DNA from: Thermomicrobium sp.
Lineage (GTDB): Bacteria; Chloroflexota; Chloroflexia; Thermomicrobiales; Thermomicrobiaceae
NCBI GenBank assembly: GCA_025060175.1
Contig: JANXBE010000004.1
Location: 1 to 61,639 of the forward strand
DNA: 61,639 bases
Reading direction: 5' to 3'
The notes beneath the pieces were generated by a model, which saw nothing but the letters and a program-made list of their open reading frames with translations, did not search any database and was not told the DNA's origin. Below, in pieces: positions 1-61,639 of this stretch. How positions within the stretch are numbered: the stretch's first letter is position 1; each line of letters opens with the position of its first letter. The position numbers were made by a program, and so were the translations under genes.

Positions 1-77
1 AGGAGGGGTCGCGGTTTGCGATCCGGGAAGGTGGACGGACGGTCGGCGCCGGCGTCGTCACCAAGATCGTGCGATGA
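1..77 (+). CDS. tuf: Elongation factor Tu, C-terminal fragment
   Basis: Reading from base 3, the first 24 codons give a peptide that ends in GAGVVTKIVR followed by TGA at 75-77. The run FAIREGGRTVGAGVVTKI is the invariant end of EF-Tu domain 3, so this is the 3' end of tuf, cut by the window edge. EF-Tu delivers aminoacyl-tRNA to the ribosome as a GTP complex. It lies 14 bases upstream of rpsJ, the classic str-S10 junction, so the S10 operon probably shares transcription with tuf. The fragment is below normal ORF-finder length. Confidence 0.93.
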   Translation, partial: EGSRFAIREGGRTVGAGVVTKIVR

Positions 78-91
78 AGGGGTGATCGACG

Positions 92-409
92 ATGTCGCGG
101 AGACCGACGCAGCGGATCCGTATCCGCCTGAAATCGCACGATCACCGGATTCTTGACCAGTCGGCCCGGCAGATCGTCGAAACCGCCGAGAGCACCGGCG
201 CCAAGGTCGCAGGACCGATTCCGCTGCCGACGCGGATCGAACGGTTTACGGTGATCCGGTCGCCGTTCATCGACAAGGACTCGCAGGAGCACTTCGAGAT
301 CCGGACCCACAAGCGGCTGATCGATGTGTTGGAGCCGAGTCCGTCGACGATCCGCGCGTTGATGCGATTGACGTTGCCGGCCGGCGTAGATATCGAAATC
401 AAGCTTTGA
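92..409 (+). CDS. rpsJ: 30S ribosomal protein S10
   Basis: The 105-residue product has the S10 hallmarks: [15 protein letters not shown] near the N-terminus, the [19 protein letters not shown] loop (residues about 57-75) and the C-terminal IEIKL. Length matches the family. S10 sits in the 30S head and, as NusE, also takes part in transcription antitermination. It opens the S10 operon directly after tuf, and an 88-base gap separates it from rplC. Confidence 0.97.
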
Positions 410-497
410 ACGCGGGAGACCGCGTTCACGATCATGCTCGACGAGTGGCGTCGACACGCTGCAGTGTCTACCGCCACCAGCGATGCGAGGAGAGCCG

Positions 498-1142
498 ATG
501 ATCGAGGGACTTCTCGGGCGAAAGCTCGGCATGACGCAGATCTTCGACGACGCAGGGCGGGCGGTACCGGTGACGGTACTCGAGGTCGGTCCCTGCGTGG
601 TGACCCAAGTCAAGACGAAGGAGCGCGACGGATACGCGGCTGTCCAGCTGGGTTTCGGGCACCGGAAGCGCCAGAACAAGCCGATGCACGGGCACTTGCG
701 TGCCTCGGGCGCGTCGCCGCGCTACCTGAAGGAAGTGCGCGTGGACGACCCCGGCCAGTTCCAGGTGGGGCAGGTGGTCGACTGCAGCCTCTTCCAGGAG
801 GGACAGCTCGTGGACGTCATCGGCTGGCGCAAAGGTCGCGGGTTCCAGGGGGGAGTCAAGCGCCACGGCTTCGCCGGAGGCCCGAAAACCCACGGTCAGT
901 CTGACCGGCATCGCGCGCCCGGGTCGATCGGTCCGACGACTGACCCGGGTCGCGTGCACAAGGGAAAGCGAATGGCTGGACGCATGGGACCGGTGCGCGT
1001 GACGGTCCAGAACCTGCAGGTGATGCAGGTCGATCCGCAACGCAACCTGGTTCTCGTTCGCGGCGCCGTACCGGGCCACCCCAATGGTCTGGTTATCGTT
1101 CGCCATGCGATCAAGCAGCGGCGGGCGAAGGCGACGGCGTGA
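498..1142 (+). CDS. rplC: 50S ribosomal protein L3
   Basis: The ATG at 498 follows a CGAGGAGA ribosome site and begins [16 protein letters not shown], the canonical L3 start; an in-frame ATG at 483 would add five residues that the family does not have. The central [11 protein letters not shown] and GKRMAGRMG motifs, which reach toward the peptidyl-transferase centre, are intact. The 214 residues match the family. L3 is an early 23S rRNA assembly protein. Its stop overlaps the region upstream of rplD. Confidence 0.96.
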
Positions 1143-1159
1143 TGGAGGGAGAGCGCACG

Positions 1160-1798
1160 ATGCTGGTACCGGTCTACGACCTGGAAGGACGAGCAGTCGA
1201 CCAGATCGAGTTGGCTGACTCGGTCTTCAACATCACGCCGAACCTGCCCGTCATGCATCAGGCGCTCGTGCGGCAACTGGCGAATGCACGCGCCGGGACG
1301 CATGACACGAAGACGCGTGGCGAGGTGAGCGGTGGTGGACGTAAGCCCTGGCGGCAGAAAGGAACAGGACGAGCGCGGCAGGGAAGCATCCGGGCGCCAC
1401 ACTGGAAGGGTGGTGGCGTGGTCTGGGGACCGCATCCCCGCTCGTACCGGCAGGCGATGCCGAAGAAGATGCGGCGGCTGGCGATTCGCTCCGTGCTCTC
1501 GATCAAGCAACGGGAGAACCAGATCGTCGTCGTGCGTGGGCTCACCGACATCGAACCGCGGACGAAGGTGCTGAAGAGCGTGCTCGCGCGGCTCCCCCTG
1601 GCGGACGCACGCTCGACCCTGGTGGTCGTCGATCGACGACGGGAAAACGTCCGCCGCGCGACTGGCAATCTGGAAGACGTGAAGGTGCTGGTCGCCCACA
1701 ACATGAACGTTCGAGACGGGCTGAAGTACGAGCGGATGATCCTCACCCCGGAAGCGATCGATGTCATCCATACCTTATGGGCGCAGGAAGGGGTGTGA
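1160..1798 (+). CDS. rplD: 50S ribosomal protein L4
   Basis: The start at 1160 gives [10 protein letters not shown], preceded by GGAGGGA at about 1144-1150; an upstream in-frame ATG at 1139 lies inside rplC and has no ribosome site. The extended loop with [20 protein letters not shown] and the basic stretch GRARQGSIR are diagnostic for L4, the loop of which lines the peptide exit tunnel. 212 residues. In other bacteria L4 autoregulates the S10 operon; no leader structure could be tested here because the operon start precedes the window. Confidence 0.96.
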
Positions 1799-1802
1799 GG
1801 CG

Positions 1803-2111
1803 ATGGAACTCACCTATCAGGAAATCATCCGCCGTCCACTGATCACGGAGAAAAATACGCGACTCATGGAATTGAACCAATACATGTTCGAGGTTCATCC
1901 TGCGGCGAACAAGATCCAGATCAAGGATGCGATCGAACGGACGTTCAACGTCAAGGTAAAAAAGGTGAATACTATGAACGTCCGCGGTAAAGTGCGCCGG
2001 CGAGTGCGCAAGCGCGGCGGGATGCCGATCGTTGGGCGCGAGCGATCCTGGAAGAAGGCGATCGTCACGCTCGAGCCCGGCTATACGATCGACCTCTTCA
2101 GCCAGCTGTGA
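1803..2111 (+). CDS. rplW: 50S ribosomal protein L23
   Basis: The start [17 protein letters not shown], four bases after the rplD stop, has the L23 signature RPLITEKN. The 102-residue length is normal. The [16 protein letters not shown] helix and the [14 protein letters not shown] strand follow. L23 sits at the tunnel exit and docks trigger factor and SRP. The longer in-frame reading from 1761 runs through rplD and is not needed. Confidence 0.96.
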
Positions 2112-2134
2112 TAGGCCGGAAGTGAGGGGTGGCG

Positions 2135-2962
2135 ATGCCGGTCAAGGTCTACAAGCCGACGACACCCGGGCGCCGCAACATGTCGGTGCTCACGTACGAA
2201 GAGATCACGAAGTACGAACCGGAGCGGTCGCTGATCGAGCCGCTGAAGAAGGATGCTGGTCGCAACAACCGCGGTGTGATCACGACTCGGCATCGCGGAG
2301 GTGGCAACAAGCGCTACTATCGCATCATCGACTTCCGTCGCGACAAGTGGGGCGTTCCAGCGAAAGTCGCGGCGATCGAATATGACCCGAACCGGACAGC
2401 TTTCATCGCTCTGCTCCACTACGTGGATGGAGAGAAGCGTTACATTCTCGCGCCGTTGGGTCTCAAGGTCGGCGACACAGTGCAATCGGGTCCGGGTGCG
2501 CCGATCCGGGTCGGGAATGCGCTGCCGCTCCGGGAAATCCCACTCGGGACGCAGGTGCACAACGTCGAGCTGTACCCTGGCCGAGGTGGTCAGCTGGTGC
2601 GCGCCGCCGGTGCAGTGGCGCAGGTCATCGCGAAGGTCGACAACCATGTCCATTTGCGGCTGCCGTCCGGAGAAATTCGGATGGTCCATGCGGACTGCAT
2701 GGCAACCATCGGGCAGGTCGGCAACATCGATCATCAGCATGTGAGCATCGGGAAGGCTGGTCGGAAGCGCCATATGGGTTGGCGTCCGACCGTGCGAGGG
2801 TCCGCGATGACCCCGCGCGATCACCCGCACGGTGGGGGTGAGGGGAAAGCACCCCGAGGGATGCCGCCGAAGACGCCCTGGGGGAAGCCGGCACTCGGCA
2901 AGCGTACGCGGCGAAACAAGAAGTCCGATCGTTTCATCATCCGGCGACGCTACGAGGCCTAG
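2135..2962 (+). CDS. rplB: 50S ribosomal protein L2
   Basis: 275 residues beginning [16 protein letters not shown]. The conserved [13 protein letters not shown] motif near residue 227, including the histidine linked to peptidyl transfer, and the C-terminal [11 protein letters not shown] are present. The chosen ATG at 2135 follows AGTGAGGGGTGG; a GTG two codons earlier (2129) is an alternative. L2 stabilises subunit association and the 23S core. Confidence 0.96.
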
Positions 2963-2981
2963 CCGGTCGGGAGGTGCCTGA

Positions 2982-3266
2982 ATGGGACGGTCGTCCAAAA
3001 AGGGTCCGTACATCGACCCGAAGTTGCGCAAAAAGATCGACGAATTGAACCGAAGCGGTGAGCGTCGGGTCATCCGGACTTGGGCGCGGGACTGCACGAT
3101 CTTCCCGGAGATGGTTGGCCATACCATCGCGGTGCATGACGGTCGCCGGCACGTGCCGATCTACATCACGGAACAGATGGTCGGTCATCGGCTGGGAGAG
3201 TTCGCGCCCACTCGGACCTATCGCGGCCACGGTAAGGACGCTGAACGGACGACCCGGCGTCGATGA
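2982..3266 (+). CDS. rpsS: 30S ribosomal protein S19
   Basis: 94 residues starting [15 protein letters not shown], with [21 protein letters not shown] and the [12 protein letters not shown] block that are standard for S19, a 30S head protein that forms a complex with S13 and bridges to 50S. It lies 19 bases after rplB and is preceded by GGGAGGTG. Confidence 0.97.
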
Positions 3267-3281
3267 GAGAGGGAGAAGGCG

Positions 3282-3638
3282 ATGGAAGTCCGAGCGAGGG
3301 TGCGTGAGGTCCGGGTTTCACCGAAGAAGGCCCGCATGGTGATCGACGTGATCCGGGGCAAGTCGCTACAGGAGGCGCTCGCCCTCCTGCGCGTCCTACC
3401 CCAGAAGACGGCCCCCATCGCGTTGAAGCTGCTTCGCTCGGCCGCGGCGAACGCCGAACACAATTATGACCTGGATCCGGAGCGGCTGTACGTGAAGCGG
3501 ATCTACGTCGACGAGGGGCCGCGGTACAAGCGCTGGCAGCCCCACGCGCGCGGTCGAGTCGGACGCAAGTGGCGTCGGACCTCGCACATTACCGTCGTGC
3601 TCGATGAGTTGCCGGAGAAGGGAGCGCCGCGTGGGTAG
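3282..3638 (+). CDS. rplV: 50S ribosomal protein L22
   Basis: 118 residues with the family pattern [18 protein letters not shown] near the N-terminus, the [19 protein letters not shown] helix, and the exit-tunnel hairpin containing [13 protein letters not shown]22 binds several 23S domains and narrows the tunnel together with L4. Its stop codon (3636-3638) lies inside the start of rpsC, consistent with translational coupling. Confidence 0.97.
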
Positions 3639-4305
3639 GAAGGTCAACCCGATCGGTTTTCGCCTGGGGATCGTCCACGATTGGGAGTCCAAGTGGTTCG
3701 CGGAGAAGCGGCGACAGTATCGCGAGCAGCTCCATGAGGATCTCGATGTCCGCGAGCTGATCTTGCGGGAGCTACCGCGGGCAGGGATCTCCCGGATCGA
3801 GATCCAGCGCGCGGTCAATCGTGTCGATGTGACGATCCATACCGCGAAGCCGGGTGTAGTCATCGGCAAGCAGGGAGCCAACGTGGAGCGGCTCCGCCAG
3901 TTGCTCGAGGCGAGAGTCGGTAAGAAGGTGCACCTCAATATCCAGGAGATCCGGAAGCCGGAGTTGGATGCTCGCCTCGTCGCGGAGAGCATCGCTGAAC
4001 AGATCACGCGGCGCGTCTCGTATCGACGAGCGATGAAGCACGCCGCGGCGGCGGCCATGCGTGCTGGCGCGAAAGGGGTCAAGATTCGCGTCAAGGGTCG
4101 GCTGGGCGGCGCGGAAATGAAGCGGATGGTCTGGGAGATCATCGGGCGGGTACCGCTCAATACCCTCCGTGCCAACATCGATTACGCGGTCGTGCACGCG
4201 CCGACGATCTACGGGCAGATCGGGGTGAAGGTCTGGATCTATCACGGTGACGTTCTGCCGGAGGCACGACCGGCCGCTGTGCCGGCCAGCGTCTCGGCCG
4301 AGTGA
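3631..4305 (+). CDS. rpsC: 30S ribosomal protein S3
   Basis: A GTG at 3631 gives a product that begins (M)[14 protein letters not shown], the universal S3 start, and overlaps the rplV stop by 8 bases; the longer in-frame ATG at 3604 lies in rplV coding sequence. The KH-2 domain is visible around residues 65-80 with [13 protein letters not shown] (GxxG = GKQG). 224 residues, family size. S3 forms the mRNA entry helicase site with S4 and S5. Confidence 0.96.
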
Positions 4306-4319
4306 GGTGGGGGTCTACC

Positions 4320-4760
4320 ATGTTGATGCCACGGCGAGTTCAACACCGCAAACAGCACCGCTACCGTACGAAAGGGATCGCCTGGCGAGGTAACACGCTC
4401 GCCTTCGGCGACTACGGCATCCAGGCCCTGGAGCCAGCATGGGTGACCGCGCAACAAATCGAGGCGGCGCGGCGTGCGATCACCAACGCGGTCCGACGTG
4501 GGGGTAAGGTCTGGATCCGCATCTTCCCGGACAAGCCGGTCACCAAGAAGCCGGCGGAAACCCGCATGGGGAGTGGCAAGGGCAATCCTGAGTTCTGGAT
4601 GGACGTGGTGAAGCCGGGGCGCATTCTCTTCGAACTCGCGGGGGTACGCGAGGATCTGGCCATGGAAGCGCTCACCCGGGCAATCCATAAGTTGCCCTGT
4701 CGGTGCCGCATCGTGAAGCGTGAACACCTCGGGGAAGCGGCCCAGGAGGAAGCAGAATGA
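4320..4760 (+). CDS. rplP: 50S ribosomal protein L16
   Basis: The start [14 protein letters not shown] at 4320 is the family consensus and follows GAGGTGGGG; the in-frame ATG at 4302 lies across the rpsC stop. Motifs [24 protein letters not shown]-like (residues about 62-84) and KGNPEFWM are intact. 146 residues. L16 lies near the A-site tRNA and is a late assembly protein. The stop overlaps the rpmC start (ATGA). Confidence 0.95.
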
Positions 4761-5041
4761 AGCCGGCTGAACTGCGTGCACTGACCGACGACCAATTGCG
4801 GCAACGACTGGAGGAGCTGCGCAACGAGGTGCGCGATCTGCGGTTTGCGGCTGCGCTCGGGCAACTGAAGAATACCGCGGCCATTCGGACCGCGCGAAAG
4901 GACATCGCGCGCATTCTGACGATCCTCACCGAGCGAGAGCGTGCACGCTTGGCCGAGCGGGGCGAGCTTCCACCGCCGAAGCGCACCCGCCGGGAACGAA
5001 GGCAACAGCGATTGCAGCTCGAACGACAGCAGAAGGGATGA
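4757..5041 (+). CDS. rpmC: 50S ribosomal protein L29 with extended basic tail
   Basis: 94 residues; the first 65 are the usual two-helix L29 ([20 protein letters not shown], then [24 protein letters not shown]). The remaining 29 residues form an Arg/Gln/Lys-rich tail ([18 protein letters not shown]), longer than the 60-70 residues usual for L29. L29 sits beside L23 at the tunnel exit. ATGA overlap with rplP indicates coupling. Confidence 0.93.
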
Positions 5042-5047
5042 TGACGA

Positions 5048-5413
5048 ATGGAGGAGCAGGGCAAGGACGGGCACCGTCCCGAGACAGTCGTCACTCCGCA
5101 ACAGCGACCCAAGCGACGCCTCACCAAGGTGGGGCGAGTGGTGTCCGACAAGATGGACAAGACAGTGGTGGTGGCAGTCGACTACTGGCGACGCCATCCG
5201 CTCTACAAAAAGACGATCCGTCGCACGAGCAAATTCTATGCGCACGATGAGCATAACGTGTGTCGAATCGGTGACCTCGTGTTGATCGAGGAAACGCGTC
5301 CACTCAGCAAGATGAAGCGTTGGATCGTCCGCAAGATTCTCGAGCGGGCGACGCCGGAGGTTCAGGCGGAGCTTGCCGAAGAACGGACGCGCGAGGGTGA
5401 GGTGGAAGCATGA
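5048..5413 (+). CDS. rpsQ: 30S ribosomal protein S17
   Basis: 121 residues, longer than the usual 80-90. The S17 core (OB fold) starts near residue 24 with [20 protein letters not shown] and includes the [22 protein letters not shown] segment. Extra sequence is an acidic/polar N-terminus (about 22 residues) and an acidic C-terminus after KILERA. S17 binds the 16S 5' domain. ATGA overlap with rplN. Confidence 0.95.
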
Positions 5414-5778
5414 TCCAGCCGCTCTCGAAGCTGACCGTCGCCGACAATACGGGTGCCAAGGAGATCATGTGCATTCGTGTTCTTGGTGGCTCGAAGCGTC
5501 GCTACGGGTCGGTCGGCGACTTGATCGTGGCGTCGGTCAAACGCGCCGAACCGAACGCGGCAGTCAAGAAAGGTGACGTCGTCTACGCGGTGATCGTCCG
5601 CACGAAGAAGGAATATCGCCGCAAGGACGGTTCGTACATCAAATTCGACGATAACGCCGCTGTCCTGGTCACCCCCCAAGGACAGCCGCGCGGTACCCGC
5701 ATCTTCGGCCCGGTGGCGCGCGAGCTCCGAGACCGCCAGTACATGCGGATCATCTCGCTGGCACCGGAAGTGCTGTGA
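5410..5778 (+). CDS. rplN: 50S ribosomal protein L14
   Basis: 122 residues beginning [20 protein letters not shown], the diagnostic L14 start, with [24 protein letters not shown]-type core and C-terminal REL(R)[16 protein letters not shown]14 forms an inter-subunit bridge and is the binding site of the silencing factor RsfS, which is also encoded in this window (27676-28053). Confidence 0.97.
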
Positions 5779-5788
5779 GGGACTGGGC

Positions 5789-6133
5789 ATGGCGGAGAAG
5801 ATCGTGACTGGGGACGAGGTGATCGTGATCCGCGGGAAGGACAAGGGAGCGCGTGGACGCGTCCGGCAGAACTTCCCGCGCGAGGATCGCGTCATCGTCG
5901 AAGGCGTGAACATCGTGAAACGGCACCAGCGCGCAATTCCTGGTGTGCGTCAGGCGGGCATCATCGAGATGGAGGCGCCGCTCCATGTTTCCAAGGTGAT
6001 GCTCGTGTGTCCGCATTGTGGGAAACCGACACGCGTCGGGTTCCGTTTCACGGACGCCGGAGAAAAGGTTCGGTACTGCAAGAAGTGTCAGCAGACGGTC
6101 GAGAAACCGACCGTGCAACGTCGGACGAAGTGA
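5789..6133 (+). CDS. rplX: 50S ribosomal protein L24, zinc-ribbon form
   Basis: 114 residues. The N-terminal KOW motif is seen in VTGDEVIVIRGKDKGARGRV, followed by VEGVNIVKRHQR. The C-terminal part has CPHCGKPTRVGF and YCKKCQ, two CxxC pairs that are likely to bind zinc, as in several thermophile L24 proteins. L24 initiates 50S assembly. It lies 10 bases downstream of rplN. Confidence 0.96.
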   Translation: MAEKIVTGDEVIVIRGKDKGARGRVRQNFPREDRVIVEGVNIVKRHQRAIPGVRQAGIIEMEAPLHVSKVMLVCPHCGKPTRVGFRFTDAGEKVRYCKKCQQTVEKPTVQRRTK

Positions 6134-6145
6134 GGCGAGTGAGCG

Positions 6146-6712
6146 ATGACCGCTGAGGTACATGAGCGCGTCGAACCGCGATTGAAGCGCTTGTATCGTG
6201 AAGTCGTCGTGCCGCGGCTCATGCAGGAGTTCGGCTATCCTCATCGCTTTGCGGTGCCGCGCATCGAGAAGATCGTTCTCAACATCGGCCTCGGGGAAGC
6301 GGTGTCGAATCCGAAAGCGATCGATCATGCGCTGAACGATCTCGCGGCCATCAGTGGGCAGCGACCGGTCGTGACCCGAGCCCGTAAGTCGATCGCTGCG
6401 TTCCGCCTCCGGAAAGGAATGCCGATCGGCGTGATGGTGACGCTGCGCGGCAATCGCATGTGGGACTTTCTGGACCGGCTGATCGCGATCGCCCTGCCTC
6501 GGATTCGCGACTTTCGCGGTGTCTCGACGAGATCCTTCGATGGCCGTGGGAACTACACGTTGGGACTCCGCGAGCAGCTCGTCTTTCCCGAGGTCGATTA
6601 CGATAAGATCGACAAGGTTCGAGGGCTGGAAGTTTCGATCGTGACGACAGCCCGGACCGATGCGGAGGCGCGTCGATTGCTCGAGCTGCTCGGGATGCCG
6701 TTCCGCGACTGA
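6146..6712 (+). CDS. rplE: 50S ribosomal protein L5
   Basis: 188 residues. Recognised by the [28 protein letters not shown]-terminal stretch, the [25 protein letters not shown] segment and [22 protein letters not shown]; each is near-invariant in L5. L5 binds 5S rRNA and contacts S13 and P-site tRNA. It sits between rplX and rpsN in spc-operon order. Confidence 0.96.
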
Positions 6713-6732
6713 ACGAGGAGCGAAGGAGAACG

Positions 6733-6918
6733 ATGGCGAGAAAGGCGAAGATCGCAGCGTCACTCAGGCCTCCGAAATTCGCAGTGCGGCACCGGAATCG
6801 CTGTAAACTGTGTGGAAGACCGAGAGCGTACATCCGGAAATTCGGGCTGTGTCGCATCTGTTTCCGGCAACTCGCGTCGATGGGGAAACTGCCAGGGGTG
6901 AAGAAGGCAAGCTGGTGA
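6733..6918 (+). CDS. rpsN: 30S ribosomal protein S14, zinc-binding type
   Basis: 61 residues with [25 protein letters not shown], which has the two CxxC pairs of the short zinc-binding (C+) S14 form. Length is exactly that of the zinc type rather than the 100-residue zinc-free paralog. S14 helps assemble the 30S head. GAAGGAGA just upstream is a good ribosome site. Confidence 0.97.
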
Positions 6919-6948
6919 AAGACGAGTAGGGAGCGGGGCGAAGGGGCG

Positions 6949-7347
6949 ATGACGATAACCGATCCGATCGGAGACATGCTGACGCGCATCCGCAACGCTG
7001 GTATGGGCCGCAAAGCCGAGGCGACCATGCCGGCGTCGCGGCTGTTGGTCGAGATCGCGCGTATCCTCCACGAGGAGGGCTACATCGCTGGATACACCGT
7101 CGAGCCAGCCGAGCCACGGCCCATCTTGCGGATTCGACTCAAGTACACCCCCGACAAGCGCCACGCCATCCGCGAACTCAGGCGCGTGTCCAAACCGGGT
7201 CTTCGCATCTACGTCGGGAAAGATGAGATTCCGCGGGTGAAGGGTGGTCTCGGGGTCGCCATTCTCACGACGTCCCAAGGAGTGATGACCGACGCCGAGG
7301 CGCGCCGTCGTGGCATCGGCGGTGAGGTGATCTGCACCGTGTTTTGA
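6949..7347 (+). CDS. rpsH: 30S ribosomal protein S8
   Basis: 132 residues, opening with the universal [19 protein letters not shown] and ending with the [25 protein letters not shown] block. S8 binds the central 16S domain and represses the spc operon in some bacteria. The TGA at 7345-7347 abuts the leader of rplF. Confidence 0.97.
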
Positions 7348-7361
7348 ACAGGAGGCCGCAG

Positions 7362-7913
7362 ATGTCGCGCATCGGGAAGCGTCCGATTCCGTTACCTGCC
7401 GGCGTGGATGTCCAGATCCAGGATGGTCTCGTCCGCGTGAGCGGACCGAAAGGGCAGCTGGAGCTGAACATCCACCCCAAGATGATCGTCCACCGGGTCG
7501 ACGGGGTCGTCGAAGTGCGGCGTCCCTCCGACGAGCGCTTCTTCAAGCAGCTGCACGGACTGTACCGGACGCTGATCGCCAACATGGTGCAGGGCGTGAC
7601 GGAGGGATTCCGGAAGGACCTGGAAATCCACGGGGTGGGATACCGTGCGGCGCTGGACGGCCGGTCGTTAGTGTTGACGGTCGGCTATTCGCATCCGGTA
7701 CGGATCGAGCCACCGCCGGGCATCAGCTTCGTGGTGGAATCACCGACCCGTATCGGAGTAGTCGGCATCGACAAGCAACTAGTCGGTGAGGTGGCTGCTC
7801 AGATCCGACGAGTCCGCCCGCCGGAGCCGTACCAGGGCAAAGGGATCCGATACGTAGGAGAGGTGATCCGTCGCAAGGCAGGGAAGACCGGCAAGACCAA
7901 GGGCAAGAAGTAG
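7362..7913 (+). CDS. rplF: 50S ribosomal protein L6
   Basis: ATG at 7362 gives [15 protein letters not shown], the consensus L6 start, and sits about 7 bases after ACAGGAGG; a TTG/ATG-frame extension to 7344 overlaps rpsH and is unlikely. The C-terminal [22 protein letters not shown] is strictly conserved. 183 residues, a duplicated fold near the GTPase centre. Confidence 0.96.
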
Positions 7914-7991
7914 GTTTGGCATCCCATCTCTGGCTGCTCGAAAGCGGTGCGGTCCCGGATCGAGTGGCCCTAGGAGACACGGAGGGGCAGG

Positions 7992-8366
7992 ATGAAGTTT
8001 CAATTCAAGCGGCAACTGTCGCCGCGGAAGCGTCGTCACCTTCGCGTGCGAGCGAAGGTCAAAGGAACGGCGGACCGTCCGCGCCTGAACGTGTTCCGCA
8101 GCAACAAGCATATCTATGCTCAGGTCATCGACGACACTTGTGGGCAGACGTTGGCTGCTGCTTCGACGCTGGATCGGGAGGTTCGGGAACGCTTACCGGA
8201 GCACCATCCGAAGGTCGAAGAGGCGAGGATCGTCGGGCAGGTCATCGGGGAACGAGCCTTGGCACGGGGCATCACCAAGGTCGTATTCGACCGCGGTGGC
8301 TACAAGTATCACGGTCGTGTGAAGGCCCTGGCCGACGGCGCCCGTGCCGCAGGACTGCAGTTTTAG
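7992..8366 (+). CDS. rplR: 50S ribosomal protein L18
   Basis: 124 residues; [34 protein letters not shown] and the C-terminal [24 protein letters not shown] are the L18 signature blocks. L18 binds 5S rRNA with L5 and L25. A 78-base spacer follows rplF, a bit longer than average for this operon, with GGAGGGGCAGG as ribosome site. Confidence 0.96.
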
Positions 8367-8394
8367 TTTAGTACGGTGAGGAGCGAGGACGAGG

Positions 8395-8949
8395 ATGACT
8401 TTGGTCGGGGAAAGGCGGAAGGTCGATCCAAGTCGTGTCGGAGAACTCCGCGAGCGTGTCATTCAGATCGCTCGGGTGGCGAAGGTGGTCCAGGGTGGCC
8501 GGCGCTTCCACTTCCGCAGCGTGGTCGTGGTCGGGGACGGGCAAGGGCATGTCGGCGTCGGCATCGGCAAGGCGACCGAGGTTCCCGACTCGATCCGCAA
8601 AGCGGTCGAGAACGCCAAGAAGCACCTGATCGAGGTCCCACTGGACCGGACGACCATCCCACACCAGGTCGAAGTGAAGTTCAAGGCGACCCGTGTCCTG
8701 ATGAAGCCCGCTGCACCTGGTACCGGCGTGATCGCGGGAGCGGGCGTACGAGCAGTGGCTGAGGCCGCTGGGATCAAAGACCTGATCGCCAAGTCGCACG
8801 GCAGTAACAATCCGGTCAACATCACGCAGGCGGCGCTGCTCGCCCTCAGTCAGCTGGAGTCGCCCGAAGAGGTCGCAGCGCGGCGGGGGCTTCCGGTGGA
8901 GCGGGTGCTTCGCGGACGGCGAAAGCGAGTCGGTGGCAATGAGCAGTAA
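8395..8949 (+). CDS. rpsE: 30S ribosomal protein S5
   Basis: 184 residues. [35 protein letters not shown] (about 40-74) and the [31 protein letters not shown] stretch are classical S5. S5 forms the decoding-fidelity site with S4. The stop overlaps the start of rpmD by about 10 bases. Confidence 0.97.
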
Positions 8950-9145
8950 ACGTCTCCGTATCACCTATGTAAAGAGCGTGATCGGCTTCAGCGAGAAACA
9001 GCGGGCGACCTTGCGCTCGCTCGGTTTGCGTCGACTGGGTCAGTCGGTCGAATACCCTGACTCGCCGACGGTACGTGGAATGATTCAGAAAATCCAACAT
9101 CTCGTGCGTGTCGACGAACTCGACGAGCGGACTGATCGCGTATGA
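8933..9145 (+). CDS. rpmD: 50S ribosomal protein L30
   Basis: 70 residues from GTG 8933 (68 from ATG 8939). [44 protein letters not shown] is standard L30. The start codon lies inside the end of rpsE, so translation is probably coupled. L30 sits on the solvent side of 50S; it is often lost in other lineages but present here at its usual spc position. Confidence 0.94.
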
Positions 9146-9161
9146 CTCACGGGGGTCACCG

Positions 9162-9602
9162 ATGAAACTGCACGACTTGAAGCCAGCTCCAGGGTCACGT
9201 CGGCCCAAGACGCGGGTTGGCCGTGGCATCGCTGCCGGGCGGGGCAAGACGGCCGGACGTGGCACCAAAGGCCAGAAGGCGCGTGGTACGGTGCGACCTG
9301 GCTTCGAGGGTGGCCAGAATCCCCTGTACCGGCGTCTCGGTCGTGTGCGGGGATTCAAGAACCCGTTCAAGATCGTGTTCGAAGTGGTGAATGTCGGGCG
9401 ACTGAACGATCTGCCGTTCGAGGGCGTCATCACGCCCGACGTGCTGCGAGAGTATCGGTTGATTCGTGAAGCAGGAGCTCCTGTCAAGATCCTCGGGAAC
9501 GGGGATGTGAGCAGGGCGCTGCACGTGCGCGCCCATGCGTTCTCGCAGAGCGCCCGCGAGAAGATCGTGGCAGCTGGCGGCACGGTGGAGGTCATCGACT
9601 GA
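9162..9602 (+). CDS. rplO: 50S ribosomal protein L15
   Basis: ATG 9162 gives [22 protein letters not shown], the usual L15 start; the frame stays open to 9108 but that part overlaps rpmD. A Gly/Arg-rich N-terminal tail ([23 protein letters not shown]) threads into 23S rRNA. 146 residues. The TGA shares bases with the secY start (TGATG). Confidence 0.96.
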
Positions 9603-10900
9603 TGCTGGAGGCGATGATCAGCGCGTTCAAGCTGCCCGACCTTCGCCGGAAGCTGCTCTTCACGGTCGGGATTCTGATCATCTTCCGCTTCGTGGCTACG
9701 ATCCCGGTTCCGGGCGTCGACCAGGAGGCGTTACGCCGTTTGCTGGAGACGAATCAGTTTCTCGGCGTACTCAACCTGTTCTCGGGGAGCACGCTCACCA
9801 ACTTCTCGATCGTCGCTCTCGGGGTCTACCCGTACATCACTGCCTCGATCGTCATGCAGCTGTTGACGCCGGTGATCCCACGGCTGACCGAGTTGTCAAA
9901 AGAAGGAAATCTCGGGCGGGCGAAAATCAACCAATACACCCACTGGTTGACCGTGCCTCTCGCGTTCCTGCAGGCCTATGGACATGCGGCGCTGATGAGT
10001 AGCGCGGGTGTGCTGCGGGATTTCGGGCTGTTCGACAGCGACACCTGGTTGCGCAGTCTTGCACTGCTGCTGACGTTGACGGCCGGAACCGTGTTCTTGG
10101 TCTGGCTCGGAGAGCTGATCACTGAAAATGGGATCGGCAACGGCGTTTCGATCATCATCCTCGGTGGCATCGTGGCGCAGTTGCCTAGTGCCATCGGGCG
10201 GTTGGTGACAGGTGGCACGCTGTCGACCAACCTGATCGGGACCGTCGCCTTTCTGGCGATCGGCGCCTTGATCATTGTCGGCATCGTCCTCATTACTGAA
10301 GGACAACGGCGGATTCCGGTCCAGCACGCGCGCCGTGTCCGTCGGGGTCGGGTATACGGTGGGGGAATGACCTATATTCCCCTCAAGGTGAACTCGGCCG
10401 GTATGATCCCGCTCATCTTCGCGATCAGCATCTTGCTGCTTCCCGGCATGATCGCGAATTTTCTCGCGACATCGCAGATTACATGGCTGCGTGATTTCGC
10501 CACGGCCTTGACCAGGGTGTTCGATCCGAACAGCTTACCATACCAAATAGCGTATTTCATCATGGTTGTGGCCTTCACATACTTTTACACGATGATCGTA
10601 TTTCAGCAACAGAACATTGCAGAAACCTTGCAGCGGCAGGGGGCGTTCATCCCAGGGATCCGTCCTGGGCGGGCGACGGACGAGTATCTGACCAAGGTGC
10701 TGATGCGGATCACGTTGATCGGGGCACTGTTCCTGGGTGCAGTAGCCGTGCTGCCGTACGTCGTGGCCAAAATCACTGGCGTCACGGTGCTCTTTCTCAG
10801 TTCGACGTCGCTGCTGATCGTGGTCGGTGTCGCGATCGATACGATGCGTCAGCTCGAGGCGCAGTTGATGATGCGCCGGTACGAGGGCTTCATCCGCTAG
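9602..10900 (+). CDS. secY: Protein translocase subunit SecY
   Basis: 432 residues with ten predicted hydrophobic segments, the first near residues 17-35 (LLFTVGILIIFRFVATIPVP). PVPGVD after TM1, the plug-containing region with FSIVALGVYPYITASIVMQLL, and the cytosolic loop IPVQHARRVRRGRVYGG, plus GIRPGRATDEYL near 360, are SecY hallmarks. SecY is the pore of the SecYEG translocon in the inner membrane. TGATG overlap with rplO. Confidence 0.97.
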   Translation: MLEAMISAFKLPDLRRKLLFTVGILIIFRFVATIPVPGVDQEALRRLLETNQFLGVLNLFSGSTLTNFSIVALGVYPYITASIVMQLLTPVIPRLTELSKEGNLGRAKINQYTHWLTVPLAFLQAYGHAALMSSAGVLRDFGLFDSDTWLRSLALLLTLTAGTVFLVWLGELITENGIGNGVSIIILGGIVAQLPSAIGRLVTGGTLSTNLIGTVAFLAIGALIIVGIVLITEGQRRIPVQHARRVRRGRVYGGGMTYIPLKVNSAGMIPLIFAISILLLPGMIANFLATSQITWLRDFATALTRVFDPNSLPYQIAYFIMVVAFTYFYTMIVFQQQNIAETLQRQGAFIPGIRPGRATDEYLTKVLMRITLIGALFLGAVAVLPYVVAKITGVTVLFLSSTSLLIVVGVAIDTMRQLEAQLMMRRYEGFIR

Positions 10901-10910
10901 GAGGCGTTCG

Positions 10911-11594
10911 GTGGCCGGACGGTGTCACGTGATCCTGATCGGTCCACAGGGGTCGGGAAAAGGAACGCAGGCCGCCCGGAGCGCTCCACGATTGGGACTC
11001 AGGCATGTGGCCACCGGTGACTTGTTCCGTCACCTCATGCAGCGTGACGACGAACTGGCACGCGAGGTGCGCTGGTATTATGACCGAGGTGCACTCGTGC
11101 CTGACGAGGTGGTCCTGCGCGTTTTGCTCCAGCGCCTCGACGAATTGGAGGAGGACGCTGACTACCGAGGAGCCTTGCTCGACGGGTACCCGCGCACGCG
11201 AGCGCAAGCCGAAGCATTGGATGCAGTGCTCCGTGAACGCAACGACTGCATCGCGGCGGTCATTCACCTCGCGGTTCCCCGCCCCGTCCTGATCGAGCGT
11301 TTGGGTGGCCGCTTGATCTGTCCGCAGTGTGGCGCAACCTACCATCGGCAGTTCTCGCCTCCTGCAGTGGATCTTCGTTGCGACCGGTGCGGGACATCCC
11401 TGACCCAACGGAGCGACGATACGCCAGAAGCGATTGCCCGCCGCCTGGAAACGTACGAGCAGCAGACTGCGCCACTCCTGGACTACTATCGTGCGCGTGG
11501 TTTGCTCATCGAGATCGATGGCGCTCGTCCGATCGATGCCGTGACCGAGGCGCTCGTCGAGGCACTACAGCCTCTCCTCGCCGATCGTCCGTGA
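10911..11594 (+). CDS. adk: Adenylate kinase, zinc-LID type
   Basis: GTG start at 10911 after CTAGGAGGCG. P-loop GPQGSGKGTQ at residues about 11-20, ATGDLFRH, and LLDGYPRTRAQAEAL of the NMP-binding region. The LID has CPQCGATYH and CDRCG, a four-cysteine zinc knuckle typical of thermophile and Gram-positive adenylate kinases. The enzyme interconverts ATP, AMP and ADP in the cytosol. 227 residues. The TGA overlaps the map start by one base. Confidence 0.96.
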   Translation: MAGRCHVILIGPQGSGKGTQAARSAPRLGLRHVATGDLFRHLMQRDDELAREVRWYYDRGALVPDEVVLRVLLQRLDELEEDADYRGALLDGYPRTRAQAEALDAVLRERNDCIAAVIHLAVPRPVLIERLGGRLICPQCGATYHRQFSPPAVDLRCDRCGTSLTQRSDDTPEAIARRLETYEQQTAPLLDYYRARGLLIEIDGARPIDAVTEALVEALQPLLADRP

Positions 11595-12343
11595 TGTCGA
11601 TCGTCCTGAAGTCGTCAGCAGACCTCGAACGGATGCGCCACGCGGGGAGGATCGCCGCGCTCGTGCTTCGCACCTTGCGTGACGCGGCCAAGCCGGGCGT
11701 GACCACAGGTGCGTTGGATGACCTGGCCAGTGCCATCATCCTGCGCGAAGGAGCAGAACCAGCGTTTCGCGGCTACCGCGGCTTCCCGGCAACGATTTGT
11801 ACCTCGGTCAACCACGAGGTCTTGCACGGGATTCCTGGTCGCCGGGTGCTCCATGACGGCGACGTGCTGAAAATCGACGTTGGTGTACGGTGGCGGGGAT
11901 TTCATGCTGACGCCGCGATCACGGTGATCGTCGGTCGAGCCAGTCCACTGGCTTCTCGATTGGTGTCGGTCACCGAGGAGGCGTTCTGGGCCGGGTACGC
12001 GGCTGCGCGTGCCGGGAATCGGCTCGGTGACATCGGGGCAGCGATCGAGGAGGTGGTTCGCCGCAACGGCTTCGCGGTGATCGAAGGGTACAGCGGACAC
12101 GGTGTCGGTCGCGACCTGCATGAAGAGCCATCGGTTCCGAACATGGGGATCGCAGGGCGAGGACTCGTGCTGCGTGCCGGGATGACGCTGGCGATCGAAC
12201 CGATGGTGAGCGCCGGGGACGGGCGAACGCGGATCAAACGCGACGGATGGACCGTCGTCACGGAGGATGGGAGCTTGGCAGCACACTACGAGCACACGGT
12301 GTGGATCTCACCGGACGGGCCAGTGGTCCTGACGCAGGTGTGA
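11594..12343 (+). CDS. map: Methionine aminopeptidase, type I
   Basis: ATG 11594 overlaps the adk stop (TGATG) and gives 249 residues; the same frame is open 267 bases upstream but only across adk. Motifs: CTSVNHEVLHGIPG, KIDVGVRWRGFHADAA (metal aspartates), GHGVGRDLHEEP (metal histidine), AIEPMV and YEHTVWI with the metal glutamates. It removes the initiator Met from nascent proteins. Order secY-adk-map-infA is classical. Confidence 0.96.
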   Translation: MSIVLKSSADLERMRHAGRIAALVLRTLRDAAKPGVTTGALDDLASAIILREGAEPAFRGYRGFPATICTSVNHEVLHGIPGRRVLHDGDVLKIDVGVRWRGFHADAAITVIVGRASPLASRLVSVTEEAFWAGYAAARAGNRLGDIGAAIEEVVRRNGFAVIEGYSGHGVGRDLHEEPSVPNMGIAGRGLVLRAGMTLAIEPMVSAGDGRTRIKRDGWTVVTEDGSLAAHYEHTVWISPDGPVVLTQV

Positions 12344-12358
12344 GCGGCATGCTATACT
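12329..12358 (+). promoter_or_regulatory. Candidate extended -10 promoter before infA
   Basis: CTGACG (12329-12334), 18 bases, then TATACT (12353-12358), which is directly preceded by TGC, the extended -10 element. It overlaps the end of map and starts about 48 bases upstream of the infA GTG. It could give the alpha-operon half (infA to rpsI) its own transcription. It is a sequence match only. Confidence 0.5.
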
Positions 12359-12405
12359 GCAGTTTTGTGATGCGTGCGAGCGTTCGCGCGTGAGCGGGGT
12401 GGTGT

Positions 12406-12645
12406 GTGCCGAAGAAGGATGTCATCGAGGTCGAGGGGACGGTTACAGAGGCGCTTCCGAACGCGATGTTCCGTGTCGAGTTGGATAACGGGTACGAGGT
12501 TCTCGCGCACGTCTCCGGTCGCTTGCGCATGCACTTCATTCGAATACTCCCCGGCGACCGCGTGCGCGTAGAGTTGTCGCCGTACGACTTGACGCGGGGA
12601 CGGATCACCTATCGCCTCCGGGGGCCGTCGCGTGAAGAGGAGTGA
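12406..12645 (+). CDS. infA: Translation initiation factor IF-1
   Basis: 79 residues from GTG 12406: [27 protein letters not shown] followed by [36 protein letters not shown], the S1-like OB fold typical of IF-1. The factor occupies the 30S A site during initiation. The ribosome site is poor (GCGGGGTGG). A promoter-like sequence lies upstream, in the otherwise unusually long 62-base spacer. Confidence 0.96.
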
Positions 12646-12662
12646 TGAGGGGGTAGGACGCC

Positions 12663-12776
12663 ATGAAGGTGTCAGCGTCGGTAAAACGCCGCTGTGCGAA
12701 GTGCCGGATCATTCGTCGGCACGGGGTGGTTCGCGTCATCTGCGATAACCCCAAGCATAAGCAGCGGCAAGGTTAG
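12663..12776 (+). CDS. rpmJ: 50S ribosomal protein L36, zinc form
   Basis: A short ORF of 37 codons: [20 protein letters not shown], then [16 protein letters not shown]. The C-x2-C...C...H ligand set identifies the zinc-binding (C+) L36. It lies between infA and rpsM, where rpmJ belongs. L36 contacts 23S rRNA near the L11 arm. Preceded by a GGGGGTAGGAC sequence as ribosome site. Confidence 0.97.
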
Positions 12777-12786
12777 AGGGGGTAGG

Positions 12787-13164
12787 ATGGCACGCATTGC
12801 GGGTGTCGATCTGCCGCGTGACAAGCGCATCGAGTATGCGCTCACGTTGCTCTATGGCATCGGTTGGACGACGGCGAAGAAGATTCTGGAGCGTACCGGC
12901 ATCAACCCCTGGACCAAAGTGCGTGATCTGACCGACGATGAGGTCCAACGCCTGCGAGACATCATCGAGAAGGAAATGGTCGTCGAGGGGGATCTGCGCC
13001 GTCAAGTTGCCATGAACATCAAGCGCTTGATCGACATTGGGTGCTATCGCGGCATACGACATCGGATGGGTCTTCCCGTGCGCGGACAACGGACTCGCAC
13101 CAATGCCCGTACGCGGAAAGGTCCACGTCCGCGCATCGGTGTGAAGAAGAAGGCGAAGCAGTAG
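12787..13164 (+). CDS. rpsM: 30S ribosomal protein S13
   Basis: ATG 12787 after GGGGGTAGG yields [19 protein letters not shown], the consensus start; the frame is open upstream through rpmJ but that is noncoding in this frame. [41 protein letters not shown] is the diagnostic C-terminal half. 125 residues. S13 contacts P-site tRNA and L5. Confidence 0.97.
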
Positions 13165-13206
13165 TCGTGGGTCGGTTCGAGTCGCTGCAAAGGGGATGAT
13201 TGCCGT

Positions 13207-13620
13207 ATGGCAGATCGACGGCGTGGAACAGGACAGCGCGGGGCGGCGCGTCCGCGTCGCCGGGAACGGAAGAACGTTCCCCGCGGGCGTGCCTATGTGC
13301 ACGCGACGTTCAACAACACGATCGTGACGATGACGGATCCGAACGGGAATGTGATCTGCTGGGCGAGTGCTGGCTCCAGCGGATTCAAGGGGACCCGGAA
13401 GAGCACTCCGTACGCGGCGCAGGTTGCGGCGGAGAACGCTGCCCGCAAGGCGATGGAACATGGGATGCGGCAGGTCGACGTGTTCGTGAAGGGTGCTGGG
13501 GCCGGTCGGGAAATGGCGATCCGTGCCCTTGCGGCAGCCGGCCTGCAAGTGATGTCGATCACCGATGTCACACCGGTGCCCCACAACGGTTGCCGGCCTC
13601 CGAAGCGACGCCGAACGTAA
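13207..13620 (+). CDS. rpsK: 30S ribosomal protein S11
   Basis: 137 residues. [42 protein letters not shown] in the first half and [19 protein letters not shown] at the end are invariant in S11, a platform protein near the mRNA exit. A basic N-terminal extension of about 25 residues ([19 protein letters not shown]) precedes the core. Confidence 0.97.
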
Positions 13621-13633
13621 GTGAGGGGGGTCA

Positions 13634-14287
13634 ATGGGACGCTACATTGGGCCGGTTTGCCGGCTGTGCCGGCGCGAAGGGGTCAAACTGTATCTCAAGG
13701 GTGAGCGCTGCTTCGGGCCGAAGTGCCCGATCGTCAAGCGGCACCCGAACAAGAATTATCCTCCCGGGCAGCATGGGCCGGCGCAGCGGACGACTCGGCG
13801 GCCGTCGGAGTTCGCCTTACAGCTGCGGGAGAAGCAAAAGCTGAAGCGAATCTATGGCATTCTCGAGCGGCAGTTCCGACGCCATTTCAACGAGGCGGAA
13901 CGACGCGCAGGTCTGACTGGCGATAATCTTCTGCAGATCCTGGAGTCGCGGCTGGACAACGTGGTGTACCGGCTGGGCTTCGCCGATTCGCGTCGGCAAG
14001 CACGGCAACTCGTGCGGCATGGTCATTTCCTGGTAAACGGACGGAAGACGGACATTCCGTCGTATCTGGTGCGGCCGGGTGACATCATCGCCGTTCGTCC
14101 CGAGAGTCGCCGTCGAGAGTATTTCAAGGTGCTCGAAGAGACGGCGAAGAGCAAGGCAGTGCCTGATTGGTTGAGCCGGGATTTGGAAACGATGAGCGGA
14201 CGGGTTCTACGACTGCCGACCCGCGAGGAAATCGATATCCCGTCCGTCAACACGCAGCTCGTCGTGGAGTACTACAGTCGGCGCTGA
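13634..14287 (+). CDS. rpsD: 30S ribosomal protein S4, zinc-binding
   Basis: 217 residues. The N-terminus has CRLCRREG and CFGPKCP, four cysteines that bind zinc in S4 of many thermophiles. The S4 RNA-binding domain is around residues 98-160 ([34 protein letters not shown]). S4 nucleates 30S assembly and contributes to accuracy. GAGGGGGGTC is the ribosome site. Confidence 0.97.
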
Positions 14288-14324
14288 GCGACACGAACGC
14301 ACAGCACTTGGGGAGGCGAGATTC

Positions 14325-15305
14325 GTGCTCGACTTTGCACGTCCCAGGGTCATCCAAACGCATGCTGGGCCGACGTACGGCCGATTCGTCGTCGAGCCGC
14401 TCGAACCGGGGTATGGTACCACGCTCGGGAATGCGCTCCGTCGCATTCTGCTCCGGTCACTCCCTGGCGCAGCCATCACACGGGTCCGGATCGCCGGTGT
14501 GTGGCATGAGTTCTCGACGGTCGAGGGTGTCCGCGAGGACGTCACGGAGATCGTCCTGAACTTGAAGGGGATCCGTTTGCGAGCCATCACCGACTTTCGG
14601 GAAACCCGAGCGACGCTCTTCGCCCAAGGTGAGGGAGTCGTCCGTGCCGGTGACGTGGACTGGCCGGCGGAAGTCGAGGTGGTGAATCCGGAGCATGTCA
14701 TCGCGACGCTCGACAATGACCAGGCGCGGCTCGAGATGGACCTCTGGATCGGGCGCGGCCGAGGCTATCTACCTGCAGAGGCACAGGAGATCCGATCCAT
14801 CGGTGAGATTCCGATCGACGCGATCTTCACACCGATCCTGAAAGTGAACTACGTCGTGGAGCACACGCGAGTCGGTGGGGCAACCGACTACGATCGGCTG
14901 ATTCTCGAAGTGGTCACCGACGGCACAGTCGAACCAGCGAAGGCACTCGTTGAAGCGGCACGGATCTTGGTTCAACATGCGCGGTGGATTGCCGAGTTCG
15001 ACACGGAAGCGACGGAGCAGCCGAGCGAGGAGTGGGCGAGTGCGCAAGTCGACGATACGCGGTTGCTTTCCGAGCTCGGTCTGTCCCAGCGAGTGTTGAA
15101 TGCATTGCGGGCGCGGGGCATCGAGCGGGTGAGTCAGGTACTGGCGATGCGCCCCGATCAGTTGCTGGGTATTCGCAACTTCGGCCCGCGTGCCTTGCAG
15201 GAACTGCGAGAGCGCCTGCAAGAGAATGGGTACGCGGAGGGGCCACTCTTCACCGGTGCCATTCCCGAGGTCGGGGTCGGCGCGCTGGAGAGTGAGGAGG
15301 GGTAA
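14325..15305 (+). CDS. rpoA: RNA polymerase alpha subunit
   Basis: GTG start at 14325 after GGGGAGGCG. 326 residues. N-terminal dimer domain: YGRFVVEPLEPGYGTTLGNALRRILLRSLPGAAIT. A linker near 235-250 leads to the alpha-CTD with LSELGLSQRVLNALRARGIE and LGIRNFGPRALQEL (helix-hairpin-helix that contacts UP elements). The subunit nucleates RNAP assembly. 37-base gap after rpsD. Confidence 0.97.
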   Translation: MLDFARPRVIQTHAGPTYGRFVVEPLEPGYGTTLGNALRRILLRSLPGAAITRVRIAGVWHEFSTVEGVREDVTEIVLNLKGIRLRAITDFRETRATLFAQGEGVVRAGDVDWPAEVEVVNPEHVIATLDNDQARLEMDLWIGRGRGYLPAEAQEIRSIGEIPIDAIFTPILKVNYVVEHTRVGGATDYDRLILEVVTDGTVEPAKALVEAARILVQHARWIAEFDTEATEQPSEEWASAQVDDTRLLSELGLSQRVLNALRARGIERVSQVLAMRPDQLLGIRNFGPRALQELRERLQENGYAEGPLFTGAIPEVGVGALESEEG

Positions 15306-15307
15306 CG

Positions 15308-15661
15308 GTGAGACATCGGAAAGCCGGACGGAAGTTCGGGCGACGGACCAATCCACGGAAGAATCTGTTCCGGAACCTCGCGGTCTCGTTGATTCTGCAT
15401 GAACGCATGACGACGACCCTGGCCAAAGCGAAGGCGATCCAGCCGATCGTCGAGAAGCTCGTCACCATGGCGCGGGAAGACACCGACCATCACCGCCGCC
15501 TTGCGTGGGCTCGGCTCGGTGACCAGCGAGCAGTCGCGAAGTTGTTCGAAGTCATCGCTCCACGCTTCGCTGGTCAGCCAGGCGGCTATACCCGTATCTA
15601 TCGCATCGGGCAACGACGCGGTGACGGTGCGCCACTCGCGTTGATCGAGTTCGTGGCTTGA
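15308..15661 (+). CDS. rplQ: 50S ribosomal protein L17
   Basis: GTG start 2 bases after the rpoA stop, preceded by GAGGAGGGG. 117 residues, RHRKAGRKFGRRTNPRKNLFRNLAVSLILHERMTTTLAKAKAIQPIVEKL is the family signature. L17 lies near the tunnel exit. Coupled to rpoA as in most bacteria. Confidence 0.96.
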   Translation: MRHRKAGRKFGRRTNPRKNLFRNLAVSLILHERMTTTLAKAKAIQPIVEKLVTMAREDTDHHRRLAWARLGDQRAVAKLFEVIAPRFAGQPGGYTRIYRIGQRRGDGAPLALIEFVA

Positions 15662-15662
15662 C

Positions 15663-16541
15663 GTGTCCGACGATGCTGACATGCAGCCACGCCGCTACCG
15701 GATCGATCTGGGATACGAGGGAACAGCTTTCAGCGGTTCCCAACGGCAACCAGGTCTCCGGACCGTTCAGGGGGTCCTGGAGGAGGCGTTGGCGCGCGTG
15801 GTTGCGATGCCGGTGCGAGTGGCCTTGGCTGGCCGAACGGATGCGGGGGTGCATGCCGTGGGCCAGGTCGCGAGCTGTGACCTGGTGTGGCGACACGACG
15901 CTGAGACCCTGGTCCGGGCTCTGCGAGCTTCCCTCCCGGAGGACATCGTCATCTACCGTGCGACAGTGGCGCCAGCCGGGTTCCATGCTCGCCGTTGTGC
16001 GCTCGACCGTGAATACCGGTACCGCATCTGGCTCGGAACCGATCCGCCACTCTTCCTGCGGCGCTTCGTGTGGGTCTACGCGGGGCCGATTGACCTCCAG
16101 GCGCTCCAGGCAGCGGCGGACTTTTTCGTCGGCACTCATGATTTTCGTTCCTTCGCCGGGCACGGGATGGGTGGGCCGGCGGCGACCGCGCCGCGGTTCC
16201 GTACCATCGATCTGTCCGAATGGCATCTCCTGGAGCCAACGCTGGAGCCGCTGTGGGGAAGAGCGCAGATCCTCGAGTACCGCGTCCGGGCCAACGGATT
16301 CCTCCCACACATGGTCCGGACGATGGTCGCAGCCTTGCTCCGTGTCGGAACGGGGGATGTCTCGCCGGATTGGATCGTCGAACTCCTGCGAGTACACGAT
16401 CGGCGAGCAGCGCCTGCGCCGGCTCCAGCCCGCGGATTGGTGCTCTGGCGAGTGCGGTATCCTGAGGACGTCGACTGCGCAGCGGGGTACGAGCAACCCC
16501 CTCTCCACGTGTCGGAGCGAAAAGGATCGAGTGAGGTGTGA
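15663..16541 (+). CDS. truA: tRNA pseudouridine synthase A
   Basis: 292 residues from GTG 15663 (an ATG at 15681 would trim six residues). Catalytic Asp60 is in AGRTDAGVHA. FHARRCALDREYRYRI and FVGTHDFRSFA, and FLPHMVRTMVAALLRVG near the C-terminus are TruA blocks. It makes pseudouridine at 38-40 of the anticodon stem. The rplQ-truA-rplM-rpsI order is common. The C-terminal 20 residues are an unconserved tail. Confidence 0.94.
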   Translation: MSDDADMQPRRYRIDLGYEGTAFSGSQRQPGLRTVQGVLEEALARVVAMPVRVALAGRTDAGVHAVGQVASCDLVWRHDAETLVRALRASLPEDIVIYRATVAPAGFHARRCALDREYRYRIWLGTDPPLFLRRFVWVYAGPIDLQALQAAADFFVGTHDFRSFAGHGMGGPAATAPRFRTIDLSEWHLLEPTLEPLWGRAQILEYRVRANGFLPHMVRTMVAALLRVGTGDVSPDWIVELLRVHDRRAAPAPAPARGLVLWRVRYPEDVDCAAGYEQPPLHVSERKGSSEV

Positions 16542-16544
16542 ACG

Positions 16545-17012
16545 ATGACCGTCAAGGCCAAGAAGCGGAGTTATCTGCAACGGACGTACATGGCCAAACC
16601 GGGCGAAGTGGAACGACGCTGGTGGGTCGTCGACGCACAGGGAAAGCGCTTAGGGCGGCTGGCCAGTCAGATCGCAGCGATCCTGCGTGGGAAGCATAAG
16701 CCATCTTTCACTCCGCATACCGATGTCGGCGATTTCGTCATCGTGATCAACGCGGAGAAGGTGCGGCTTGCCGGGACGAAGGAACGGGATAAGATCTATT
16801 GGCGGCACTCACAGTATCCAGGCGGCCTGACCTTGACGAGCTTTCGCGATCTGATCGCGAAACATCCGACTCGTCCGCTCGAGTTGGCTGTCCGCCGAAT
16901 GTTGCCGAAGGGGCCGTTGGGACGACAACTGTTTCGTAAGCTCAAGGTGTACGCGGGTCCGAATCACCCGCATGCGGCACAAAAGCCTGAACCTCTTCAC
17001 CTCGATGCGTAG
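16545..17012 (+). CDS. rplM: 50S ribosomal protein L13
   Basis: 155 residues. [46 protein letters not shown] and [34 protein letters not shown] are diagnostic for L13, an early 50S assembly protein. Starts 3 bases after truA and overlaps nothing of rpsI if the latter starts at 17032 or 17041. Confidence 0.96.
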
Positions 17013-17040
17013 GCTCGATCATGAGGGGAGCGTGAGGACC

Positions 17041-17472
17041 GTGGTCGAAACCGCGCGCGCGCATCAAGCGGTGGGGTCGAAACCGCTCTACTACTATGGC
17101 CTGGGCCGTCGGAAGACTGCGGTGGCCAGGGTACGGCTTTATCCCGGATCGGGGCAGATCATCGTCAACGGACGCCCGGCTGAACAGTATTTCGGTCATC
17201 GTTTGCTGTACCATGCGTTGATCCTCGAGCCGCTGCGGCTCACCGGGTTACGAGACCACTTCGACATCCGAGCTCGCGTGGTCGGAGGCGGTTTATCCGG
17301 GCAAGCGGGTGCGATCCGCCATGGCGTGGCGCGAGCTCTCCTCCGGTACAACCCTGACCTCCGACCGGTCTTGAAGCGGGCGGGTTTGCTAACACGCGAT
17401 CCTCGTGTCAAAGAGCGCAAGAAGCCGGGACTCAAGCGTGCTCGTAAGGCGCCGCAGTACACGAAGCGGTGA
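17041..17472 (+). CDS. rpsI: 30S ribosomal protein S9
   Basis: The S9 core starts with [22 protein letters not shown] and ends with [15 protein letters not shown], the C-terminal tail that reaches the P-site tRNA. The start is uncertain: GTG 17041 (143 residues) or GTG 17032, the latter with GAGGGGAGC next to it; longer readings to 16972 overlap rplM and are unlikely. Last gene of the superoperon. Confidence 0.94.
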
Positions 17473-17517
17473 TGCGCTTCGGGTGTCCTTCCGCGCAACG
17501 TATCCCGTGCGATTGTC

Positions 17518-17537
17518 GAGGGGCGGAGTTGCCCCTC
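17518..17537. terminator. Hairpin between convergent rpsI and sugar isomerase-like gene
   Basis: GAGGGGC (17518-17524), a six-base loop, GCCCCTC (17531-17537): a perfect 7-bp stem that includes the stop codon of the minus-strand gene. No U tract follows on either strand. Its position, 45 bases after the rpsI stop and between convergent units, suggests a bidirectional terminator. Confidence 0.45.
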
Positions 17538-18396
17538 ACGTGTTCGGGGCATACCCGCCGGTGGCGCGGTGCGAGCGCTGCGGACTCTGCGGATCGATCA
17601 CGGAGCGGATGAAGTCGACCACCTGCGCGAAGCGCTCCAGGGTCTCTTGGCGGCGGAGCGCTGCGAGCCGCAGAGGACTCACCTCTACGGTGACGAAGCC
17701 AGAGTAGCGGGCTCGTCGTAAGAGCTGCAGCGTGCTCACAAGCGGCAGGTTTCCTTGTCCCGGCAAGCGGTGATCGCGGAGGAGCGCGTTGAGCAGGCCG
17801 CACCGCCAGTCGGTGTCGCTGGCGTCGCTGAGATGGACGCCGACGAGACGGGCCAAGGACGTCCGGAGCGTCGCGACGAGATCCCAACCGTGACTGGCGA
17901 CGTGCGACACGTCGCACACGATGCCCACTTGCCACTCCTCCGCGAAGCGCAGCAAGTATTCGAACGACTGGAACGGCGCAGTCGCGCTTCCCCGTTGGCG
18001 CTCAGGATTCTCGATCCCTACCGTTACGCTGGGTCCGAGGATGTCGAGTGCGTGTGCCAACGCGCGCAGCCATGAGGCCCGAGAAGCACCCACGGGCGGT
18101 GGATGAACGACCAAGACGCGGCATTCCGGCAGTCCCGCCGCGAAGCGCGCTGACTCGAGAATGTCCTGCTCGGCGACTCGCGGTGCCGGGCGACGCAGAC
18201 GCAGCGTGGTGTGCACAGAGAGAATCGGGAGTCCCTGCTCGGCCGCGATTGCGGCGATCGCCAGCGGGTCCGTCCGGAGGAGACGTGGTGTCAGGAGGAG
18301 TTCGACTCCGTCCACACCTGCGTCCCGGAGCAGGCGGAAGCGCTCTCGGAGCGGAAACCACCAGGGAAGACAACCGGTCGACGCGAGGATTTGCAT
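17536..18396 (-). CDS. Sugar phosphate isomerase/epimerase-like TIM-barrel protein
   Basis: 286 residues from ATG 18396 (GGGAG eight bases upstream; the frame extends 17 codons further without a ribosome site). The xylose isomerase-like TIM barrel (AP endonuclease 2 superfamily) is suggested by MQILASTGCLPWW, LRDAGVDGVEL, SVHTTLR, VVHPPPVG, GIENPERQ, VCDVSHVASHGWDL, GVHLSDAS and TVEVSPLRL; the E, D/H, H and E in these match the metal-ligand positions of the fold. Substrate unknown. First gene after the superoperon and last of the minus-strand trio that begins at 20182. Confidence 0.7.
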   Translation of the reverse strand: MQILASTGCLPWWFPLRERFRLLRDAGVDGVELLLTPRLLRTDPLAIAAIAAEQGLPILSVHTTLRLRRPAPRVAEQDILESARFAAGLPECRVLVVHPPPVGASRASWLRALAHALDILGPSVTVGIENPERQRGSATAPFQSFEYLLRFAEEWQVGIVCDVSHVASHGWDLVATLRTSLARLVGVHLSDASDTDWRCGLLNALLRDHRLPGQGNLPLVSTLQLLRRARYSGFVTVEVSPLRLAALRRQETLERFAQVVDFIRSVIDPQSPQRSHRATGGYAPNT

Positions 18397-18467
18397 TGAG
18401 ATACTCCCGCGTTCGATGTCCTTCCCTCGCGGTGACAAGTCTATCACCGACTCGATCGAATGGAGCG

Positions 18468-19394
18468 TTATCGGATCACTCCATCAGGGTTCGTGCTCGC
18501 GCAGATCGCTCTCTCCACGACTCGTTCAGTGGCAGTCGCGACTCGCAGAGTACGGGCAGGGTCGGTCGGAGCTTCCTCGATGGTGAGGACGAAGACGGTG
18601 TCCCCGTCAAAAATCGTGTGCGCTGGCCGAATCGTGCGAGCGATGGCGTCATGTGCGGCGATGGCCATACGGATCAGCGCGTTTTGGTCGACCGGGTAGT
18701 CGGTGGCGACGACGACCAACGTGGTATTCGTCTGTGTCATGTCTTCGTGGGCGGTGCCGCTGAGAATGAGCTCCCGTGCTGGAAGCCAGTCGGACGATTC
18801 CGCGCGGACTCCGGCCAAGATGCGACCGGTCGACGGGTCGATCACCTCGCCAACTGGGTTCACGACGGCCAGCGCGCCCAGGCGATAGTCATCCAACGCC
18901 ACCGTCGCCGCCCCGATCCCGGTAGGTGTCGCCCACTGCCTGCCCCGCAGCTTTCCTGCTGTCGCCCCAGCTCCAGCGCCGATCCGCCCGGACAGCCAGC
19001 CATCCGGACTCGCAGCATCGCACGCGGCGTAACCAGCGTCGCTATCCGGGAAGATCGGTTCCGTGCCGGTGAGATCGTACACGACCGCCGCGGCGACGAT
19101 CGGGACGGGAACGACGGCGGTGGGGAATCCCCGTTGCCGTTCTCGTAACCAGCGCACCACACCATCCGCTGCGGTAAGGCCGAATGCACTACCACCGGTG
19201 AGCAGAACCGCGTCCAGCCGGCGCACGAGGTTTCCCGGGACGAGCACATCGGTTTCGCGCGTCCCTGGTGCGCCTCCACGCACCTCGCGAAACGCGAGTG
19301 CAGGGCGTTCGGCGAGAACGACCGTGCATCCGGTCGTTCCCGAGGGATGCGTCCAGTGACCGACTCGAAATCCCGGGACAGCGTTCGCGATCAC
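18468..19394 (-). CDS. P1 family peptidase (DmpA/S58-like)
   Basis: 308 residues from GTG 19394, which forms a GTGA overlap with the stop of the upstream gene and has GGGAGGGGAG before it; an in-frame ATG at 19511 lies inside the neighbour. Family blocks: PGFRVGHWTHPSGTTGCTVVL, LLTGGSAFGLTAADGVVRWL, GRIGAGAGATAGK, LGALAVVNPVGEV and the Asn-Thr-Thr of TNTTLVVVATD, where N-terminal-nucleophile enzymes of this family self-cleave. They are aminopeptidase/amidases (beta-aminopeptidase, D-esterase). Substrate not predictable. Confidence 0.85.
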   Translation of the reverse strand: MIANAVPGFRVGHWTHPSGTTGCTVVLAERPALAFREVRGGAPGTRETDVLVPGNLVRRLDAVLLTGGSAFGLTAADGVVRWLRERQRGFPTAVVPVPIVAAAVVYDLTGTEPIFPDSDAGYAACDAASPDGWLSGRIGAGAGATAGKLRGRQWATPTGIGAATVALDDYRLGALAVVNPVGEVIDPSTGRILAGVRAESSDWLPARELILSGTAHEDMTQTNTTLVVVATDYPVDQNALIRMAIAAHDAIARTIRPAHTIFDGDTVFVLTIEEAPTDPARTLRVATATERVVERAICASTNPDGVIR

Positions 19395-20182
19395 GGCTCC
19401 CCTCCCTGCGGGCTGACGGCGATGGTCAGTCCCGGATAGGCCAACTCCACCGTACCTGGGAACTGCTCTCGTACCGTGGACAGCGTTGCGACCGTTGCTG
19501 GGCTGTTCCAATAGTGGGTGATGAGCGTTCGCCGAGCATGCGACAAGGTGGCCAGACGGATCGCTTGGAGCAGATCGAGGTGTCCCTCCCGTGCTGCTGG
19601 TTCCGCGTCAGGGAACAATGTCGCCTCCACGATCAAGAGATCGGCGTCGCGTGCGAAGGGCAGGAGCGAATCGTCCCATCCGGTATCAGCGAGGTACACG
19701 AGCGTCGCGCGTTGTCCCTCGATGCGGAGAGCCCAGCAGGGAACCCAATGTCTCGTTCGGCGAAAGGAGACGTGACCCACTGCTGTCGTCAGTGGTGCGT
19801 CGGGATCGTACTCGGCGAGCGCGAAGGTCTCGGTGAAGAAGGTTTCGCTCGATTCAGCGTCCAGCGATAGGACACGTGCGAGTCGCTCGAGATATCGAAG
19901 TCCTCCAGGCGGCAGCCAAACCGACACTCGCCTCTTCTGGAGTCCGGGCGCATACTTGAGCCCGTAGCGAAGGGGAACGAGGTCCAGGACGTGATCCTGG
20001 TGCAGGTGGGTGATGATGATTCCGTCGAGCCGATCCAGCGGTCGATGCCGCAGTAGCTCAGGAAGAATACCCGGTCCGCAATCGACCAAGAGGGTCGCGT
20101 CGTTCTCCGCCACGAGATAGCCGGAGCACCCTTGACCCGGGTTCGGTGAGGCAGGGCTCCCACCGAGCACGATCAGATGCAT
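19391..20182 (-). CDS. Metallo-beta-lactamase fold hydrolase (RNase Z-like)
   Basis: 263 residues. MHLIVLGGSPASPNPGQGCSGYLV at the N-terminus and the zinc motif THLHQDH (H59, H61, D63, H64) with later LADTGWDD, GHLD and ITHYW match the RNase Z/arylsulfatase-like branch of the MBL fold. The short length lacks the exosite arm that true RNase Z uses for tRNA, so a small-ester or phosphodiester hydrolase is equally likely. Leads the minus-strand operon; 723 bases separate it from the divergent nrdJ. Confidence 0.75.
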   Translation of the reverse strand: MHLIVLGGSPASPNPGQGCSGYLVAENDATLLVDCGPGILPELLRHRPLDRLDGIIITHLHQDHVLDLVPLRYGLKYAPGLQKRRVSVWLPPGGLRYLERLARVLSLDAESSETFFTETFALAEYDPDAPLTTAVGHVSFRRTRHWVPCWALRIEGQRATLVYLADTGWDDSLLPFARDADLLIVEATLFPDAEPAAREGHLDLLQAIRLATLSHARRTLITHYWNSPATVATLSTVREQFPGTVELAYPGLTIAVSPQGGEP

Positions 20183-20905
20183 CGAGACGGACCTCCGATC
20201 CGATGACCGACTGTCACCGCGCTATTCGTCCACAACGGTTAGCACATCGACATGGTCCAGCAGAGACAGAGTACCACGAGGAGCCCCAGTGTCTCGTCAC
20301 GAGGATCGTCCGGGTGGAGAGACGCACCGAGCGTTGCGCGTGACCAACCGGGTGCGATGTCCCTCTCTCGGTCGCTCCTGTCCAACGCAACGCTCTCGGC
20401 AGACTGGCGCCGATGCGTTCGATGTGGTCAGTCCACGTTCGGAAGGCTCGGCTGGACGCGTCGGCGCAAAACGGAAGCGTCGTAGGCATCCGTATCACCC
20501 TCATGGAGACAGTGCTTGCCCTCGGTGTGTCGCTACGGAGGCTGGAGCACGGTCCGCAGGCGGCTCAGGTACAGTTCCGCGCGGACGGATGGCTCAGTCC
20601 ACCCGGTGCAGCGTCTGCGCGGTCGGACAGGTTACCCCACTGTCGTGCTCCGCAAACGCGTGTCCGGAATCAGAGAGTGACGATCGCGCTGTCGCGAGGC
20701 GATCGGGAAGGTGGGGCAACCGTGCGGCGCAGGAACCGATCGGTTGTTCGCCGCGGAGAGCTGGCCACGGGCCGGCAGCGCAACGGACCTACTCGTGCCA
20801 TAGCGGTCGTCTTCGCCGGCACTCCGCTGTGGCGGCATGTCGCGTTGGCGCGGGAACACTGCCAGTGAGGTGCCGTGATTCGATCGGCCAGGCAGGAGGT
20901 GCGCG
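20183..20905. other. Long intergenic region upstream of nrdJ
   Basis: 723 bases between divergent genes. Open frames exist (for example 20413-20868) but their translations are Arg/Ser/Gly-rich without recognisable domain and look like GC-rich noise. I looked by eye for a cobalamin riboswitch and for NrdR boxes, and saw neither. A small palindrome CACTG-C-CAGTG lies at 20857-20867, 38 bases before the nrdJ start; it could be an operator or chance. Confidence 0.5.
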
Positions 20906-22666
20906 ATGGCACTCATGCTCAGTGAATCGGCTCGCTCGTTGCTCCGTCTGCGGTACTTGCGTCGAGACGAACAGGGCCGCATCGTGGAGACAGAGGAAGA
21001 GCTCTTTTGGCGCGTGGCGAAGACCGTCGCTGCTGCGGAGGACGCGTTCCCGTGTGCTCGTCGAAGCGACGAAGTGGCGGAGGAGTTCTTCCGCCTGATG
21101 ACCTCGCTTCGGTTTCTCCCGAATACGCCGGCTCTCATCAACGCTGGTACGGAATTAGGGCAGCTTTTCGCGTGCTTCGTGCTGCCGGTGCCTGATTCGT
21201 TGGACGGCATCTTCGGTGCCGTTCGTGATGCGGCAAAGATTCACCAAACGGGCGGAGGGACAGGATTCTCGTTCTCGCACTTACGCCCGCGTGGGGATCT
21301 GGTTCGTTCGACCCGACGACCATCCTCGGGAGCGGTTTCCTTCATCCGCATCTTCGACAGCGCGAGTGACGTCATCGCGACCGAAAGCGTCCGTGGCGGT
21401 GCGAACATGGCTGTCTTGCGCTGCGACCATCCGGACATCCGGGAGTTCATCAACGCCAAACGAGATCCGGCTGCCTTTTCTCGATTCAACTTCTCGGTAC
21501 TGGTGACCGATGCCTTCCTCGAAGCAGCGCGTCAGGGCGGGACGATCGATCTGGTGAATCCACGAACGGGCAAGCCGTTCGGCCAGGTCGATGCACGCGT
21601 ATTGTTCGATGAAATGGTCGACGCGGCATGGGCGGTCGGCGATCCTGGGCTGCTCTTCTCGGACCGAATTCAGCGCGACAACCCCTTGCCAGTCCTCGGT
21701 CCTTTGGAAGCCACGAACCCCTGCGGTGAAGTTCCGCTACACCCATGGGAGGCGTGTGTTCTCGGATCGTTGAACCTCGCAGCCTTCGTCGTTGAGCAGG
21801 ACGGGCAACCCCGCGTCGATGAGGAGAGCTTGAGACAGGCGGTGCGAACGGCGCTGCGCTTTCTGGATGACATGGTCGAGGTCTCTCGGTATCCGAAACG
21901 AGAGATCGAAGCGATCTGCCGCGCGAACCGTAAGGTTGGCCTCGGCATCATGGGGTTCGCGGATCTCCTGCTCGCGATGCGGATTCCGTACGGATCGGAC
22001 GAGTCCGTCGCGGTCGCGGACCGGATCATGGGGCTCGTTCAGTCGACAGCCGTTGACGAGAGTCGCCGGCTCGCTCGGGAGCGCGGTCCTTTTCCGAATT
22101 TTCCGCTCAGTCGGTACGCAGCGCGGGGTGAGCCTCCGCGGCGCAACGCCACCGTGACGACAGTCGCTCCGACTGGCAGTATCAGCATCATTGCCGGTTG
22201 TAGTAGCGGCATCGAGCCCTTGTACGCGCTTGCCTATCGGCATGTCGGTGAATTCGTCGGGGTCGTCGAGCCGCATCCGCTACTTCTCCGAGAACTCACT
22301 CGCCGCGGGCTGTTGGATGCTTCGTTGCTCCAGGACATCGTCGTCACAGGGCGTATCGGTCATCGGACCGATCTACCCGAGGACGTCCGCAGACTGTTTC
22401 GGGTGGCAACGGAGATCACGCCCGACGAGCATGTGACGATTCAAGCAGCGATCCAACGTCATGTGGAGAACGCGGTCAGCAAGACGATCAACCTTCCGTC
22501 GGAGGCGACGCGTGAGGACGTGCGGCGCGCCTTCTTGCTCGCGCATGCGCTGGGGTGCAAGGGAGTCACGGTCTACCGCGAAGGGTCACCACGAGGGCAA
22601 GTATTGCAGGTGCTCGGGCACTGTCTCAGCTGTATGGGAGCGGATGCGTTCCCGGAGACCCCTTGA
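20906..22666 (+). CDS. nrdJ: Adenosylcobalamin-dependent ribonucleotide reductase (class II)
   Basis: 586 residues after GGCAGGAGGTG. Cys273 lies in NPCGE (thiyl radical site); Cys90 (LFACFVLPV) and Cys284 (WEACVLGSLNL) are the redox pair, with the 11-residue spacing between radical and second cysteine that is seen in Thermotoga NrdJ. TGGGTGFSFSHLRP, FFNFSV-like SRFNFSVLVTD and PTGSISIIAGCSSGIEP are substrate-loop blocks. The C-terminus has CLSC (about 573-576), the thioredoxin-reducible pair. No N-terminal ATP cone is visible, so overall activity control by dATP may be absent. It makes dNTPs without oxygen or iron. Confidence 0.93.
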   Translation: MALMLSESARSLLRLRYLRRDEQGRIVETEEELFWRVAKTVAAAEDAFPCARRSDEVAEEFFRLMTSLRFLPNTPALINAGTELGQLFACFVLPVPDSLDGIFGAVRDAAKIHQTGGGTGFSFSHLRPRGDLVRSTRRPSSGAVSFIRIFDSASDVIATESVRGGANMAVLRCDHPDIREFINAKRDPAAFSRFNFSVLVTDAFLEAARQGGTIDLVNPRTGKPFGQVDARVLFDEMVDAAWAVGDPGLLFSDRIQRDNPLPVLGPLEATNPCGEVPLHPWEACVLGSLNLAAFVVEQDGQPRVDEESLRQAVRTALRFLDDMVEVSRYPKREIEAICRANRKVGLGIMGFADLLLAMRIPYGSDESVAVADRIMGLVQSTAVDESRRLARERGPFPNFPLSRYAARGEPPRRNATVTTVAPTGSISIIAGCSSGIEPLYALAYRHVGEFVGVVEPHPLLLRELTRRGLLDASLLQDIVVTGRIGHRTDLPEDVRRLFRVATEITPDEHVTIQAAIQRHVENAVSKTINLPSEATREDVRRAFLLAHALGCKGVTVYREGSPRGQVLQVLGHCLSCMGADAFPETP

Positions 22667-22680
22667 GAGGCCGTGCCGGA

Positions 22681-22724
22681 TCGGGGGAGCGTCGGGATCA
22701 GGCTCGTCCCCAACGCTCCCCCGA
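22681..22724. terminator. Strong hairpin between nrdJ and hsp20 (bidirectional)
   Basis: TCGGGGGAGCGT (22681-22692) pairs perfectly with ACGCTCCCCCGA (22713-22724); a second short stem GGGA/TCCC continues inside the loop. It lies 14 bases after the nrdJ stop and 5 bases from the end of the convergent hsp20 gene, so it can serve both. There is no U tract. Confidence 0.7.
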
Positions 22725-22729
22725 CCTGC

Positions 22730-23161
22730 TCAACTGCGCACCTGCACCGGGATGCGCCGACGTTCGGCAGCTTCGGCTTTCGGCAGCCGGATCTCCAATA
22801 CACCGTGCTCGTAGGACGCTTGGGCCTCGTCTTCCCGAACCGGGGCCGGTAGCGTCAGCGCACGATAGAGGGTGCCAACTCGTCGCTCACGGATGTGCCA
22901 GGTGCCCTTCGTCTCCTCCCGTTCCTCCCGGGTTTCGGCCCGGATAGTCAAGACTCCCTGCCGGATCTCCACGGTAAGATCTTCGGGGCGCACGCCCGGG
23001 AGAGAAGCCCGCACGACGATGGCGTCGTCGGTTTCTTGCAGGTCCACCGGTATACCCAATTCCTCGGTGGCCCGCCAGCGAGTCAGCTCGCTGAACAGCC
23101 GATCGAAGCGTTCCCGCATGGCCTCGAGTTCGCGCCACGGATTCCATGTCGTGATGCTCAT
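22730..23161 (-). CDS. Hsp20/alpha-crystallin small heat shock protein
   Basis: 143 residues from ATG 23161 (AGGGAGGG nine bases upstream; an ATG at 23170 is too close to it). N-terminal helix SITTWNPWRELEAMRERFDRLF and the alpha-crystallin domain: PVDLQETDDAIVVRASLPGVRPEDLTVEIRQGVLTI, with RERRVGTLYRALTLPAPV and GVLEIRLPKAEA. It holds unfolding proteins in the cytosol. Divergent from the HPF-like gene. No CIRCE element was seen. Confidence 0.93.
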   Translation of the reverse strand: MSITTWNPWRELEAMRERFDRLFSELTRWRATEELGIPVDLQETDDAIVVRASLPGVRPEDLTVEIRQGVLTIRAETREEREETKGTWHIRERRVGTLYRALTLPAPVREDEAQASYEHGVLEIRLPKAEAAERRRIPVQVRS

Positions 23162-23322
23162 GGCTGGCATCCCTCCCTTCCAACCTGCTGATCCCAGCCC
23201 ATCGACGGGCTCAAGCATACCGCGAACCGGAGAGGCACGGAAGATCGGCAAGATGGTCCTTCCATAGTATCCTGAGAGAAACCGGTGGGCTCGTGACCGG
23301 CGGGGAAGCGGGAGGAGGACCG

Positions 23323-23736
23323 ATGCGGATCCGGTATCACGATCTCGGTGTCAGCCAGGACAAAGTAAACCATATCGTCGAGCGCGAAATGCGGATCCTC
23401 GAAAGGAAACTCGCTGACCTCGAGGACGATCTGAAAATGCTCGACATCACGATTGAACATCTGCAACGGAGCGATACGTATGTCGCCCGTCTTCATCTGC
23501 GGCTACCGGGACCGGACATTGCCGCGAAAGGGGAGGGGCAAAATCCAGCGCAGGCGCTGCGAGACGCCTTCTCCGACCTCTATGATGCCCTCGAACGCCA
23601 ACTCGCGAAGATCCGCAACGAAGCATTCATTCGCCGAGCCCGCCAGCACCCGAGCCTCGCCCGACCGGCAGGGGTGCCGCCAGAGGAGGCGGAGTCGCAC
23701 GAAACCGAGGAATCGACACCCGGGAGTGAACGATGA
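23323..23736 (+). CDS. HPF/RaiA-like ribosome-associated protein
   Basis: 137 residues from ATG 23323 (GGGAGGAGG upstream). The region 35-75 (DLKMLDITIEHLQRSDTYVARLHLRLPG) and 80-110 (AKGEGQNPAQALRDAFSDLYDALERQL) resemble the ribosome hibernation promoting factor fold: beta strands, then a helix that ends in a basic segment (KIRNEAFIRRARQ). It is divergent from typical HPF, and lacks the long HPF dimer domain. Overlaps the next gene by ATGA. Role in 70S/100S hibernation is an inference. Confidence 0.6.
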   Translation: MRIRYHDLGVSQDKVNHIVEREMRILERKLADLEDDLKMLDITIEHLQRSDTYVARLHLRLPGPDIAAKGEGQNPAQALRDAFSDLYDALERQLAKIRNEAFIRRARQHPSLARPAGVPPEEAESHETEESTPGSER

Positions 23737-24431
23737 GTTCGACAGGGTCGTTGGAATTCGAACGCGAACGGCTGCTGGCGAAGTTGCGGCAACATCTGGA
23801 GAGTGTCCCACTGGAGTCAGCTGGGGAACCATCGACCCGCCGCGAATCGCTCGCGTTACAGATCGTCGAGCACTATCGGCCGTTGCGGCGGTTCGTACAC
23901 CGTGAGATCGGTCGATTCGTCGCGTTCGGTGTCGTCCCGCCTGGTGTGTTGAGCGATCAGGACGTCGCGGACACCGTTGTGGTGCGGGCGTTGCAACACT
24001 GGCGAGAGGCGCCCGAGCGTGGTCTCTTCCGGTGGTTGCGACGGACCGCGCGGCGTGTCGTCCGGCAACTGGTCGAGGAGGAACGTCGTCGGATCGAGCA
24101 TGAACGGTCGCTCGACGAGCCGGTCGCCTTCCAAGGAGACGAGTGGCCGGATCAGGTGGTGCGTCTGGCCGATATCCTCGCGGACCCCACGGCACAGTTG
24201 CCGGAAGATGTCGTCGTTTCTGAAGAAGCGCAGCGGATTCTCGCGAACGCGTTGGATCGGTTGCCAGAGACCTGGCGCGAGGTCTTTCTCTTGAAGGTCG
24301 ACGGATGGTCGGACGAGCAGATTGCACATGCGGAAGGAATGGCGGAGGAGGACGTGCGGCGGATCGTCGAGGCTAGCCGCGCCTTTCTCGCCGATCTGCT
24401 CCGCGAGTATCGACAGGAACTCGAGGTCTGA
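23733..24431 (+). CDS. Sigma-70 family (ECF-like) RNA polymerase sigma factor
   Basis: 232 residues. The first half has region-2-like sequence: IVEHYRPLRRFVHREIGRFVA and LSDQDVADTVVVRALQHW, with ALFRWLRRTARRVVRQLVEEERRR. The second half (region 4) is ALDRLPETWREVFLLKVDGWSDEQIAHAEGMAEEDVRRIVEASRAFL, a helix-turn-helix. Starts inside the HPF-like gene (ATGA), so translation is coupled. No adjacent anti-sigma factor is visible. Confidence 0.75.
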   Translation: MSSTGSLEFERERLLAKLRQHLESVPLESAGEPSTRRESLALQIVEHYRPLRRFVHREIGRFVAFGVVPPGVLSDQDVADTVVVRALQHWREAPERGLFRWLRRTARRVVRQLVEEERRRIEHERSLDEPVAFQGDEWPDQVVRLADILADPTAQLPEDVVVSEEAQRILANALDRLPETWREVFLLKVDGWSDEQIAHAEGMAEEDVRRIVEASRAFLADLLREYRQELEV

Positions 24432-24455
24432 GACGAGGGGCCGATCGGGGGCGAG

Positions 24456-25820
24456 ATGGCAACGAGTCAGTTCGAACTCGCGCTCTCGACCGACCTGTAC
24501 GAGTTGACGATGGCCTCCAGTTACGATGCCCTGGGGCGACATGGTCGAGCGGTTTTCAGCCTGTACGTGCGAAAACTCCCGGAGCATCGACACTTTCTCG
24601 TCGTGGCCGGCGTGAATGAACTTCTCGAACGATTGGTTGCCCTGCGGTTCGACGATGAAACACGGGCGTATCTCCGGACGTTGCCGATGCTTCGGCCGGA
24701 CTTCGTGGACTCGCTCGCCTCGTTCCGCTTTCACGGAGACGTGTGGGCAGTACGCGAGGGGACCGTGATTTTTGCGGACGAACCGATTCTCGAAGTCGAG
24801 GCGCCGATCGACCAAGCACAGTTGGTCGAGACACTGGTTCTCAACGCGATTCATTATCCGACGTTAGTGGCGACCAAGGCAGCACGATGTCGGCTGGCCG
24901 CTCCGGGCAAGACGCTCGTCGATTTCGGACTGCGGCGCACCCCGAGTTTGGAGGCCGGGTTGGCAGCTGCCCGCGCAGCCTATCTGGCTGGATTCGCCGC
25001 CACGAGTAACGTGCTCGCTGGGGCGCGCTACGGCATCCCGGTCAGCGGAACGGTTGCTCACTCGTTCATCGAGTCGTTTCCGTCGGAGCTGGAAGCGTTT
25101 CGGGCGTTCGCTCGGACCTATCCGGGTGATCCGATCCTCTTGATCGATACGTACGATACGCTGCGGGGCGCTGAGCATGCAGTCATCGTCGCGCGAGAAC
25201 TGGCGGCCGAAGGACGCCGGGTGCGCGCCGTCCGCCTCGACAGCGGCGACTTGGCGGAACTCAGTCGTGCCGTGCGAGCGCTTCTCGACCGCTCTGGATT
25301 TCCCGATATTCAGATTTTCGCGAGCGGTGGTTTAGACGAATATGAACTCCATGCGCTCGAAGCGACGGGTGCGCCGATCGATGGATACGGAATCGGCTCC
25401 AGACTCGGGACGTCGACCGACGCTCCCTTGGCCGACATGGCATACAAGTTGGTCGAGTACGATGGAGAGCCGGTGTTGAAGCTGAGCACCGGGAAACGGA
25501 CCCTCGTCGGAGCGAAACAGGTGTGGCGCCGGATCGGCAGGGATGGACACTACAGCGAAGACCTGATCGCGTTGCGTGACGAGCCGCCTCCTGGGCCAGA
25601 TTGGATACCGCTGCTGCGCCCAGTCATGCGCGGGGGTGAGATTCTGGAGAGGCCCGCGCTCCCCGAACTGCGTGCCCACCACCAGAGCGAGATCGATCGC
25701 CTACCGCCGTGGTTGCGAGTGCTCGCGCCGACCGCGACGTATCCGGTTCGACTGAGCGACCGGCTACGAGCCCGACAGCTGCAGGCTGAGGAGACCATTC
25801 GTCGCCGAGAAGGGCTTTGA
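24456..25820 (+). CDS. pncB: Nicotinate phosphoribosyltransferase
   Basis: 454 residues. LSTDLYELTMASSYDALGRHGRAVFSLYVRKLPEHRHFLVVAG, DFGLRRTPSLEAGLAAARAAYLAGFAATSNVLAG, GTVAHSFIESF, DTYDTLRGAEHAV, VRLDSGDLAELSRAVR and GTSTDAPLADMAYKLVEY are the standard blocks of bacterial/plant NAPRTase. It makes nicotinate mononucleotide in NAD salvage. The downstream glycosyltransferase starts at the pncB stop. Confidence 0.94.
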   Translation: MATSQFELALSTDLYELTMASSYDALGRHGRAVFSLYVRKLPEHRHFLVVAGVNELLERLVALRFDDETRAYLRTLPMLRPDFVDSLASFRFHGDVWAVREGTVIFADEPILEVEAPIDQAQLVETLVLNAIHYPTLVATKAARCRLAAPGKTLVDFGLRRTPSLEAGLAAARAAYLAGFAATSNVLAGARYGIPVSGTVAHSFIESFPSELEAFRAFARTYPGDPILLIDTYDTLRGAEHAVIVARELAAEGRRVRAVRLDSGDLAELSRAVRALLDRSGFPDIQIFASGGLDEYELHALEATGAPIDGYGIGSRLGTSTDAPLADMAYKLVEYDGEPVLKLSTGKRTLVGAKQVWRRIGRDGHYSEDLIALRDEPPPGPDWIPLLRPVMRGGEILERPALPELRAHHQSEIDRLPPWLRVLAPTATYPVRLSDRLRARQLQAEETIRRREGL

Positions 25821-25822
25821 CG

Positions 25823-27073
25823 GTGCTGCATCGGGTGCGCGTTGCTCCGGTCTCCCTCGACACGTACCGCGACGCGGTGCCGGCGGAGCAGGTCGCCGAG
25901 TTGGAGGACTTGGGACGTCGCCTGCATGGCCTGCGGGTGGCGCACATCAACGCGACGCCGTACGGGGGCGGCGTTTCTGAACTCTTGCGTTCGAGTGTCG
26001 CTTTGGAGTGCGGACTCGGGCTCACGGTGGACTGGTTGGTCATCTCGGGCGACAGCCGCTTTTTCGAGGTCACGAAGGCCCTCCACAACGGACTCCAGGG
26101 TGCTCCGTTCGTCGTGACCGCGGACCTCGAGGAGACCTATGTCCTCAACAACCGGGCCAACGCAGCAGCGTTGCCGGGGGAGTACGACGTCATCATCGTC
26201 CATGACCCACAACCGGCTGCGCTCCGTGCCTTTTCGTCGCTGCCGACGACTCGATGGGTCTGGCGCTGCCATATCGACACGGCCGAGCCGCACCCGACCG
26301 CAGAGCAGTTCCTTCTCCGCTGGCTCGACGGTTACGACACGCTCGTCTTCACGATGGCGGAGTTCGTGGTCCCGGCACTGCGTGGACGACCGATCGAGCT
26401 CTTTGCGCCTGGGATCGACCCGCTGAGTCCCAAGAATCTCCCGGTACCGCCCTCCTTGTGCAAGCGTGTGGTGTCTTGGCACGGTGTGGACACGCAACGA
26501 CCGCTGCTCTTGCAGGTGTCGCGCTTCGATCCCTGGAAAGATCCGTTCGGGGTCATTCGCGTTTTTCGGATCGCCCGAGAACATATTCCGGGTTTGCAGC
26601 TCGCGCTGCTCGGATCGATGGCACTCGACGATCCGGAAGCCTGGCGGCTCTACGAGCAACTGCGAGCGGAAGCAGAGCGAGAGAGCGATCTCTTCATCGG
26701 CACGAACCTGACTGGCGTCAGCTTCGTGGAAGTGAACGCGTTTCAGCGCAGCGCGTCGGTCGTTATCCAGAAGTCCCTCCGCGAAGGATTCGGGCTCGTC
26801 GTGAGCGAAGCCCTTTGGAAGGAAACTCCAGTCGTCGCCGGGCGGAGCGGAGGAATCACGTTGCAAATGGAGGATGGTGTCGGCGGATACCTCGTCGATC
26901 CGAGGGACGAGGATTCATTCGCTCGGCACGTCGTAGCGTTGATCCAGGATCGAGCACTGGCGCGGACACTTGGACGATTGGGCAGGCAACGGGTTCGTGA
27001 GCGATTTCTGATCACCCGGTACGTGCGGGACGAACTCCGCGTGCTGGCGCGACTGGTCGGACAGGATTGCTGA
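25823..27073 (+). CDS. GT4 trehalose synthase-like glycosyltransferase
   Basis: 416 residues. GTG 25823 (GAGAAGGG eight bases before) is preferred to a TTG at 25817. HINATPYGGGVSELLRSSVALECGLGLTVDW at residues 35-66 and IIVHDPQPAALRAF and IDTAEPHPTAEQF match the trehalose glycosyltransferring synthase (TreT) family of retaining GT4 enzymes; the C-terminal half has LLQVSRFDPWKDP, QKSLREGFGLVVSEALWKETPVV and GGYLVDPRDEDSFA. It could make trehalose from NDP-glucose and glucose. Coupled to pncB for unknown reason. Confidence 0.8.
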   Translation: MLHRVRVAPVSLDTYRDAVPAEQVAELEDLGRRLHGLRVAHINATPYGGGVSELLRSSVALECGLGLTVDWLVISGDSRFFEVTKALHNGLQGAPFVVTADLEETYVLNNRANAAALPGEYDVIIVHDPQPAALRAFSSLPTTRWVWRCHIDTAEPHPTAEQFLLRWLDGYDTLVFTMAEFVVPALRGRPIELFAPGIDPLSPKNLPVPPSLCKRVVSWHGVDTQRPLLLQVSRFDPWKDPFGVIRVFRIAREHIPGLQLALLGSMALDDPEAWRLYEQLRAEAERESDLFIGTNLTGVSFVEVNAFQRSASVVIQKSLREGFGLVVSEALWKETPVVAGRSGGITLQMEDGVGGYLVDPRDEDSFARHVVALIQDRALARTLGRLGRQRVRERFLITRYVRDELRVLARLVGQDC

Positions 27074-27091
27074 ATCTTCGGGAGGTCCCGG

Positions 27092-27487
27092 ATGAACGAC
27101 TCGCGGGAGCGAGAATGGTTGGATGCCATGCGTCGTCGACTGGAGGAACGTCGGGTTGAACTGGAACGCCTCCGGCAACAGACCCTGCGACTGCTGTCCG
27201 CGGAAGGTGCCAGTCAGGCCGATGAAGGAACCGTCGCCTCGCACCCGGCGGATGCTGCCACTGACGTCACGATGGCGGAAATCGAGCAGAGCGTGCTCCG
27301 AACGATCGAGGAAGAACTGCATGAAGTAGACGCGGCACTCGAACGTCTGGCGAATGGCACCTACGGCTACTGCAGCGATTGTGGGAGGCCGATCGAACGG
27401 GCACGCCTGGAGGTCATGCCCTGGGCAGCCCGCTGTCTCAGCGACCAAGAGCGATTCGAACGCGAACTCGAGAGGCGCAGACGCTGA
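27092..27487 (+). CDS. DksA/TraR-like protein with three-cysteine zinc finger
   Basis: 131 residues. A coiled-coil N-terminal half (about 9-90), with RRRLEERRVELERLRQQTLRLL and IEQSVLRTIEEELHEVDAALERL, ends in the finger: CSDCG (C94, C97) and C115. The fourth position is Asp118 (RCLSDQ), where DksA has cysteine. DksA-like proteins bind the RNAP secondary channel; the acidic tip residues and the reduced finger suggest a zinc-independent or altered paralog. It lies 18 bases after the glycosyltransferase. Confidence 0.8.
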   Translation: MNDSREREWLDAMRRRLEERRVELERLRQQTLRLLSAEGASQADEGTVASHPADAATDVTMAEIEQSVLRTIEEELHEVDAALERLANGTYGYCSDCGRPIERARLEVMPWAARCLSDQERFERELERRRR

Positions 27488-27500
27488 AGCCGCGGCACCA

Positions 27501-27656
27501 TCATTGCAAGAAGATAGCCGGGTCCGGAGGCCGTGCCTCGACACGCGTCAGTCGGAAGGGTCGCTTGAGGGCGAACGCGACCGTCAGACCGCTCGCTGTA
27601 CCGAGCACAAAGCCGAACAACAGCATCACCCACTGTCGTCCTGGCAGACCGGCCAT
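27501..27656 (-). CDS. 51-residue single-span membrane protein
   Basis: A good GAGGAGGAGCG ribosome site precedes ATG 27656. The product MAGLPGRQWVMLLFGFVLGT continues with a hydrophobic segment (residues about 9-29), then a basic patch (KRPFRLTRVEAR) and a PPDPAIFLQ end: one TM helix with cytosolic tail. It starts 19 bases after rsfS on the same strand and is too short for usual ORF thresholds. No family recognised. Confidence 0.6.
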   Translation of the reverse strand: MAGLPGRQWVMLLFGFVLGTASGLTVAFALKRPFRLTRVEARPPDPAIFLQ

Positions 27657-27675
27657 CGCTCCTCCTCGCGTCGCA

Positions 27676-28053
27676 TCATTGGATCATCAAGACGCGGTGT
27701 GCCGTCACCCAATGGTCCTCGAGGCGATAGTACGCGCGTTGCTCCGGGGTGAACAAGTGAATGACAACTGTTCCGTAGTCCAGAATTACCCAACCGGACT
27801 CTGGCTCGCCTTCGATGGCCCGGCGTACGGCGCCCAGTTCGTCCAGCGCCTCGCTGAGATGCGTCGCCAGTGCTCGCAGTTGGCGTGTGCTCTCTGCGGT
27901 GCAGAGGACGAAGAGGTCGAAGAACGGTGTCAGCGCGGTCAAATCGAGAACCTGGATGTCGGTCGCGAGTGCGTCGGCTGCAGTCTCCGCCGCGACTCGT
28001 GCAATTTCCTGTGGAGTCGCACGAATTCCGTCGTGCACGCGTGTCATCGTCAC
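27676..28053 (-). CDS. rsfS: Ribosomal silencing factor RsfS
   Basis: 125 residues. IQVLDLTALTPFFDLFVLCTAESTRQLRALATHLSEALDELGAVRRAIEGEPESGWVILDYGTVVIHLFTPEQRAYYRLEDHW contains the conserved D-L-(T/S)..D-F-F-(V/L)..C-T pattern, EG....W.L.D...V.VH.F and the terminal YYRLE.LW-like segment. It binds L14 and blocks subunit joining in starvation. Downstream small membrane protein (27501-27656) may be cotranscribed. Confidence 0.93.
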   Translation of the reverse strand: MTMTRVHDGIRATPQEIARVAAETAADALATDIQVLDLTALTPFFDLFVLCTAESTRQLRALATHLSEALDELGAVRRAIEGEPESGWVILDYGTVVIHLFTPEQRAYYRLEDHWVTAHRVLMIQ

Positions 28054-28087
28054 CTCACTCGATTCGCAGTCGGGTCAAGCCCGCCGG

Positions 28088-28159
28088 TGGGCCTGGTAGG
28101 ATTCGAACCTACGACCCTGAGGTTATGAGCCTCCTGCTCTGCCGCTGAGCTACAGGCCC
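28088..28159 (-). tRNA. tRNA-Met (CAT anticodon)
   Basis: On the minus strand, a 7-bp acceptor GGGCCTG/CAGGCCC, D arm with AGCTCAGCGGCAGAGC, anticodon loop CTCATAA (anticodon CAT, at 28125-28127) and T arm GTAGGTTCGAATCCTAC. The G1-C72 pair argues against the initiator tRNA. No encoded CCA. A CAT anticodon can also be tRNA-Ile2 (lysidine); elongator Met is more likely. Lies 35 bases upstream of rsfS on the same strand. Confidence 0.88.
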
Positions 28160-28244
28160 CCGTCGCGCTTCAATTCTAGCGTCCCAGACCGAAGCAGACT
28201 AGTGTGGTCGTAGTACCATTGCCCGGCGATTGAAGGGGCGACGC

Positions 28245-29729
28245 GTGGAAGAGCGATCGGTCACTGATGAGGGACGGCCACCAAAGCGTCGACGTCGTTT
28301 GGTCATTCCTGCCCTCTCGCTCGTCTTGCTCGTTGGCCCCTCGGGGGCCGGCAAATCGACCTTTGCACGAGCCCACTTTCGACCGACCGAAATTCTGTCC
28401 TCCGACGCTTTTCGAGCCATGATCGCTGATGACGAAGCCGATCAAACTGCTACACGAGAAGCGTTCGAGCTGCTGCATCGCGTCGCGGAGGCGCGCCTCC
28501 GCCGGGCGCGGCTCACTGTCATCGACGCGACCAATACGCGCCGAGAGGCGAGGGAGCCGTTGATCGAACTAGCCAGACGCTACCATGTCCCCTGCGTTGC
28601 CATCATCTTCGATTACCCCCTGGAGGTGTACCTGCAACAGAACGCGTCCCGTCCGGGCCGACGAGTCGAACGATCGGTGATCGAGCGGCAGTACGCACAG
28701 TTGGAAGCGCATCGGGGCGCGTTACTCGAAGAACCGTTCCAACGGCGGTACTGGTTGCGTTCACCGACGGAGGCGGCGCAGGCCGTTGTCATCCGTCGTC
28801 CCCTGCTCTGCGACCGACGATCGTGGCACGGTCCATTCGACATCATCGGTGACGTGCACGGCTGCTTCGACGAACTGGTGGAGTTGTTAGGGCGACTGGG
28901 GTATGCGATCACCGAGCGTCGGTCGACCCGAGGAGAGACGTCCTTCGCGTTACATCACCCAGCCGGTCGCCGCGTGATCTTCGTGGGTGATCTCGTCGAT
29001 CGTGGTCCGAAGGTCGTTCCTGTCCTGAAGCTCGTGCTTCCTGCTGCTGCACGGGGGCGTGTCGCTGCTGTGCTCGGGAATCACGACCGGAAACTCCTGC
29101 GATATCTCGAGGGACACCCAGTCCGCGTGGCGCATGGCTTTGAGATGACCGTCGCCCAACTCGAGGCGGAGCCAGCGGACTTCAAACAACGGGTCCTCCG
29201 GTTTCTACGGCGCCTGCCCCATCATCTCGTGCTCGATGAAGGACGTCTCGTGGTTGCCCACGCGGGCCTTCCTGAGGAGTACCACGGCCGTGACTCTCCC
29301 GTCGTGCGGCGCATCGCTCTCTTCGGCGTAACCTCCGGTGAGGTCGACGAACATGGGTTACCGATCCGAGTGAATTGGGCCTTGCACTACCGAGGTCGCG
29401 CTCTCGTCGTCTATGGTCACACGCCTGTCACTGAGCCAGTGTGGATCAACCGGACGCTCAACCTGGACACTGGATGCGTTTTCGGTCATCGATTGAGTGC
29501 CCTTCGCTACCCGGAACTCGAGATCGTCTCGGTCGCAGCGCGTCAGGCGTATGCAGTACCGTCGCGTCGACTTCTCACCCCTGAGGACTTGTCGATGCCT
29601 CTCTTGCTTCCGGCCGACGAGTCTCTGCATCGCGTCGATGCGCCGACGGCTGCCAGTGAGCTGGTGGTCGGCCAACACGGCCTCATCGGCGGGAAAGGGG
29701 CTGATGCGCCCACTGCCTCTGGTGTCTGA
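28245..29729 (+). CDS. Polynucleotide kinase-phosphatase (Pnkp-like) without ligase domain
   Basis: 494 residues from GTG 28245 (GAAGGGG seven bases upstream; TTG 28230 is possible). Kinase domain: P-loop GPSGAGKST (about 31-39), ILSSDAFR, VIDATNTRREARE. Phosphatase domain: DIIGDVHGC (about 201), GDLVDRGPK, GNHDRK, AHAGLPEE and GHTPV, the calcineurin-like metallophosphatase set. Same order as in Clostridium thermocellum Pnkp, which repairs broken RNA with Hen1, but the protein ends where the ligase (adenylyltransferase) domain should begin. No Hen1 partner is in the window. Confidence 0.85.
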   Translation: MEERSVTDEGRPPKRRRRLVIPALSLVLLVGPSGAGKSTFARAHFRPTEILSSDAFRAMIADDEADQTATREAFELLHRVAEARLRRARLTVIDATNTRREAREPLIELARRYHVPCVAIIFDYPLEVYLQQNASRPGRRVERSVIERQYAQLEAHRGALLEEPFQRRYWLRSPTEAAQAVVIRRPLLCDRRSWHGPFDIIGDVHGCFDELVELLGRLGYAITERRSTRGETSFALHHPAGRRVIFVGDLVDRGPKVVPVLKLVLPAAARGRVAAVLGNHDRKLLRYLEGHPVRVAHGFEMTVAQLEAEPADFKQRVLRFLRRLPHHLVLDEGRLVVAHAGLPEEYHGRDSPVVRRIALFGVTSGEVDEHGLPIRVNWALHYRGRALVVYGHTPVTEPVWINRTLNLDTGCVFGHRLSALRYPELEIVSVAARQAYAVPSRRLLTPEDLSMPLLLPADESLHRVDAPTAASELVVGQHGLIGGKGADAPTASGV

Positions 29730-29909
29730 AAACGACCACGCCAAGAGGTGCCGCGACGGGCGCCGCGCGATGCAACGGGACTCGCCAGATGCGCGCCGGA
29801 CAGTGCGCTGTTCCCGGCTGGACGGGACGATGAAGCTGGCGTCGAGTCGGTACAAGGCCGTAACCAGTCGCTCGTCGGCAGCTCGGCGGTGCAGCGCCGG
29901 TGTCAGGCC

Positions 29910-29938
29910 TTGACAGCCACATTCCGGCTCGCTATACT
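29910..29938 (+). promoter_or_regulatory. Consensus promoter for tRNA-Gly
   Basis: TTGACA (29910-29915), 17-base spacer, TATACT (29933-29938): a nearly perfect housekeeping sigma promoter. It ends 39 bases before the tRNA; the leader contains a short hairpin GGCGGT-GCGAG-ACCGCC (29951-29967). Confidence 0.85.
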
Positions 29939-29977
29939 GCTTGGTGCAAGGGCGGTGCGAGACCGCCGACGATCAGT

Positions 29978-30050
29978 GCGGAAGTGGCTCAGCTGGTAGA
30001 GCACCTCCTTGCCAAGGAGGAGGTCGCGGGTTCGAATCCCGTCTTCCGCT
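29978..30050 (+). tRNA. tRNA-Gly (GCC)
   Basis: Acceptor GCGGAAG/CTTCCGC, D loop AGCTGGTAGAGC, anticodon stem CCTCC/GGAGG around loop TTGCCAA (anticodon GCC), T arm CGGGTTCGAATCCCG, discriminator T. 73 bases, no encoded CCA. Consensus promoter upstream and a classic terminator 5 bases downstream, so it is an independent monocistronic unit. Confidence 0.96.
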
Positions 30051-30055
30051 CCTAG

Positions 30056-30081
30056 GCCCCGGAACTGCCGGGGCTTTCTCT
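30056..30081 (+). terminator. Rho-independent terminator of tRNA-Gly
   Basis: GCCCCGG (30056-30062), loop AACTG, CCGGGGC (30068-30074), then TTTCTCT. Unlike most hairpins in this window it has a U-rich tail. Confidence 0.85.
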
Positions 30082-30485
30082 GTGCTCGGAGTCGAATAGC
30101 TCGCGCCTCGCTGGTTTCGCCTCCAAGCGATGGAGGGGAACGCGGCGCCCGGTACCGGGTCACGCGTGGACGCGACAGTCGGGAGGCATCTCCTGGGGCG
30201 GTGCAGGAGGATTCGCGGTGATCGGAGCCATGTACGGTCATCGAGGGGCTGCTGTCTCCGAGCGAGCGCAGACATCGTGGCACCCCTCGCCAGAGGGGCT
30301 GCTTTCGCTGGACCGACCGGCGGAGCAGGACTGCGCATTCCTGCGTGCCCTTCCTGGCCCGGTGCTTCACGCCCTGAGTGGTCGGGCGCTCGAGTCCTGT
30401 CCAGTGGACGCCTGCAGCCCGCGACTCACCGTTACGCAAGAGACGGGAGGCAACGCATACTAGGAGGAGACGAGAGCTGATCGTC
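30082..30485. other. Spacer between tRNA-Gly and tRNA-Leu
   Basis: 404 bases with no gene that I can support. Small frames translate to Arg/Ser/Pro-rich noise, and a minus-strand frame here yields the well-known tRNA artefact sequence. CATACT at 30456-30461 could be the -10 of tRNA-Leu, but no good -35 is seen. Confidence 0.5.
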
Positions 30486-30568
30486 GCGGGGATGGCGGAA
30501 CGGCAGACGCAGCCGTCTTAAAAACGGCAGGGGACACCCCCGTGCGGGTTCGAGTCCCGCTCCCCGCA
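30486..30568 (+). tRNA. tRNA-Leu (TAA)
   Basis: Class II tRNA of 83 bases: acceptor GCGGGGA/TCCCCGC, anticodon arm GCCGT-CTTAAAA-ACGGC (anticodon TAA), variable arm AGGGGACACCCCC, T arm GCGGGTTCGAGTCCCGC, discriminator A. No encoded CCA. Confidence 0.95.
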
Positions 30569-30984
30569 CCCTCTGGTAAGGTCATCCGAGACCGTTCAGG
30601 TCTGCTTCGAGACGACCCATCGGTCTACGCCTCTTCCGCTTCGACACGCAGCGCGTGGCCGATGCTGTGCTGCCATGACACCGGGCTGCTCCGATGGATA
30701 CGGTCGATCGGGAAGCGCGACCGAGTCGACTTTTGATACGACCGGCACTGATCGCCTGGTAGGATGCCTGACTGCGGCGGTCGGCGAGCGGCTGGGCTGA
30801 GTGTCCTGCCGAAATTGACCGTCTCGCTCGTGGAGCACTGGTGCGGGTCAGTTTCGCGACGCTGCCGGAGGCGTCAATCCGCGACCTGCCTCACCGAAGG
30901 AGATCTGGGCACTGCTCGATGCACCCGACGAAGGAAGGAGATGGCGGTCCCATCGTGTGCGTCAGACACGGCAGTTTGCCGACG
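30569..30984. other. Intergenic region after tRNA-Leu
   Basis: 416 bases between tRNA-Leu and the end of the beta-propeller lipoprotein gene. No gene recognised; a weak GAGACC/GGTCT hairpin follows the tRNA near 30590-30605. The small frames here are antisense or noise. Confidence 0.45.
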
Positions 30985-32001
30985 TCAGGAACTCCAGGAG
31001 AGACCGGAGACGGCGTCGATATCAGGTGCCGAGAACAACTTCTGCGGCTGGCCGACGCGCGGGCTGCCATCGGGTCCGACTGTGAACGGGAGCGCGTACG
31101 CGACGAAGGAGTTCCCCTCAAGTTGCAGAAACGCGATGGAACGGCCGTCGGGCGACCAGGTAGGGCTCGCCACCATTCCAGAAGTAGTCAGTTGTACCGG
31201 TTGCCCCCCTCCGGAAGGAATCACGAACAGGTCATTCGCCTCCCCGTGTCGGCCGATGTAGGCGATCCAGGCGCCATCCGGTGACCACGCTGGTGCATAC
31301 TGTCCATCGTTTCCCTGCACGAGCGGCGTGAGCTCACCGCTGTTCACATCGAGAACCCAAATGTCGGTGCGCCGAGTGAGGCCGTCGTCCCGGGTCACCC
31401 GATGCACGAAGGCGATCCGTGCACCATCCGGCGAGACGGTTGGTTGGTCGACGTTATCTCCCAGACGCGTCGACGCTTCGATGCGACGTGGCGTTCCACC
31501 CCCAGAGGGGATACGCCAGAGGAAGTTCTTGAGCGTGTTGAGATCGGAAACATACACGATCGAGTTCCCATCGGGAAACCACGCTGGACTCAAGGCCCAG
31601 ACCGCGTTCTGAACGTACTGATACGAACCGGGCTGTACTGTCGGTCGGTTACGGGTCAACTGCTGCAGGTTTTGCCCATCCTGCCGCACGATGTAGAGAT
31701 CGGAGAACGCATCCCCCATGCGGACGAACGCGATCCGCGTGCCGTCCGGTGACCACCGGGGCCATGCGGCATCGCCAAGGTCCAGGAACCGACGCGTCTT
31801 TCCGCCCTCCCACAGGTAGATGTCGCCATGCTGGACAAAAAGGATCCTGCCTGGTATTGCCGCAGCGAGCGCTCTGCGGTCCGGCGGGTCATCGGCCGGG
31901 GATGCACAGCTGAGAAACGTGAGAAGCGGGACGAGTATTACGAGGAACACTGATAGCCGAGTTCGTGCAGTGCACGCTTGGCTTCGCTCAACTCGTCCCA
32001 T
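30985..32001 (-). CDS. TolB-like beta-propeller lipoprotein
   Basis: 338 residues from ATG 32001, which overlaps the murE 3' end by 64 bases (an internal GTG would leave a signal peptide without positive charges). Signal peptide with basic start, hydrophobic core VFLVILVPLLTF and lipobox LSC (C32). Then six repeated WSPDG motifs (for example RWSPDGTRIAFVR, AWSPDGAWIAYIG, TWSPDGRSIAFLQ), the PD40/WD40-like blades of TolB-type propellers. Presumably an extracytoplasmic, lipid-anchored scaffold or binding protein. Last gene of the envelope operon. Confidence 0.82.
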   Translation of the reverse strand: MGRVERSQACTARTRLSVFLVILVPLLTFLSCASPADDPPDRRALAAAIPGRILFVQHGDIYLWEGGKTRRFLDLGDAAWPRWSPDGTRIAFVRMGDAFSDLYIVRQDGQNLQQLTRNRPTVQPGSYQYVQNAVWALSPAWFPDGNSIVYVSDLNTLKNFLWRIPSGGGTPRRIEASTRLGDNVDQPTVSPDGARIAFVHRVTRDDGLTRRTDIWVLDVNSGELTPLVQGNDGQYAPAWSPDGAWIAYIGRHGEANDLFVIPSGGGQPVQLTTSGMVASPTWSPDGRSIAFLQLEGNSFVAYALPFTVGPDGSPRVGQPQKLFSAPDIDAVSGLSWSS

Positions 32002-33461
32002 GGTCGGCGCTCGTCGCCGTAGATGATGCACCGTTCGTGTCCCTTTCCCAAGAGTAGGACGATATCACCAGGGCGGGCGCGTCGGAATGCCTCGCGGATC
32101 GCCGCACCCCGGTCTTCGACGCGGACGTAACGCTCACCCTCGAGGGCACCAGCCGAACGCATGCCTTCGGCGATCTCGTCGATGATGAGCCAGGGGTCCT
32201 CGAAGCGAGGATCCTCGGATGTCAGCACCGCGAAGTCTGCCCAACGAGCTGCAATGGCACCCTGCAAGCGACGCTTGATTCGATCGCGTTGGCCGGCGCT
32301 TCCGAAAACGACGATAACACGTCCGTGGGCCAGTTCGCGGGCGAGCGGGAGCACCCGTTGAAATGACTCAGGGGTATGGGCGTAGTCGATCACCACGGTG
32401 AACGGTTGCCCACAGTCGACTGCTGAGAAGCGACCAGGAATCGATGGCAGCTGACCGAGTCCGTCCGCTATCACGTCCATCGGCACTCCGAGCAGGAGTC
32501 CAACCCCTGCAGCAGCGAGCGCATTGTCGACGTTCCACGGTCCGATCAGCTGCAAGTTGACTTGTGCCACTCGATCCGCGAAGCGCAGACGGAAGACCGT
32601 GCCTCTCGTCGACAGCTGCAGTCCTTCGGCCGAGAGGGAAGCATGACCGCGCGCAGAGTACCAGAGGATCGGTACGTCTCCTGCGAACCGTGCTAACCAG
32701 CGAGCTCCCTCGTCATCCGCATTCAGCACGATTCCCCGGGGATACGGTCGCTCGACACGGTCACGCACGAACTCGAGGAGTTTCCCTTTCGCGCTCCAGT
32801 AGTTCTCGATCGTGCCGTGAAAGTCCAAGTGCTCTTGTGTCACGTTGGTCACGACGGCGATATCGAACGGACAGTGGTCGAGGCGGTGGAGTACGAGGCC
32901 GTGGCTGGTCGCCTCGAGGATTCCCCACTGGACGTCGTTCTCGCGCATCTGCGCGAGAAGGTGCTGGATGTCTAGCGACTCCGGTGTCGTCTGGCGAAGA
33001 TCGTGCTGCGTGAACTGTTCGCCGATGCGGATGGCGATGGTCCCGACCAATCCGGTTCGGTAGCCCGCGGCGCGCAGGAGCGCATCGATGAGGAACGTCG
33101 TTGTCGTCTTCCCATCCGTCCCGGTCACCCCGATCAGTCCCAGACTCATCGCCGGGTATTCGTAGAAGCGTGCCGCCACAGCCGCAAGGGCGACTCGCGT
33201 GTCCGGTACCTGAGCGATAGCGGGAAAGTCGATGCCTTGCGGCCACTCTTCGACTAGCGCTGCGATCGCACCCCGGGCGCGAGCATCATGGAGATGCCGG
33301 TGACCGTCGGTGTGCTGACCGCGAAGAGCGACGAACAAGCTACCCGGAACTGCGCGCCGGGAGTCGTACACGACGGTGCGAATGTCGATCGCCGGATCGC
33401 CTTGTACTCGCACGGGTAGCCCGGTGAGAAGGGTGCCCAACGGTGGCATGGTTCCGCTCAT
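31938..33461 (-). CDS. murE: UDP-MurNAc-tripeptide synthetase (MurE)
   Basis: 507 residues. Mur ligase N-domain with YDSRRAVPGSLFVALRG, P-loop GVTGTDGKTTTT (111-122), TTPESLDIQHLLAQM, NVTQEHLDFHGT, NVDNALAAAG and IDYAHTPES. C-terminal KGHE near 473. The amino-acid specificity segment at 415-423 is SEDPRFEDP instead of the DNPR seen in diaminopimelate-adding enzymes, so the third residue may not be mDAP (ornithine is reported in Chloroflexota walls). Overlaps the FemX-like gene by 4 bases (ATGA), and no other mur genes are here. Confidence 0.93.
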   Translation of the reverse strand: MSGTMPPLGTLLTGLPVRVQGDPAIDIRTVVYDSRRAVPGSLFVALRGQHTDGHRHLHDARARGAIAALVEEWPQGIDFPAIAQVPDTRVALAAVAARFYEYPAMSLGLIGVTGTDGKTTTTFLIDALLRAAGYRTGLVGTIAIRIGEQFTQHDLRQTTPESLDIQHLLAQMRENDVQWGILEATSHGLVLHRLDHCPFDIAVVTNVTQEHLDFHGTIENYWSAKGKLLEFVRDRVERPYPRGIVLNADDEGARWLARFAGDVPILWYSARGHASLSAEGLQLSTRGTVFRLRFADRVAQVNLQLIGPWNVDNALAAAGVGLLLGVPMDVIADGLGQLPSIPGRFSAVDCGQPFTVVIDYAHTPESFQRVLPLARELAHGRVIVVFGSAGQRDRIKRRLQGAIAARWADFAVLTSEDPRFEDPWLIIDEIAEGMRSAGALEGERYVRVEDRGAAIREAFRRARPGDIVLLLGKGHERCIIYGDERRPWDELSEAKRALHELGYQCSS

Positions 33462-34483
33462 CCTCTCAGTGGCCGGAGGCGTCGCCAGAGTGCGACGAGG
33501 AACGGATGCCGGACGAGTTCACGGCCGCTCGGGAAAGTATACGGCTGACCCCCGAAGCCGATTTTGAAGCGATAGACGCCCCAAAGTCCAGTCCGGACAT
33601 TGAGCCCCTCGGCCTCCGCTTCGGGGGGAGGGTCGTCCGAATCCGGAATGCCCCACAGGTCGTACCATTCGCAGCCACGGTCACGAGCCCACTGGAGTGC
33701 TGCCCACTGAACCGCGTACGCGGGCATATGACGTTGGAACTCGGTCCGCGATGCGCCGTACAGGTACACAGCCTCCTGCCCGAACCGGATCACCACTGCG
33801 GCTGCCGCCAGGCTGTCTCCGAGTTCGGCGAACAACAAGACGGCATCGTCACCGAAGACGTGCAAGAGATCGCGAAAGTAGTGCAGGCGATGGATTCCAA
33901 AACCATCCCGCTGGGCGGTTTCGCGAAGCAACGAGTAGAAGGCTGGAATCTCCTCGATGGAGCCGTGGCGTGTCGTGATGCCGCGTCGGAATGCCAATCG
34001 CACGTTGTACCGCGTCTTGGGTTTCATCTGACTGAGAAGCTGCTGGTCGTCACCCAACCGAATGCGGAGCGTGCGGCGCGGTTGGATCACGGTGGGAGTC
34101 GGACGCCAACCTAGCGAAGACGGCAAAAGTTCGAGACCTCGCTCGTCCTCTGGTTCAGCGATCACCGCGATGGCGCGTTCTTGCTGCGCGAGCTGATCGA
34201 TGGCCGATCGAAACCCTCTGGCGAGGTCGGTCGAAGGGACATCCGCTACCGGACCGCGCGGAATATACATGACGGACACGCCGTAGGACCGCCGGAGCAA
34301 GACTTGCGCAACAGCGACCCCTGCTCCGTTCTGCAGCGCGAGGCGGATCGCATGCCAGCCGTGTCGAGCCTTGAACGAGCCCCACCGCCAGCTCTGTAAC
34401 AGGCGGCCACCACAGCGCACGACGAGCGCATCCCATGCCTCAGGATCATCGACATAGCGCACGTGTACGAGGGATCTCACCAT
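33458..34483 (-). CDS. FemX/FmhB-like peptidoglycan bridge aminoacyltransferase
   Basis: 341 residues. The Fem family fold is suggested by LLQSWRWGSFKARHGWHAIRLA, MYIPRGPVAD, QPRRTLRIRL, MKPKTRYNVRLAFRRGI, FGDDAVLLFAEL and YDLWGIPD; the KxRYN(V/I)R motif and the final WGVYRFKIGFGG are typical. Fem enzymes add amino acids from aminoacyl-tRNA to the murein stem peptide. It is translated in overlap with both the HEAT protein (7 bases) and murE (4 bases), consistent with a joint role in cell-wall peptide synthesis. Confidence 0.85.
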   Translation of the reverse strand: MVRSLVHVRYVDDPEAWDALVVRCGGRLLQSWRWGSFKARHGWHAIRLALQNGAGVAVAQVLLRRSYGVSVMYIPRGPVADVPSTDLARGFRSAIDQLAQQERAIAVIAEPEDERGLELLPSSLGWRPTPTVIQPRRTLRIRLGDDQQLLSQMKPKTRYNVRLAFRRGITTRHGSIEEIPAFYSLLRETAQRDGFGIHRLHYFRDLLHVFGDDAVLLFAELGDSLAAAAVVIRFGQEAVYLYGASRTEFQRHMPAYAVQWAALQWARDRGCEWYDLWGIPDSDDPPPEAEAEGLNVRTGLWGVYRFKIGFGGQPYTFPSGRELVRHPFLVALWRRLRPLRG

Positions 34484-35415
34484 GGAGTTGGCCGGAGCGG
34501 ATCCGCAGCGAACGTCGCCTCGGCGAGTGCCTCGAGTGCGGCCTCCTGCACGACAGGGTCACTGGAGCGCGCTAACCGCCGGAGGACATTGGTGGCGACG
34601 GTTCCCCCGATTCGACCTAGTGCCGCGATCGCAGCGGCTTGTACGTCGCGGTCCGGATCAGCGGTGAGCGTGATGAGGTCGTCGAGCGCTTCCTCCGCAC
34701 CGAGATGGCCACAGGCCGTGGCAGCCTCGTAGCGCCGTTCCGGATCCTCGCTGCGCAGTTCGTCGAGCAGGAGGGGAATCCACCGTCGGTCGAGTGACCG
34801 TCCCATCGCGTAGAGAGCACTGACACGGAGCGCGGGATCGCCTGACCAGTACGCGTCCTCGATCGCGGTCGTCACGGCGTGATCCGAATACACCGCGGCG
34901 GATTCGAGTGCCCGTCGGCGGACATCGACCGGTTCCCGCGGATCGAGGAGGGCGAACAGGGCAGCCCGGAGGAGATCGCTCTCTTCCTGACGCAGTCGAC
35001 CGAGCACGTCCAATTCGGCGAAGCGCCCGAGGGCCTGCGCCAGCGCCGCGCGGACCGACGGAACGCGCTCCGTACGCAGCCGAGCGAGGAACCTCCGCAG
35101 GACGACCGAGTCTTCCTCCTCCCACAGCCCTTGAATCGCTCGCTCACGCACCTGCTCATCCGGGTCGTCGAGCGCAACGAGCAAAACGCGACGGAAGTTC
35201 AGTGCGATGTTGAGCTCGCTGAGTTCGACCATGTCGTTGACGATCCGGCGTCGCCCTGCGACTGGTAACGTCAGCCAGAGGTCGCGGAACTGCTGGATGG
35301 CAGCACGGGGCAGGTCGGACAGCTCTGCGATCGTTGAGGCTCGAGCGCCGTCGCGAAGCTGTGCGAAAAGCCGAGGGAGATCGAGTGTTCGCTCCATGAG
35401 TCCTCGCGTACTCAT
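34477..35415 (-). CDS. HEAT-repeat protein
   Basis: 312 residues. Repeated 30-residue alpha-helical units: LVALDDPDEQVRERAIQGLWEEED, LRTERVPSVRAALAQALGRFAEL, LDPREPVDVRRRALESAAV, WSGDPALRVSALYAMGRSL, LRSEDPERRYEAATACGHLG, and ADPDRDVQAAAIAALGRIGG, with the D-x-x-V-R pattern of HEAT repeats. No enzymatic motif. It overlaps the gene before it by ATGA and lies in the envelope operon, so it may be a scaffold. Confidence 0.85.
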   Translation of the reverse strand: MSTRGLMERTLDLPRLFAQLRDGARASTIAELSDLPRAAIQQFRDLWLTLPVAGRRRIVNDMVELSELNIALNFRRVLLVALDDPDEQVRERAIQGLWEEEDSVVLRRFLARLRTERVPSVRAALAQALGRFAELDVLGRLRQEESDLLRAALFALLDPREPVDVRRRALESAAVYSDHAVTTAIEDAYWSGDPALRVSALYAMGRSLDRRWIPLLLDELRSEDPERRYEAATACGHLGAEEALDDLITLTADPDRDVQAAAIAALGRIGGTVATNVLRRLARSSDPVVQEAALEALAEATFAADPLRPTPW

Positions 35416-37061
35416 GACCGGATCGGCGTGTAGTAGTACAGATCCGCTGCGTCCGGATCAGGTTCGAACTGCGGATATTCTCCGGAGGTGAGGATGTGGC
35501 GGATTCGTTCCATGCTCAGCGGGCGCTCGACGTTGACGCCTGCGAATAAGTCGTCGAGTGCGGCCATGTACCGAGGTGAATCGGCTGTTCCGACATTCTC
35601 GCCGACTCGTTCGAACGTGATCTCGAGCACTCGTGCATAAGAGCGTCGCGACCGTTCGTCGAGTGGTTCCTGACCGGCGAACCGGTGGAATCGCTGTTCC
35701 GTCAACAATAGACTGTCCTGAACCGCGCAGAAGTAGACCGTGGGGCGAAAGACGTACTTGCGCTGCTTCTCGTCGAGCGCCAGTAGTCGTCGTTCTTGCC
35801 GCGAGATGGGCAGATAATCGACGATGTACCGACCGGGTCGATCGCTGCGCTCGATCGTGATCAGAGCGCCGGGTACCAGGTTGGACGCGAAGAAGCGCTC
35901 GAAGCCAAAGACGAATCCACCGCGGTTGCCGGACGGGTACCGGAGTTCGACCCAGAACGTCTCGTGTGTCTGGGGAATCTCCACGCGCAAAAGCGCTCGT
36001 GACTGACCGGGGTAGACCTTCCGCGGAAGAACGGCGGCGAGTGCGGCACTGTAGGGCAAGACACCGAGGGAATGTTCGTAGAACGTCAGCACATGATCGA
36101 CGACCGCCTCGCTGGCAGGCTGGACGCCGGTGTCTTCCTCCAACAGATACCGATAGTCCGTTCCGATGTCAGCTGGTCGACGTTTCGGGGGCGCGACGAC
36201 GCTCACGTCGCGCAGGATCCAGGCATGTGCTCCTGGGACGCCAACGAACTCGAAGTCGTCCTCGGCTGCGAGCCGTGCGTCCAACGCGAGTTGATAGAGC
36301 AGGAGATCGGTCGCGTCGGGGCGGATACGGAGGACATCCTCGAGAAGTTCGACGTCAGTGACCGGTTCTTGACGCTCCACGGCGATATAGTCGCGGATGC
36401 GGCGGATATCACCGCGCGAAAGACGCGGTACTCGCTCCGATAGCGCCCAGAGGTCACCGAAACCGATCACTTCGGGTAGCGAGGCGAGCGTCCGTCGAAC
36501 GACGTCCGCCAGCTCCTCGTCCGTCAGCCTGCTGATGTCTTCGATGAATTCGGCTGACGGCTTCTCGATTCTCGACGCCTGCACCGGCGCAGCGGGTTGC
36601 GGGACTGCTTCGGCTGCCTCCGCAGCGGCGGGCGTACCAGGAGCGGTCACGTCGCTCGCTGCTCGGCGAGGCGGAGGCGACACCGTTCCCGGTGGGGGCT
36701 CCATGAACCGACGTGGCAGCTGGTGCGTGGTATCGATCGAGGCTTCTTCTAAGACGGGCGGATGTCCGGCCCTCGTCGTGACGACGACCAAGTGACCTTC
36801 GACCGTCTCGAGCGTGAATATTCGGTCGTTGACGGCGATGGCCCGTTGCAATCGTTCGGTCCATTCCGCAACGGAAACGGTCGGGTCGGTGGCGGTGAAG
36901 TACTCTGCCACGCTGGAGAGCGGCACCCGGATCGGAGCGTGCAGCGGGTAGAACCGAGCCATCGCGCGCAACACTGCGTGGAGGCGCTGGGCGAGCTGCC
37001 GCTCCTCCTCCGTTCCCTGGAGCTCGAGGTACGGAAGCGCAGGATCGATCGTCTCGGTCAC
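35412..37061 (-). CDS. Unrecognised 549-residue protein, linked to HEAT protein
   Basis: I do not recognise a family. Residues 25-100 are a mainly alpha-helical block (EERQLAQRLHAVLRAMARFYPLHAPIRVPLSSVAEYFTATDP), a disordered Pro/Ala-rich linker spans about 115-170, and the rest is mixed alpha/beta with a basic/aromatic segment around YPSGNRGGFVFGFERFFASNL. It ends with TSGEYPQFEPDPDAADLYYYTPIRS. There is no signal peptide or TM helix, so it is cytosolic. It starts 18 bases after a 45-residue ORF and is coupled to the HEAT protein by ATGA. Confidence 0.6.
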   Translation of the reverse strand: MTETIDPALPYLELQGTEEERQLAQRLHAVLRAMARFYPLHAPIRVPLSSVAEYFTATDPTVSVAEWTERLQRAIAVNDRIFTLETVEGHLVVVTTRAGHPPVLEEASIDTTHQLPRRFMEPPPGTVSPPPRRAASDVTAPGTPAAAEAAEAVPQPAAPVQASRIEKPSAEFIEDISRLTDEELADVVRRTLASLPEVIGFGDLWALSERVPRLSRGDIRRIRDYIAVERQEPVTDVELLEDVLRIRPDATDLLLYQLALDARLAAEDDFEFVGVPGAHAWILRDVSVVAPPKRRPADIGTDYRYLLEEDTGVQPASEAVVDHVLTFYEHSLGVLPYSAALAAVLPRKVYPGQSRALLRVEIPQTHETFWVELRYPSGNRGGFVFGFERFFASNLVPGALITIERSDRPGRYIVDYLPISRQERRLLALDEKQRKYVFRPTVYFCAVQDSLLLTEQRFHRFAGQEPLDERSRRSYARVLEITFERVGENVGTADSPRYMAALDDLFAGVNVERPLSMERIRHILTSGEYPQFEPDPDAADLYYYTPIRS

Positions 37062-37079
37062 GTCGCATGCCCCCGAAAC

Positions 37080-37217
37080 TTACCGATTCTCGTTCTCGGC
37101 TTCGCGGCGTTGGCGCAGAAGACGAACCAATTCCTCGGTCGTGGTGGGTCGACCGAGTTCACGCAGGATCGCGACGAGCGCACGCTGCAGTTCTGGACTC
37201 AACGTTGGACCGACCAT
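37080..37217 (-). CDS. 45-residue ORF leading the envelope operon
   Basis: GGAGGGGGACAG immediately precedes ATG 37217. The peptide MVGPTLSPELQRALVAILRE continues LGRPTTTEELVRLLRQRRE..., which reads like a small helix-turn-helix or winged-helix fragment (two helices with GRPTTTEELVRLL). It ends 18 bases before the 549-residue gene. Not found by length-filtered ORF searches. It could be a small regulator or an N-terminal domain lost from the larger gene. Confidence 0.5.
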   Translation of the reverse strand: MVGPTLSPELQRALVAILRELGRPTTTEELVRLLRQRREAENENR

Positions 37218-37246
37218 CTGTCCCCCTCCGGTCGTGCCAAATGACA

Positions 37247-37276
37247 AGGATACCGGTTCAGCGCGGCATTCGCCAA
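37247..37276 (-). promoter_or_regulatory. Candidate promoter of the envelope operon
   Basis: On the minus strand TTGGCG (37276-37271), 18-base spacer, TATCCT (37252-37247), 30 bases upstream of the 45-residue ORF. It lies in the 167-base gap after the ROK gene, which is on the same strand. Motif match only. Confidence 0.4.
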
Positions 37277-37384
37277 GCGATGAGCGGTGGGAACCGACGG
37301 GCTTTCACCCCTGCAGACGCCGGAGGGGCAACTCCCGGATGGCTGTTGAGATCGGAGGGCTGGCACACCGGGGCGCGGGATCGC

Positions 37385-38377
37385 TCAGGTACGAGCGAGC
37401 GCGAGCGCGACCGCTCCGATCACGGGAGCATCGCGTCCGAGCTCGGCCAGCGCGACTCGAACGCGCCGCAACGAGGCGGGATAGGCGAACTGCCGCACCC
37501 GCGCCTGCAGCGGTTCGAGCAGATCCTGCCCAGCTTCGGCAACCGGTCCACCGAGGACCACGGCGTCTGGGTTCAGGGTCGCGATCAAGGTCGAGATCGC
37601 GAGGGCGAGGACGTGAATCGTATCGTCGAGCACTTGCCTGATGGTGGGGCTCAAGCGAGCGAACTCGAACAGCCGAGGAGCGGTGCAGTGACTGGTGAAG
37701 AGTTGATGACCAGGGTCGTTCGGCACGAGCAAGAGCGCTTCCCACACGCGAGCGACTAAGGCCGGCTCGGACGCATACGCTTCCAAGTGCCCAGGTTTCC
37801 CGCACGAACAGGTCGGTCCACCTGCAGTGACGACGATATGACCGATCTCTCCAGCCGTATTGCTCGCGCCGTAGACGAGCCGGCCATCGATGATGATACC
37901 GCCACCGACGCCTGTGCCAAGATGCAGATACACCACGGTCTGGCACCCGCGCGCAGCACCGAACACCGCTTCTCCGAAGGCAGCAGCCCGTGCGTCGTTC
38001 TCCAGGACCGTGGGAACACCGAGTCGCTCTTCGATGAGGGCGGCTAGCGGATACTGTTCGAAGCCCGGTGACCGCGGTGACAAGAGCGTGAGTCCGCGGA
38101 TCGGATCGACCGGTCCGCCAAAGGCGATTCCGACTGCCTTCACGCCGACGTGCGCCAGATCAGCGTTCGCGAGTGCCTGATCGGCCAATTGGGTCAGCCG
38201 ACGAAGGACGGCTGGAGCGTCGAGATTCGCGAGTGGCTCGGCTGCCTCTCCGAGGATGCGTCCGGTGCCGTCAGCGACGACTGCACGCAGCGAGCCACCG
38301 GCGATCGCGAGTCCGAGCACCCGATCGCTGGCGGTCGGTGGCCGAGAGCGAAAGCGACGAACCGTCAGTTCGAGCAT
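37385..38377 (-). CDS. ROK family sugar kinase (glucokinase-like)
   Basis: 330 residues from ATG 38377. LGLAIAGGSLRAVVADGTGR, GIAFGGPVDP, VLENDARAAAFGEAVFGAARG, HLGTGVGGGIIIDGRLVYGASNTAGEIGHIVV are the ROK signature (DxGGTxxR-like with S in place of the usual T/G). The zinc motif is C-S-C-G-K-P-G-H-L-E, with His instead of the third Cys. It phosphorylates glucose or similar with ATP in the cytosol. Divergent from the EamA gene. SD is weak. Confidence 0.88.
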   Translation of the reverse strand: MLELTVRRFRSRPPTASDRVLGLAIAGGSLRAVVADGTGRILGEAAEPLANLDAPAVLRRLTQLADQALANADLAHVGVKAVGIAFGGPVDPIRGLTLLSPRSPGFEQYPLAALIEERLGVPTVLENDARAAAFGEAVFGAARGCQTVVYLHLGTGVGGGIIIDGRLVYGASNTAGEIGHIVVTAGGPTCSCGKPGHLEAYASEPALVARVWEALLLVPNDPGHQLFTSHCTAPRLFEFARLSPTIRQVLDDTIHVLALAISTLIATLNPDAVVLGGPVAEAGQDLLEPLQARVRQFAYPASLRRVRVALAELGRDAPVIGAVALALART

Positions 38378-38464
38378 CGTCTCGTGCTCCAGGAAACCGG
38401 GCCCATTCCGCAGGCGATGTATCCTACCACCCGTGGCTCGAGGGGTGAAAGGGGCGACGACCGC

Positions 38465-39370
38465 GTGGGTATGCGGCGGCGACTCGAGCGGGAGCAGCGT
38501 ACGAGCGACTTCGTCGTTGGCCTCGTCTTGGCCGTCATCGGGGTGCTGGCGGTCTCGACGAGCGCAGTGCTGATCCGTCTCGCCCAAGGGATCAGCGCGT
38601 TCGAGATCGCGTTCTGGCGACTTGCCATCGCTACGATGGTGCTGCTCCCCTTCGTGCGAACGAGTGAGGCTATCGCAGCGCTCTCCACCGTGGGCTGGCG
38701 ACGTGTGCTGCTTTACGGTGCGACGCTCGCCGTTCACTTCGTTGCCTACATCGCTGCGCTGCAGTTCGCCCCGGTGGCTCATGTGCTACCGCTGTTGTAC
38801 ACGTCGACGATCATGCTGGCTGGGCTGTCTGCGCTGCTTCTCCGCGAGTCCCTTCGGCCGATGCAGTTGCTGGGGATCGGTATCGTGCTCGTCGGGGTCA
38901 CGGTTTTGGCCGGCTTCGAACCACGATTCGACTGGCGAATCGCCATCGGAGATGCGCTCGCACTGGTCTCCGCAGCGGCCTACGCGGGCTACTCGTTAGT
39001 CGGTCGCCGCGAGCGTGGTCGCCTTCCACTCCTGGTCTATGCGGTCGCTGTCTACGGATTCGCTGCGTTGTGGGTGCTACCGTTCGCAGTCCTCGCTGCA
39101 GTGGAAAGCGGTACCGTGGTGGCGCGATACGAGTGGAACGTGATCCTCGCTCTTCTCGGTTTGGGATTGATCCCGAATACCTTGGGCCATACTTTGTACA
39201 ATGCGAGCGTGCGACGGCTCAATGCAGCGATCGCCAACGTCGTCTACACCCAGGAAATGACGGGCGCGATCCTGCTGGCATGGCTGACACTGGGTGAGAT
39301 TCCGAGCCTCAACGCCATCGTGGGTGCGGCGATCATGTTGGTTGGTATCCTGCTCGTCCTGTTACGGTGA
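38465..39370 (+). CDS. EamA/DMT family transporter
   Basis: 301 residues from GTG 38465 (AAGGGG ten bases before; ATG 38471 is an alternative). Ten hydrophobic segments in two five-helix halves: VGLVLAVIGVLAVSTSAVLI, ISAFEIAFWRLAIATMVLLP, VLLYGATLAVHFVAYIAALQF, VLPLLYTSTIMLAGLSALLL, LLGIGIVLVGVTVLAGF and so on to VGAAIMLVGILLVLL. This is the drug/metabolite transporter superfamily; substrate unknown. Its 3' end overlaps that of moeA by 38 bases on the opposite strand. Confidence 0.9.
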   Translation: MGMRRRLEREQRTSDFVVGLVLAVIGVLAVSTSAVLIRLAQGISAFEIAFWRLAIATMVLLPFVRTSEAIAALSTVGWRRVLLYGATLAVHFVAYIAALQFAPVAHVLPLLYTSTIMLAGLSALLLRESLRPMQLLGIGIVLVGVTVLAGFEPRFDWRIAIGDALALVSAAAYAGYSLVGRRERGRLPLLVYAVAVYGFAALWVLPFAVLAAVESGTVVARYEWNVILALLGLGLIPNTLGHTLYNASVRRLNAAIANVVYTQEMTGAILLAWLTLGEIPSLNAIVGAAIMLVGILLVLLR

Positions 39371-40694
39371 GAAAGGGCACCGTCGGGGGAAACGCGGTCA
39401 GATCGAGCAGCTCGACCTCCACCTCGCTGCCGGCGGGCGCTTCGGCCCAGTCCTCGGGGATGATGGCCAAACAATTCGCATGTGCCAGTCCAGTCAGCAC
39501 CCCTGACCCCTGATTGGGAACGGGAGTGACGACAGAGGTCCCTGCGCGCGTGTCAAGCCGGGCTCGGACGAAGTGTCGTCTCTGCCCCCGATTGTCGACC
39601 GTCTGGGTCAAGATCGCTCGTACCCGTGGGGGAGCGAGGTCGGTGCGACCGAGGAGCCGTGCGATGGCGGGGCGAACGAACTGAAGAAAGGCGACCACGC
39701 TGGCGACCGGGTTGCCTGGGAGCGCGATGACCGGCGTTTCGTCGATCGCTCCGAAGGCCATCGGTTTCCCCGGCTTGATTCGGACCTGCCAAATTTCGAA
39801 TCGTCCGCGCTGTCGGAGGAACTCCTTGACGCGGTCGTAGTCACCCTGTGAAACACCACCGGAAGTAAGGATGAGGTCAGCGCCCCGAGCGTACGTCACG
39901 CGTCGTTCCAGGTCGGCGTCATGATCCGAGGCGATGCCGATGAGATGCGGTATTCCCCCGGACTGGAGTACTAACCCGGCGAGGACGATACTGTTCGTAT
40001 TGCGAATTTGGCCAGGCAAGAGGGGTTGGTCGGGCGGAACGATCTCATCGCCGGTGGCCAATATCGCGACTCGCGGTCGGGGATGAACGAGGACCCAGGA
40101 GCGGCCGAGTGCTGCGAGAAGGCCGAGGTGCGCAGGTTGCAGCAGCGTGCCGGGTTCCAAGACCAGACTCCCTGCGGCGATATCCTCCCCCGCAGGACGC
40201 ACGTTCTCTCCGGGCTGAACGGGACGACGGATCCTGACGAACTCGCGCGGCGCAGGGAGAGGCGAGGCTTCGACCTCGTCCGTGTCCTCGAAGCGCACGA
40301 CTGCGTCGGCTCCCGGCGGAAGTTGGGCACCGGTCATGATTCGCACGGCAGTGTGCGGTGGTAGTTCCTGCGTCGCAGGGTTCGCTGCACGCGGTCGCAT
40401 GGATGCACTGCCGGCTGGAGCGTCGCCGACCACGCGGAGGATCACTGGGTGCGCAGGGCTCGCACCGGCCGTGTCGGCGGCACGGACAGCGTAACCGTCC
40501 ATGGCCGAGTTCGTGAAAGGAGGTACCGGTTCGGAGGCGCGGATCGGCTCCGCCAGTACGAGACCGAGTGCCTCGAGCAGCGGTCGGCGACGTGGTGGGA
40601 GCGGAGCGATCCGCGCGAGGATCCGTTCCCGCGCCTCCTCGACCGTGACCAGTTGCTGGAACGGCTGCGGTGCGGTCCCGGCCGTTCTCGCCAT
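39333..40694 (-). CDS. moeA: Molybdopterin molybdotransferase MoeA
   Basis: 453 residues from ATG 40694 (GAGGAG nine bases upstream). PPFTNSAMDGYAVRAADT near residue 60, IMTGAQLPPGADAVV, ATGDEIVPPDQPLLPGQIRNTNSI, LILTSGGVSQGDYD, QVRIKPGKPMAFG and ALPGNPVASVVAF are the MoeA blocks. The enzyme inserts molybdate into adenylylated molybdopterin. No other moa/mog gene is nearby. Stop codon lies within the 3' end of the convergent EamA gene. Confidence 0.95.
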   Translation of the reverse strand: MARTAGTAPQPFQQLVTVEEARERILARIAPLPPRRRPLLEALGLVLAEPIRASEPVPPFTNSAMDGYAVRAADTAGASPAHPVILRVVGDAPAGSASMRPRAANPATQELPPHTAVRIMTGAQLPPGADAVVRFEDTDEVEASPLPAPREFVRIRRPVQPGENVRPAGEDIAAGSLVLEPGTLLQPAHLGLLAALGRSWVLVHPRPRVAILATGDEIVPPDQPLLPGQIRNTNSIVLAGLVLQSGGIPHLIGIASDHDADLERRVTYARGADLILTSGGVSQGDYDRVKEFLRQRGRFEIWQVRIKPGKPMAFGAIDETPVIALPGNPVASVVAFLQFVRPAIARLLGRTDLAPPRVRAILTQTVDNRGQRRHFVRARLDTRAGTSVVTPVPNQGSGVLTGLAHANCLAIIPEDWAEAPAGSEVEVELLDLTAFPPTVPFLTVTGRAGYQPT

Positions 40695-40722
40695 GCTCAC
40701 CACTCCTCGGAGGAACCGATCC

Positions 40723-41697
<975 letters not shown>

Positions 41698-41779
41698 TCA
41701 CGCGTATCCTAGCACACAGCCATCCTGACCAATGGGATACAATCCGGGAAAGTGGATCGGCTCTGAGAGGAGAGCCGCG

Positions 41780-43444
41780 GTGTTCGAGCGCATCGCCCTC
41801 ATCGGTCTGAGTGGATCCGGGAAGAGTTCGCTTGCCCCCCTTGTCGCGGAGCGGTTGGGGTGGACCGCGCTGGACACGGATTCGATGGTGGAACAGCGAT
41901 TCGGGCTCTCGATCCCGGAGATTTTTGCCCGATTCGGCGAGCAGGTCTTTCGCGCTGCCGAACGCGAGGCGCTGATCCAGGCAACCGCGCGACGGCACGT
42001 GGTGATCGCGACTGGAGGCGGGGCCGTTCTCGACGAACGGAACTGGATCCTGCTGCGTTCCGCGACGGTCGTGGTGCACTTGCAGGCCTCGATCGCAACG
42101 CTCGCCGAGCGTCTACGGTCGCAGGCCGCGGCGAACGCTGCGTCGGCTCGCCCCCTGTTGGCTGGGAACGTGGAAGCGCGACTGCGTGCGTTGTGGGATG
42201 AGCGACGGTCGCTCTACCAGCGCGCGGATGTGGTCGTATCGACGGAGGGGCGGACACCGTCGCAGGTGGTCGATGAGATCGTCAGCGAGGTCAGATCGCG
42301 TGCTGCCCGTGGTCTCGTCCCGCTCGTCGCGTTGGCGAGCGAGACGGGGCGTTCGGAAATCTTCGTCGCGTCCGGGCTTCTGCGCGAACTTGGAAGATTG
42401 GCGCGGCACCGATGGCCGGGTGCTCGTCGCGCCTATCTCATAACCGATGAGCAGGTTGGTCGGTCGTGGATGTCACCGGTGTGCGAGGTCTTCCGAGCCA
42501 CCGGTTTCGATGTGGTCGTGCTTCCGGTGCCTTCCGGCGAGTCGTCGAAGACCTTGGAGATGGCCTCATGGTTGCTGGACAGGATGTTGGAGTCGGGGAT
42601 CGAACGTCATGATGTCGTAGTCGCTTTAGGGGGCGGAGTCATCGGTGATCTTGCCGGGTTCGTCGCCTCGATTGTTTTGCGTGGCGTCGGGTTGCTCCAG
42701 GTGCCGACGAGTCTCCTCGCGATGGTCGATGCGAGCGTCGGCGGCAAGACGGGGGTCGATCACCGGCTCGGGAAGAACTTGATCGGGACGATCTATCAGC
42801 CGCACCTCGTCATCGCAGACCCCCAGGTATTCGCGACGCTTCCGGAGCCCGAACGACGGTCGGGGTGGGCCGAGGTCGTCAAGCATGCGATGATCGAGTG
42901 TACAGCTACTGGTGCGGCGGAGCCGTCCCTGCTCGGCTTGCTCCGCCAACGGCGATATGCTGACTGGTGGGGAGCGAACGCGCTCGATGAGGTCGTTCGG
43001 CGGAACGTGGCGATCAAAGCGAGCGTGGTCGCCCAGGATCAGCGTGAGCTCGGCCTGCGGCGAATCCTCAACTACGGTCATACCTTGGGCCACGCGATCG
43101 AGGCAGCGAGTGGGTATCGAGTGCGACACGGCGAAGCGGTGGCGCTTGGCCTGCGCGCAGTTGCGCGAATCGCGCACCGGATGGGTCTGTGTGATGCGGC
43201 GTTGGTGCATCTCCAGGACGAGCTGTTGGACGACGCCGGTTTGCCGCGCACGGCGTCGGTACCGTTGGACGATGTTTTTCGACACCTCCGCTACGACAAG
43301 AAGGTCGTCGGTGGACGACCGACCTGGATCCTCCCTGTCGAGCCCGGACGAGTGGTCGTGCGCCAGGATGTCCCAGAGGAACTCGTTCGCGAGGTCGCTG
43401 CGACCATGCTGACGTCGAAGGAGTGGGCAGCGAGCGCGATGTGA
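41780..43444 (+). CDS. aroKB: Shikimate kinase-3-dehydroquinate synthase fusion
   Basis: 554 residues from GTG 41780 (GAGAGGAGAG upstream). Residues 1-175 are shikimate kinase: GLSGSGKSS P-loop, DTDSMVEQRFG, ATGGGAVLDERN, LRALWDERRSLYQRAD. Residues 195-545 are dehydroquinate synthase: PSGESSKTLEM, VVALGGGVIGDLAGFVASI, LQVPTSLLAMVDASVGGKTGVDH, GKNLIGTIYQP, GWAEVVKHAMI, ILNYGHTLGHAIEA. It carries two shikimate pathway steps (steps 5 and 2). First gene of the operon that continues with mtnA. Confidence 0.94.
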   Translation: MFERIALIGLSGSGKSSLAPLVAERLGWTALDTDSMVEQRFGLSIPEIFARFGEQVFRAAEREALIQATARRHVVIATGGGAVLDERNWILLRSATVVVHLQASIATLAERLRSQAAANAASARPLLAGNVEARLRALWDERRSLYQRADVVVSTEGRTPSQVVDEIVSEVRSRAARGLVPLVALASETGRSEIFVASGLLRELGRLARHRWPGARRAYLITDEQVGRSWMSPVCEVFRATGFDVVVLPVPSGESSKTLEMASWLLDRMLESGIERHDVVVALGGGVIGDLAGFVASIVLRGVGLLQVPTSLLAMVDASVGGKTGVDHRLGKNLIGTIYQPHLVIADPQVFATLPEPERRSGWAEVVKHAMIECTATGAAEPSLLGLLRQRRYADWWGANALDEVVRRNVAIKASVVAQDQRELGLRRILNYGHTLGHAIEAASGYRVRHGEAVALGLRAVARIAHRMGLCDAALVHLQDELLDDAGLPRTASVPLDDVFRHLRYDKKVVGGRPTWILPVEPGRVVVRQDVPEELVREVAATMLTSKEWAASAM

Positions 43445-43463
43445 CCGGCGGGGGAGGGGCACC

Positions 43464-44528
43464 GTGACGGACATGCCATGGCGCCCGCTGCGTTGGACGG
43501 GAGAGGCGTTGATCCTCCTCGATCAGACCGCGCTTCCCCGCGAGGAACGTTATCGCGGGTGTCGGACTGTCGAGGAGGTCGCTGAGGCGATCCGCACCAT
43601 GCGGGTGCGAGGCGCGCCCGCGATCGGAATCGCGGCAGTCGCGGGTCTGGCCTTGGCCGTGCGTGAGGCCATCGAGCGGGGAGACGATTGGCAGCGCGCG
43701 TTCGCGTCAGCGACTCAGCTCCTGGAGCAGACTCGGCCGACAGCCGTGGACTTGTTCCACGGCATCGAGCGGGCGCGTCAACGAGTCCGTACGGTCAACG
43801 ATGGTCGACAGGCTGCCCTGGAACTTGCGCGACTCGGGGAGGAGCTTCTGGAACGGCAGTGGTCGATCGACCGCGCGATCGCAGAATACGGTGCATCCCT
43901 GCTTCCAGCCGGCGCCCGAATCCTCACGCACTGCAATACCGGAGCATTGGGGACAGGGGCGTACGGAACGGCACTCGGTATCGTGCGGCGTGCACACGAG
44001 GACGGTCGCCTCGGCTACGTTTGGGTCACCGAGACGAGACCGCGCTTGCAAGGTGCCCGTTTGACCACGTGGGAACTTCGCCGTTTGGGAATCACGCACA
44101 CACTGCTGGTGGATGGCGCTGCAGCTTGGCTGATGGCTCGTGGTGAGGTCGATGCGGTGATCGTCGGAGCCGACCGGGTAGCCAGGAACGGCGATGTCGC
44201 GAACAAGATCGGAACGTTGAGCCTGGCAGTGGCCGCGGAGCGATTCCGGATTCCCTTCTACGTGGCTGCCCCGTTGTCGACCTTCGATCTCACCGTGTCG
44301 GACGGGATGGCGATTCCGATCGAGGAACGCGATCCCGCAGAGATCCTCCACTCGGTCTGTGAGGGCTGCGGTGAGGGGTCCCGGGTTTGGAACCCCGCGT
44401 TCGATGTGACGCCGAACGAGCTCGTCACCGCGTTGATCACGGAGTACGGCGTCGTGCCGACCCCGGACGAGCGGAAGGTCGTAGCATTGGTCGCAGCCAG
44501 TTCCGAGGAGCGACATGCGGCAGGGTGA
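43464..44528 (+). CDS. mtnA: S-methyl-5-thioribose-1-phosphate isomerase
   Basis: 354 residues from GTG 43464 after GGGGGAGGGG. LLDQTALPREER, IRTMRVRGAPAIGIAAVAGLAL, ILTHCNTGALGTGAYGTALG (catalytic Cys) and VIVGADRVARNGDVANKIGTLSLA (catalytic Asp), DERDPAEI-like EERDPAEI and NPAFDVTPNELVTALITE are the MtnA blocks. It isomerises methylthioribose-1-phosphate in methionine salvage, though paralogs act on ribose-1,5-bisphosphate. Cotranscribed with the SAM cycle. Confidence 0.94.
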   Translation: MTDMPWRPLRWTGEALILLDQTALPREERYRGCRTVEEVAEAIRTMRVRGAPAIGIAAVAGLALAVREAIERGDDWQRAFASATQLLEQTRPTAVDLFHGIERARQRVRTVNDGRQAALELARLGEELLERQWSIDRAIAEYGASLLPAGARILTHCNTGALGTGAYGTALGIVRRAHEDGRLGYVWVTETRPRLQGARLTTWELRRLGITHTLLVDGAAAWLMARGEVDAVIVGADRVARNGDVANKIGTLSLAVAAERFRIPFYVAAPLSTFDLTVSDGMAIPIEERDPAEILHSVCEGCGEGSRVWNPAFDVTPNELVTALITEYGVVPTPDERKVVALVAASSEERHAAG

Positions 44529-44557
44529 CAACGACTGGAGACGAGAGAAGGGTGTGA

Positions 44558-45835
<1,278 letters not shown>

Positions 45836-45886
45836 GTCCGGTCGAGGTCGCGCGCTGGACCGTTGGAGCGGAGGGGTTGGGATACC

Positions 45887-47125
45887 GTGACGCTGAGTAT
45901 CATGCGTGCCGCGCGTACGTTCTTCACCTCCGAGTCAGTCACCGAAGGACATCCGGACAAGCTCTGTGACCAAGTGTCCGATGCGATCCTCGATGCGGTT
46001 CTGGAGCAGGATCCGACGGGTCGCGTCGCATGTGAGGCGGCGACGACGACGGGGCTCATGGTCGTGCTCGGCGAGATCACGACGACCGCGCGCGTCGATT
46101 TCGCCGAACTCGCTCGCCAGGTCGTGGCTGAGGCAGGTTACACGACCTCCGAGTATGGGATCGATGGACGAACCATGGGCGTCATCGTGTCGGTCAAGGA
46201 GCAGGCACCGGAAATCGCCTATGGAGTCTCCGAGTCCCTCGAGGTGCGCGAGGGAGCGGCGACGGACGAGTTCGACCGGATCGGTGCTGGCGACCAAGGC
46301 ATGGTGGTCGGTTTCGCCTGCACCGAAACTCCGGAACTGATGCCACTACCGATCTCGCTCGCGCACGGGTTGGTTCGCCGTCTGGCTGAATTGCGGAAGA
46401 CGAAGGCCTTGCCGTATCTTCGACCAGATGGCAAGAGTCAAGTGACCGTGGAGTATCGCTACGGCCGACCCGCTCGTGTCGCGACCGTGGTGCTTTCGGC
46501 GCAGCACGATCCGGACGTACCGCAGGAGCGACTCCGCCGTGACCTCATCGAGGCGGTCGTGCACGACGTGATTCCTTCGCACCTACTGGACCAGGACACG
46601 ACCGTCCTGATCAATCCGAGCGGGTCGTTCGTCCTCGGGGGACCGCGTGCTGACGCGGGGATGACGGGCCGCAAGATCATGGTCGATACCTACGGAGGGA
46701 TGGCTCGGCACGGTGGGGGCGCGTTTTCCGGGAAGGATCCGACCAAGGTCGATCGTTCCGGCGCATACGCTGCCCGCTACGTGGCAAAGAACGTGGTTGC
46801 CGCAGGACTGGCTGAGCGCTTCGAGCTGCAGATCTCCTACGCGATCGGTCGAGCGCGACCGGTCGCGATCCACGTGGAGACGTTCGGGACCGGGCGGATG
46901 GACGACGAGCGACTCGTGGAGTTGATCCAGCGGCACTTCGATCTCCGGCCAGCAGCGATCATGCACACGCTCGGGTTGCAGCGTCCGCTGTACCGGGCCG
47001 TCGCGGCATACGGACACTTCGGCCGTTCCGATCTGGATCTTCCTTGGGAACGGACCGACAAGGCGGCGTTGCTTCGTGCAGAAGCAGGACTGGTCGGGAG
47101 CCGGTCGGAGCGGTCCTCGGAGTGA
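45887..47125 (+). CDS. metK: S-adenosylmethionine synthetase
   Basis: 412 residues from GTG 45887 (GGAGGGG nine bases before). [55 protein letters not shown] (GAGDQG), [76 protein letters not shown]: all canonical MetK. Makes SAM from methionine and ATP. Coupled with ahcY and mtnA. No SAM riboswitch was seen in the leader. Confidence 0.97.
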
Positions 47126-47134
47126 GTGCTCACG

Positions 47135-48097
47135 ATGCGGAGAGCCTTGATCACCGGTGCCTCTGGATTCGCTGGCGGTCATCTGGCAGCGCGGCTCGCG
47201 GCGAGTGGACAGTGGGAGGTGATCGGGCTCTCGGCCCGTCCGAATGTCCCTTCGCCGCATCTAGCGCATCACCTCGTCTGTGATCTGCTGAATGGAGAAC
47301 TCGTTCGCCGCACGATCACTCACTGGCGTCCGGACGTGATCTTCCACTTGGCCGCGGTCAGCTATGTGCCGCGGTCGTTCCAGGATCCGGTCGGGACGAT
47401 CGCGAACAATATGATCGGTCAGGTGCACGTGCTGGAGGCGGCGCGGACGCTCGATCCGCCTCCGATCGTCCTCGTGGTTAGCTCGTCCGATGCCTATGGG
47501 CTCGTTCACCCGCAGGAACTTCCTGTCACCGAGGCGCAACCGTTCCGCCCTCTGAGTCCCTACGGCGTCAGCAAGGCAGGCCAGGACTTGCTCGGTTTTC
47601 AGTACTATGCAACGTACGGCGTGCCTGTCGTCCGCGTCCGACCGTTCACGCACATCGGACCCGGGCAGAGCGATCGGTTCTCGATTTCCGGTTTCGCCCG
47701 GCAGATCGCTGAAGCGGAGCTGGGTATGGCTCCGCCCGTTCTGTTGGTCGGTGATCTCGAGGTCGAGCGCGATCTCCTGGACGTACGAGATGTCGTACGG
47801 GCGTACGAATTGCTGGCAGAGCGCCGCTTTGCCGGGCACGTCTTCAATGTCGCGAGTGGTCGTTCCTGGCGTCTGTACGACGTGCTGCAGCACTTGCTGG
47901 GGATGACGCGCGTCTCGCTCCGGATCGAGCAGGATCCGGCGCGATTGCGCCCAACCGACGTCCGCGTTCTTTACGGCGATGCGAGTGCGCTGCGGGCTGC
48001 GACGGGGTGGTATCCGGAGATCGCGTTGGAGCGGACGCTTGCTGATCTTCTCGACTACTGGCGACGCAGTTTGCGTCGCCAGCGCATGGACGGCTAG
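47135..48097 (+). CDS. NAD(P)-dependent sugar-nucleotide epimerase/dehydratase
   Basis: 320 residues. ATG 47135 (GGAGTGAG ten bases upstream) is preferred to GTG 47126. Extended SDR: GASGFAGGHLA (NAD site), FHLAAVSYVPRSFQDP, VSSSDAYG, SPYGVSKAGQDLL (YxxxK), VRPFTHIGPGQSDRFSISGFARQI. The layout fits GDP-4-dehydro-6-deoxymannose reductase or GDP-mannose dehydratase-type enzymes. The 3' end carries a strong hairpin. Its placement after metK looks chance or operonic; function in nucleotide-sugar metabolism. Confidence 0.8.
   Translation: MRRALITGASGFAGGHLAARLAASGQWEVIGLSARPNVPSPHLAHHLVCDLLNGELVRRTITHWRPDVIFHLAAVSYVPRSFQDPVGTIANNMIGQVHVLEAARTLDPPPIVLVVSSSDAYGLVHPQELPVTEAQPFRPLSPYGVSKAGQDLLGFQYYATYGVPVVRVRPFTHIGPGQSDRFSISGFARQIAEAELGMAPPVLLVGDLEVERDLLDVRDVVRAYELLAERRFAGHVFNVASGRSWRLYDVLQHLLGMTRVSLRIEQDPARLRPTDVRVLYGDASALRAATGWYPEIALERTLADLLDYWRRSLRRQRMDG
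48058..48082. terminator. Intragenic hairpin at the 3' end of the epimerase gene
   Basis: CTGGCGACGCA (48058-48068), three-base loop, TGCGTCGCCAG (48072-48082): an 11-bp perfect stem, 13 bases before the epimerase stop. The formyltransferase gene converges here with a 4-base overlap, so this is plausibly a bidirectional terminator encoded inside the CDS. Its translated residues (YWRRSLRRQRM) are the C-terminal tail, which would tolerate such a constraint. Confidence 0.45.
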
Positions 48098-48978
48098 AGT
48101 GGTCGGGCAGCCAGGGTGAGGTACCCATCGATGAACGCGAGCGAGACCAGGGGCGTCGTTGACTGTGACGGCAGATTAGGAGTAGGTGTCCAGCCCACAA
48201 GCCGTTGTACCTGCCATCGGCGACCGTCGCGGTCGCGGATCGTCACGGGGTAGGAGAGGGGCAGCACGCCCGCGAGAAAATGCACCGTGCGCCAACAGGG
48301 CCACTCCCAATCGACCAGCATGTCCTCTGGGCCCGGCAAGCGCGCCCATTCGCGGGAGACGTGGCGGGCGTTACGCGGAGAGCGTTCCCGGTGCCCGTCG
48401 AGGAACTGGAGGAAGAGGTTGACACCGTACCAGGTGAGCCATGCCTCCAACCGATCGCCTGGAAAGGCGAGTGGGAGATCACAGGCGGCTCGTCCCACCA
48501 CCGGACCTGCATCGAGTTCGTCAGTGACCTGGTGGAGGGTCACTCCTGTCCGCAGACGACCGTCCCGATACTGCCAGAACAATGGAGCTGGTCCGCGGTA
48601 GTCGGGCAAGAGCGACGGGTGAATGTTGACCATTCCTGAGGGGTAGCGCGAGATCACCGTGTTCGGGATGCGCCAGGGGAAACACGAAACGAGCGCGCGT
48701 TCAGCACCGAGTCGTGGATCGGTGTGCGTGTCGAGGAGCGCCTTGCGGTGAGGAATCCAGATGACCGGGATTCCGGCCTGCTCGGCGATCGGCAGTGGGT
48801 CGGTTGGCCACAGCGCGAGCGGGACGCCTGCTCGCTGCGAAGAGGCTGGAAGCTGTCCGGCGAGGACCAGACAACGTACCGCGACGCCAGCTCTGAGGAG
48901 TGCGGTGACGGTGACCGCGGTTTGACGGCTGCGGCAACCCCACACGGCCAAACCGGTCTCGCGAGAGCCCTTTGACAT
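48094..48978 (-). CDS. Formyltransferase-like protein
   Basis: 294 residues from ATG 48978. Core: MVNIHPSLLPDYRGPAPLFWQYRDG (the N-x-H pair of Fmt/PurN/ArnA), TGVTLHQVTDELDAGPVV (the catalytic Asp). N-terminal LAVWGCRSRQTAVTVTALLRAGVAVRCLVLAGQ is the Rossmann start. The C-terminal part (VDWEWPCWRTVHFLAGVLPLSYP) is like the OB-fold end of methionyl-tRNA formyltransferase relatives. Substrate could be an amino sugar. A genuine fmt cannot be excluded. The start overlaps nothing; YggX-like gene is divergent 59 bases away. Confidence 0.75.
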   Translation of the reverse strand: MSKGSRETGLAVWGCRSRQTAVTVTALLRAGVAVRCLVLAGQLPASSQRAGVPLALWPTDPLPIAEQAGIPVIWIPHRKALLDTHTDPRLGAERALVSCFPWRIPNTVISRYPSGMVNIHPSLLPDYRGPAPLFWQYRDGRLRTGVTLHQVTDELDAGPVVGRAACDLPLAFPGDRLEAWLTWYGVNLFLQFLDGHRERSPRNARHVSREWARLPGPEDMLVDWEWPCWRTVHFLAGVLPLSYPVTIRDRDGRRWQVQRLVGWTPTPNLPSQSTTPLVSLAFIDGYLTLAARPL

Positions 48979-49037
48979 CGCAGCGTCCGATCCGTTACCC
49001 TTGGCCTCAGGTTCTGCGCTCGTTGGGGAACATGGCA

Positions 49038-49346
49038 ATGGTGCGCATGGTGTACTGTGTGAAACTGAAGCGAGAGTTGCCAGGTCTCGATCGACCTCCC
49101 TTTCCCGGATCACTCGGAGAGCGGATCTTCCGCGAGGTCTCCCGAGACGCATGGGAGATGTGGCGTGAGTATCAGACGATCGTCATCAATCACTACGGGC
49201 TCAATCCGGCTGATCCGGAGGACCGGGTGATTTTGCGTCAGCATCTCGAAGCGTTTCTGTTCGGAGACGAGTCTTCGGTACCCGATGAATGGGTTCCACC
49301 GGGCAGCGGACGACCAGTCAAGGGCAGTCCGGCACGCAAGAAGTGA
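49038..49346 (+). CDS. yggX: YggX-like Fe(II) trafficking/oxidative damage protein
   Basis: 102 residues from ATG 49038 (GGGGA eight bases upstream; ATG 49032 is also possible). RMVYCVKLKRELPGLDRPPFPGSLGERIFREVSRDAWEMWREYQTIVINHYGLNPADPEDRVILRQHLEAFLF matches YggX: conserved Cys7, RE(L/A)xGL, PG.LGxRIY.x(V/I)SxxAWxxW, and INEy..LN. In Proteobacteria it protects Fe-S clusters. Divergent from the formyltransferase gene, convergent with the ATP-grasp gene (8 bases apart). Confidence 0.88.
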   Translation: MVRMVYCVKLKRELPGLDRPPFPGSLGERIFREVSRDAWEMWREYQTIVINHYGLNPADPEDRVILRQHLEAFLFGDESSVPDEWVPPGSGRPVKGSPARKK

Positions 49347-49354
49347 TCTCCCGC

Positions 49355-50614
49355 TCACCGGAGCGTGCTCTGGAGAGGAAGGTCAGGCACCAGACGGATG
49401 CGTAGGTGGGCGTGCGCTGTCCGCAAGGCATTCTCGACCGTTCGGGGATCGTCGCCACGAGCGAAAATGAAGCCGAGGTAGCTCGCTCCCTCCGGTAACG
49501 GAAGCACGAGCTGGTTTCTCCGCACGGTCAATTCGATTCCGATGATCCCCGGAACACGGAGGGCATGCTCGAGGCCATCGACACCGCGGAAGATGCCTCG
49601 ACCGGGGATGGGGATCATCATGACCCCCACCGCGTCTGGACGGCGCTGCAGCGAATCGATCGGATCTCCCACGGCTTGGGCCAGGATGATTTCCTCCAGA
49701 CTGCGCCCGGTTCCGAACTCGAGAATACGGGAACAGAGTCCGCCGATCGACCGACCAGCGACTTCGATGACCCAGACGCCTGCATCGTTGACGCGCAACT
49801 CGGCGTGTACCGGTCCAGTGTGGAGACCGAGCGCGCGTGCGGCTCGCTCGGTCACGGCGCGGATCGCTTCCTGCGTCGCGGATGGTAACCGCGAGGGGGT
49901 GACATAGATCGTCTCCTCGAAGAAGGGCCCGTCCAACGGGTCTGGTTTGTCGAACAAGGCGAGAGGGACCAACGTACCATTGTCGAGCATGCCTTCCAAG
50001 GCCACTTCGAAGCCTGGGACGAACGGTTCGACAAGCAGCACTGCGTCCTCGAGTCGCGTGCCGTCGCTCGCGAGGATCGCTCGCACGCGTTCGAACGCCA
50101 GCGCGAGACTGGCGGGATCGTCGGCCCGGATGACGCCACGACTCCCGGTAAGCCGGGTGGGCTTGACGACACAAGGGAAGGTCACACCACGAGCGAGGTG
50201 CGCAGGGGAGGAGAGCGCAGGCACGGCGAGTGCCTGCGGGGATGGTACCGAAGCTGCGGCGAACCGTTGGCGCATGATCCATTTGTCGCGAGCGGCTACC
50301 GCTGCGTCAGGCTCGTTGCTCGGGAGCCCGAGTCGTCGCGAGAGCGCCGCAGCGAGAATCGTTCCGGCATCGTCGACCGGCACCACGGCACGAACAGGAC
50401 ACGACTGCACGAGTTCTGCGAGTGCTTCGACCGCCCGTTCGGGGCGACTGAAATCGACCCCGTACCGCTGTCCCCACAGCTGGCGCAAGGGTTCAGGCGT
50501 GTCCTCGACGAGCAGGACCTCGATACCGAGTCGCTCCGCGGCGGTGAGGAAAGCGGCAGTCCGATAACTCGTCGGAGTCGTCAACAGGAGTACCCGTCGG
50601 GAAACATCCAGCAT
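49355..50614 (-). CDS. ATP-grasp ligase-like protein
   Basis: 419 residues. N-domain: RRVLLLTTPTSYRTAAFLTAAERLGIEVLLVED. ATP-grasp core: FPCVVKPTRLTGSRGVIRADD, LLVEPFVPGFEVALEGMLDNG, VIEVAGRSIGGLCSRILEFGTGRSLEE and AELRVNDAGVWVIEVAGR. The final 90 residues (VGVMMIPIPGRGIFRGVDGLEHALRVPGI) look like the biotin-carboxylase-type C-terminal domain of carboxylate-amine ligases. Such proteins form amide or peptide bonds; the substrate is unknown. Confidence 0.8.
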   Translation of the reverse strand: MLDVSRRVLLLTTPTSYRTAAFLTAAERLGIEVLLVEDTPEPLRQLWGQRYGVDFSRPERAVEALAELVQSCPVRAVVPVDDAGTILAAALSRRLGLPSNEPDAAVAARDKWIMRQRFAAASVPSPQALAVPALSSPAHLARGVTFPCVVKPTRLTGSRGVIRADDPASLALAFERVRAILASDGTRLEDAVLLVEPFVPGFEVALEGMLDNGTLVPLALFDKPDPLDGPFFEETIYVTPSRLPSATQEAIRAVTERAARALGLHTGPVHAELRVNDAGVWVIEVAGRSIGGLCSRILEFGTGRSLEEIILAQAVGDPIDSLQRRPDAVGVMMIPIPGRGIFRGVDGLEHALRVPGIIGIELTVRRNQLVLPLPEGASYLGFIFARGDDPRTVENALRTAHAHLRIRLVPDLPLQSTLR

Positions 50615-51082
50615 CGTTCGTCACCTCGGCTGTGGTCGTTTCCCCGACAGGAGAGTGTAGCCCGCTAGGCTCCTTCGTTGCGAACCGTGACGAGCGATCG
50701 GAAGTACCCTCGTGCGAGTCGTCGCTCGCCTGTCACGGTTCTCCCGGTTCTCGCTGCCCCGTAGCACCGTAGCAAGTCGATCGTCATGCCGGCGCCGCAG
50801 TGTACCTCCTCATACTCACCGGCGTACCGTGTGCCCCCGCGCCATCGACTTCGGATCATGGGTCGCACACTCGTTCCGGCAACGAACGGTGTACCGGTCG
50901 ACCAAGACGACGTAACGGCTGCCTCTGTCAACCAGCTGTCCAGCACGCGGTGCGGAGCGTTCGTGATCGCTCGAGCAGCCGGTTCTAGCGACCGTCGGCT
51001 CCGTGTCCGCGGGCACCGGAACCAGCCGTCTCGGCAGTATGCGTCGAGCCCGAGCGCGCTCCACCGAACAACCCGATGTGGC
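50615..51082. other. Intergenic region between ATP-grasp and uxuA genes
   Basis: 468 bases. No recognisable protein; frames on both strands are Arg/Ser-rich. I see no RNA gene, repeat or strong hairpin. It could hold the ATP-grasp promoter. Confidence 0.45.
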
Positions 51083-52138
51083 TCAGACCGACGAGGAGTG
51101 TCGTCCACTCGTTTTGAAGACGGCCTCGCGTAGTCCCTTCATGTACCCGATGGCGAACAGCCGACCAAGCATCATGTAGCCGGGCTCGGTATTCGGCTCC
51201 CCTTCCATCGTCGGCACGTGATCAGGCCGCATGACGCCACGGAAATCGATCTCGTAATAGGCCTTCATCGCCGCGTACATGTCGGTCTGACCGTCATCGT
51301 GGAACGTTTCGACGAATCGGGTCGGCTGGCCCTGGACATCGCGGAAGTGCACGAAAGCGATCTTCTGTTGCTTCCCGAAGTGGTGGATCCATCGAATCAC
51401 GTCGACGCCCATGGTCGAAACGGTTCCCTGACAGAACGTCAGCGCGTGCATCGGACTCGGATAGAGATCGAGCGCCCGTTGCAAAGCCTCTGGCGTGATG
51501 AGGATGCGAGCGATGCCTCGCAACGAGGGAACCGGCGGATCGTCGGGATGGAGAGCGAGCTGTACCCCTGCTTCTTCGGCGACGGGAACGACGGCTCGGA
51601 GGAAATACTCGAGATTCTCCCAGAGGCGCTCAGCCGAGACCTCTCCGTATTCGGTCGGTCCGGCACGTTCCATGAGTTCATGGTCGTAGCTCGTGGTGAG
51701 TGCACCACCCCGGGTCGGAGTCGTCACTGACGTTCTTGCCCAGTTGATGACGGCCATCCAGTTCCAACACCAAACCGGGATACCGAGCTTACCCATATTG
51801 CGGATCAACGTGATGACCCACTCGATTTCCTCATCGCGGCCATCGAGACCCAAACGTGCGCGGTGCATCGGTGGCGAGGCTTCGATGACCGCGACGGTGA
51901 TTCCAGCCTCACGGAAACGTTGCACCATGAGCAGGAGCGGCATGAAGTCCCAGGGGCGATGTTCCGGTGGGGGCACTTCACGGGGGAACACCGGCTGTGG
52001 AATGCCAGGTGGGCTGTATGCCTGATGTCCACCCAGCACGTGGAAGGGCAGGGTCGTCACGGCGTGCGTCACACCGAGCTGGAGGGCGAGCTTCCAACGC
52101 TCGTTCGGCCACGGCGGGAGGATCAATGCCAAGTCCAT
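51083..52138 (-). CDS. uxuA: Mannonate dehydratase
   Basis: 351 residues, ATG after GGAGGAACG. IEASPPMHRARLGLDGRDEEIEWVITLIRNMGKLGIPVWCWNWMA, LALHPDDPPVPSLRGIARILITPEALQRAL, LTFCQGTVSTMGVDV, VHFRDVQGQPTRFVETFHDDGQTDMYAAMKAYYEIDFRGVMRPDHVPTM are the UxuA blocks; the His of HPDDPP, the Cys of FCQGT, the His of VHFRD and the Asp of RPDH are the metal ligands. It dehydrates D-mannonate to 2-keto-3-deoxygluconate in uronate catabolism. Divergent from an SDR that could be its partner. Confidence 0.93.
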   Translation of the reverse strand: MDLALILPPWPNERWKLALQLGVTHAVTTLPFHVLGGHQAYSPPGIPQPVFPREVPPPEHRPWDFMPLLLMVQRFREAGITVAVIEASPPMHRARLGLDGRDEEIEWVITLIRNMGKLGIPVWCWNWMAVINWARTSVTTPTRGGALTTSYDHELMERAGPTEYGEVSAERLWENLEYFLRAVVPVAEEAGVQLALHPDDPPVPSLRGIARILITPEALQRALDLYPSPMHALTFCQGTVSTMGVDVIRWIHHFGKQQKIAFVHFRDVQGQPTRFVETFHDDGQTDMYAAMKAYYEIDFRGVMRPDHVPTMEGEPNTEPGYMMLGRLFAIGYMKGLREAVFKTSGRHSSSV

Positions 52139-52489
52139 CGTTCCTCCGATCTTGGTCGAGCACTCATCTTATCAGAGTATCGCAGTAGAAGCAGGTCGAG
52201 TGCGGAAGTGGAAACCGCTGGCGCGGTCATGCGCCGAGCGATCGAGCCCGAGTCGACTCGCACGTGGTGTGTACGACGCGCGCGTGAGCGGGATTTCACG
52301 CTCGTGCAAGCGTTCGCCCTGTCGGTGTGGTCGGACGGAGTGCGGTTCGAGCGACAGTTGGCGAGTGAGCACCTCGGTTGGGGGGCCGACACGGCGGTCT
52401 CCGATGGGCAGCTCGCGACGCTGCGCATGGCACGCTTGTGGCGATGCTGTCTTCGTCAGCGTGGATCCGTGGAGACGGAGGGTGGACAG
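52139..52489. other. Divergent region between uxuA and the SDR gene
   Basis: 351 bases. A frame of the SDR stays open upstream of GTG 52490 but lacks a ribosome site and shows no conserved sequence. GATAAGAT-like sequence near 52165-52175 could be the -10 of uxuA on the minus strand. No other feature. Confidence 0.4.
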
Positions 52490-53275
52490 GTGGGACGCTT
52501 GGACGGACGCTGTGCTCTCGTGACGGGCGCAGGGATGGGCATCGGCCGTGGGATCGCGTTGGCATTGGCTGACGAGGGAGCGGCGGTCGCACTCCACTAC
52601 GCACAGAGCCGAGAAGGGGCTGAAGCGGCTGCCGCTGCGATCGAGCGGAACGGTGGTCGCGCTGTCGTCGTGCATGGCGATCTCCGGTCGGTCAGCGAGT
52701 GTCGTCGGATCGTGGATGACGCAGCTCGAGCGCTGGGTGGACTCGATATTCTCGTGAACAACGCAGGAGTGACGCGAGCCCGACCGTTCCAGGAGTTTCC
52801 TGCGGACGTCTACGACGAACTGTTCGAGCTCAATATGCGCGCAGCGTTCTTCTGCTCCCAGCAGGCGGTAGCGTATCTGAGTCAACGCGGTGGGGGCGTG
52901 ATCCTGAACATCACGTCGATCCACGGCGCTGCCGGTTTTCCGCGGCATGCTGCGTACGCGGCGACGAAGGGAGCGCTCATCGCGTTTACACGCTCACTCG
53001 CGATCGAGCTCGCGCCGCTCAAGATCCGCGTCAACGCGATCGGACCGGGGTTGATCGAGGTGCCGCGCTATTTCGCTATCCCAGGCTATACGACCGAGCT
53101 CGGGAACCGCATGGTTCCATGGGGACGAGTCGGAAAGCCGGAGGATGTGGGTCGCGTCGCGGTCTTCCTCGCTTCCGACGATGCCGAGTTCATCACTGGA
53201 CAGATCATCTTCGTTGATGGTGGTACCCAGGCACGGATGGGATTGTGGTGGGAGCAGGGTGACGCAGTGCAGTGA
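52490..53275 (+). CDS. Short-chain dehydrogenase/reductase
   Basis: 261 residues from GTG 52490 (GGAGGGT six to seven bases before). Classical SDR: TGAGMGIGRGIALALADEGA (TGxxxGIG), NNAG in LDILVNNAGVTRA, ITSIHGAAGFPRHAAYAATKGAL (S, Y, K catalytic), VNAIGPGLIEVP, and FLASDDAEFITGQIIFVDGG. SDR UxuB of Bacillus reduces fructuronate to mannonate; next to uxuA this may be its equivalent, but a generic sugar or 3-oxoacyl dehydrogenase is equally possible. Confidence 0.88.
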   Translation: MGRLDGRCALVTGAGMGIGRGIALALADEGAAVALHYAQSREGAEAAAAAIERNGGRAVVVHGDLRSVSECRRIVDDAARALGGLDILVNNAGVTRARPFQEFPADVYDELFELNMRAAFFCSQQAVAYLSQRGGGVILNITSIHGAAGFPRHAAYAATKGALIAFTRSLAIELAPLKIRVNAIGPGLIEVPRYFAIPGYTTELGNRMVPWGRVGKPEDVGRVAVFLASDDAEFITGQIIFVDGGTQARMGLWWEQGDAVQ

Positions 53276-53330
53276 TCCGCGGGGCCGACCAGGTGTGCGA
53301 GATGTCGCGACGGTTGCCGTGTGGTGCACG

Positions 53331-53362
53331 AACGAAGAGAGCGCAGCCTCCGGGCTGCGCTC
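53331..53362 (-). terminator. Rho-independent terminator of tRNA-Asp
   Basis: On the minus strand GAGCGCAGCC (53362-53353), loop CGGA, GGCTGCGCTC (53348-53339), followed by TCTTCGTT. A perfect 10-bp stem with partial U tract, 5 bases after the tRNA 3' end. It may also attenuate transcription from the SDR gene on the + strand. Confidence 0.82.
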
Positions 53363-53366
53363 GCAG

Positions 53367-53440
53367 CGGAAGCGACGGGATTCGAACCCGCGATCTCGGC
53401 CTTGACAGGGCCGCGTGTTAGGCCTCTACACCACGCCTCC
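53367..53440 (-). tRNA. tRNA-Asp (GTC)
   Basis: Minus strand: acceptor GGAGGCG/CGCTTCC (one G-U), D arm GTGTAGAGGCCTAACAC, anticodon loop CTGTCAA (anticodon GTC), T arm GCGGGTTCGAATCCCGT, discriminator G. 74 bases, no encoded CCA. Has its own promoter and terminator. Confidence 0.95.
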
Positions 53441-53456
53441 GCGTTGTCACGCCCGA

Positions 53457-53486
53457 AGTATGACACGGCGACGCCGCTGCTGTCAA
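53457..53486 (-). promoter_or_regulatory. Promoter of tRNA-Asp
   Basis: Minus strand TTGACA (53486-53481), 18-base spacer, CATACT (53462-53457), 16 bases before the tRNA 5' end. Confidence 0.8.
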
Positions 53487-53771
53487 GGGTGCCGGCATGG
53501 CGCACCAGCGCTCGCTCGTCGAGGGTGGTTGGCTCGCCAACAGACTGTCTCATCTGCCGAACGGTCCGCCATCCTCGACCGGCGCAGGCCTCGAGCCACG
53601 CGTGCGCGCGCTGCCGTCGATGAGACGATGCGCTGGGCGGGGCGGACATGGAGCCTGACGTGCGGCGTCGCTGAGCTGCGTGCCGTGCACGGTGCTCGGC
53701 ACTGCGGGAGCGGTCGGCTGCGAACTGCGACAGTCGACCAGTTCTCCGTGTCGTGGCAACCTCACGGGTCT

Positions 53772-55502
53772 TCAGGGGGCGAGCGCTCGCGACGAGCGGC
53801 GAACGCGCTCGAGAATCACTCTTCGCTCGTCTTCCGTCGCGATGCGGGGGCGGTGAAAGTCCTCGATGACGACCGGAACGAGTTCGTACCGGACGAGCGT
53901 CGATCCTCGAAACCAGAGGTGGAGAATGAGCCCTTGTTTGGTTTCCGGAGACCACTCCTGGTCGAAGACGAAGTTGCCTAAGGAATAAAAGATCGGGCAC
54001 CCGCGGTACCATTCGACGCCTTGGACCCAGTGCGGGTGTGAACCGACGACGAGCGTCGCACCGGCGTCGATGGCGAGGCGAGCGACTGCACGTTGGAGTT
54101 CGTTCGGGACCAACGTGTACTCCGTCCCCCAGTGCATGAAGGGAATCACGATGTCGGCGCGCTGTCGGGCGGCGCGCACTGCCTTTTCGACCTGTTCGGG
54201 TCGGAGCGGTGCAGTTCCGGGAGATCGTTCGGTCGCTCCAGACCAGTCGGCCGCAATGCCGTCGAAGCCGAGGAGCGCGACCAGGGCCGTGCCCGCGTGG
54301 AGGAAGACGGGATCGAGGGCCTCCTCCAGGTAGTCGCCGACTCCAAAGGTGCGGATACCGACGCCGTCGAGCGTCCGTCGCGTGTCTTCCAGCGCGAGCC
54401 AACCGAAATCGAGACTGTGGTTGTTGGCGAGACTGACGGCGTCGATGCCGGCCAGCTGTAGCCCCTCGACGGCTCGAGGAAGGGTGAGGAAGCGAAGGGT
54501 GTGCGGGTCGCTCGGCGCCGCGTACCGATCGGTGAGCGCGCATTCGAGGTTCCCGATCGTGAGGTCGGACCACCGCAACTCCTCCGCGACGAGGCGAAAC
54601 GGCGACGCCCAGTCGCTTCTCGTGGACATGATTCGGTGAACGGTCCGACCGAGGATGATGTCGCCGACGAACGTGATCGTGCCGTAGACTGGAGCAGGGA
54701 TCGCTTCCGCTCGTCGTCCGCTTTCTGGAAGAAGCTCGAGGGGACCCTCGACCACGAGCCACTCCACGAGTTCGGGAGCGACCGGTGCTCCTCTTGGCGC
54801 GCGGAAGGGATCCACTCCCTCGATCGCCAGGACGCGCAATCGCGGTTCGACCGCGTGCGGCTCCACGAGTGCGAAGAAGCCCGGCTCGATCGTTCGTCCC
54901 AGCGAGCCGACGTCGCGATAGCGCGCGTGAGGAACAGGCAAGCGAAAGCCGTCGAACTCGAAGGATGCTCGGTGGACGGTCAGGTTCTCGGGATGACCGA
55001 GCGCTCGCCAGTTCTCGATCGCTCCTGCAAGCAATGCGCCTAGTTCCGCTCTGCTCAGACCTGGGGCGAGATTGTCGTGTGAGGTCACGGGAACGAACGA
55101 CCGGCCACCGACCACAGGATGTTCTGGATTGCCATGTGTTGCGAACAGCCGGAACAACCCCTGCCCCGTGGCTGTGCAGACGAGGTCCCAATGGGTGGGG
55201 ATGGAACGACGGAGGCGGGCCACCCAGCGTTCCGCTTGACGATGCAGCGTGGGTGGGAGCGGCGCGATGCTGACGGTCAGACGCGGCCGCACGGCGCGTC
55301 GACGTCGGTGGTCGATCGCTGGGCGCTGGCGAGCGGGGGTGTCGATCGCGCTGTCCTCGAGGCTCGCACCATCCGTTCGTGGCTGTGTCTCCTGACAGGC
55401 GAGGATGGACGATGCCAGCGCAAGGAAGCTGCGGCGTGAGAGGGTGGGGGCGAGCGCAGCGGGGATCCGCCGCGCCGCGGATGGTCGGTAGAAGGACGTC
55501 AC
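53772..55502 (-). CDS. CapA-like (PGA synthesis) metallophosphatase-fold lipoprotein
   Basis: 576 residues. N-terminus has a Tat-type S-R-R-S-F-L motif (R23, R24) and a lipobox LAC (C36), so it is probably exported folded and lipid-anchored. After a low-complexity basic linker (about 50-75) an N-terminal domain of unknown role follows, and the CapA domain starts about 290: TFVGDIILGR, IGNLECALTDR, AVSLANNHSLDFG, MHWGTEYTLVPNELQ, VVGSHPHWVQGVEWYRGCPIFYSLGNFVFDQ. CapA proteins act in poly-gamma-glutamate or polysaccharide export, though some are of unknown function. Isolated from other pgs genes. Confidence 0.85.
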   Translation of the reverse strand: MTSFYRPSAARRIPAALAPTLSRRSFLALASSILACQETQPRTDGASLEDSAIDTPARQRPAIDHRRRRAVRPRLTVSIAPLPPTLHRQAERWVARLRRSIPTHWDLVCTATGQGLFRLFATHGNPEHPVVGGRSFVPVTSHDNLAPGLSRAELGALLAGAIENWRALGHPENLTVHRASFEFDGFRLPVPHARYRDVGSLGRTIEPGFFALVEPHAVEPRLRVLAIEGVDPFRAPRGAPVAPELVEWLVVEGPLELLPESGRRAEAIPAPVYGTITFVGDIILGRTVHRIMSTRSDWASPFRLVAEELRWSDLTIGNLECALTDRYAAPSDPHTLRFLTLPRAVEGLQLAGIDAVSLANNHSLDFGWLALEDTRRTLDGVGIRTFGVGDYLEEALDPVFLHAGTALVALLGFDGIAADWSGATERSPGTAPLRPEQVEKAVRAARQRADIVIPFMHWGTEYTLVPNELQRAVARLAIDAGATLVVGSHPHWVQGVEWYRGCPIFYSLGNFVFDQEWSPETKQGLILHLWFRGSTLVRYELVPVVIEDFHRPRIATEDERRVILERVRRSSRALAP

Positions 55503-55825
55503 CGGGCCGCGTCCTCAGAGTAGAACCACTGGTCGATCGAGTACAGCATACGAGCGATCGGTTTCGGTTGCAACGAAAGGCAGCGGCGCTGCGGAAGGTC
55601 AAGGCCCACCCCCCACGGACGGTTACGTGGGGTGAGGGGAGGAGAAGGCGGGAGCGACAACCATCAGTGCCTCGAGAGCGAGGGGAGCGAGTCCGGTGCC
55701 GCCTCGAACAGGCACGCGGCTGGTCGCTCTGGGGCGGCGGAGAACGGGGAACGTACGTCGTACGCGGGGGGATGCGCGGGACGTGGCGCATCCCCTGTTG
55801 CGCGCTCTGGTTGACGAACCCGATC
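55503..55825. other. Intergenic region between CapA-like gene and dioxygenase gene
   Basis: 323 bases with no gene. Holds a GC hairpin at 55768-55795 (separate entry) and a CCCCACG/CGTGGGG inverted repeat at 55611-55632, eight bases apart. Confidence 0.5.
55768..55795 (-). terminator. Hairpin after the aromatic catabolism cluster
   Basis: GGGGATGCGC (55768-55777), eight-base loop, GCGCATCCCC (55786-55795): 10-bp perfect stem, 31 bases past the dioxygenase stop on the minus strand. No U tract. Probable end of the minus-strand catabolic operon. Confidence 0.6.
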
Positions 55826-56806
55826 TCAGCGGCTCGCCTCGACCGGTGGCGTACCGTAGGTGTGGAAGGTCGCGACGGTCGCCAGTCCCCAGGCCTGACC
55901 GCGCTTGCGTTCCGCTTCGGTCCAGACGATGGGCTTCCAATCCGGCGCGAGCACGAGTCTCGCCCCGGGACACCCGATCTCGATCCGATGCCCGCCTGGC
56001 TCGATGAGGTACAAGAACACCGTTTGTTGGACGGCATGTTTGTGCGGACCGTACTCGATGCGATAGCCGAACTCGATGGCGATATCGGCAGCGCGCAACA
56101 CTTCTTCCCGGGTGTCGACGGCATAGCAGACGTGATGGAAGCGGCCGCGCGCTCCGGTTTGATCTTCAGTAATCGCGATCTCGTACCCCTTGTTGTTCGC
56201 AGTCACCCACGCACCCTTTTCTGACCCATCGTCGAAGATGATGCACTCGGTCAGTCGTAACCCGAGATGCTGTTGCAGGAACAAGCGCGTGGCTCGTACG
56301 TCGGCTGCGAACACGTTGATATGGTCGAGGCGTCGGACGTTGCAACCACGGGCGGGAAAGCGCGATGCTTGATTCTTCAGTGCAGGCTTCGTTTCCGGGG
56401 TCGGTCGATACCATTCGACATCCCACACCAGCTCGGCAACGTGCCCGTCCGGTGTCCGAAAGCGGTATGCTGGGCCGTGCCCGGCGTCGCCGTCGATCCA
56501 GCCCAAACCGAGTCCGGTGCGCTCGAGCATGTGCACGCGCCGTTGCAGGGCTTCCAATGAGCTGACTCGGTAGGCGAAGTGCTCCATGGCCGGAACAGGC
56601 CCAGCCGTCAACTTCAAGGTATGGTGCGCGTAATCGTCCCACCCTCGGAGGTAAACGGAGTTGCCCCGGCGCTCAGTGACCGTCATACCGAGGTACTCGA
56701 CGAAGAAGCGCTCGCTCTCGTCGAGCGTCGGCGTCAGGAGCTCCAGGTGTGCGAGATGGGCCATGTCGCAACTGGGTTCGCCCACATAAAGCGTCACGTC
56801 GTTCAT
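55826..56806 (-). CDS. Extradiol ring-cleavage dioxygenase, catechol 2,3-dioxygenase type
   Basis: 326 residues; two vicinal-oxygen-chelate (glyoxalase) domains. AHLELLTPTLDESERFFVEYLGM (N-terminal half); LDHINVFAADV (H162), RFHHVCYAVDTREEVLRAADI (H225), IEPGGHRIEIG (E276) give the iron 2-His-1-Glu triad with the spacing and neighbouring residues of metapyrocatechase XylE. It cleaves a catecholic ring next to the diol. The substrate is not predictable; gene context suggests protocatechuate, gallate or 3-O-methylgallate. Last gene of the minus-strand cluster. Confidence 0.88.
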   Translation of the reverse strand: MNDVTLYVGEPSCDMAHLAHLELLTPTLDESERFFVEYLGMTVTERRGNSVYLRGWDDYAHHTLKLTAGPVPAMEHFAYRVSSLEALQRRVHMLERTGLGLGWIDGDAGHGPAYRFRTPDGHVAELVWDVEWYRPTPETKPALKNQASRFPARGCNVRRLDHINVFAADVRATRLFLQQHLGLRLTECIIFDDGSEKGAWVTANNKGYEIAITEDQTGARGRFHHVCYAVDTREEVLRAADIAIEFGYRIEYGPHKHAVQQTVFLYLIEPGGHRIEIGCPGARLVLAPDWKPIVWTEAERKRGQAWGLATVATFHTYGTPPVEASR

Positions 56807-56844
56807 CGTTGACCTCCCCCGCGATTCACCCTACCACGACCCGC

Positions 56845-57516
56845 CTACGGTCCTTCCTGTCCTTCGACCAGCCTGCGAAGCCCATGCACGTCGTACGTCA
56901 GTGCTCCGGCGAGGAGTTCTCGGCGTAGGCGTGTTTCCCGTTCGGCGCGGGCACGTGCCTTTTCCAGGACGGTCGGAATGTCCGTGCGTGTGACGACGAC
57001 ACCCCCGTCATCGTCCAGGATCACGAGGTCGCCTGGCTCGATGCGCGTACCACCGACGACGACAGGGACATCGATTCCGCCAGGGCGTTCCTTCGTCGCC
57101 CCCCGAACTCGGATGAAGCGTGTCCAGATCGGCAGACCCATCGCTCGCAACTCGTCGACGTCGCGAACCGCTGCGTCCACGAGGAGCGCGGCGGCACCGC
57201 GCACCTGCGCTTGAATCGCGAGGAGTTCGCCGACCAGCGCGACGGGCTCAGGTTCCGGCATCGTGATGACCAGGACGCAGCCGGGAAAGACGCGCTCCAT
57301 GGCCGCATGGACCATCAGATTGTCGCCTTGTCCGCACAGCACCGTCAGGGCTGGCCCAGCAACCCTCTTCCCTGCGAGAAGCGGAATCAGTGGTATGTCG
57401 ATCAATCCTCGACGGCCGGAAGCCTCATAGACGGTCGCCACACCGAGTTCACTGAAGACGCGGCATGTGTCAGCGAGCGACTCGTCGACAGGAGGTCGTT
57501 CTGGTGCCGTGTCCAT
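56845..57516 (-). CDS. RraA/HMG-CHA aldolase family protein
   Basis: 223 residues. The RraA-like fold with GELLAIQAQVRGAAALLVDAAVRDVDELRAMGLPIWTRF contains the conserved G-E-L and R118-D119 of HMG/CHA aldolases (LigK, ProA, GalC), which split 4-carboxy-4-hydroxy-2-oxoadipate into pyruvate and oxaloacetate. In other contexts the family inhibits RNase E (RraA), but the active-site residues here support aldolase. It lies 38 bases upstream of the dioxygenase gene on the same strand. Confidence 0.82.
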   Translation of the reverse strand: MDTAPERPPVDESLADTCRVFSELGVATVYEASGRRGLIDIPLIPLLAGKRVAGPALTVLCGQGDNLMVHAAMERVFPGCVLVITMPEPEPVALVGELLAIQAQVRGAAALLVDAAVRDVDELRAMGLPIWTRFIRVRGATKERPGGIDVPVVVGGTRIEPGDLVILDDDGGVVVTRTDIPTVLEKARARAERETRLRRELLAGALTYDVHGLRRLVEGQEGP

Positions 57517-57535
57517 GGGACTCCTCCCAATCGGT

Positions 57536-58267
57536 TCAGCCGTGGGCCAACAATTCTCGGGTCACGATCGGTGTGACGCGTTGAAAGGCTTCGGCATAGC
57601 GAATGTCCTTGGCGCCCGAGATGCGGCGGGCGTGGTTCGCTCGTCGTTCGGCCAGCTCGGCGTAGTACCGCTGAAGATACTGTTGTGACGCCATGACCTG
57701 CATGGCAGCAAGCTTCTGCTCGTAGACCGGGGTGATGTCGACGAAGACGTTCGGTACGAAACCGCAGAGTTCCGGCTGGTGTGGCTCGAAATAGTAGAGC
57801 GGCGGCGGTTCGATCGTTTCGAAGGCACTCGCGACCCCCGCGCCTGCGGAGAGCAATCGGGCGCGTTGCACGGTGTCGTGCGCGACTGGGTGGTCAGGAT
57901 TGAAGGGATCGAGCGGGGTGTGGGTGATGATGGCATCCGGTCGGACGTCGCGGATCAGCTGTGCGAGCCGTTCCATCGCATCGCGATCGACTTCCAATGG
58001 ATAGTCTCCGAGATCGAAACAGAGGAAGCGGGCACCGAGTGTGGCGGCGGCGCGTTCCCCTTGTTCGTGGCGGATGGCCTTGACACGCTCGATCGTCTGT
58101 CCTGGTTCCTTCCAGAGTTCACCGGATTCGCCCCGCTCGCCATAGGAGAGTGCGACGACCGTGGCTTCGCCCCCCTTGGCGGTGACGAGAGCGATGACGC
58201 CGCCGGCACGCCAGACGAAGTCAGCGGCATGTGCGCCGATGACGAGAAGGCGTCGTACTTCGATCAT
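57536..58267 (-). CDS. PIG-L fold hydrolase (GalB-like 4-oxalomesaconate hydratase)
   Basis: 243 residues. The PIG-L/LmbE deacetylase fold normally starts with AHPDDE; here it is VIGAHAADFVWRAGG (H13, D16), the variant that I associate with GalB, the PIG-L-fold 4-oxalomesaconate hydratase of the Pseudomonas gallate pathway. FNPDHPVAHDTVQRARLL gives the third ligand. Overlaps the amidohydrolase-like gene by ATGA. It could still be a deacetylase of unknown substrate. Confidence 0.75.
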   Translation of the reverse strand: MIEVRRLLVIGAHAADFVWRAGGVIALVTAKGGEATVVALSYGERGESGELWKEPGQTIERVKAIRHEQGERAAATLGARFLCFDLGDYPLEVDRDAMERLAQLIRDVRPDAIITHTPLDPFNPDHPVAHDTVQRARLLSAGAGVASAFETIEPPPLYYFEPHQPELCGFVPNVFVDITPVYEQKLAAMQVMASQQYLQRYYAELAERRANHARRISGAKDIRYAEAFQRVTPIVTRELLAHG

Positions 58268-59193
58268 CGTTCCGTCCCTCCGGCCAGTCGTACGGTATTC
58301 CGAACGGCCATGGTGTGGACTTCATCCTCGGTGAAACCAGCCTCCAATAAGCGATCGGCGAACAGCGCCAAGCCGTCTTCGACCGGTGGGTTATCGGGCT
58401 GACCGAGGTCGGTGCTGAGCACGACACGCTCCGGGCTGACGGCGCGGATATGCTCAACGGCGGTCTTCCAATCCACCTTCCCGGTATACAAGGGTGTGAA
58501 GCAATGCTCGAGATAGGCGCCGAGTTCGGCCAGGGCGATCTGATCCACGGCCGAGAGAGACTGCGAGGGAAAATCGGGGTGGGTCACGACGATGTGACGC
58601 ACTCCCTCGTCACGTGCCGCGTGGACGACGGCGAAGATTTCGTCTCGTCCAAGGTGGCCGGTCGCCAAGACGAGGTCATGCCGAGCGATCACGCGCAGAA
58701 CGGCCCGTAGTTCCGGGACCACAGTCCCATCGCTGTCGAGTACGTGGACCGGTGGCACTTCGAATCCGTCCCGGCGCATCTCCTCCTGCAGGCGCGCCCA
58801 GTACGGAAGCTTTCCGCCGGTGGGAGCGTGCTGCAAATGGCGCCGTTCGTTGGCGGCATCGACGGTCGGTAGCCAAACGATACGCGCTCCCTCGCGCGCA
58901 GCGATTTCCACGGCGAGCGGATTCAGTCCGCCCACGGCGCGGTTCAGCGTGATCGAACCGAGTACGGTGACGCCGGGAACGGCCGTTCGCACGATCGCGG
59001 CCCGCTCGGCCGTCGGAACGTAGTGGGACTTGATGACGTATCCGGCAAGCCCGAGTTCCCGGAACCGCTGTGCGAGGGCGATGTCATCGATGCGACGAGG
59101 CATGACGTCGGGGCCGGAGTGGACGTGGAGATCGAAAGCGCCGCGCACCACATCCCGAGCACGTGACGACGGAACGGGGTGAACACTCGTCAT
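58264..59193 (-). CDS. Amidohydrolase-like protein (DUF6282-type)
   Basis: 309 residues from ATG 59193 (AAGG nine bases upstream; the open frame to 59463 overlaps the neighbour's 3' end). FDLHVHSGPDV (H23, H25) is the first metal motif of amidohydrolases; SHYVPTAERAAIV, LGSITLNRAVGGLNPLAVE, IVWLPTVDAANERRH and HIVVTHPDFPSQSLS follow. The family is usually labelled an uncharacterised amidohydrolase-like domain. In a ring-cleavage cluster it may act as a lactone or pyrone hydrolase like LigI, which belongs to the same superfamily. ATGA overlap with the GalB-like gene. Confidence 0.75.
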   Translation of the reverse strand: MTSVHPVPSSRARDVVRGAFDLHVHSGPDVMPRRIDDIALAQRFRELGLAGYVIKSHYVPTAERAAIVRTAVPGVTVLGSITLNRAVGGLNPLAVEIAAREGARIVWLPTVDAANERRHLQHAPTGGKLPYWARLQEEMRRDGFEVPPVHVLDSDGTVVPELRAVLRVIARHDLVLATGHLGRDEIFAVVHAARDEGVRHIVVTHPDFPSQSLSAVDQIALAELGAYLEHCFTPLYTGKVDWKTAVEHIRAVSPERVVLSTDLGQPDNPPVEDGLALFADRLLEAGFTEDEVHTMAVRNTVRLAGGTER

Positions 59194-59331
59194 CAGCTGT
59201 GCCTTTCGCTCGCACGAGTTTGACCTAGGCTCCGGTCGGCGATCGTCACGGTGTAGGCGCACACGGGAAGACCGGAGTCGTCGGCAGCAATTGTAGCACG
59301 GTGCCACGGCAGAATTTACCTCTGAAGGAAG

Positions 59332-59374
59332 CGCGAACCGCCCTGAGGCTTTTCCGGTCTCAGGGCGGTTCGCG
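59332..59374 (-). terminator. Strong hairpin after the substrate-binding lipoprotein gene
   Basis: CGCGAACCGCCCTGAG (59332-59347) and CTCAGGGCGGTTCGCG (59359-59374) form a perfect 16-bp stem with an 11-base loop, 10 bases after the stop of the minus-strand gene at 59384. No clear U tract follows. It separates the lipoprotein gene from the downstream catabolic genes, so the operon may be split or attenuated here. Confidence 0.75.
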
Positions 59375-59383
59375 AGGCGCAGC

Positions 59384-60538
59384 TCAGAGTTGCTTCGCAG
59401 CGTTCTGGACGAACGTGAAGTCCACGAGTTGGTCCACGGGAACGGTCTGCTGAATCTTGCCACGGTCTTTCCAGAGCTGTTGCGCTTCGGTCAGGCGGCT
59501 CACGTCGAAGGTACCGTCTTCAGAAATACCTGGCCACGTCATCTGCTCATACAACTTGTCGTCCTTGAGCGGTGTCCGGTTCTTCAGGATTTGCACGACT
59601 TCGGCACGAGTAGATGGATCTTTCAGGGCACGCAAGTAATACCTGGCTCCTTTGAGGTAACCAGCGAGGAACGCTTCGAGCAAGGGACGATCGTTGAGCA
59701 TCGGCGGACCGACGACGATCGCGGAGATGGGGTAGTTGTCGCCGACGATCTCGATGATCTGGTCTCCCGCCACGATCGGTACAGCAGCGCCGAGCTGTTT
59801 CGTCGCGATCGTGGCATAGGGCTCCACGAGTTCGGCAGCTTCCACCGCACCGTTCTGCAGCGCGGTCGGCATGTCGGGAAGACGGATCAGTTGCATCTTG
59901 ACATCGTCCAGCGTAAGTCCGCCCGATGCCAAGACTTTCTTCAATTCGAGAAGGTCGATCCCGGCGTCGCTCGGCATCGCCAACGTGCGTCCGCGAAGGT
60001 CAGCGACCGAGCGTACTCCCTGGTCGTAAAGTTGCTTGGTCACCGCGTAGGCGTGGTAGACATTACCCCGTCGGAGTGCTCCTTCGCCGGCGACGATCGT
60101 CACCTCGATCCCCTGGTTCCGAGCATTGACGAGGGCCGCTTGGATCGCGCCGCTGAACAGATCGAGCTGGCCAACGGCGACCAGAGGAATCACCTCGCCA
60201 GGGGTTCCTTGTGTCGTGACGAGTTCGACATCGAGCCCGACCTCCTTGAAGAATCCCTTCTCGACTGCGATGAAGTTCCCCGCCTCTTCCGTCGCGAGAG
60301 CAACGCGCATCTTGCGTTTGCGCGCTTGGGCGACTGTCGGGGTCGCAGGCGGTTTGGGCGTCGGCGTCGGGGTTGCTGCAGCGGTGGGCGTCGCGTTGGT
60401 CGCTGCAGCTGGTGTCGGGGTGACTGGCTGGGGGGTCGGTGTCGTCTGCTGGCTACCGCCACAGCCGGCAAGCAAGGCACTGGCCGTCACCCCGGCAAGC
60501 GTCACGAGTACCGTCCGCCGATTGACTTTCGAGCGCAC
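59384..60538 (-). CDS. ABC transporter substrate-binding lipoprotein (NMT1/THI5-like)
   Basis: 384 residues from GTG 60538 (GAGGGGGTGAAC upstream; the frame is open to 60631). NRRTVLV is Tat-like, and LLAGC (C26) is a lipobox. A Thr/Pro-rich linker spans about 32-80. The binding domain (from about 90) shows MRVALATEEAGNFIAVEKGFFKEVGLDVELVTTQG, VGQLDLFSGAIQAALVNARNQGIEVTIVAGEGA and FPDMPTALQNGAVEAAELVEPYA-like sequence, as in sulfonate/nitrate/thiamine precursor-binding proteins. No permease or ATPase gene is in the window. Likely imports an aromatic or sulfonate substrate. Confidence 0.85.
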   Translation of the reverse strand: MRSKVNRRTVLVTLAGVTASALLAGCGGSQQTTPTPQPVTPTPAAATNATPTAAATPTPTPKPPATPTVAQARKRKMRVALATEEAGNFIAVEKGFFKEVGLDVELVTTQGTPGEVIPLVAVGQLDLFSGAIQAALVNARNQGIEVTIVAGEGALRRGNVYHAYAVTKQLYDQGVRSVADLRGRTLAMPSDAGIDLLELKKVLASGGLTLDDVKMQLIRLPDMPTALQNGAVEAAELVEPYATIATKQLGAAVPIVAGDQIIEIVGDNYPISAIVVGPPMLNDRPLLEAFLAGYLKGARYYLRALKDPSTRAEVVQILKNRTPLKDDKLYEQMTWPGISEDGTFDVSRLTEAQQLWKDRGKIQQTVPVDQLVDFTFVQNAAKQL

Positions 60539-60800
60539 GCGTTCACCCCCTCGTGCATTCGCCTCGGACAGAGCGCACGACGACTCATGCGGTCGGAACA
60601 AAGCATCCGTTCGAGTCGTCCTCCGCACCAAGTGCTGGGAACTACCCTGTGATCACGACCGGATGGGCGTGTGCTCTGATCATATGCTTTCTCGGCGATT
60701 TGATTGTTCGAACTCTGCCCCACCTCCCTCCGAGCGGCGGGAGCAATTCGCACGCACGTCTGGTTCACAGAATCTTCTCGATTCTATAGAGGTGCTATGG

Positions 60801-60902
60801 AGTATAGGGTGTCGTGAGAGTCTTCAAATGTCCAGATAATCGGAACACGGAACATATCGCGAGATTTATCACTATCATTTTCATGTCTGCAGGGTTCGTC
60901 AA
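60801..60902 (-). promoter_or_regulatory. Two candidate promoters reading toward the lipoprotein gene
   Basis: Minus strand: (a) TTGACG (60902-60897), 17-base spacer, AATGAT (60879-60874); (b) TTGAAG (60827-60822), 15-base spacer, TATACT (60806-60801). Either would give a long leader of about 250-330 bases to GTG 60538. Motif match only; (a) has better spacing, (b) a better -10. Confidence 0.4.
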
Positions 60903-61130
60903 GGCTTCAGTGTCACCCGATCACCGAGGGCGTAGCGTCCCACCCCGGATCCGTGCGAGTCGAACGATCATCGTCGGTCGGTCACACGCATGTCGGGTCG
61001 CTCGGGACCACTGCTGAGCTGTTCCCCTGAAGTGGACGCGGGTGCAAACCATCGGACGACGCTCGTGGTCGGATCAGCGGGGACCAGCGTCGATCCACGC
61101 GACGCGGAGCAGTACCCGTGCGGTCATACG

Positions 61131-61167
61131 ACGGAACCCGGACCGAGCGCGACGGTCCGGGTTCCGT
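61131..61167 (-). terminator. Hairpin after the O-demethylase-like gene
   Basis: ACGGAACCCGGACC (61131-61144) pairs perfectly with GGTCCGGGTTCCGT (61154-61167), loop of nine. It is 33 bases past the stop at 61200 on the minus strand. No U tract. Confidence 0.65.
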
Positions 61168-61199
61168 CCGCTGTCGCTCCTCTCCAGGTTCTTCGCCCC

Positions 61200-61639
61200 T
61201 CAACCAGCGCGGCGAGCGCGCGCCACCTGCTCGCGGTAGCGGCGAGCGGGCTCGGCGTAGGGGGCGGGGCCGACCGTCACCCACACCTCGGTCTGGACAT
61301 GCCGTTCCACCGACGGCTTGCGCGAGCCTCCATTCGGCTCACCCCAGACGACCCGCAGGCGTGTTCCCTCCTTGGCATACGCTTCGTCGACCGTGGCGAG
61401 GGAGAGCACGCGCTCCTCGTTGGAGCTGAAGCCGGTCCACATGGCGAAGCCGACGACCTGACCGGCATCGTTGAGGACGGCGTCGTACATCCAGGTCGCG
61501 TACTGGGCCAGCGGCAGGTCGAAGTACTTGAAGCGCTGCCCCTTGGGACGGGTGAAGAGGCTCCCCGTCACCCGTGCCGCCTCCTCCGGATCCCAGACCA
61601 GCGTCACCTTCTTGCGGTGCGGCTGGTCCTTGAGCCGCT
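61200..61639 (-). CDS. C-terminal part of a LigM/DesA-like aromatic O-demethylase (GcvT family)
   Basis: The frame runs off the window; 146 codons remain. Ahead of GTG 61607 the codons RLKDQPHRKK continue the protein, so that is not the start. The fragment has FKYFDLPLAQYATWMYDAVL, GFAMWTGFSSNEERVLSLATVD, GTRLRVVWGEPNGG and RKPSVERHVQTEVWVTVGPAPYA, which I recognise as the C-terminal region of the tetrahydrofolate-dependent O-demethylases LigM and DesA (GcvT/aminomethyltransferase family). They move the methyl of vanillate, 3-O-methylgallate or syringate to THF. Its stop lies 661 bases upstream of the transport lipoprotein gene. Confidence 0.75.
   Translation of the reverse strand, partial: RLKDQPHRKKVTLVWDPEEAARVTGSLFTRPKGQRFKYFDLPLAQYATWMYDAVLNDAGQVVGFAMWTGFSSNEERVLSLATVDEAYAKEGTRLRVVWGEPNGGSRKPSVERHVQTEVWVTVGPAPYAEPARRYREQVARARRAG

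What the first reader, a model, noticed from the sequence alone, without database searches (positions are those of the whole stretch)
55826..61639. Possible methoxy-aromatic O-demethylation and meta-cleavage cluster in a thermophile
Six same-strand genes combine an O-demethylase-like (LigM/DesA C-terminus), a substrate-binding lipoprotein, an amidohydrolase-like protein, a GalB-like PIG-L protein, an RraA/CHA-aldolase-like protein and an extradiol dioxygenase. These roles match consecutive steps in lignin-monomer catabolism (demethylation, ring cleavage, hydration, aldol split to pyruvate and oxaloacetate). Family roles are established (LigM, GalB, LigK/GalC); the joint pathway here, its substrate and its use of a type I VOC dioxygenase instead of a LigAB-type enzyme are inference.
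Basis: partly seen in the sequence, partly recalled or inferred. Interest (0 to 1): 0.68.

Follow-up and report, generated by a model that had tools for sequence, protein, structure and literature searches.

The report
Heat-loving bacterium's gallate-type ring-breaking gene cluster
This stretch of a hot-environment Thermomicrobium genome carries a conserved gene set that probably removes methyl groups from lignin- or tannin-derived acids and burns the ring to pyruvate and oxaloacetate, using a ring-opening enzyme of an unexpected family that has lost a normally essential catalytic histidine.

Summary
All six same-strand genes are present at the stated coordinates, and their order is conserved in other Thermomicrobium genomes and, in part, across phyla. 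The edge fragment is the C-terminus of a LigM/DesA-type O-demethylase, not GcvT. The PIG-L protein is GalB-like (best PDB hit 5CGZ, E=8e-64). The RraA-like protein passes NCBI's cut-off for CHA aldolase. The amidohydrolase-like protein is DUF6282. The dioxygenase is a type I VOC enzyme. DUF6282–PIG-L–aldolase–dioxygenase is the tight operon.

The strongest new evidence concerns the dioxygenase. Relatives 51–55% identical sit inside compact gal-type operons (GalB, CHA aldolase, OMA tautomerase, once with tannase) on proteobacterial plasmids, where a LigB-type gallate dioxygenase would be expected. In a tree, gal-context and catechol-context enzymes separate completely. In most gal-context enzymes, including this one, the catalytic second-sphere His is Tyr (Y208), with Lys two residues before.

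Most likely substrate: gallate or 3-O-methylgallate; protocatechuate is the main rival. No activity was tested. A probable clade member already has a PDB entry (9WGJ) whose publication I did not find.

The parts
61200..61637 (-). C-terminal 145 aa of a LigM/DesA-type tetrahydrofolate-dependent O-demethylase, cut by the contig end
   Evidence: NF047885 1.4e-40 and NF047633 2e-39; 87-92% identical to full-length or longer orthologues
61130..61168 (-). 16-bp-arm hairpin after the demethylase, terminator-like but without T-run
   Evidence: z=-4.2; not flagged
59384..60538 (-). NMT1/SsuA-type substrate-binding lipoprotein (lipobox LLAGC; an alternative TTG start lies at 60631); no permease or ATPase gene beside it
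   Evidence: PF09084 3.6e-19, TIGR01728 8e-16
59333..59373 (-). 15-bp-arm hairpin after the binding protein, terminator-like
   Evidence: z=-3.5
58264..59193 (-). DUF6282 protein, amidohydrolase-superfamily barrel; proposed lactonase/isomerase feeding 4-oxalomesaconate
   Evidence: PF19799 235 bits; AlphaFold2 model pLDDT 92.6; VIA-align Z about 20 to TatD, phosphotriesterase-like and lactonase folds
57536..58267 (-). PIG-L family protein, GalB-like 4-oxalomesaconate/KCH hydratase
   Evidence: 5CGZ E=8.2e-64, next PDB hit 1.4e-9
56845..57516 (-). [quoted passage not shown]
   Evidence: PRK09262 196.6 bits vs cut-off 179; 3NOJ E=2.8e-47; R118-D119 conserved with a Glu 21 residues before R118
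55826..56806 (-). Type I (VOC) ring-cleavage dioxygenase with Fe ligands H162, H225, E276 and Tyr208 in place of the catalytic His; proposed gallate-type dioxygenase
   Evidence: TIGR03211 309 bits; 9WGJ E=1.3e-108; clade and signature

Best explanation
The locus encodes part of a route for methoxylated plant aromatic acids. The tetrahydrofolate-dependent O-demethylase removes a methyl group from a syringate/3-O-methylgallate/vanillate-type acid. The VOC dioxygenase opens the resulting trihydroxybenzoate (gallate, possibly 3-O-methylgallate) to 4-oxalomesaconate (OMA) or its lactone/ester relatives. DUF6282 deals with a side form (PDC lactone or an OMA isomer), the PIG-L protein hydrates to CHA, and the RraA-like aldolase splits CHA to pyruvate and oxaloacetate. 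Shown here: families, gene linkage, conservation, clade membership and residue signature. Inferred: every reaction, the exact substrate and the DUF6282 step.
For: Hydratase and aldolase assignments specific to OMA/CHA chemistry. LigM/DesA-type demethylase linked to the cluster in several genera, with formate-THF ligase beside it in G017 and MetF plus formate-THF ligase in an Armatimonadota locus. Dioxygenase relatives at 51-55% lie in GalB/CHA-aldolase/OMA-tautomerase operons in Agrobacterium, Rhizobium, Thioclava, Roseibium and Pantoea, one with a tannase beside it. In L082 a dioxygenase of the clade shares a locus with an OMA tautomerase (474 vs 440) and a LigM well above cut-off (884 vs 580). 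Tree: 34 of 34 gal-context rows and 0 catechol-context rows fall in one half; all 15 catechol-context rows of the C23O-like set fall in a separate supported clade (99/99). Own-genome contig C3 carries a second demethylase of the family next to a Tannase-family gene.
Against: No assay or expression data. Thermus oshimai keeps the dioxygenase beside a gene annotated 4-hydroxybenzoate 3-monooxygenase, which points to protocatechuate there. Sphaerobacter-genus genomes (G007, G009) have the demethylase and dioxygenase without the downstream genes beside them. The clade retains no catalytic His, which both type I and type II extradiol enzymes use (PMC3962378). OMA tautomerase is absent from all 21 family genomes, so one step lacks an assigned enzyme. 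Demethylase specificity (LigM vs DesA) is unresolved: it scores higher with the DesA model but under that model's cut-off.
Confidence: 0.55

Rival explanations
1. Protocatechuate 4,5-cleavage: vanillate is demethylated to protocatechuate, the VOC enzyme opens it to CHMS, an unlinked dehydrogenase oxidises CHMS to PDC, and DUF6282 is the PDC lactonase feeding OMA.
For: LigM orthologue cut-off passed; Thermus oshimai context with 4-hydroxybenzoate 3-monooxygenase, aldehyde dehydrogenase and a DUF1932 dehydrogenase; DUF6282 has an amidohydrolase fold like PDC hydrolases, and a putative PDC hydrolase (2FFI) is in the Foldseek list.
Against: No dehydrogenase gene in the Thermomicrobium cluster; the DUF1932 dehydrogenase of other loci has no close homologue in seven Thermomicrobium genomes. 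The proteobacterial clusters with OMA tautomerase and tannase have no DUF6282 or LigI gene annotated in the stretches read, and fit gallate better.
Confidence: 0.22
2. Direct 3-O-methylgallate cleavage: syringate is demethylated once, the VOC enzyme opens 3-O-methylgallate to CHMOD/PDC, and DUF6282 is the esterase or lactonase that yields OMA.
For: In Pseudomonas NGC7, 3MGA is cleaved to CHMOD, hydrolysed by MgaC and passed through a SnoaL-type MgaD to GalD/GalB/GalC (PMC12314914). Two Solirubrobacterales loci have SnoaL_4 proteins beside the dioxygenase. GalA turns 3MGA into CHMOD, which forms PDC non-enzymatically (PMC12481942), so a PDC-handling enzyme would be useful.
Against: DUF6282 also occurs in many loci without dioxygenase or demethylase nearby; no test of activity; the Solirubrobacterales dioxygenases keep the His and are a separate subclade.
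Confidence: 0.15
3. The dioxygenase is an ordinary catechol 2,3-dioxygenase and the other genes are neighbours of different pathways.
For: It scores 309 against the catechol 2,3-dioxygenase model (cut-off 320.2), and databases annotate its relatives so.
Against: Complete separation of gal-context and catechol-context enzymes in the tree; catalytic His replaced by Tyr; recurrent linkage to GalB and CHA aldolase in several phyla; own genome has separate catechol-type copies beside HpaB and lower-pathway genes.
Confidence: 0.08

Closest known systems
Pseudomonas putida gallate (gal) pathway: GalA, GalB, GalC, GalD
   Same: GalB-like PIG-L hydratase and CHA aldolase; proposed OMA to CHA to pyruvate plus oxaloacetate
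   Different: Ring cleavage by a VOC enzyme rather than LigB-type GalA; no OMA tautomerase in the family; DUF6282 present
Sphingobium SYK-6 syringate/vanillate pathway (DesA, LigM, DesB, LigAB, DesZ, LigJ, LigK, LigH)
   Same: THF-dependent demethylase, CHA aldolase, formate-THF ligase beside the demethylase in a relative
   Different: SYK-6 ring cleavage uses three type II enzymes (PMC3962378); here VOC type I; hydratase is GalB-like, not LigJ
Pseudomonas NGC7 linear syringate pathway (VanA1B1, MgaAB, MgaC, MgaD, GalDBC)
   Same: Same lower pathway logic via GalB and GalC
   Different: Rieske demethylase and MgaAB there; THF-dependent demethylase and VOC dioxygenase here
Gal-type operons on Agrobacterium/Rhizobium/Pantoea/Thioclava plasmids annotated 'VOC family protein' or 'catechol 2,3-dioxygenase'
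   Same: Same dioxygenase clade with GalB and CHA aldolase
   Different: They have OMA tautomerase and LysR regulator and no DUF6282 or demethylase nearby
PDB 9WGJ, labelled Catechol 1,2-dioxygenase
   Same: Best structural homologue of the dioxygenase, with the Tyr and Lys signature
   Different: Function, organism and publication not found here; its place in the clade is weakly supported (90/76)

Membership tests
LigM/DesA THF-dependent O-demethylase | Match to the family model in the window fragment | tested here: met
   NF047885 1.4e-40, NF047633 2.1e-39 over the C-terminus
LigM/DesA THF-dependent O-demethylase | Full-length score above an equivalog cut-off | tested here: inconclusive
   Window copy is truncated; orthologue L017 has LigM 588.6 vs 580 met, DesA 639.9 vs 800 not met
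LigM/DesA THF-dependent O-demethylase | Catalytic Tyr (Tyr247 of LigM, number from memory) | tested here: inconclusive
   Region lies beyond the contig end; the aligned Tyr is present in orthologue L017
GalB-type OMA/KCH hydratase | Closest to GalB among PIG-L proteins | tested here: met
   5CGZ E=8.2e-64 over 234 aa, next PDB hit 1.4e-9
GalB-type OMA/KCH hydratase | Hydratase activity | not testable with these tools
   needs enzyme assay
HMG/CHA aldolase | Equivalog score above cut-off | tested here: met
   PRK09262 196.6 vs 179; the stricter LigK_PcmE model TIGR02798 is not reached, 180 vs 304.5
HMG/CHA aldolase | Acid-X20-Arg-Asp catalytic motif (motif spacing from memory; Arg123 shown essential in PMC5065237) | tested here: met
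   Arg118-Asp119 present, acid is Glu rather than Asp; Glu in 52 and Asp in 29 of the aligned homologues
Type I (VOC) extradiol dioxygenase | 2-His-1-Glu metal ligands | tested here: met
   H162, H225, E276 aligned with HPCD H155, H214, E267
Type I (VOC) extradiol dioxygenase | Second-sphere catalytic His (HPCD His200) | tested here: not met
   Tyr208 in the window
Catechol 2,3-dioxygenase (TIGR03211) | Equivalog score above cut-off | tested here: not met
   309 vs 320.2
LigB-type (type II) gallate/protocatechuate dioxygenase | LigB domain (PF02900) in the cluster's dioxygenase | tested here: not met
   Pfam finds only glyoxalase/VOC-type domains
DUF6282 | PF19799 above gathering score | tested here: met
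   235.1 vs 26.8
LigI-type PDC hydrolase | Amidohydro_2 (PF04909) match | tested here: not met
   Only PF19799 is matched at E<=0.01; shared barrel fold only
GalD-type OMA tautomerase | NF033377 hit in the genome | tested here: not met
   0 of 21 family genomes, own genome only 54% complete

The most novel reading that the evidence does not exclude
A clade of type I VOC dioxygenases, found in Thermomicrobiota, Deinococcota, Armatimonadota, Actinomycetota and Proteobacteria, is a non-orthologous replacement of LigB-type gallate dioxygenase, and it works with Tyr (and a nearby Lys) in place of the catalytic His that other extradiol dioxygenases need. In thermophiles it is paired with DUF6282, a new enzyme of the OMA branch.
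Probability: 0.45. Interest if true: 0.75.

Novelty: new variant of a known kind. Interest (0 to 1): 0.62.

Why it matters
If right, many genes now labelled catechol 2,3-dioxygenase or VOC protein open gallate-type rings instead, so pathway annotation in plant-associated plasmids and hot-spring bacteria needs correction. It would also give a heat-stable, tetrahydrofolate-based route for syringyl/tannin acids (PMC8027834 states that no aerobic thermotolerant S-lignin pathway had been elucidated before it), a test case for how an extradiol enzyme works without its catalytic His, and a first candidate role for DUF6282.

Tried and rejected
Rejected: GcvT/dimethylglycine dehydrogenase for the edge fragment. 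RNase E inhibitor RraA for the aldolase. Ordinary catechol 2,3-dioxygenase. A single six-gene operon. I first took the DUF1932 dehydrogenase seen in actinobacterial loci as the CHMS dehydrogenase and its absence from Thermomicrobium as proof of gallate; dropped as proof, because the same dehydrogenase also sits in the gallate-like proteobacterial clusters. DUF6282 as a simple replacement of OMA tautomerase: suggested by their near-exclusive distribution, but L082, L032 and L050 carry both, and most loci were fetched with DUF6282 itself, so the count is biased. LigI-like PDC hydrolases are not among the 50 rows printed by VIA-align, which says nothing either way; one is in the Foldseek list.
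Full report
What is there. The window is a complete 61,639-base contig (C15) of a 711 kb, 54% complete assembly. The genus is Thermomicrobium: the same cluster in same-genus relatives matches named records such as Thermomicrobium sp. CFH 73360 and MAG SKW109, and Thermalbibacter longus is the next genus.

Family assignments. The 145-residue edge fragment matches the C-terminus of LigM and DesA models. A full-length orthologue from G017 (466 aa) hits LigM structures at E=5e-157 against about 1e-14 for GcvT, passes the LigM equivalog cut-off (588.6 vs 580) but scores higher, below cut-off, against DesA (639.9 vs 800). So the family is firm and the substrate is not. The PIG-L protein's best solved relative is GalB. 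The RraA-like protein passes the PRK09262 CHA-aldolase cut-off, though not the stricter LigK_PcmE one, and keeps the catalytic Arg-Asp pair with Glu in place of the upstream Asp. The amidohydrolase-like protein is DUF6282, with no sequence relative in the PDB. Its AlphaFold2 model (pLDDT 92.6) is an amidohydrolase-type barrel (Z about 20, rmsd about 3.1-3.3 A over about 240-245 residues to TatD, phosphotriesterase-homology and related folds), with conserved residues H23, H25, K55, H180, H205 and D262 that could bind metal (their role is inference).

Organisation. DUF6282 and PIG-L overlap by 4 bp, and PIG-L/RraA/dioxygenase are 19 and 38 bp apart with Shine-Dalgarno-like GGAGG/GGGGGAGG. Strong hairpins follow the demethylase and the binding protein. 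The core operon is therefore probably the last four genes, with demethylase and binding protein as neighbouring units.

Why the contig ends where it does. G017 carries two demethylase copies 95% identical. In the own genome the window has the C-terminal part of one, and contig C17 ends in the N-terminal part of a gene that lies near uvrC, as the second copy does in G017. Other genomes also break there (G014, G016). The break is most simply an assembly break in a repeated gene.

Conservation and partners. The gene order recurs in five Thermomicrobium relatives, partly cut by contig ends in some. In Thermalbibacter a branched-chain-type ABC transporter lies between demethylase and DUF6282. A scan of 84,980 genomes with DUF6282 returned 80 loci: PIG-L is near it in 51, the aldolase in 50, a dioxygenase of this kind in 25 and the demethylase in 9. 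An Armatimonadota locus has DUF6282, PIG-L, aldolase, dioxygenase, demethylase, MTHFR and formate-THF ligase together.

What the dioxygenase is. A tblastn of the plasmid collection is not biased by DUF6282. Of the regions I opened, all at 51-66% identity (11 stretches: Thermus oshimai, Methylobacterium, Roseomonas, three Agrobacterium, two Rhizobium, Thioclava, Roseibium, Pantoea) have CHA aldolase within the stretch and most also GalB-like PIG-L and OMA tautomerase; the three at 40-50% (two Thermus thermophilus, one Rhodococcus) have none of these, and the Thermus ones have catechol lower-pathway genes. The Agrobacterium walnut isolate has PIG-L, VOC, CHA aldolase, OMA tautomerase and tannase in a row. 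In these operons the VOC gene is the only ring-cleavage candidate, except in Roseomonas, which also has a LigB-type gene. AromaDeg places gallate dioxygenases in the LigB superfamily and lists no gallate or protocatechuate among VOC substrates (PMC4250580). My literature searches found no type I gallate dioxygenase, within an open-access library only.

Tree and signature. In a 63-row maximum-likelihood tree all 34 gal-context rows fall in one part with no catechol-context row, and all 15 catechol-context rows of the catechol-2,3-dioxygenase-like set fall in another clade with 99/99 support; the branch uniting the gal side is weaker (82/61), so its monophyly is likely but not proven. Sampling of the gal rows is partly biased because most were fetched through DUF6282. 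Fe ligands are invariant, but the His aligned with HPCD His200 is Tyr in 28 of 38 gal-side rows, including the window (Y208) and also in 9WGJ, always with Lys two residues before; ten Solirubrobacterales/actinobacterial rows keep His, as do all 18 catechol-type rows. PMC3962378 describes the equivalent His as essential in DesB and BphC. From memory, replacing His200 in HPCD shifts some substrates to intradiol cleavage; a vicinal triol such as gallate is cut between two hydroxylated carbons, so loss of the His may fit this substrate. That is a hypothesis.

Which substrate. Lower-pathway enzymes specific to OMA/CHA fix the entry point at OMA, so the ring substrate must be gallate, 3-O-methylgallate or, with an extra oxidation and lactone hydrolysis, protocatechuate. 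No dehydrogenase for CHMS is in the cluster, and the dehydrogenase seen in other loci has no close homologue in Thermomicrobium. A second demethylase of the family on own contig C3 lies next to a Tannase-family gene. I favour gallate or 3-O-methylgallate; Thermus oshimai's neighbouring 4-hydroxybenzoate 3-monooxygenase keeps protocatechuate alive.

DUF6282. Thermomicrobiaceae lack OMA tautomerase. In the operons that have it, DUF6282 is absent, with exceptions (L082, L032, L050). A lactonase acting on PDC, which forms non-enzymatically from the 3MGA cleavage product CHMOD (PMC12481942), or an isomerase for OMA, are both possible. I give the lactonase idea a modest preference and no more.

What is known and what is new. 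Each enzyme family and the lower pathway are known. The combination of THF-dependent demethylase, VOC dioxygenase and DUF6282 with GalB/CHA aldolase in thermophiles, and the His-to-Tyr clade in gal operons, I did not find described. PDB 9WGJ, labelled catechol 1,2-dioxygenase, probably belongs to this clade; its authors may already know the substrate. Overall: new variant of a known kind, interest 0.62.

Noticed in passing
G000 contig C17:40958-41284 (L141) and window 61200-61637: Two near-identical demethylase copies in the genus break the assembly; the own genome holds the C-terminus of one and the N-terminus of the other near uvrC.
   Followed up: yes
L014 (own contig C3) 438-3741: A second, full-length DesA/LigM-like demethylase next to a Tannase-family protein (PF07519, 373 bits).
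   Followed up: partly
L146 (G017 contig C11): Another cluster with two demethylases, a PIG-L (60% identical), HpcH/HpaI aldolase, HpaD-like VOC, aldehyde dehydrogenase, FAA hydrolase and a DHDPS-like protein: probably a homoprotocatechuate-type route for methoxylated substrates.
   Followed up: partly
L149 (own contig C20) 4239-9770: Separate catechol-type dioxygenase beside HpaB and lower-pathway genes, an ordinary meta pathway in the same genome.
   Followed up: partly
L155 9270-14641 (Agrobacterium tumefaciens 186 pAt, walnut isolate): PIG-L, VOC, CHA aldolase, OMA tautomerase and tannase in a row, in an isolate from a tannin-rich host plant.
   Followed up: partly
L029 4458-5240, L155 3432-4319, L154 13864-14631 and others: A DUF1932/6PGDH-like dehydrogenase is repeatedly linked to this cluster across phyla but is missing from Thermomicrobium; its step is unexplained.
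   Followed up: partly
L035 13255-13929, L053 13252-13875: SnoaL_4 proteins beside His-retaining dioxygenases of Solirubrobacterales; MgaD of Pseudomonas NGC7 has a SnoaL-like domain too.
   Followed up: partly
G019:C14:51975-53365 (L122): The demethylase homologue in this otherwise near-complete Thermomicrobium genome carries several in-frame stops, and DUF6282 and the gal-clade dioxygenase are absent: apparent loss of the route.
   Followed up: no
window 53366-53440: tRNA-Asp gene near the downstream side of the cluster; long antisense ORFs there are spurious.
   Followed up: no
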